Origin: a virus
DNA length: 20,206 nucleotides
IMG/VR virus record: IMGVR_UViG_3300005909_000011
Span: 1-20,206 of that record
Direction: 5' to 3' (one strand)
Shown here: positions 1-20,206 of the stretch, one piece after another
Position numbering within the stretch: the first letter of the stretch is position 1
How the letters are laid out: every line of letters begins with the position of its first letter
Translations under genes and position numbers: made by a program
Notes under the pieces: model-generated
The model's database searches: none
What the model saw: the letters and a program-made list of their open reading frames with translations, nothing else
Told to the model about the DNA's origin: nothing

Positions 1-891
1 ATATTTAAGTTTGATGCGTACAATGAAGAGCTAACAGACGAGAACATCGAAAGATTCATAGAAAATATTTTATCTTCAGAACCGACAAAGAATGATGTTG
101 TTTATATAAGTATACCTGCACTTAACAATAAGGGGCAAACGACCTGTCCATATAGCGATTTGAGAACTACTGAGTACTATCAAAACATAATGGATACTGA
201 AATTAAAAAGGGCAATGCTCACTCATGGTATTCACTTTTCCAACAAGAACCACGCCCAAAAGGCTCAATGCTGTTTGATAACTTTAGCAATTGGTATTAC
301 ATAAAAGATTTGGGGAAGAAACATTTTTCAGGTGGTGTTTCCCATCTTGACCCTGCGGGTAAGGGTAGTAATAATACTTGTTGCATAATAGGAAAAACTC
401 TTGGAAATGATGTTTATGTTCTACCTCAAATGGTTTATACTCCAGAACAACCAAAGGTTTCTAAAGAGCTTTTAGTTGAATTTTTTAAACAAAACCATCT
501 TCACTTCGGAAAAATTACAGGTGAGGCTAATGGTGGTGGAGATCAATATTGTGAAACGCTTAATGAAAGATTAGTTGAAGCAGAAGTTCCAGTTGAGTTT
601 GATGATTATAATATTCTTGGAACTGACCAGAATAAAGAACTAAAGATATTTCTAAGCTCTGATTGGATTCTTTCTCATGTATGGTTACCTGCTGAACTTG
701 ATGAAGATGGTAATAGACAATACGAAGTTGACTCGCCAACTGATAGAGCAATAAAAGCCTTGACAAAATATGTTGGGAAGGTAGAGGGTTACTTTGTAAG
801 AAATCAAGAAGATGACTTTCTTGATTGTTTGTGTGGTATAAAAGATATTGTGGCAGAAGAAGATAATAGTTTTAGCATTGGATATATATAG
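1..891 (+). CDS. terL: Terminase large subunit, C-terminal nuclease part (5' truncated)
   Basis: The reading frame is open from base 1, so the gene starts outside the window; the TTG at 160 is internal and not a real start. The protein would be the DNA-packaging motor that cuts concatemeric phage DNA and translocates it through the portal. The sequence shows the junction typical of the end of the ATPase domain (WYSLFQQEPRPKGSMLF, bases 226-276), then an RNase H-like nuclease: a first acidic residue in HLDPAGKGSN (Asp at 349-351), a second in GEANGGGD (Glu at 523-525) and the DDFLD motif (Asp codons at 811-825). These fit the three-metal-ligand pattern of terminase nucleases. The Walker A and B motifs must lie upstream and cannot be judged. 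The stop is 8 bases before the portal gene, the classical terminase-portal order. Confidence 0.93.
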   Translation: MFKFDAYNEELTDENIERFIENILSSEPTKNDVVYISIPALNNKGQTTCPYSDLRTTEYYQNIMDTEIKKGNAHSWYSLFQQEPRPKGSMLFDNFSNWYYIKDLGKKHFSGGVSHLDPAGKGSNNTCCIIGKTLGNDVYVLPQMVYTPEQPKVSKELLVEFFKQNHLHFGKITGEANGGGDQYCETLNERLVEAEVPVEFDDYNILGTDQNKELKIFLSSDWILSHVWLPAELDEDGNRQYEVDSPTDRAIKALTKYVGKVEGYFVRNQEDDFLDCLCGIKDIVAEEDNSFSIGYI

Positions 892-899
892 GAGAACCT

Positions 900-2387
900 A
901 TGGCAAAGAAGAAAGTTGAAAAAGTAGATATGAATAAGCGTACAGCACAGTTTAGAGAAACAAATCCGAGTGAATTCAATGCATCAGAGTATGAGTATAT
1001 TTACAAAGTCAATAGGACATCTGGAGAGATATCGCTTTATAAAGGTGGTAAGGAAATTCCAAATGATATTCAAACACAATTTGGAGGATTAGGTCAGCCA
1101 GACAATGTTATTAAACCACCATGGGACACGTATGAATTAGAGTGGTTATTAAAATATAATCACACACATAGACGTTGTATGGAGTTAAAGTCAACTCTCG
1201 TGGCAGGATTTGGGTATGACTTTAGAAATAAAAACCATTCTAACTATCCAAAGCTTGAAGCATGGGCGAAGAAACCTAACTCTACGTTTGGAGATACACT
1301 TTCCAATATAGCAGTAAATGTTAAGAGACAGCATTGTAGCTTTGGATATGGACCACTAATAATTAAAAAAGCTTTTGATACAATACAAATGTTTGATGCT
1401 AAAAATACTAAATCAACCTTTGTTATTCCAAATTTTAGAAATGGTAGAAACGTAAACGGTATTCGTAAATATGTTCAACTTTCAAAAAACACAAATGAGA
1501 AAGTAGAATATTTCCCTTATAATGGCAATCCTAAACTTGGAAGAGATTACATGCATTGGTTTGGTTATAAAACTTTATCAAGTTCTTATTATCCTGAACC
1601 TGAATATTTACCTGCTAAAGATAAAATATATGAGGATATCTTCGTTGATAAAAATAATATTGATTTCTTCAAGAATCGTGCGATGGGAGATTTTGTAATA
1701 TTATTTACAGGATCGAAACTTGATGGCAAAACTAAGAATCAAGTATCAAAAGATTTTAAACAAAACATGTCACAATTTGAAGGTGTTGGGAATCAACATA
1801 AAACAATGTACCTTCACTCTCCTGGCAAAGATGCAAAGATACAAGTTGTTGATATTTCCAAAAATGAAGACGGTCAATATTCAAAACGACAGTCTGCTTT
1901 AGAGGCTTCAATAGCAAGATCATGGGGAATTACTCCATCACTTATATCACTTACTAAGAATGGAAGTGGTTTTGGTGGTGGTAGTGTAGCAATAGGAGAT
2001 TTATTCCTTGAAAATCAAATAATGATTAGACCAGAGCAACGTGATTTTGAAGAAGCTATAAATCTTATACTTGAAAGTTTATTTGGGTTTGATCCACAAA
2101 TTAAGTTTAGAACAATAGACACAAACAATCAAAAAGATATGGCAGTTATACTTACTCAAATAGTTTCATCTGGAACACCTATCTCTAAAATTGAAGCGAG
2201 AAGATATATCCACGAACATGGATTAATGGAATTAGAAAATCCAGAAACAATTCCAGAACAGGAAGATTTAATTGAACCGAACGAAAGAACACAAGTTGAT
2301 AACGAAGGTAATATAAAACCAGATGGCGATACGGATTCTAATCAAGATGATATCAATTCGATAGACGAGGATAAATTTAATGAGTAA
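900..2387 (+). CDS. Phage portal protein (PBSX/XkdE-like)
   Basis: This would be the dodecameric portal at the unique capsid vertex, docking the terminase and later the neck. The 495 residues match the usual portal length. Recognisable features are the early VIKPPWDTYELEWLL segment followed by HRRCMELKSTLVAGFGYDF, the entry signature of PBSX-type portals; a middle section with FFKNRAMGDFVILFTGSKLDG; and a C-terminal ARSWGITPSLISL...GFGGGSVAIGDLF followed by the long helix IMIRPEQRDFEEAINLILESLF. The last 50 residues are acidic and low complexity. The ATG is preceded by AGGAG at 890-894, overlapping the end of the terminase gene. Assignment rests on remembered family patterns and gene order, not on a search. 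Confidence 0.92.
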   Translation: MAKKKVEKVDMNKRTAQFRETNPSEFNASEYEYIYKVNRTSGEISLYKGGKEIPNDIQTQFGGLGQPDNVIKPPWDTYELEWLLKYNHTHRRCMELKSTLVAGFGYDFRNKNHSNYPKLEAWAKKPNSTFGDTLSNIAVNVKRQHCSFGYGPLIIKKAFDTIQMFDAKNTKSTFVIPNFRNGRNVNGIRKYVQLSKNTNEKVEYFPYNGNPKLGRDYMHWFGYKTLSSSYYPEPEYLPAKDKIYEDIFVDKNNIDFFKNRAMGDFVILFTGSKLDGKTKNQVSKDFKQNMSQFEGVGNQHKTMYLHSPGKDAKIQVVDISKNEDGQYSKRQSALEASIARSWGITPSLISLTKNGSGFGGGSVAIGDLFLENQIMIRPEQRDFEEAINLILESLFGFDPQIKFRTIDTNNQKDMAVILTQIVSSGTPISKIEARRYIHEHGLMELENPETIPEQEDLIEPNERTQVDNEGNIKPDGDTDSNQDDINSIDEDKFNE

Positions 2388-2447
2388 GATAAATACCTTG
2401 ACAAATTGTTTTTGTTTTAATAACGATAAAAAAGTAACGGAGGAGTT

Positions 2448-3686
2448 ATGGCAAAAAGGAAATTAAAGAGATATAAAAAGTTAATTATATCTCACGATTG
2501 CTTAGTACCAAAAGGTGCTATGCAAGTTGAATCAGTTTTTAAAGAAGAGAAAGAAGGCATTACAGCTTTTACTAAGCGAATATCCTATGAAGATATGGTT
2601 GTTAAATTCGATGACGAAAAACAAATCATGTATAACATTATGGTTAAATGGAATGATGCTGATAGTGATAACTGGATATTAGACAAGGAAGATATTAGAC
2701 GTGATGCTATGATTGATTTTCAGGCTAATGGTGATAAGGTTTTAAAGTTTACACATAAGAAAGATGAGAATGATGAACCTTACAGCATCGATGCTCATGT
2801 TATGGAATTCTATTATGTGAAAGAAAATGATCCTATCTATCCTGATTATGTTGGTTCGATTGCACGTTCAGCTTATTTTGCAGACGCAGAAGAGTTTGCA
2901 ACGATTAAAGAACTAGAATTTGAAACTTCCATTGAAGGCAAGGCTTGGCTTGAAGAGTTTGAAGTCGAAGAAGAAACCATTAAAGATAAAACGAATAAAG
3001 CTATTCATAAAATTAAAGATCTCTTGAAAACTACATTTAAGTTTGAAGATGGTAAATTAACAAAGAAAAGTTTCAAGAAAATTCTTGATGATGTTACTAA
3101 AGATTTCGACTCGGTTCTTGAAAACAGAAAGAATACTGATATTTACTTTGCAACATCTGCACTTACAACTGCAATCTATAATGCAGAATGGGATTATATT
3201 TATGGACAGACTAAAGATGTTGATGGATTCAAGAAAGAAATTGGGAAGATCTTTAAACAAGCAAAAAAATATTACGATGAAATGAGCTTTGAAGTAGTAA
3301 CAAAGGACATAGTTACTGAAATAAAAAAAGGAGAAGAAGTTATGTTAGAAAAAGCCGAAGTGCAAAAGATGATTGACGATTCTTTAAAGACAGCTATTGG
3401 TCTTGAAGAAGGTCAAACAGTAGCAGATCTAATTAAAACTACTAGCGAAAAATCCCCTCCTGAGCTAGTGGTAAAAGATGCGGAAGGGAATGTGGTTAAA
3501 GACAAAGATGGCAAAGATGTTACTCTTGTTGGATTAGTTACTAAGATGGATGAGAGCTTTAGTGCGTTCAAAACAGAAGTCTCTACTTATATGACAGCGA
3601 ATCCAGAGAAAGTACTTGACCCTGTAGATAACGTTGTTGAGAAAGAAGAAACTGACTCAGAACGCAAAGCCAAATTGGCAATGTAA
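2448..3686 (+). CDS. XkdF-like prohead protease fused to scaffold region
   Basis: This would be the head maturation protease made as a fusion with an internal scaffold, acting inside the procapsid. Residues about 45-180 resemble the XkdF/Peptidase_S78_2 putative serine protease family: a candidate catalytic His at residue 103 (FTHKK), then DAHVMEFYYV, then DYVGSIARS, and a candidate nucleophile Ser at residue 161 in TSIEGKAWLEEF. Residues about 180-298 are charged and helical. Residues 299-412 look like a scaffold and can also be made from an internal start (separate entry). The start ATG follows a GGAGG at 2440-2444. Position between portal and capsid genes supports the role. That the His and Ser are catalytic is inference; no third acidic residue is assigned. 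Confidence 0.8.
   Translation: MAKRKLKRYKKLIISHDCLVPKGAMQVESVFKEEKEGITAFTKRISYEDMVVKFDDEKQIMYNIMVKWNDADSDNWILDKEDIRRDAMIDFQANGDKVLKFTHKKDENDEPYSIDAHVMEFYYVKENDPIYPDYVGSIARSAYFADAEEFATIKELEFETSIEGKAWLEEFEVEEETIKDKTNKAIHKIKDLLKTTFKFEDGKLTKKSFKKILDDVTKDFDSVLENRKNTDIYFATSALTTAIYNAEWDYIYGQTKDVDGFKKEIGKIFKQAKKYYDEMSFEVVTKDIVTEIKKGEEVMLEKAEVQKMIDDSLKTAIGLEEGQTVADLIKTTSEKSPPELVVKDAEGNVVKDKDGKDVTLVGLVTKMDESFSAFKTEVSTYMTANPEKVLDPVDNVVEKEETDSERKAKLAM
3342..3686 (+). CDS. Candidate nested in-frame scaffold protein
   Basis: Within the protease gene, and in the same frame, an AAGGAG at 3328-3333 stands 8 bases upstream of an ATG at 3342 (codon 299 of the long protein). Initiation there would give a 114-residue protein beginning MLEKAEVQKMIDD and ending at the shared stop. 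It is mostly helical and highly charged with no cysteine, as expected for a capsid scaffold, and contains a short repeat-like VVKDAEGNVVKDKDGKD stretch. Nested protease/scaffold genes with a shared C-terminus are established in lambda (C and Nu3). Here the SD and start are seen directly; expression is inferred. The SD falls in the codons for Lys-Lys-Gly-Glu, so chance cannot be excluded. Confidence 0.55.
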   Translation: MLEKAEVQKMIDDSLKTAIGLEEGQTVADLIKTTSEKSPPELVVKDAEGNVVKDKDGKDVTLVGLVTKMDESFSAFKTEVSTYMTANPEKVLDPVDNVVEKEETDSERKAKLAM

Positions 3687-3696
3687 GGGAGGAATA

Positions 3697-5742
3697 ATGG
3701 AACTTACTAAAAAAGAATTACAAGCTCTCGCTATAACTGAACTTGCGATCAAAAGAACTATTGATGGCAGGGGAAAACCAGAAGAAGCAGTTAAGGAAAA
3801 TTATATTAACAAGACTGCTGCCGAAGCATTACTATTCTTGGGATTAGACCCAATGACTAGTTATGGCAAACCTGTTTCTAAGGTTTATCAAGAGTATTAC
3901 AATGTTGAAAAAGCTGTTGGCGATTTCTCTAGTTACTACCAGCATTTAACAAACTGGAATCGTAACGATCTAATTACCGGTTCAAGAGCAAAGGAATATT
4001 GGGATTTAGTTTTTAATTATTCTTCTGAGTTTATGAATAGAATTACAATTAAAAGCGGTGATGAATTAACTTACCCTCTTGATATTTATGCATCTATTGA
4101 AGAAAACTTTATTGATAGTTTAGCTGTTGGTTCTCAACCTACAGGTGCTCAACTTAAAGATCAAGGTGGTGTAATTGGTAAAGAATTGTTTGCAAGACGT
4201 ATGGAAAATCAATTCAATCTTCCAGAACTTGATATCATAAACAATCTTTATAACACTAAATTTGAAGATGAGATTACTGCTAGACGTCTAATTGGTATTA
4301 ACAATGACTTACTTAGAGTTTGGACTAATGGCACAAGTGATGATTATACAAGCGTTACATGGGCTACATTTACTCATAATGATATGTATAGACTTGGAAT
4401 TGGTTGGTTGAAAAATCTTCAAGATGGTAACGGTTCATGGACTAATAGTAATGCAAATGCTATTGTTATTGGTGCATTGGGTGATAGAGTTACTGCTAAC
4501 AAAATTGAGATTACAGGTATTGGTTGGATTACAGATTATACTTCTGATTGGTCTTCTGTTGTTGACGGATGGCTTGGTGTTACTTCTACATTATCAATTG
4601 CAAGTGGATTGAAAATTGCTAATGCTGGATATGCACGTAAAGATGGTATTGCTGTTACTCCTAATTCTAAATGTAAATTTGTATTTACTGAGATTGGAGA
4701 AGATGGAAGTTCTAGTGTTTACGGTGCAGTATTGGGTGCTGATGGTACAACTGTTCTTGGTTCATCTACCGCTATCACAGGTACAGGAACATCTCATACG
4801 GTTGAATTCTTCTCAGGAAACAATAACTTTGTTCAGTTAAGAATTTATCAGGCTGCTGCAAAATATACTACTGTTACAACTGCAACTGCTATTGTAACTG
4901 AATATAAAGTAACTCGTACAGGCGATGATATTATTGACTATATGGATACAATGATTAAGAATCAACCATCAAAATATAAAGATCCATCTAAAACAGTATT
5001 TATTATGGGCTTAACTGATGTAGAAAGTTATGCAGATGCTAAAGGTGAAGCTGTTAAGGTTGTTGGTGGAATGGCAATTGGTGTTAATACTACAGTTAAA
5101 GATCAATGGCGTGTTAATGGTGATATTCCTCGTCATAAAGGTTATGAAGTAATTTATAATCCAATGATGGATTCAATTAGTGAATACAAAACCTATGGTG
5201 GTTCAGCATTAGCTGGATCTATCTTATTCTGCGATCCTAAAGACCTTTGGGCTTATGTTCTTGATAAGATTAGAAAACATCGTGAAGAGAAAGCTAGAGC
5301 AACAACTGGTGGTTCAGGTATTGAGTTTACAGATGTTATTTTCTCTGATGCTCAAACTGCTCCAAACGAAAGAATTGGTATTGCTTATTACGGTGCTGTC
5401 GTTGAAAGCATTATATTAATGCAAACTGTTGCTCTTAAATCTACTGTATGTGTAAGCGGAACTACAACTTCAGCTGCAGGACTTGTACCTTATTGCGATA
5501 CTAAAGGTGCTAGAATGTTTATGACACTTACTTCCAATGTTGCTGATCTTGGTACTCTTGCATTGGCATTAGCTGGAGTAACTGCAGGAGATGTTTGGGA
5601 AATTAAAACTGGTGTACTCGAAGGGACTGCACTAGGACAAAGTGTTTTAACTGCTGCTGCTCATAGTTTCAGAGCATTTAAAACAATTGATGGTGTAGAA
5701 GTTCTTGGAAAGAGTGCAGTAACAGCCTGTACCTTTGCATAA
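3697..5742 (+). CDS. Major capsid protein (HK97 fold, XkdG-like) with inserted beta-rich domain
   Basis: The start is the ATG at 3697, behind GGGAGG at 3687-3692, not the upstream in-frame ATG at 3634 inside the protease gene; this gives 681 residues, large for this protein. N-terminal residues 1-243 hold a helical arm, a candidate E-loop around SGDELTYPLDIYASIEENF and the segment ending RLGIGWLKNLQDG. The matching helical continuation DDIIDYMDTMIKNQPSKY resumes at residue 410, followed by TVFIMG and RHKGYEVIYNPMM, typical of the P- and A-domain core of XkdG-like capsids. Residues about 246-408 are a Ser/Thr/Gly-rich beta-type insertion resembling carbohydrate-binding folds. Residues about 583-681 form another beta-rich tail domain. 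A terminator follows, as expected for a highly expressed gene. Confidence 0.88.
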   Translation: MELTKKELQALAITELAIKRTIDGRGKPEEAVKENYINKTAAEALLFLGLDPMTSYGKPVSKVYQEYYNVEKAVGDFSSYYQHLTNWNRNDLITGSRAKEYWDLVFNYSSEFMNRITIKSGDELTYPLDIYASIEENFIDSLAVGSQPTGAQLKDQGGVIGKELFARRMENQFNLPELDIINNLYNTKFEDEITARRLIGINNDLLRVWTNGTSDDYTSVTWATFTHNDMYRLGIGWLKNLQDGNGSWTNSNANAIVIGALGDRVTANKIEITGIGWITDYTSDWSSVVDGWLGVTSTLSIASGLKIANAGYARKDGIAVTPNSKCKFVFTEIGEDGSSSVYGAVLGADGTTVLGSSTAITGTGTSHTVEFFSGNNNFVQLRIYQAAAKYTTVTTATAIVTEYKVTRTGDDIIDYMDTMIKNQPSKYKDPSKTVFIMGLTDVESYADAKGEAVKVVGGMAIGVNTTVKDQWRVNGDIPRHKGYEVIYNPMMDSISEYKTYGGSALAGSILFCDPKDLWAYVLDKIRKHREEKARATTGGSGIEFTDVIFSDAQTAPNERIGIAYYGAVVESIILMQTVALKSTVCVSGTTTSAAGLVPYCDTKGARMFMTLTSNVADLGTLALALAGVTAGDVWEIKTGVLEGTALGQSVLTAAAHSFRAFKTIDGVEVLGKSAVTACTFA

Positions 5743-5763
5743 ATAATTGGAATAAAGGCAATT

Positions 5764-5795
5764 GAGAGTCGGCTTTTGTCGGCTCTCTGCTTTAT
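5764..5795 (+). terminator. Rho-independent terminator-like hairpin after the capsid gene
   Basis: GAGAGTCGGC (5764-5773) pairs with GTCGGCTCTC (5778-5787) across a TTTT loop, giving ten pairs of which two are G-U. The flanking AAAGGCA and TGCTTT can extend the stem with a bulge. The T-rich tail (TGCTTTAT) is modest, so this may be a leaky terminator or a 3' end stabiliser for the capsid transcript. Confidence 0.7.
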
Positions 5796-5816
5796 AAAAG
5801 TTTAGTGGAGGATAAA

Positions 5817-6137
5817 GTGGCAGGGAAAAAGAAAATGTTTAAAGACAGAGTTGAAGAAGCTAAAGTGTTTGTTGAAGAAGGTAATCTTAAAAAAGCAATT
5901 TCAACATTAAATAAGGCTATTGATAATGAACCAGAAAAAGATGTTGATGATAAAATCAATAACTGGATTAAAGAGCTTGAATTAATAGAAGATGATAATC
6001 CACTCGGAAAGGAATTAGAAGTTATTTCTTTTAGAGTTACTGCACCATTCCTAAGAAACGGTGTATGCTTTGAAGTTGGAAACACTATAAATCTTCCAAG
6101 TAAAAACAATCAAGCTAATATCGAACCAATGGAGTAA
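5817..6137 (+). CDS. Small protein after capsid gene, helical N-terminus, unknown function
   Basis: I chose the GTG at 5817 because GGAGG at 5807-5811 lies 5 bases before it; the in-frame GTG at 5805 overlaps that SD and is unlikely. The product is 106 residues, starting MAGKKKMF. Residues about 8-45 form a TPR-like helical pair (RVEEAKVFVEEGNLKKAIST, then NKAIDNEP). The C-terminal 40 residues (ISFRVTAPFLRNGVCFEVGN, then TINLP) are a beta segment of the sort seen in small head-associated phage proteins whose pattern is 'fixed strand, Gly-rich turn, LP, Ala'. The same pattern recurs in the next gene. It may be a head decoration or connector accessory protein; no function is established from the sequence. 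Confidence 0.75.
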   Translation: MAGKKKMFKDRVEEAKVFVEEGNLKKAISTLNKAIDNEPEKDVDDKINNWIKELELIEDDNPLGKELEVISFRVTAPFLRNGVCFEVGNTINLPSKNNQANIEPME

Positions 6138-6139
6138 TT

Positions 6140-6310
6140 ATGAGTAATGATAAAGTTGTGAAAAAAGAAGTCCTAAAAAGAGTTAAAACAGTTAAAGTAA
6201 AAATCACAACTCCATTCAGATATGATAAGAAAGAACATTCTGGAATAACACGACTTCCTGTTGATGTTGCGAAGTGGATGAAAAATAATAGATTTGGTAA
6301 AATATTATGA
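6140..6310 (+). CDS. Small 56-residue head-region protein, unknown
   Basis: An ATG at 6140 follows GGAG at 6131-6134 by 5 bases, and the ORF ends in TGA at 6308-6310, overlapping the ATG of the next gene as ATGA. The product is a basic 56-residue protein. Its C-terminal part, VKVKITTPFRYDKKEHSGIT followed by RLPVDVAKWM, aligns by eye with the C-terminus of the preceding protein (VTAPF...INLP...A), suggesting the two are related halves or a tandem duplication. Tight coupling on both sides, the SD and the retained pattern support a real gene. Function unknown; a small virion or connector accessory protein is the most that can be said. Confidence 0.75.
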   Translation: MSNDKVVKKEVLKRVKTVKVKITTPFRYDKKEHSGITRLPVDVAKWMKNNRFGKIL

Positions 6311-6771
6311 CGCATTCAGAAACAATAAAAGCTAGGGCACAAGAGTTGGCTAATTTAGGTGATAGTACTGATGATACTGTTGCGTTTATATCTGAAGCTA
6401 TTTTGAGAACTGCTGCTCAACGAATGGAGTCGTCAATGAATTATCAGGATTATGGCAATTATGTTACCATGTTTGCTGATAATGCTTATGATTCGGACAT
6501 GGCTTATCATGAGATGAGTGCTTCACAAAGAAAGCTTTATATTCTCGAGAGTGCCGAAACGTATTACTGTCTTTATTTTCTGGCTCTTGCGCTCAAAAAA
6601 ATGACAAAAGGTAATGTTTTCTTAGATCGTTATGAATCAGGTACTGAAGGTAGAAGTTTATCTCCATCATCTATAGATAAGATATTCAAGATGAGGGAAG
6701 GTTACTTAGATGAAGCAGATAGCATTATATCATCTTTTGTCGATAGTGCTCTTACAATAGCAGGATCATAA
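6307..6771 (+). CDS. Putative head-tail adaptor (connector) protein
   Basis: The 154-residue product is predicted mainly helical: an N-terminal helix (HSETIKARAQELANLGDSTD), a central segment rich in Met, Tyr and Asp, a long helix RKLYILESAETYYCLYFLAL, and a C-terminal helix FKMREGYLDEADSIISSFVD. Size, helical content and its place two genes after the capsid protein fit the connector proteins that dock below the portal (gp6/gp15-like adaptors), but I see no diagnostic motif. The start overlaps the previous stop (ATGA), implying translational coupling. It could instead be another neck component. Confidence 0.6.
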   Translation: MTHSETIKARAQELANLGDSTDDTVAFISEAILRTAAQRMESSMNYQDYGNYVTMFADNAYDSDMAYHEMSASQRKLYILESAETYYCLYFLALALKKMTKGNVFLDRYESGTEGRSLSPSSIDKIFKMREGYLDEADSIISSFVDSALTIAGS

Positions 6772-6773
6772 TC

Positions 6774-7424
6774 ATGGCAAGATTAACAGCTTTAGAAAAA
6801 CAACAAGTCCTAGTTGATCTGGCGAATGGATTATTCACAAGAGATATTTCTTCTCATGCTGACGGTGGAAGTGGGACCGTTATATTTACAACAACTACTG
6901 ATCACAATTTTGTTGTAGGCGATTTTATCACTCTCTATGATGCGATGGATAGCGATAATGAAATTACTACATTTAACAATTATGCGGCTACACTGCTTGA
7001 ATTTGAGGTATTGGCGATAACTTCTGATACATTTAAGATAACATTAACATATAATGCTAGTATTAGTATAACAAATTTAAAAGCAAGATCTCTTCTTACC
7101 TTTAATAATGATCAAATGGAAATAAAAAATAATGACTATCCATTCTTTGTTATAGAATGTAAGGATACGAATAGATTAATAAATGCTGCTAATACATTTA
7201 TTCCACAAGAAACAGAATTTATCTTGACAACTATGGATAAACTTTCACACCATACAAAAGGTCGTAATACAAAAGTTAAAGAGTGTAGATCATTTTGTGA
7301 GAATAAGCTGAATGTAATATTAGCAGAATTTAGCAAAAAAGTGATAAGCGATAAAATGAGTCGTGGTGAATTTGATTGGGTAGACATACCTGTTTCATTC
7401 ACTGATGTGAAAATTGAGTATTAA
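6774..7424 (+). CDS. Putative neck / tail-terminator-type protein with inserted beta domain
   Basis: The 216-residue product starts two bases after the previous stop. Residues 1-28 are helical (ALEKQQVLVDLANGLF). Residues about 30-108 form a beta domain with the pattern VIFTTTTDHNFVVGDFITLY ... VLAITSDTFKITLTY, which matches the small FCCH-like fold (H-x-F-x-x-G-D and S/T-x-T-F signatures) often inserted in phage structural proteins. The C-terminal half, FFVIECKDTNRLI...PQETEFILTT...EFDWVDIPVSFTDVKIEY, has the alternating strand pattern and final beta strand of neck or tail-terminator proteins. Assignment to the neck is by position between the connector and the tail tube genes; the fold is inference. 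Confidence 0.5.
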   Translation: MARLTALEKQQVLVDLANGLFTRDISSHADGGSGTVIFTTTTDHNFVVGDFITLYDAMDSDNEITTFNNYAATLLEFEVLAITSDTFKITLTYNASISITNLKARSLLTFNNDQMEIKNNDYPFFVIECKDTNRLINAANTFIPQETEFILTTMDKLSHHTKGRNTKVKECRSFCENKLNVILAEFSKKVISDKMSRGEFDWVDIPVSFTDVKIEY

Positions 7425-7442
7425 AATAATAGGAGGAAAATT

Positions 7443-8033
7443 ATGTATACTTATGGTGATGATGATGCTGTAAAAAAATGTTATGATGTGTATGTTAGAA
7501 TGCATGCAGTTACTGGGACTGGTCATTGGAACAGTTTACCTGCAACATCAGCTTGGACACTAGATGGGTTTATAAGATCTAGTGATGCTGCAGAAACAGC
7601 ATTGGTACAATATAAAGATGATTTAACTGTAACTAACTTTTATATTGCTCCAGCTGATTTATGCTGGTGTAAGATTGGAGCTCTTGATGGCGAACCATCT
7701 TTAATTACAGCTGAAGGTGAAAAAATTCCATTAGCTACTTGTAATGACAAAGTTATTTCAAAGAAAATTGATATTGACTTTACTAGTTTATCTGTTAATA
7801 AAGATAACTGGGAAATGATGTTGACATTGATTGGATATAATGTTGATGTATTATTTGTAGAGACTGGAAGCGTTACTGCTGCTACTGAAGGTAATGGAAT
7901 TGGTGGAGCTAATATGCAGATGGATGTTAATCTTGAAATTAAAGGTAATGCTATCAATAGAATGCCATTTAAAATTTCAAAAGAAGTTGGAGTTATTCAA
8001 AAGTTTGTAAACTTCTTAGACGTTCAATTATAA
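7443..8033 (+). CDS. Tail tube-like protein 1
   Basis: The ATG follows a strong AGGAGG at 7432-7437. The product is 196 residues. It shares three blocks with the next gene: the N-terminus (DDDAVKKCYDVYVRM), the central block from residue 77 (KIGALDGEPSLITAEGEK) and the C-terminal block LEIKGNAINRMPFKISKE...FVNFL. Alternating beta-strand content, size, a terminator immediately after it and its place before the tail assembly chaperone pair fit a tail tube protein. Which of the two paralogues is the major tube subunit is not decidable here; the stronger SD and the dedicated terminator favour this one. Identification is by context, not by a recognised family signature. Confidence 0.6.
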   Translation: MYTYGDDDAVKKCYDVYVRMHAVTGTGHWNSLPATSAWTLDGFIRSSDAAETALVQYKDDLTVTNFYIAPADLCWCKIGALDGEPSLITAEGEKIPLATCNDKVISKKIDIDFTSLSVNKDNWEMMLTLIGYNVDVLFVETGSVTAATEGNGIGGANMQMDVNLEIKGNAINRMPFKISKEVGVIQKFVNFLDVQL

Positions 8034-8048
8034 GAAGTATTAAATTTG

Positions 8049-8083
8049 ATGCCATGTGTCAATTTGATATGTGGCATTTTTTT
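8049..8083 (+). terminator. Rho-independent terminator after tail tube gene 1
   Basis: ATGCCATGTGTCAA (8049-8062) pairs with TTGATATGTGGCAT (8064-8077), with three G-U pairs and a very short loop that must open by a few pairs, followed by a seven-T run at 8077-8083. This is a clear intrinsic terminator shape in the gap between the two tube-like genes. Confidence 0.85.
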
Positions 8084-8106
8084 CTAATAATAATAAGGAG
8101 TGTATA

Positions 8107-8919
8107 ATGACTTATATACCTAACGATACAGATGCAGTAAAGAATTTTTATGAAGTGTATCTAAGAAAAACAAAGACGTTTGAAGATGTTGATAGGATTT
8201 ATCAATTAAAGGCTTTAGCAAATGATTTAAGTGATTTTGGTATTACTGCTTTAATTAATACTTCTACAGGTGCTGATATTGATACTGCTAATTCGCTTTA
8301 TGCGTGTGATGCAACAACTGATGCTGTTGCTATCAATTTAGCCGATATCGATGCTCCACTAACAGGTACTGAAGTTGCAGGAGATATTCTTATCTTCAGA
8401 GCAGATAATGTTGATAATTTTGTTACGATAACAGATGATAATTCTCTTGCTAATGTAATGAATACAGTTAATGATATTATTGTATTTAAATATACAACTA
8501 AGTGGATATACTGGTTTATGGCTGTTGATGGAGATACTGCTAATCAAGAAGATTATTTTACAGAAGTTGGTATTCTTGATGAAGGACCTATGATAACTAC
8601 AGAAAAAGGTGATTCTAAAATGACAAGTAAAGGTTATGAGCTTTATGCAAAAAAGATAAACTTTGAATCTAATGACCTTCAGGTCAATGAAGCTAATAGT
8701 GATTTTTACAGAAGCCTTACTGCGTCAGGAGATGTGGATATTATGTTCTACAATCCAGAAGATACAGATCATAGTACATTTTTATTGAATTTTCCTTTAG
8801 AAAACTATCTTAGTATTAAGGGTAATTCATGGAATACTATTCCGTTTAGTGGCAGTAAAGAAATGGATAAAACTAATATTAGTAATTTCCTTAAATTATT
8901 TAAGGATACAACTGTATAA
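8107..8919 (+). CDS. Tail tube-like protein 2, paralogue with extra central domain
   Basis: The ATG at 8107 follows AAGGAG at 8095-8100; the in-frame GTG at 8071 lies inside the terminator stem and is rejected. The 270-residue product resembles the preceding protein at the N-terminus (NDTDAVKNFYEVYLRK), in the block from residue 153 (EVGILDEGPMITTEKGD) and at the C-terminus (LSIKGNSWNTIPFSGSKE...SNFLKLF). Between residues about 45 and 150 it carries an additional beta-rich segment (DAVAINLADIDAPL ... GDILIFRADNVDNFVTITDD ... KYTTKWIYWFMAVDG) with the look of the small surface domains found in many virion proteins. It may be a second tube subunit, a decorated tube subunit or a tail-tip tube protein. 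Confidence 0.6.
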   Translation: MTYIPNDTDAVKNFYEVYLRKTKTFEDVDRIYQLKALANDLSDFGITALINTSTGADIDTANSLYACDATTDAVAINLADIDAPLTGTEVAGDILIFRADNVDNFVTITDDNSLANVMNTVNDIIVFKYTTKWIYWFMAVDGDTANQEDYFTEVGILDEGPMITTEKGDSKMTSKGYELYAKKINFESNDLQVNEANSDFYRSLTASGDVDIMFYNPEDTDHSTFLLNFPLENYLSIKGNSWNTIPFSGSKEMDKTNISNFLKLFKDTTV

Positions 8920-8940
8920 TTAACCTTAATGGAGGGTTAA
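8920..8940 (+). promoter_or_regulatory. Small hairpin enclosing the SD of the chaperone gene
   Basis: TTAACC (8920-8925) is the exact reverse complement of GGTTAA (8935-8940), with a 9-base loop. The SD GGAGGG (8931-8936) of the gene starting at 8945 sits partly in the loop and partly in the 3' arm. The hairpin begins directly after the preceding stop codon. It could limit or regulate initiation; six pairs is weak evidence. Confidence 0.35.
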
Positions 8941-8944
8941 GAAC

Positions 8945-9388
8945 ATGGAAAAATACAAAATTACGACTAATGCTGTAGCGTTATCAAGAGCATGGACAGC
9001 CTTAAATGGTGTTAATGTTTCTGGAATTCCTCAAGTAACGGTAGACGATAACATTGAAGAGATTGCTTGTTTGTTGGTAAGGAATATTGGTTTAATTCCT
9101 GAATCGTTTAATATGTTTTTTCAAGCTATCACAGGTGTTGAAAAAGATTTTGCAACAGATCTTACCGATAAGGAGGCAACAGAGATAACTGTAAATTTTT
9201 GCAAAAGTATCAGCAATGCATATCTATCATTAATAAAGAAATACTTGAAAGAATCGAAAGAGCAAAAAGATTTAATTACAATGAAGACAATGACGATGCA
9301 GACGGAGGAGATGACAAAGCTGATGAAAGATCCAGAAACACTTGCGAGTATTCTCAAAATATTCTCACCCTCTCAGGAGCGGGGATAA
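8945..9388 (+). CDS. Tail assembly chaperone, short form (G-like)
   Basis: The 147-residue product is mainly helical after a short N-terminal strand, with EIACLLVRNIGLIPESFNMF and a charged helix LSLIKKYLKESKEQKDLITM near its end. It sits directly upstream of the tape measure cluster, and its 3' part is overlapped for about 190 bases by an ORF in the -1 frame that has no plausible start of its own. That arrangement is the hallmark of the lambda G/GT tail assembly chaperones, which coat the tape measure protein before tube polymerisation and are not in the mature virion. Sequence similarity within this family is poor, so the call rests on architecture. Confidence 0.7.
   Translation: MEKYKITTNAVALSRAWTALNGVNVSGIPQVTVDDNIEEIACLLVRNIGLIPESFNMFFQAITGVEKDFATDLTDKEATEITVNFCKSISNAYLSLIKKYLKESKEQKDLITMKTMTMQTEEMTKLMKDPETLASILKIFSPSQERG
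9170..9206 (+). promoter_or_regulatory. Candidate -1 programmed frameshift signal (SD, slippery heptamer, palindrome)
   Basis: Inside the chaperone gene, AAGGAGG (9170-9176) has no start codon at usable spacing: the only in-register TTG, at 9199, is 22 bases away. Sixteen bases further on, A AAT TTT (9193-9199) is the only heptamer in the overlap with the canonical X XXY YYZ layout in the zero frame. A palindrome TTTTGCAAAA (9197-9206) sits on the slippery site. An upstream SD that promotes -1 slippage is established for bacterial dnaX, where the spacing is shorter. A run of five A at 9264-9268 is an alternative slip site. Confidence 0.5.
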
Positions 9389-9633
9389 ATGCTGAAAGGT
9401 ATGAATACCATGAAGCTTTTAGATTATCAGAAGATATTAGGTGTACGAAATTAAGAAAAAGTATTTTTGAATCTTTGGGATATGTTAAAAAAACTACAAC
9501 GGTAAATGTTGGTGGAGTTTCAATGCAGTTTAGAAAGGTTATAACTAAAGATGCAATAGGTTCTGATTATAGTGTTCACCTATCAGAGATTATGGATGCT
9601 GTAAGTTCAAAGATAGAAGCACAAGGCGACTAA
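9199..9633 (+). CDS. T extension of tail assembly chaperone, reached by -1 frameshift
   Basis: The -1 frame relative to the G-like gene is open from 9172 to the stop at 9631-9633. It has no ATG or GTG near its beginning, and the TTG at 9199 has no SD at workable distance, so expression as a G-T fusion is far more likely than independent initiation. Slippage at 9193-9199 would join the first 85 residues of the G-like protein to 144 residues of this frame (about 229 in all). The extension includes an acidic stretch (NEDNDDADGGDDKADERS), then AERYEYHEAFRLSEDIRCTK and SIFESLGYVKKTTTVNVGG. In lambda the T domain binds tube subunits while G binds the tape measure. The exact slip point is uncertain; a later site would give a longer G part. 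Confidence 0.65.
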   Translation: MQKYQQCISIINKEILERIERAKRFNYNEDNDDADGGDDKADERSRNTCEYSQNILTLSGAGINAERYEYHEAFRLSEDIRCTKLRKSIFESLGYVKKTTTVNVGGVSMQFRKVITKDAIGSDYSVHLSEIMDAVSSKIEAQGD

Positions 9634-9635
9634 TA

Positions 9636-10241
9636 GTGTTTAGAATATCATTGGATTTCAAAAAGAAAATCAGTTCTCTTGGTAAAGAAATAGAATTGCG
9701 TATTGAAAATATACAGGAAGATCAAGAGAATAAACTTGCAATGATAATGAAGGAATTTCAACCTGAAATGGTAGAAATAGCAAAAAATGTTTCTGAGAGT
9801 TTTGACTTAATGGCATCTACAAAATTCTTTAAAGGTTTTAAATCACCTGAGATATTAAGACTAGCAGATACAATAACTATTCAATTAATAAATGATGCAA
9901 AAGATCCGAACTATGAACTTTATTATTGGCAAGTTATAAATGGTGGTAGAGGGGCAGGCTTAAAGCCACCTCCTGCTGTTCCTTACCAAGGTGTAGATGA
10001 ATCTAATACCATATTAGGATGGATGAAGGCAAGGGGAATAGGAAGTCAAAGAAGATCAAATGCTACTGGTAGATTTCTTAAAAGTGGTGGATTGGAAAAA
10101 GGTAAAGAGAGACAAGCTTATGCAATAGCAAAAAAAATTGGTAAAGAAGGAATTAGACCAAAACCAGAAGTATTTAATTTAATGCGAAATAAGATTTATA
10201 TTGAACTTAGAAATAGAATTATGGCAATAAGTGGAGTTTAA
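9636..10241 (+). CDS. Tail-completion / virion morphogenesis-like protein
   Basis: The 201-residue protein starts with a GTG two bases after the T-frame stop. Residues 1-60 form an amphipathic helical region (FKKKISSLGKEIELRIENIQ). Residues about 96-135 carry YYWQVINGGRGAGLKPPP and ILGWMKARGI, and residues 159-180 carry RQAYAIAKKIGKEGIRPKPE. The 'W...kg...A.aIakki...Gi.pkP' pattern is common to gp10-like tail-completion and virion morphogenesis proteins. Such genes normally precede the tube gene, whereas this one lies between the chaperone and the tape measure, so the role may be at the tail tip instead. The family resemblance is from memory and moderate. Confidence 0.55.
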   Translation: MFRISLDFKKKISSLGKEIELRIENIQEDQENKLAMIMKEFQPEMVEIAKNVSESFDLMASTKFFKGFKSPEILRLADTITIQLINDAKDPNYELYYWQVINGGRGAGLKPPPAVPYQGVDESNTILGWMKARGIGSQRRSNATGRFLKSGGLEKGKERQAYAIAKKIGKEGIRPKPEVFNLMRNKIYIELRNRIMAISGV

Positions 10242-10243
10242 TA

Positions 10244-13200
10244 ATGGCAGATACAACAAATAGTGCTATCATACAAGAGATAAGGTTACTCGTAAAACAA
10301 GATCCACAAACACAGCCAGAGATACAAAAATTAGTTACTAAGTTAACTGCGATAGTACAGGAATTAGAAAAAAGTGGACTTAGTGCCGGTAAATTTAGTA
10401 AAATGTTATCAGATTGGACTGGTAAATTAAACGTATTCGAAACAAAACTTAAACAAACTAAACAATATTATGAACAATGGGCAAAAGAAATAGATGCGGC
10501 TATTAAGAAAGAAGCAACTGCTAGAAAACTTGTTTCAAATCAACAAAAGCAATCTCTTGATGAAATAAGAGCAAAAGAAATATCTAATATTACAGCAAAG
10601 AATAATGGATTACAAGAGTTAAATTCTTATTATAAACAACTTGAAAAAAAATCTGACATTATGCTTGAAAAACAACGACAAGCAACAATTGAGGATAATA
10701 AAAGAACGGCACAAGCAAAACAGCGAATAGCAGATGCACATCAAGAAGCAAATTTGATGAATAAACAAATTAATAAACAAAAAACTCTTAATGATAGAAC
10801 TGCACGACACGCTAAAATTAGAAAAACTTTAGGCAATACTCTTCATAAAAACGCTAATACAATGGATAGGATGCAACATAATCAAACCGTATTATCTAAT
10901 AGATTAAAAACATCAGTTGTAGGATCTACAAAATATAAAAAGATACAACAACAAACATTAGAAGTAGAAAAGAAAATATCAGCAGCAAAAGCAACTCAAA
11001 AACAAAGTTTTGGGCAAATATTCAAGAGTGCATTTAGCTTAAATAAAATGCTTAACCGTATGGCATTTGTTACAACGGCAATGATATCTTATAAAATGCT
11101 TGAGATTGGTAAAAACATGGTAAGTGGTGTTATTACTAATACTATAAAGTGGGAAGAAGAAATGTCTAAGGTTTATTCTTTATTAGATAAAACCGAAGAT
11201 AAGTTTCGTGGCTTGATGGATGAAAATGTTTTAAAGTTAATGGTTAAATATGGACAGACTTTAGAAGAATCTGTTCGTGCAGTTTATGATACATTATCAG
11301 CAAGGTTTGATCCACGTGATGTTGGTATTATTACTGAAGCATCAGCAACATTAGCAATAGCTGAATTCACTGATATTAGAACTGCTACTGATTTATTGAC
11401 TACTACTTTAAATTCATTTAACCTTAAAGCTTCTGATTCAGATAGAATTATAAACTTACTTTCACAAACAATTACCGATGCTAAGTCCACGATTCAAGAG
11501 ATGGGACCGAACTTTGGTAAGATTGCTGCATCTGCAAGTGCTTTAAACCTTAGTCTTGAAGATACAGTTGCTCTATTCTCATTACTTACAATTAAAGGTA
11601 TCAAAACAGACGTTGCAATTACTGCAATCCGACAGTTGATGTTTACACTCGCCGCTCCAACAGGTAAAGCTAAGAAAGCTATGGATGAATATGGTGTTAA
11701 CCTTAGTCTTGCAAGAATTAAAGCAGAAGGATTCAAAGTTATCCTTGAAGAACTTAAAGGTGCTGATGAAGAATTCCTATTTACTTTAGTTAAAACAAGA
11801 CGTGGTGCACAGGCTTTACTTCCAATGTTAAACTCTGGTGCTATGTTCATGGAGATTCTTAAAAACCAAACTGATGGTACTACTGCTGCATTTGATAAGT
11901 TTGAGGAACGATCTGAGATTACAAAGATTGCAATTGATAAATTAAAGAATTCATTCTTCTTACTTGGACAATCTATTGGAGAAGATTTTAATGAACCAAT
12001 TAGGGAAGGGGCAGAAAGTTTAACTGCATTTAATATAGCTGCTGCTAATTTTAAGGATACTGGTTTTGGTGCTGCATTATTAAAAATTCTTGGGACAATA
12101 ATATCAATAACTGCTTTTGTTGGAACTCTTGGATTATTCCAATGGTTATTTAAAACTGCACCATTAGTTTCTGCAGGAAAGGCAATAGCATCAGTATCTA
12201 TTAAATTATTTAAGCTTATAAAATTACTTTATAGTGTACCAATAGCTTTAGGTAAATGGTATTTACCTGCGAATTTCTTTGCTAATTTTGCCAAAGGAAT
12301 AGTTAAGTTAGGTGGTCATTTAGTTAAATTAAATGGTCATCTAGTTAAATTTTCTAAAACTATTCTTTCAATTCCTGCTTTGATTGCTGCTATGTGGGCA
12401 ATACCAGTAAGTGGCGATATTCCTGAATTTGGATATTTAGAAATGCTTGATGAGATGGATAAAAAAAATATCGAAAGAGAAAAAGAAAGAACTGCTAATA
12501 CTGTAAAGCAGATGAGAGCATTTGATGAACAAAGAAAAAAGCAAATTGAATATTATACTTCTACTCTATGGTTTTATGATCAATTAACAGATCAAGAAAA
12601 AGCATTATACTCTTTAAAAATAAGAAATGAAAATACAGAAGCAAGAATTCTTGAATTACAAAAGAAAAGAAATGAAGAAAATAAATTTAATGCCATTACC
12701 ACAGCTAAAGAAGAACTTGAACTAGCACAAAAAATATACGATAGGCAACAAGCATTAGCAACGTCTGAATTTAATAGAAATAAAAATATAGAAACATTTA
12801 ATAAGATACAAACAAGCAATATAAATAATTTAATTAAATATGAAGAAGACTATATAGCTGTTGTCGCTAAAGGGTCTATCGCACAAATTGAAGCACAAAC
12901 AAGATTAAATAATTTAATAGCAAAAAAGAATTCTCTATTATTATTTGTTGGTCCTCCTGAACGTGATTATACACCAGTTGATTTAACACAACAAATGGAT
13001 GTTGATGAATTCGCTAAAATACAGAATGATTTATATAGAACAATAAGTGATGGTGGCGATATTGCCACTGGAAAGATACTTGAATTATATAATACTACAA
13101 ATATGTCACAAGAACAAATGATAATCCTAATGAAACTAATAAAAAAACTTTTAGGTGAAGTTGATTCATCAGGTGAGGAAGAAGGATTAAACTGGAAGAA

Positions 13201-14125
13201 CATATTAGGTGTTCCAGATTTTGAAACTGAAGCTGATGCTCTTGCTTATGCTGAACAACAGCTTGCAGATAGTATCATGGCAATAGGCGATCAAATTTTA
13301 CAGCATCAACTTGATGCAATAGAAACTAGAAAGGAAAGAGATTTAGAAGCATTAGCTGAAAGATATGATGCTTATCGTGACCATGTTTCTGGTACTATAC
13401 TTACCGAAGGTCATAAAGCTAAAGTCATGGAAGCACTTGCCAAAAAAGAAGCTGAAAAGAAAGCTGAGATTGAGAAAAAAGCTGCTGAAGCTATGGCAAA
13501 ACAACAAAAAAGAAATGCACAATATTCTGCAGGACTTGATTATGCTCGTGGTGTTGTAGGAATACTGGCAACTGAATTTGGTTCTAAAGGAATACTTGGA
13601 ATACCAACAGCAGAATTCTTGCAAGGAATGTTGCTTACGGCATTTCTTGCTCAAATGGCAATCATAAGTGGAACTAAATATGCAACTGGTGGAATATCAG
13701 ACGGACCGTCTCATACACAAGGTGGAATCCAGATGTATCATAAGTCTGGTGCTCACATGGGAGAGATGGAAGGGCACGAAATGATTCATTCTAAGAAAGC
13801 AACTACTGGGAATGAAGATTATCTTTTAGCTCAAAATTCTGCTTTATCTAAAGGTGTATCTCCAACTGACTTTGCCACGAGATATTTAAGTAATTCATTA
13901 GAAAAATATGTTTCACCAGCTCCACGATTATCTTATGCAGTTGGTGGTATTTCACAAACTACTCCATCATCTTCTGGATTAAGCACAGCAGTTTTACAAG
14001 GGACAATAGATAAACAATCAGAAATACTTGACAAGAATCTTGAAGTATTAGAAGATATAGCTGAAAGTAATCGTGGCACTAAAGATAATACAAAGAAGAT
14101 TAGCAAGAAAGGTGGCAGGTATTAA
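10244..14125 (+). CDS. Tail tape measure protein (TP901 type)
   Basis: This 1293-residue protein would set tail length and be ejected with the DNA. Residues 1-270 are a charged coiled-coil region rich in Lys, Gln and Glu. Residues about 273-590 form the TP901 core: WEEEMSKVYSLLDKTEDKFR, YGQTLEESVRAVYDTLSA, EMGPNFGKIAASASALNLSL and AITAIRQLMFTLAAPTGKAK are characteristic. Residues about 608-725 are strongly hydrophobic with several possible membrane segments, including ALLKILGTIISITAFVG. A second coiled coil spans about 1000-1090. Near residue 1145 KYATGGISDGPSHTQGGIQ and EMEGHEMIHSKKA form the usual Gly-rich C-terminal tape measure motif. At about 0.15 nm per residue the tail would be near 190 nm (inference). 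No peptidase or lysozyme domain was recognised. Confidence 0.93.
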   Translation: MADTTNSAIIQEIRLLVKQDPQTQPEIQKLVTKLTAIVQELEKSGLSAGKFSKMLSDWTGKLNVFETKLKQTKQYYEQWAKEIDAAIKKEATARKLVSNQQKQSLDEIRAKEISNITAKNNGLQELNSYYKQLEKKSDIMLEKQRQATIEDNKRTAQAKQRIADAHQEANLMNKQINKQKTLNDRTARHAKIRKTLGNTLHKNANTMDRMQHNQTVLSNRLKTSVVGSTKYKKIQQQTLEVEKKISAAKATQKQSFGQIFKSAFSLNKMLNRMAFVTTAMISYKMLEIGKNMVSGVITNTIKWEEEMSKVYSLLDKTEDKFRGLMDENVLKLMVKYGQTLEESVRAVYDTLSARFDPRDVGIITEASATLAIAEFTDIRTATDLLTTTLNSFNLKASDSDRIINLLSQTITDAKSTIQEMGPNFGKIAASASALNLSLEDTVALFSLLTIKGIKTDVAITAIRQLMFTLAAPTGKAKKAMDEYGVNLSLARIKAEGFKVILEELKGADEEFLFTLVKTRRGAQALLPMLNSGAMFMEILKNQTDGTTAAFDKFEERSEITKIAIDKLKNSFFLLGQSIGEDFNEPIREGAESLTAFNIAAANFKDTGFGAALLKILGTIISITAFVGTLGLFQWLFKTAPLVSAGKAIASVSIKLFKLIKLLYSVPIALGKWYLPANFFANFAKGIVKLGGHLVKLNGHLVKFSKTILSIPALIAAMWAIPVSGDIPEFGYLEMLDEMDKKNIEREKERTANTVKQMRAFDEQRKKQIEYYTSTLWFYDQLTDQEKALYSLKIRNENTEARILELQKKRNEENKFNAITTAKEELELAQKIYDRQQALATSEFNRNKNIETFNKIQTSNINNLIKYEEDYIAVVAKGSIAQIEAQTRLNNLIAKKNSLLLFVGPPERDYTPVDLTQQMDVDEFAKIQNDLYRTISDGGDIATGKILELYNTTNMSQEQMIILMKLIKKLLGEVDSSGEEEGLNWKNILGVPDFETEADALAYAEQQLADSIMAIGDQILQHQLDAIETRKERDLEALAERYDAYRDHVSGTILTEGHKAKVMEALAKKEAEKKAEIEKKAAEAMAKQQKRNAQYSAGLDYARGVVGILATEFGSKGILGIPTAEFLQGMLLTAFLAQMAIISGTKYATGGISDGPSHTQGGIQMYHKSGAHMGEMEGHEMIHSKKATTGNEDYLLAQNSALSKGVSPTDFATRYLSNSLEKYVSPAPRLSYAVGGISQTTPSSSGLSTAVLQGTIDKQSEILDKNLEVLEDIAESNRGTKDNTKKISKKGGRY

Positions 14126-17100
14126 ATGTTATATGTAAAGTTTATACAGAATTGGAGTAATAGCGAGCTTACAAATACAGGAACACCAGAAACTCCTGCT
14201 TATGCTTATGATGAACCTAAAAATACTTCTGTTTATTCTGATGGTTTAAAACTTAAAGATATAGATTATGATGCTGAAAGCTACATGGCAGATGATTTCT
14301 TTCTGCGTGAACCACGAGAAGCTAAAATTGAATTATTTAGAGATGATGATGATTGGTTAAGAGATAACTTTCTTTATCAAAACGATAATGAGATAAACCA
14401 CGTTCTTTATATGGATGAAGATGGAACTATTTTAGAATATGAAGGAATAGACCCAGATTTATCTATTGGTGATCAGTTAGATGGCGGAACAATAGATGAT
14501 AAAGAAGTTCTTATACAACAGTTTTCTAAAATAATAGTAGAGATATGGGATACTAATAGTGGAATAGTTTTTACAGGATTAGTCGATAAGTCTCAAACAT
14601 CTGCTACTCATAAAAGGATTACATTAAATTGTGTAGATTTTACTGGATTAATAAAAATATTTGGTGAACAATTAATTAAGATAATTATTGATGACCCAGA
14701 TATAGAAGATTATTATCAATTTATAGTTTCAATAAATATTATTGATGAATTATTTGACAAGATAAAGAATTTTACAAAACTTGAAATAACAACAAGTAAT
14801 GGTGTTGAAAATTATACAAACGGGATAGTAACAAATAATAATAATAATTTAGACATTAATGATTATGATATAATTTGGGAGCCAGATAATCAATATTATA
14901 ATGGTGATGTCGAGACATTTCAAGACGTTAGTATATTTGCAAGTGATGAAGAAAAAGCTTTTATTATTTATAAATGTTTTACGTGGAGCAAAACGTATGA
15001 AACATCAGATCCACAACAATATACAGTTACGGATTTCTATCTTACAATATTAGCATATGAGTGGAACGTTGATGGAATTTCTGGGGTAAATTATGCTACA
15101 TATTTATTAGCTTATCATGGTCCTCCAGGTGATATTGTGTATATGACAGCTATAAATGCCGTTAAACAATTTCAAACAGTAAAACTTATGGCTGCTGCAT
15201 TTATAGATGATGATCTATTAATTAATTATGTTGCAATAAATTCTAGTGGGAATTATGATATTATACAGATAACACAAGATAGATATTCTGTAGCAATACC
15301 AATTTATGCAGATACTTATGAGTATATGGAATTATTTAAAACAATTCTTTTCTTAAATATTTTAACTATTTATGCTGATGGTAATGGAAATATTAATGTT
15401 AAAAGTAAATATTTTGAAGATGAAGTAGAAGGAGCATCAACTATAATAAACGAAAGAGATATAATGGATGGCTATACTTTAGGTGCTATAGAAAAGGATG
15501 AGATTGAAATGTCTGATGCTTTAGAGCCAATTTGGTATGATACAGAGACCGAAGGTGCATTATACGATAACTTAGATAATAAAATGAAAGAAGAGTTCTC
15601 AGAATTGTTTATTAGTAGGTTTCCTATCGAATTCAATGGTAGTATTAAATACAATTCAGTTGATATTGGAACTATTAATGATATAATTATTGGAAGTAAG
15701 TTAGAATTTTTTGATAGAGATTGGATAGTTATTTCAAAACAATTAAATAAAACTAATTTTTCAACAAAAATAAAAGCTTTTGGATTAGGGGAAATATCTA
15801 CATACATACCAGGACCATTACTACTTACTATGCCATTAATTAGAAATGAAGAATTAAATAATACATTAGACTTAGCTGCTGGAACAGAGATTACTGTTTC
15901 TTCAATTGATACTGATGCAAATACAATAACATTATCTTGGTTACCAGATATTGTAACCGTTGTTTCGCCAACAGTTGGTAAGGAATGGGCATTATTAAAT
16001 CTTAATAATTTCTCTGTAGCTGACCCGGGACTTACTGGTGATTATGAAGATATAATGAAAATAACAAGTGGAACATATTCAACAAAAGTATTAAATTATA
16101 CGGCAGTTCTTGGAGCTGAGGGTAATTGGAATGTTGGGGATAGGGTTGCACTATATAATGCACTTGATACTGGGTGGGATTGGAAGGTTGACCCATTAAT
16201 AGAAGAATCTGGAGCTGGATGGCGGGAAGTGTATGTTGCTCCATCAGGTATTTTTCAGAAGATAGATGGAACATATGTAATGCTTGTACTTGGTAAAAAT
16301 TCAGCTAACGTTAAATCCATTGGTGCTTTTTCGTGTAATGATCCATCATTAGAATCATGGAGTGTTATGAATGGGGATGCTGCTATCTTTACTCATGGAG
16401 CTTATGCTTGGTGTGCAAATAGTATTTCAATGTACAAGTGTATGCTTGTTGAAGGAGAAACGGATAGATATATTGCTTACGTTGCGGGTGATAATGCAGG
16501 TTCTGTTTGGAATATAGGTTATGTAAAATTTAATGAAGACTTTAGTAATATAGTATGGTCTGCTGATTCTATAATTGATTCAAGTGCTTATGCCGATGGA
16601 TTTACAGGTGCATCTGTTATAAATCATAATGGTATGTATAGAATGATGGTAGTTGGGAGAAGTGCTGATATATTAACAGAAGCATGGGAAGTTGTAGAGG
16701 CAACATCAACAACACAAGAAGGACCGTTTATTAATCAGGAAGTTATTATGGCTGGAATTACCGATAATCAGGGTATCTTTAATAGTAGTCATACGGATGC
16801 ATTTTCTTATTTCAAATATGATGGAAAACTATATTGTATTATTGGAGGAACATCAAGATGGAGAGAAAGCGGAAACAAAGTAAATAGAATATATGGGTTA
16901 ATGAAATTTAATGATAGTACGGAGACATGGACAATATTAGACCAATCTCCACTTTTTATGAATCCACTGGCTGGTTATTATATGTGGGGGGCTGATTGGG
17001 CATGGGGGCAAGACCATCTCGGTGGTACTCCAACTCTTAATTATTATAATGGAAAATTATATAATTATATGACTGCTAATAACGGTACTGATGCATATAA

Positions 17101-17146
17101 GATATGTCAATTTTCAATAGAGATGGATGATGAATTTGAACTTTAA
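14126..17146 (+). CDS. Tail hub protein with C-terminal five-bladed propeller-like domain
   Basis: The ATG directly follows the tape measure stop. Residues 1-560 resemble a tail hub or Tal-like baseplate protein: VEIWDTNSGIVFTGLVDKSQ, a block ending in NCVDFTGLIKIFGEQL, a second half with GNGNINVKSKYFEDEVEGAS, and FDRDWIVISKQLNKTNFSTK near residue 532. Residues about 560-680 are a beta-rich linker. From residue 681 (DTGWDWKVDP) to the end, five units recur with an Asp/Asn-Gly-x-Tyr/Leu strand motif at residues 714, 780, 835, 899 and 975. The second unit is the weakest, with DRY in place of DG. Together with FSCNDPSLESW and the first-blade pattern GAGWREVYVAPSG, this resembles five-bladed propellers of the GH32/43/130 type. 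The domain probably binds, and could cleave, a surface glycan. Catalytic residues were not identified. Confidence 0.75.
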   Translation: MLYVKFIQNWSNSELTNTGTPETPAYAYDEPKNTSVYSDGLKLKDIDYDAESYMADDFFLREPREAKIELFRDDDDWLRDNFLYQNDNEINHVLYMDEDGTILEYEGIDPDLSIGDQLDGGTIDDKEVLIQQFSKIIVEIWDTNSGIVFTGLVDKSQTSATHKRITLNCVDFTGLIKIFGEQLIKIIIDDPDIEDYYQFIVSINIIDELFDKIKNFTKLEITTSNGVENYTNGIVTNNNNNLDINDYDIIWEPDNQYYNGDVETFQDVSIFASDEEKAFIIYKCFTWSKTYETSDPQQYTVTDFYLTILAYEWNVDGISGVNYATYLLAYHGPPGDIVYMTAINAVKQFQTVKLMAAAFIDDDLLINYVAINSSGNYDIIQITQDRYSVAIPIYADTYEYMELFKTILFLNILTIYADGNGNINVKSKYFEDEVEGASTIINERDIMDGYTLGAIEKDEIEMSDALEPIWYDTETEGALYDNLDNKMKEEFSELFISRFPIEFNGSIKYNSVDIGTINDIIIGSKLEFFDRDWIVISKQLNKTNFSTKIKAFGLGEISTYIPGPLLLTMPLIRNEELNNTLDLAAGTEITVSSIDTDANTITLSWLPDIVTVVSPTVGKEWALLNLNNFSVADPGLTGDYEDIMKITSGTYSTKVLNYTAVLGAEGNWNVGDRVALYNALDTGWDWKVDPLIEESGAGWREVYVAPSGIFQKIDGTYVMLVLGKNSANVKSIGAFSCNDPSLESWSVMNGDAAIFTHGAYAWCANSISMYKCMLVEGETDRYIAYVAGDNAGSVWNIGYVKFNEDFSNIVWSADSIIDSSAYADGFTGASVINHNGMYRMMVVGRSADILTEAWEVVEATSTTQEGPFINQEVIMAGITDNQGIFNSSHTDAFSYFKYDGKLYCIIGGTSRWRESGNKVNRIYGLMKFNDSTETWTILDQSPLFMNPLAGYYMWGADWAWGQDHLGGTPTLNYYNGKLYNYMTANNGTDAYKICQFSIEMDDEFEL

Positions 17147-17161
17147 TAAAAGGAGATTATA

Positions 17162-17209
17162 ATGAGATTATTTGGAACTAAAATAAAAGATTTTGGATTA
17201 GCGAATTAA
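17162..17209 (+). CDS. 15-residue micro-ORF with strong SD
   Basis: An ATG at 17162 lies 6 bases after a clear AAAAGGAG (SD core 17152-17155). The ORF encodes MRLFGTKIKDFGLAN and stops at 17207-17209, 8 bases before the next start. It could be a leader peptide that couples ribosomes to the next gene, a tiny structural peptide or a decayed gene end. The evidence is the SD and position only. Confidence 0.4.
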   Translation: MRLFGTKIKDFGLAN

Positions 17210-17217
17210 GAGGTGAT

Positions 17218-17742
17218 ATGAGTTATATATTTGAAAGCACGAATAAGATACTTTTTAAGCTTAAAAATTTATCTAATGGTTATGGACCTTATCAAGCAAA
17301 AGATTTTGATGGATTTGCTGATTGGAAACCAAAAGATGAAAATAAACATGAAGTAAATATTAATCAAGAGTTATTAGTTGACCCTATAGGTATGAGAATG
17401 GGAATAGATATTGAAATTATTAATAGAGATGGAGTAAACGATCAGAGTGATTTACTACAATTATTGGATTGGGTTAATATGGTTCAAAGGGGAACTCATA
17501 GGTTAATAGTATATCCATCTTATGATGCAGATATGAATATAACAACTTTAGATAGTTTTGAGTGCGTTATGGATGGATATTATGAAGTTGAAAAATTACA
17601 TAGTTTCTTGAAATCGGGGCAAAACTTTAAATTTAAGTTTAGGGAATATATTCCAAATAAAATGTATATTCCTAAGATACCATCTCAGTTTACCGGTGGA
17701 ACTATATTCCGTATTAACTCAGGTCGTATAATAGGAACTTAA
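17218..17742 (+). CDS. Putative baseplate / distal tail protein
   Basis: The 174-residue protein starts behind AGAGGTGAT (17210-17217), an extended SD placed close to the ATG. The sequence is beta-rich with a single long amphipathic helix (QSDLLQLLDWVNMVQRGTHR), then LIVYPSYDAD, an ECVMDGYYEVEKL strand and FKFKFREYIP near the end. A tube-like beta sandwich with one helix and a final strand resembles distal-tail or baseplate-ring proteins, and its location directly after the hub supports that. I do not recognise a named family. Confidence 0.5.
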   Translation: MSYIFESTNKILFKLKNLSNGYGPYQAKDFDGFADWKPKDENKHEVNINQELLVDPIGMRMGIDIEIINRDGVNDQSDLLQLLDWVNMVQRGTHRLIVYPSYDADMNITTLDSFECVMDGYYEVEKLHSFLKSGQNFKFKFREYIPNKMYIPKIPSQFTGGTIFRINSGRIIGT

Positions 17743-17763
17743 TAAAATGAAAAGGAGATAAAA

Positions 17764-18663
17764 ATGGCACAAGAATTTGTAGCGAGAGTAAATTTAGCTC
17801 TATATGATCCAAACGGAACAACTATAACAACAGCCTCATTGAGAAAAGCGTATAAAGGTGCTGGTGGTTATGGTATAGTTGGAGATGCAGGAGATGGAGA
17901 CCCAGAATCAGTAGCTATTCCAGCATCTTCATTAAGTATGACAAGAGGTGTTGTATCGAGCTTCAATGCTGATTATTATAATTGGTATGTAGATATAGAT
18001 GTAAGTTATACTTATACTTTATTTATTGATACAGCCGCAACCACAACCTTAGTTTGTGAAATGTTTTTTAGCATGGATAAATTACCAGCAATTGGCGTTA
18101 ATTCAAAACATGTTGCAGGTGATGGTTCTGATCATAGTGCTGTTGCAAGTAATACATCCCATAGAGCTTTAGTAACTACAAACCCACATAGTGTAGATAC
18201 AAGTGCAGCAAATGGAGTTGATTTAGCAAATGTAGACAATACAAGTGATGCTACTAAAAATGCTGCTGCGGTTACATTAACAAATAAAACCTTAACAACT
18301 CCAGTTATTGAAAAAATATACCAAGATGCTGGAAAGACTAAATTACTTACCTTACCTGCTGATACAGATACTTTAGCGGTTAATGACGATATGTTAAGTG
18401 ATGATCAATTTCTTGCTAAATTAGTTGATGGTTCTGCTAACTCAAATGAAGCGTTATCTTATATATCTAATTTAATATCCGATAGTGCTGTTGTAGGTAG
18501 AATTATGGCAGAGCAAAAACGAACAAGTTATATTTCTGGGACAGTAACTCCTGTTGCTGCAGTTATTCCAGATTATGTTGGTCAAGAATATCTTGATACC
18601 GCAACTAATATTTGGTATAAATCAGTTGACTTGTTAGCCGCAAATTGGGAAGCGTTAAATTAA
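17764..18663 (+). CDS. Putative tail fibre protein
   Basis: The ATG follows AAAGGAG at 17752-17758. The 299-residue product has an N-terminal beta-rich attachment domain (EFVARVNLALYDPNGTTITT) to about residue 118. It is followed by a His-containing low-complexity stretch (AGDGSDHSAVASNTSHRALV then TTNPHSVD) and by VDNTSDATKNAAAVTLTNKT and LTTPVI, repeats typical of phage fibre shafts. The C-terminus (PDYVGQEYLDTATNIWYKS...NWEALN) is the 'P..G..Y.DT..N..Y....W..L' module seen at the end of many fibre or minor tail proteins. It would project from the baseplate, but no receptor-binding head is obvious, so the receptor contact may lie elsewhere. Confidence 0.65.
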   Translation: MAQEFVARVNLALYDPNGTTITTASLRKAYKGAGGYGIVGDAGDGDPESVAIPASSLSMTRGVVSSFNADYYNWYVDIDVSYTYTLFIDTAATTTLVCEMFFSMDKLPAIGVNSKHVAGDGSDHSAVASNTSHRALVTTNPHSVDTSAANGVDLANVDNTSDATKNAAAVTLTNKTLTTPVIEKIYQDAGKTKLLTLPADTDTLAVNDDMLSDDQFLAKLVDGSANSNEALSYISNLISDSAVVGRIMAEQKRTSYISGTVTPVAAVIPDYVGQEYLDTATNIWYKSVDLLAANWEALN

Positions 18664-18664
18664 T

Positions 18665-19036
18665 ATGAATTTTATTAAACAAGTTAATACTCCAGAATTA
18701 AATACAGTTAAACTACTTAATGTTGCAAGTGGTAAAACTGATACTGGTGCTATTAATACTAGCGATTCTCCACAAACACCTTTAGGTGAAACAGAAACTG
18801 CTGTTGAATCTCAAAAAAAAGTTGACCTTAGAATAACTAAATCAAAAGCAGATAGTATAGCGATTGGTGCGGATGTAACAGCTACATATTTAGCTGCTAA
18901 TAATTATCATAAAATATATTATCAAGCTACAGCTCCCGGTGATAAGGTAAGTGGTGATATATTTATTGATTCTGATACTAATAATATGCAGGTTTGGGAT
19001 GGTACGGATTGGCAAAATGTTCAAACACAAATATAA
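18665..19036 (+). CDS. Small fibre-associated protein with C-terminal W-module
   Basis: The 123-residue ORF starts one base after the preceding stop, with only a weak GGAAG upstream, so it is probably translated by coupling. Its C-terminal part (YYQATAPGDKVSGDIFIDSD, then TNNMQVWDGTDWQ) repeats the plan of the preceding protein's C-terminus: Pro, Gly, Asp-Ser/Thr, Asn, aromatic, then Trp. That module is common in phage fibre proteins. The N-terminal half is Ser/Thr-rich and probably a beta or disordered linker. It may be a fibre tip, a second fibre chain or a fibre segment split from the previous gene. Confidence 0.6.
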   Translation: MNFIKQVNTPELNTVKLLNVASGKTDTGAINTSDSPQTPLGETETAVESQKKVDLRITKSKADSIAIGADVTATYLAANNYHKIYYQATAPGDKVSGDIFIDSDTNNMQVWDGTDWQNVQTQI

Positions 19037-19062
19037 AAATGGTAAATGATTAAGGATATATC

Positions 19063-19203
19063 ATGAATGTAAACTCTACTCTAACTGATAGATCAGTAAA
19101 CTCTTCATTTACGGATAAGAGTATAAAATCAGTATTTACTGATAAGAGTATAAATAGTGAATTAACAAAATTAGAATTAGGAGGTGAAATAGGATGGCAA
19201 TAG
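19063..19203 (+). CDS. 46-residue protein built on 9-residue TDKS repeats
   Basis: An ATG at 19063 follows AAGGATA at 19052-19058 and opens a 46-codon frame ending in TAG at 19201-19203, overlapping the next gene's ATG at 19194. Residues 6-32 consist of three 9-residue units: TLTDRSVNS, SFTDKSIKS and VFTDKSINS, then ELTK. The repetition is at the protein level with codon variation between units, which suggests selection on the peptide. Its place among fibre and baseplate genes hints at a short beta-helical or beta-strand appendage, but no family is recognised. The end of the ORF carries the SD for the next gene (AGGAGGTGA), so the two are likely coupled. Confidence 0.65.
   Translation: MNVNSTLTDRSVNSSFTDKSIKSVFTDKSINSELTKLELGGEIGWQ
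19078..19158 (+). repeat. Three in-frame 27-base tandem repeats
   Basis: Three consecutive 27-base units encode the 9-residue repeats above. Units two and three share GATAAGAGTATAAA exactly; the first unit is more diverged (GATAGATCAGTAAA at the same place). The gradient suggests stepwise duplication. Confidence 0.75.
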
Positions 19204-19535
19204 CAAAAGATGCAATTAAAATTTATAGAGGAGATACATTTTCTTTTTCTATAGCTGTAACAAATTATGATGATACGGTATTTGATTTAACAGGTTATAC
19301 GCTTACGTTTACGGCAAGAGTTGGTTTAACAGGAACTGCTATTATATCAGAAGACTTTGTATGCACAACAAATCCAGAATTGGGAATTGCTTATGGAGTA
19401 TTAAGTTCTGCAATGACTAATTTAGATATTAAGAAATTTCAATATGATATACAAATAGCTAATGCAGATGATCCTGCAAAGGTTTATACAATAGCAATAG
19501 GTCAATTAATAATCATGCGAGATTTGACAGTATGA
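19194..19535 (+). CDS. BppU N-terminal-like baseplate protein
   Basis: The ATG follows a near-perfect SD (AGGAGGTGA, 19179-19187). The 113-residue product has the pattern of the N-terminal domain of phage upper baseplate proteins: IKIYRGDTFSFSIAVTNYDD, then FDLTGYTLTFTARVG, ELGIAYGVLSSAMTNL, KFQYDIQIANADDPAKVYTI and IGQLIIMRDLTV. The GD at the start, the 'DLTGYT' strand, the 'yDIQ' strand and the closing 'tI..G.l.v..D.T' are characteristic of this Ig-like fold. In lactococcal phages the domain anchors BppU to the baseplate; here it stands alone without the receptor-binding arm, so it may recruit another fibre protein. Confidence 0.7.
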   Translation: MAIAKDAIKIYRGDTFSFSIAVTNYDDTVFDLTGYTLTFTARVGLTGTAIISEDFVCTTNPELGIAYGVLSSAMTNLDIKKFQYDIQIANADDPAKVYTIAIGQLIIMRDLTV

Positions 19536-19544
19536 TTATTTATA

Positions 19545-19573
19545 TTGACAAAATTAAAATAATAAAATTAAAT
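19545..19573 (+). promoter_or_regulatory. Candidate sigma-70-type promoter
   Basis: A perfect TTGACA (19545-19550) is followed after 17 bases by TTAAAT (19568-19573, four of six matches to the -10 consensus). It lies in the 56-base gap before the gene at 19592. Transcription would start near 19580, almost on that gene's SD. A second TTGACA lies 21 bases upstream (19524-19529). In such AT-rich sequence the match is only suggestive. Confidence 0.3.
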
Positions 19574-19591
19574 TAAACGGAGGATAAGATT

Positions 19592-19915
19592 ATGAATGGA
19601 ATAATTCAAAACACAGTCGAAGGAATGACTAGCCCTAGTTATTCTGACAATACACTAGAATTTTCATGTAAGCATCGTGAATTAAAGTCAATTAGTGTAG
19701 TAAATGGAGACGCAGCACTAGCATTAACCTATAAGATCATTGGTTATTATGACAAGAACGAGAAGGCATCTTCTAATTTAAGAAGTGAGAATGATCTATT
19801 GGCTGGTGCATCGTTTAGTATACGAGAAAACTATAATCAATACGATCATATTAAGGTTTTCATTAAGAGTAAAACGGTAAGATTAGATTACTATGTTATT
19901 CAAAACTTTAAGTAA
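19592..19915 (+). CDS. Small beta-rich protein, unknown
   Basis: The ATG follows GGAGG at 19579-19583. The 107-residue product reads as alternating strands: LEFSCKHRELKSISVVNGDA, LALTYKIIGYYDKNE, ASFSIRENYNQYDHIKVFIK, then VRLDYYVIQNF. It has the look of a small single beta-sandwich domain, compatible with a virion surface or tail-associated protein, and it stands between a baseplate protein and a predicted exported protein. I do not recognise a family. It is the first gene after the candidate promoter. Confidence 0.6.
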   Translation: MNGIIQNTVEGMTSPSYSDNTLEFSCKHRELKSISVVNGDAALALTYKIIGYYDKNEKASSNLRSENDLLAGASFSIRENYNQYDHIKVFIKSKTVRLDYYVIQNFK

Positions 19916-19927
19916 GAGAGGGATATT

Positions 19928-20206
19928 ATGAAAAAGATACTATTAATTTTATGTATCATGGCAATATCTGTTGGAGTATTTGCCGATGGTGGTACTACTC
20001 CACAATTCAGATATGAAGATATGACAGAAGGACAATTTTGGGTAATTGACGAAGATGGAATTTCTGTAAATACTGAAACATTCCCAGATGTAGAAGTAGG
20101 AACACTAAACTTTACTGATGCTACAGAGCTTACAATAGCAACTGGAGAAGTTACAATAACTCAATCAGTTCATACAATAGACGGTGAGACCGATGCTGAT
20201 GATGAT
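19928..20206 (+). CDS. Exported or virion protein with Sec signal peptide (3' truncated)
   Basis: The ATG follows GAGAGGGA at 19916-19923 and the frame stays open to the window end (93 residues visible). Residues 1-19 form a clear Sec-type signal: two Lys, a hydrophobic core (ILLILCIMAISVGV) and a Phe-Ala cleavage point before Asp. There is no lipobox cysteine at the cleavage site. The later visible part (LTIATGEVTITQSVHTIDGE followed by TDADDD) matches from memory a domain common in phage minor structural proteins ('LTI..G.ITVT.S.HtvDtE...sDDL'). A signal peptide on a protein with that domain is unusual: it could be a host-exported surface protein or a virion protein with a mis-recruited leader. 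Confidence 0.7.
   Translation, partial: MKKILLILCIMAISVGVFADGGTTPQFRYEDMTEGQFWVIDEDGISVNTETFPDVEVGTLNFTDATELTIATGEVTITQSVHTIDGETDADDD

Follow-up and report, generated by a model that had tools for sequence, protein, structure and literature searches.

Accessory domains are a known kind of addition to HK97-fold major capsid proteins (MCPs), with examples in P22, T4, crAss001 and phi29. The I-domain of P22 (MCP residues 226-344) is inserted in the A-domain of the coat protein, and the insertion domains of crAss001 and T4 likewise lie within the capsid protein core (PMC10172136). In phi29, the main capsid protein gp8 carries an extra beta-sandwich, an Ig-like (BIG2) domain thought to have been horizontally transferred (PMC11476376). 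Phage heads can also display sugar-binding domains on other proteins: head decoration proteins are described as making glycan contacts (PMC7602432), and the HFTV1 turret bears a galactose-binding-like domain on the head that is proposed to provide the first grip on host glycans (PMC12494034). Neither insertion domains in capsid proteins nor head decorations that bind sugars are therefore new. Our searches of open-licence PMC met no description of a carbohydrate-binding module (CBM) inside an MCP core, of a CBM-like domain at the site considered here, or of a presence-absence polymorphism of CBM5/12 modules in MCPs. Here we report an XkdG-type MCP whose core contains an additional domain some 160 residues long, and we consider what that domain might do.

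The MCP gene lies in a 20,206-nucleotide stretch of viral DNA (IMG/VR record IMGVR_UViG_3300005909_000011, positions 1 to 20,206; hereafter the window). Its open reading frame (3697-5742, plus strand; codons 3697-5739) encodes 681 residues and is uninterrupted. By profile match and gene context, the product is an XkdG-type HK97-fold MCP. Upstream on the same strand are the nuclease part of a large terminase (160-891; phrog_38, E 5.6e-15; frame taken from the first start codon), a portal protein gene (900-2387; phrog_12, E 3.3e-14) and an XkdF-type protease/scaffold gene (2448-3686), which is the order expected for an MCP of this type. The C-terminal half of the XkdF-type product matches (blastp 35%, E 2e-26) that of the gene directly upstream of the MCP in a related locus, L011, which encodes an evident XkdF protease (Pfam S78_2, E 6.1e-41). 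Pfam did not detect the S78_2 protease domain in the window product, strong as it is in L011, and the same combination of an L011-like C-terminal half and an undetected S78_2 domain occurs in relative L010 (2896-4131). The S78_2 region appears to have been replaced or to have strongly diverged in both. Within the MCP, residues 1-245 (3697-4431) form the N-terminal part and the first part of the core, residues 246-408 (4432-4920) the inserted domain, and residues 409-575 (4921-5421) the A-domain and the last part of the XkdG-like core as placed by profile alignment. An extra C-terminal segment of about 106 residues (576-681; 5422-5739) falls outside the part aligned to XkdG MCPs and has no Pfam match above cut-off. 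Farther along the window, a 1006-residue protein (14126-17146) is encoded directly after the tape measure gene (PhageMin_Tail). Its C-terminal part resembles a beta-propeller glycosidase by eye, and the product has no convincing Pfam or PHROG match. A small protein (19194-19535) has a below-threshold match (E 0.017) to BppU_N, a baseplate protein family.

Direct searches placed neither the MCP nor its insert in a named family. Neither the whole MCP nor the insert had a named relative in Pfam, PHROGs, the PDB (phmmer), phages or plasmids; the best PHROG score for the insert was E 0.17, and against Pfam it had no match at E <= 1 and no CBM family. Bacterial and archaeal genomes were scanned with alignments of the MCP and of the portal, and none of 58 and none of 313 pattern matches proved to be relatives. 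Viral contigs, queried with the portal, the MCP or the insert, yielded nothing beyond the same small clade. We rejected PDB profile matches to WD40 repeats, which arose from a 26-residue stretch summed over repeats that were each insignificant alone. A weak match to Flavobacterium phage pippi8-1 (E 2) was also dropped, as that gene is annotated by similarity to PF04233.

We assessed whether residues 246-408 are additional to the capsid fold by cutting them out of a query profile, joining the flanks and comparing the result with XkdG-type MCPs using hhalign. The profile was a three-sequence alignment (window, L010 and L011), and the probabilities that it yields are accordingly moderate: 15.8% (E 1.6e-3) for the intact MCP against 22 XkdG-type MCPs, 65.7% (E 5.8e-5) once the insert was removed and 0.4% (E 0.14) for the insert alone. 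Smaller target sets behaved similarly, with 63.4% (E 6.8e-5) for the shortened protein against eight XkdG MCPs and a weak A-domain match (9%, E 0.0037) for the intact protein against six. The XkdG profile itself recovers solved MCPs (5tjt at E 2.2e-8). As controls, we made 19 other 163-residue deletions across the MCP and reversed the target. The reversed target gave 0.4%, and the control deletions gave 0.7-41.6%, with E > 6e-4 in 18 of 19; the best of them, 260-422 (41.6%, E 2.7e-4), mostly overlaps the insert, followed by 235-397 at 27.4% and the others at 22.3% or less. Insert starts at 244 and 256 scored slightly above 246, and the best ends fell between 395 and 412, so the edges are known to about 10 residues.

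Spacing between two conserved motifs gave a concordant answer. The distance from GW to P.KY is 27-38 residues in 21 of the 22 XkdG MCPs (55 in HSTV-1) and 30-34 residues in all 80 further XkdG loci. In the window MCP it is 186 residues, against 27-55 in 102 of 102 family members, and the insert is therefore about 155 residues long. The results bear out that residues 246-408 are an extra domain within the MCP core, as the first-pass annotation had proposed from the letters alone, and show that the wider XkdG family lacks it. They speak against the alternative that this stretch is an integral, conserved part of the fold in all relatives. With the insert removed, alignment to XkdG-like MCPs that lack it continues unbroken across the junction: GIGWLKNLQDG falls opposite the DGWIK segment and DDIIDYMDTMIKNQPSKY opposite the next helix, which we read as the first A-domain helix of the HK97 fold. 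By this profile alignment, the insert occupies the loop that joins the DGWIK segment to this helix. The annotation had described a helix interrupted near residue 246, a detail that we revise, as no helix is demonstrably broken.

The insert was present in all three relatives whose records are readable at this site: L006/L012 (nearly identical), L010 (77-78%) and L011 (partial); the L007 record stops before it. The analysis draws on three independent insert sequences. Our searches turned up no insert-free member of the immediate clade, so its gain by this phage lineage is inferred from the wider family. Comparing the window with L010 revealed that the insert is not uniform. Identity is 87% in both flanking core regions (151/173 over residues 73-245 and 145/167 over 409-575) and 88% (28/32) over the first 32 residues of the insert (246-277; 4432-4527), and falls to 57% (74/129, with 6 gap columns) over residues 278-408 (4528-4920). 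Since residues 246-277 are conserved like the core, the truly variable module is 278-408, and the leading segment is perhaps a linker or an anchoring strand. By a counting method, dN/dS between the window and L010 amounts to 0.639 over 278-408, where dS is not raised, as compared with 0.118 and 0.171 in the core; against L011 it is 0.278 in the covered part of the insert and 0.084 in the core. The 246-277 segment (0.465 against L010 on few changes, 0.12 against L011) is too short to inform. Small indels separate the relatives within 278-408, and W277, Y281, W292, Y312 and Y342 are invariant in all three. On sequence grounds, this is compatible with a module that is exposed or under weak constraint.

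These patterns bear on a real alternative, in which the insert bridges neighbouring subunits on the outer surface and stabilises the capsid, like the crAss001 I-domain, with no sugar bound. I-domains are named as one capsid-stabilising route (PMC7602432), and conservation of residues 246-277 at the level of the core would suit such a role. A tight contact surface, however, would not be expected to accumulate small indels or to evolve at a dN/dS of 0.64 beside a core at 0.12-0.17, and we consider stabilisation rather unlikely.

Structure prediction offered a low-confidence view of the fold. Full-length AlphaFold2 prediction with four MCP sequences reached a mean pLDDT of 32. The insert modelled alone reached a mean pLDDT of 51 and a pTM of 0.61, with 40 of 174 residues at pLDDT >=70 and seven strands in its second half. 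Searching the PDB with this low-confidence model, Foldseek returned seven matches at E <= 1e-3 (1561 at E <= 10), comprising two chains of the arabinanase EndoMA1, an alginate CBM, the xyloglucan-binding CBMs 4bj0 and 3jxs, the CBA120 tailspike and a porphyran CBM; the four titled as CBMs scored E 5.8e-4 to 9.6e-4. In a viral structure library, the matches included proteins named as CenC-like carbohydrate-binding and one minor structural protein from Bacillus phage Basilisk. VIA-align ranked a subtilisin-type jelly-roll domain (Z 9.2) and GOLD domains (8.8) above CBM4-2 (7.5), the last in the range below 8 where, by the program's own warning, similarity may reflect a common arrangement. Consistent with the absence of Pfam matches, the CBM4/9 profile (PF02018) found nothing in the insert at E <= 10. 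The insert, chiefly its larger part, is thus likely to fold as a jelly-roll beta-sandwich. The first-pass annotation had likened it to carbohydrate-binding beta-sandwich modules, and the model is likewise a beta-sandwich, with CBMs among its structural neighbours, four of the seven PDB matches; the resemblance is tempered by the low model confidence, by VIA-align top rows that are not CBMs and by the lack of any CBM family profile match. In our assessment a CBM-like character is plausible and a true CBM unproven. A search for the same insert in other proteins, as the annotation had proposed, found no second copy in the window, L006, L010 or L011 (best other E 0.54).

A recognisable CBM does occur close to this site in other XkdG capsid proteins. 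The MCP of Dulem virus 37 (PP511443) carries a Pfam CBM_5_12 module (E 3.9e-6) between LNGDES and NDGWIK, so that this module and the window insert flank opposite sides of the same short segment. The CBM5/12 module is distinct from the window domain: it belongs to another family and occupies an adjacent site. Scanning with a Dulem-type MCP yielded 107 relatives. Among the best 80 of these, the longer loop that marks the module was present in 12 loci and absent from 68, a ratio that may favour carriers as both query rows carry the module. Six of the 12 long-loop loci were tested, and all six matched CBM_5_12, five of them above the curated cut-off. The module was also seen in two phage records beyond these 12 loci. 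MCPs with and without the roughly 43-residue module before NDGWIK are found among IMG/VR loci L044-L123 and in L020 and L030. In a quick tree built from 67 distinct rows, of which 11 carry the module, the distribution of the module needs at least 10 changes, 6 of them forced by well-supported branches. Shuffled assignments needed a mean of 10.4, and since the count equals that of the shuffles, the module is scattered on the tree; within-gene recombination could contribute. Close pairs make the same point at short range: identity between L044 and L046 reaches 95.3% across 322 residues, with 43 gap columns at the module site, and L052 and L060, also differing by the module, share 92.4% across 303. 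These comparisons support, at the level of sequence, an A-domain entrance in XkdG MCPs that tolerates and exchanges such modules.

That CBM5/12 inserts of another XkdG group are scattered, and so evidently dispensable, invites a further explanation for the window domain, namely that it is a passive spacer, a beta-rich domain acquired by recombination and tolerated with little function. Raised dN/dS in 278-408 would be compatible with this. Against it, the ratio does not reach 1, the frame is uninterrupted, and all three relatives retain the domain with its five invariant aromatic residues; we judge a spacer very unlikely. More tentatively, and as something we think somewhat less probable than not, the A-domain junction may be a repeated landing site, at which CBM5/12 modules are gained and lost among close relatives and a larger, CBM4-like one has become fixed in the window lineage. 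If so, it is the capsid shell that would serve as an exchangeable surface for adhesion, in place of a decoration protein or the tail.

Returning to the window domain itself, we favour a reading to which we assign a probability of roughly 50%: it is an accessory domain at the start of the A-domain that stands on the outer capsid face of every subunit and contacts glycans. A phage lineage would have gained the domain in the loop at the A-domain start of its XkdG-type MCP. Displayed outward in an assumed copy number of hundreds, it could touch glycans weakly but at many points, be they those of the host surface, of extracellular matrix or of particles, and this would keep the phage close to its host until the tail engages. 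The outer placement is argued by analogy with known insertion domains, and low-affinity, many-copy glycan contact is favoured because of the analogy with glycan-contacting head decoration and turret proteins. Mucus binding, raised in the first-pass annotation, we have dropped as a claim for want of any supporting result. The other real alternative is that the insert is where a separate decoration or fibre protein docks, in the way that gp8.5 docks on the BIG2 domain of phi29. A small gene of no known family after the MCP (5805-6137) could encode such a partner, yet no head-fibre or decoration protein was recognised by Pfam or PHROGs among the genes scanned, and docking seems to us distinctly unlikely.

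Set beside described capsids, the glycan-contacting accessory domain that we favour has several partial counterparts. The annotation's description of an unusual insertion point is too strong, given the core insertions reported for P22, T4 and crAss001 and the CBM5/12 modules near the same site. Like the P22 I-domain, the window insert belongs to the A-domain region of an HK97-fold protein, whereas the crAss001 and T4 domains sit in the E-loop (PMC10172136). It shares with phi29 gp8 an extra beta-sandwich on the main capsid protein (PMC11476376), but the BIG2 domain has an Ig-like fold and cellular homologues and contacts a decoration protein (PMC7602432). The sugar-binding-like domain of HFTV1 is carried by a separate turret protein (PMC12494034), and that of the window lies inside the MCP. 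Closest are the CBM5/12-bearing MCPs of Dulem virus 37 and its relatives, in which the A-domain region also begins with a carbohydrate-binding-like module; theirs adds about 43 residues before NDGWIK, and the window insert adds about 155 after that segment and matches no family. Near-identical MCP pairs with and without CBM5/12 are natural matched pairs for probing a capsid-borne sugar-binding domain. In the window, a CBM-like domain in the shell protein would place an adhesin on every subunit with no separate decoration gene.

Follow-up and report, generated by a model that had tools for sequence, protein, structure and literature searches.

A predicted five-bladed, glycoside hydrolase-like β-propeller at the C-terminus of a presumed tail hub protein in an environmental phage

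Introduction

Five-bladed β-propellers are known from the tail tips of phages. The receptor-binding protein of phi11 carries one with a GlcNAc-sized cavity (PMC4901313), and for both phi11 gp45 and 80alpha gp61 the propeller at the tail tip is proposed to bind sugar, namely the GlcNAc of teichoic acid (PMC4901313, PMC7048315). In these phages the propeller forms part of a separate, peripheral receptor-binding protein with stem and tower domains. A different arrangement is seen in lambda gpJ and 80alpha gp59, tail-tip proteins that are encoded near the tape measure gene and end in a receptor-binding or hydrolase-like domain (PMC7291167, PMC7048315); the C-terminus of gpJ binds the receptor (PMC7291167). 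The same propeller fold serves catalysis in several glycoside hydrolase (GH) families. The central cavity of GH43 enzymes holds a base Asp, a pKa-modulating Asp and an acid Glu (Asp14, Asp121 and Glu177; PMC5919610), the candidate acid Asp of GH130 is Asp142 in BT3780 (PMC4599007), and GH43 subfamily 24 is active without the base Asp, using a Gln (PMC7939473).

Here we analyse a 1006-aa protein encoded in a linear IMG/VR virus record of 20,206 bases (GC 32.6%, with clear Shine-Dalgarno sites), the whole of which we call the window. The last third of this protein (16166-17146, equal to residues 681-1006 plus the stop codon) likely folds, according to a predicted model, as a five-bladed β-propeller. 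The domain is like the propeller glycosidases and phosphorylases of GH130, GH43, GH32 and GH117 (for example PDB 9fj8, 7fip, 3taw and 3k1u) in predicted fold, in size (~320 residues) and in blade register, and shares with them the blade motif [DN]G-x-Y...IG...D...W; it differs in its low identity (~10-14%), in the absence of a family-level profile match and of the catalytic D-P, and in being fused behind a phage tail protein. Unlike the phi11 and 80alpha propellers it is borne by that tail protein itself, and a sequence-to-sequence comparison with the phi11 propeller detected no similarity. The C-terminal addition is a predicted GH-like propeller, whereas that of 80alpha is SGNH/GDSL-like, the presumed hub of the window being likened to these proteins by gene order. 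Phages are already known to have propellers in receptor-binding proteins and to carry receptor-binding or hydrolase domains at the C-terminus of tail-tip proteins, and the present case is a variation on a known theme. The literature searched contained no report of a GH-type five-bladed propeller on a central tail protein, which does not prove that none exists.

Results

The late operon of the window runs from part of a terminase through the portal, tape measure and 1006-aa ORFs to a 174-aa ORF and a fibre-like ORF (Table 1). Its near relatives are other environmental fragments, none of which covers the C-terminal third of the 1006-aa protein, and a portal-based genome scan found no host. The fibre-like ORF contains repeats such as DHSAVASNTSHRA and LTNKTLTTPVI and is a second candidate for host contact.

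Table 1. Features of the late operon and of the 1006-aa protein (coordinates refer to the window)
Feature	Coordinates	Strand	Basis or remark
Terminase part	1-891		Named by reading of the sequence, no search match behind the name
Portal	900-2387		phrog_12, 3.3e-14
Tape measure protein	10244-14125		Pfam PhageMin_Tail 7.8e-27; phrog_1533 2.5e-46
1006-aa hub-like tail protein	14126..17146	+	Open frame; starts right after the tape measure stop at 14125
Presumed hub (Tal/gp27-like) part, residues 1-566	14126..15823	+	Synteny and L002 conservation; presumptive assignment, boundary approximate
Probable beta-rich linker domain, residues 567-680	15824..16165	+	Read from sequence only
Predicted five-bladed beta-propeller, residues 681-1003	16166..17134	+	Blade profile, AF2 model, Foldseek
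WDWKVDPLI, residues 684-692, likely strand d of blade 5	16175..16201	+	Suggested by the register of the N-P-[IV]-[LF] strand opening the L024, L051 and L055 propellers
Blade 1, residues 703-748, DGTY 714 (16265)	16232..16369	+	DSSP strands 703-711, 717-724, 730-737; pattern match 16265-16360
Blade 2, residues 766-817, DRY 780	16421..16576	+	DSSP strands 766-774, 782-789, 795-802
Blade 3, residues 826-870, NGMY 835	16601..16735	+	DSSP strands 826-834, 837-844, 849-854
Blade 4, residues 890-938, DGKL 899	16793..16939	+	DSSP strands 890-898, 901-911, 919-929, 934-938
Blade 5, residues 964-998, NGKL 975	17015..17119	+	DSSP strands 964-974, 977-985, 991-998
174-aa ORF			Follows the 1006-aa ORF in the late operon
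Fibre-like ORF	17764-18663		phrog_3030 4.9e-7; two ORFs downstream of 14126-17146

The N-terminus of the 1006-aa protein shares 60% identity over 398 aa with the ORF that follows the tape measure gene in viral contig L002, so that the order of tape measure and hub-like ORF is common to both. Residues 1-566 matched no Pfam, PHROG, NCBIfam or PDB profile, and neither sequence nor profile comparison linked this part to a gp27-like fold or hub profile; the match to L002 ends at hub residue 398. That the protein is the hub is plausible from synteny and from its conserved N-terminus. The earlier note had placed the propeller on the tail hub, a proposal that the adjoining tape measure gene makes plausible, although the profile and PDB searches did not confirm the hub. 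Residues 567-680, which have no family match, resemble a small separate β domain between the hub part and the propeller. The L002 protein (L002:2855-4300, against 14126-15319 of the window) has near its N-terminus an insertion of ~70-75 residues that the window protein lacks; the sequence right after it is nearly identical in the two, marking a modular insertion site.

Five strand motifs had been described at residues 714, 780, 835, 899 and 975, and this is exactly where they lie (DGTY, DRYI, NGMY, DGKL and NGKL, with spacings of 66, 55, 64 and 76). In the form first given, Asp/Asn-x-x-Tyr/Leu, the motif tells little, since seven copies in the domain compare with 4.9 expected and are reached by 980 of 5000 shuffles; moreover, DRYI at residue 780 falls outside its literal form. 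When the blade motif is tightened to [DN][GR]-x-[YLWF] with alternating hydrophobics after it, there are six copies against 0.2 expected, a number that none of 5000 shuffles attained. This strict form was defined after the sequence had been viewed and serves as a guide only; for that reason further tests were run. Two other stretches, GWRE...PSG and FSCNDPSLESW, had been likened to GH32/43/130 propellers. Both can be read in the domain, but the second forms the turn from strand c to strand d in blade 1 and is no active-site motif, its NDPSLESW being the counterpart of S-x-D-G-x-x-W in related propellers.

Searched alone, the propeller domain matched nothing in family libraries (Pfam, PHROGs, NCBIfam), the PDB, INPHARED or PLSDB, and no close relative was found. 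Taken together, scans of viral contigs with the hub, the domain, its last blade and the downstream gene gave only L002 and an 18-residue match to a GHKL-ATPase-like protein in L011, which we ascribe to chance. More distant relatives were sought with a DNA pattern taken from blade 1 (DG-x-Y-x-M ... IG ... D ... W). It occurred in 37 viral stretches, among which L019, L024 (with L037), L030, L034 and L042 encode true propellers and the remainder are chance hits. L024 and L019 exceed the curated Pfam thresholds of GH130 and/or GH32. L024, which is also similar to solved structures of GH130, GH32, GH43 and GH117, served as query for a genome scan that yielded seven further propellers (L051-L057). 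Similar to L024, and not directly to the window domain, are the GH130/GH32-like propellers of two Methanofastidiosa viruses, Caudoviricetes sp. vir520 and vir521, which are separate ORFs of ~475-490 aa near the end of the late-gene run. These ORFs (L058:7536-8963 and L059:8476-9948) are unannotated and likely encode fibre-type proteins.

A profile built from 17 blades of four virus-contig propellers (L019, L024, L034 and L042) matched the full 1006-aa protein with an E-value of 1.1e-6 and three blades in register, the next-best protein of the window reaching 0.12. The GH43 locus YagH of E. coli, taken up as a possible seed, was left out. Because the contigs had been picked by the blade-1 pattern, the test was repeated in a less circular way, leaving out the blades that the pattern had hit and scoring only blades 2-5. 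The score then lay above those of all 2000 shuffles, and among 693 ORFs, at an E-value of 0.009, only the true propellers ranked higher; of the individual blades, blade 3 did best in these comparisons. The whole domain scored 16.9 bits, against at most 13.7 in 5000 shuffles, and BLASTP to L024 gave an E-value of 0.002, with the two sequences in the same blade register along the best segment. A global MAFFT alignment to five propellers contained 276 identities, compared with 216 +/- 18 for shuffled sequences and reached by 0 of 150; this excess depends on the same chosen set of relatives as the motif agreement, yet it is the safer figure. The motif agreement, 25/25 in the MAFFT alignment, was discarded: the set had been picked as the most favourable out of many, and part of the agreement stems from MAFFT favouring aromatic columns (15 of 150 shuffles did as well). 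Also dropped was a comparison of the domain with alignment A4, which contained the domain and was therefore circular. A narrower profile, built from the blades of L051-L057, which are more uniform, missed the domain, and hhalign with the single sequence gave a probability of 3%, with one of 150 shuffles scoring higher. Taking all these tests together, we regard the sequence signal as real, though close to the limit of what sequence methods can detect.

Structure prediction pointed the same way. The AF2 model of the single sequence was poor (pLDDT 38) and was kept out of the fold search. With a six-sequence alignment (A7) that includes five remote propellers, AF2 reached a pTM of 0.68 and a pLDDT of 61.6, and the model shows five units of three to four strands each, against the four antiparallel strands per blade of the GH-type fold. 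Blades 1 and 2 are best modelled, parts of blades 3-5 lie below a pLDDT of 50, and the loops of blade 4, the blade whose Asp891 is near the GH43 general-acid position, are of low local confidence. The N-terminal strand 684-692 likely closes the ring at blade 5, as its sequence register suggests. Foldseek matched the model to PDB propellers of GH130, GH43, GH32, GH62 and GH117 at the head of the list (E ~1e-8, TM on target up to 0.70), and among the best 50 matches listed nearly all are GH propeller enzymes, the polysaccharide lyase 7drq being an exception; in a viral library the matches were weaker and fell on diverse propellers of tails and fibres. As A7 is made of propellers and biases the model towards one, AF2 and Foldseek are support and not proof. 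The GH-like propeller that the earlier note had read from the repeats is supported, with moderate confidence for the model, by blade profile, alignment, fold prediction and structural search alike, and the repeated blade motif recurs both in its strict form and in the blade profiles.

The active-site motifs of GH32 are N-D-P-N-G and R-D-P, and the catalytic Asp of GH130 lies in E-D-P-R. The catalytic places of GH43 we took, on our own reading of the family motifs, to be those at the appropriate spacing from the strand-b Tyr. Located through sequence spacing and the strands of the model rather than through coordinates, they fall on Ala705/Pro706 (blade 1), Gly828 (blade 3) and Asp891 (blade 4); by sequence position only one of the three is acidic, and the GH43 triad is incomplete. 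The D-P of GH43, GH32 and GH130 stands at no inner strand start, the only two in the domain being at 689 (strand d) and 739 (a turn). PF04616 (GH43) gave no match up to an E-value of 10, the PF04041 profile of GH130 was unmatched, with DPR or DP at no inner strand, and the GH32 active-site motifs were not found, NDPS 738-741 following strand c of blade 1 and not starting an inner strand. The suggested entry depolymerase is not supported, two of the three GH43 positions being non-acidic and no inner strand beginning with D-P.

Discussion

The lack of D-P motifs at inner strand starts and the presence of a single acidic residue, Asp891, at the three positions make glycan binding likelier than catalysis. 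We think it probable that this GH-like propeller is no longer a glycosidase and serves as a carbohydrate- (receptor-) binding domain; catalysis would have been lost, to judge from the residues in the mapped places, and sugar binding is suggested by the fold class. The phi11 propeller and the C-terminus of lambda gpJ are precedents, and a glycan- or receptor-binding role appears a better reading than a depolymerase. Should the protein be a trimeric hub like other Tal proteins, as synteny and analogy suggest, three propellers would lie below the tail tip, where they could hold the phage on surface polysaccharide while the hub opens.

β-Propellers commonly act as protein-binding scaffolds, and this general property raises the prospect of a module without any carbohydrate role, one that is structural or binds protein, whether to attach a fibre or to engage a host protein receptor. 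The fibre-like protein encoded two ORFs downstream (17764-18663) could dock on such a module. Yet the closest folds are carbohydrate-active, and the vir520 and vir521 propellers are separate genes near the end of the late-gene run and not adaptors, which leaves this explanation unlikely.

Could the propeller instead be enzymatically active and, with altered catalytic residues, clear surface polysaccharide at the tail axis as a glycosidase or depolymerase? Most members of the fold class are carbohydrate enzymes, several inner strands have an acidic residue close to their top (Glu701, Asp824, Asp891 and Asp963), and Asp891 is close to the general-acid position of GH43. Precedents exist in the C-terminal SGNH/GDSL-like domain of 80alpha Tal, with putative activity (PMC7048315), and in the Gln that replaces the base Asp in GH43 subfamily 24 (PMC7939473); because of the latter, sequence alone leaves room for catalysis. 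Against this stand the inner strands free of D-P and, in the spacing- and model-based mapping, Ala705/Pro706 and Gly828 in blades 1 and 3, and we consider an active enzyme quite unlikely. A more specific version, in which the C-terminal propeller of the central tail-tip protein is an exo-glycosidase with non-standard residues that trims a glycan at the tail axis and so triggers DNA release, strikes us as highly improbable. Finally, the weak hhalign and narrow-profile results, the moderate pLDDT and the use of an alignment consisting of propellers would fit a domain that is β-rich but no five-bladed propeller, its motif and model being artefacts of an aromatic-rich β sequence and of alignment choice, but the agreement of an independent blade profile, the alignment against shuffles, five evenly spaced units and the strand pattern makes this very doubtful.

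If the carbohydrate-binding reading is right, the window is a further example of phage tails recruiting the fold of a carbohydrate enzyme. The fold would be borne by a presumed central tail protein and not by a peripheral fibre, and the phage lineage is an environmental one that is otherwise unannotated. Such a domain would also offer a testable candidate for sugar recognition and an aid to annotating similar orphan C-terminal domains that profile libraries miss.

The GC content rises from ~28% before the domain to 36% within it (15950-17146). A recent acquisition of the domain was considered and rejected, as its GC at third codon positions agrees with codon usage in the other genes (z -0.7); the rise reflects amino-acid composition and not foreign codon usage.
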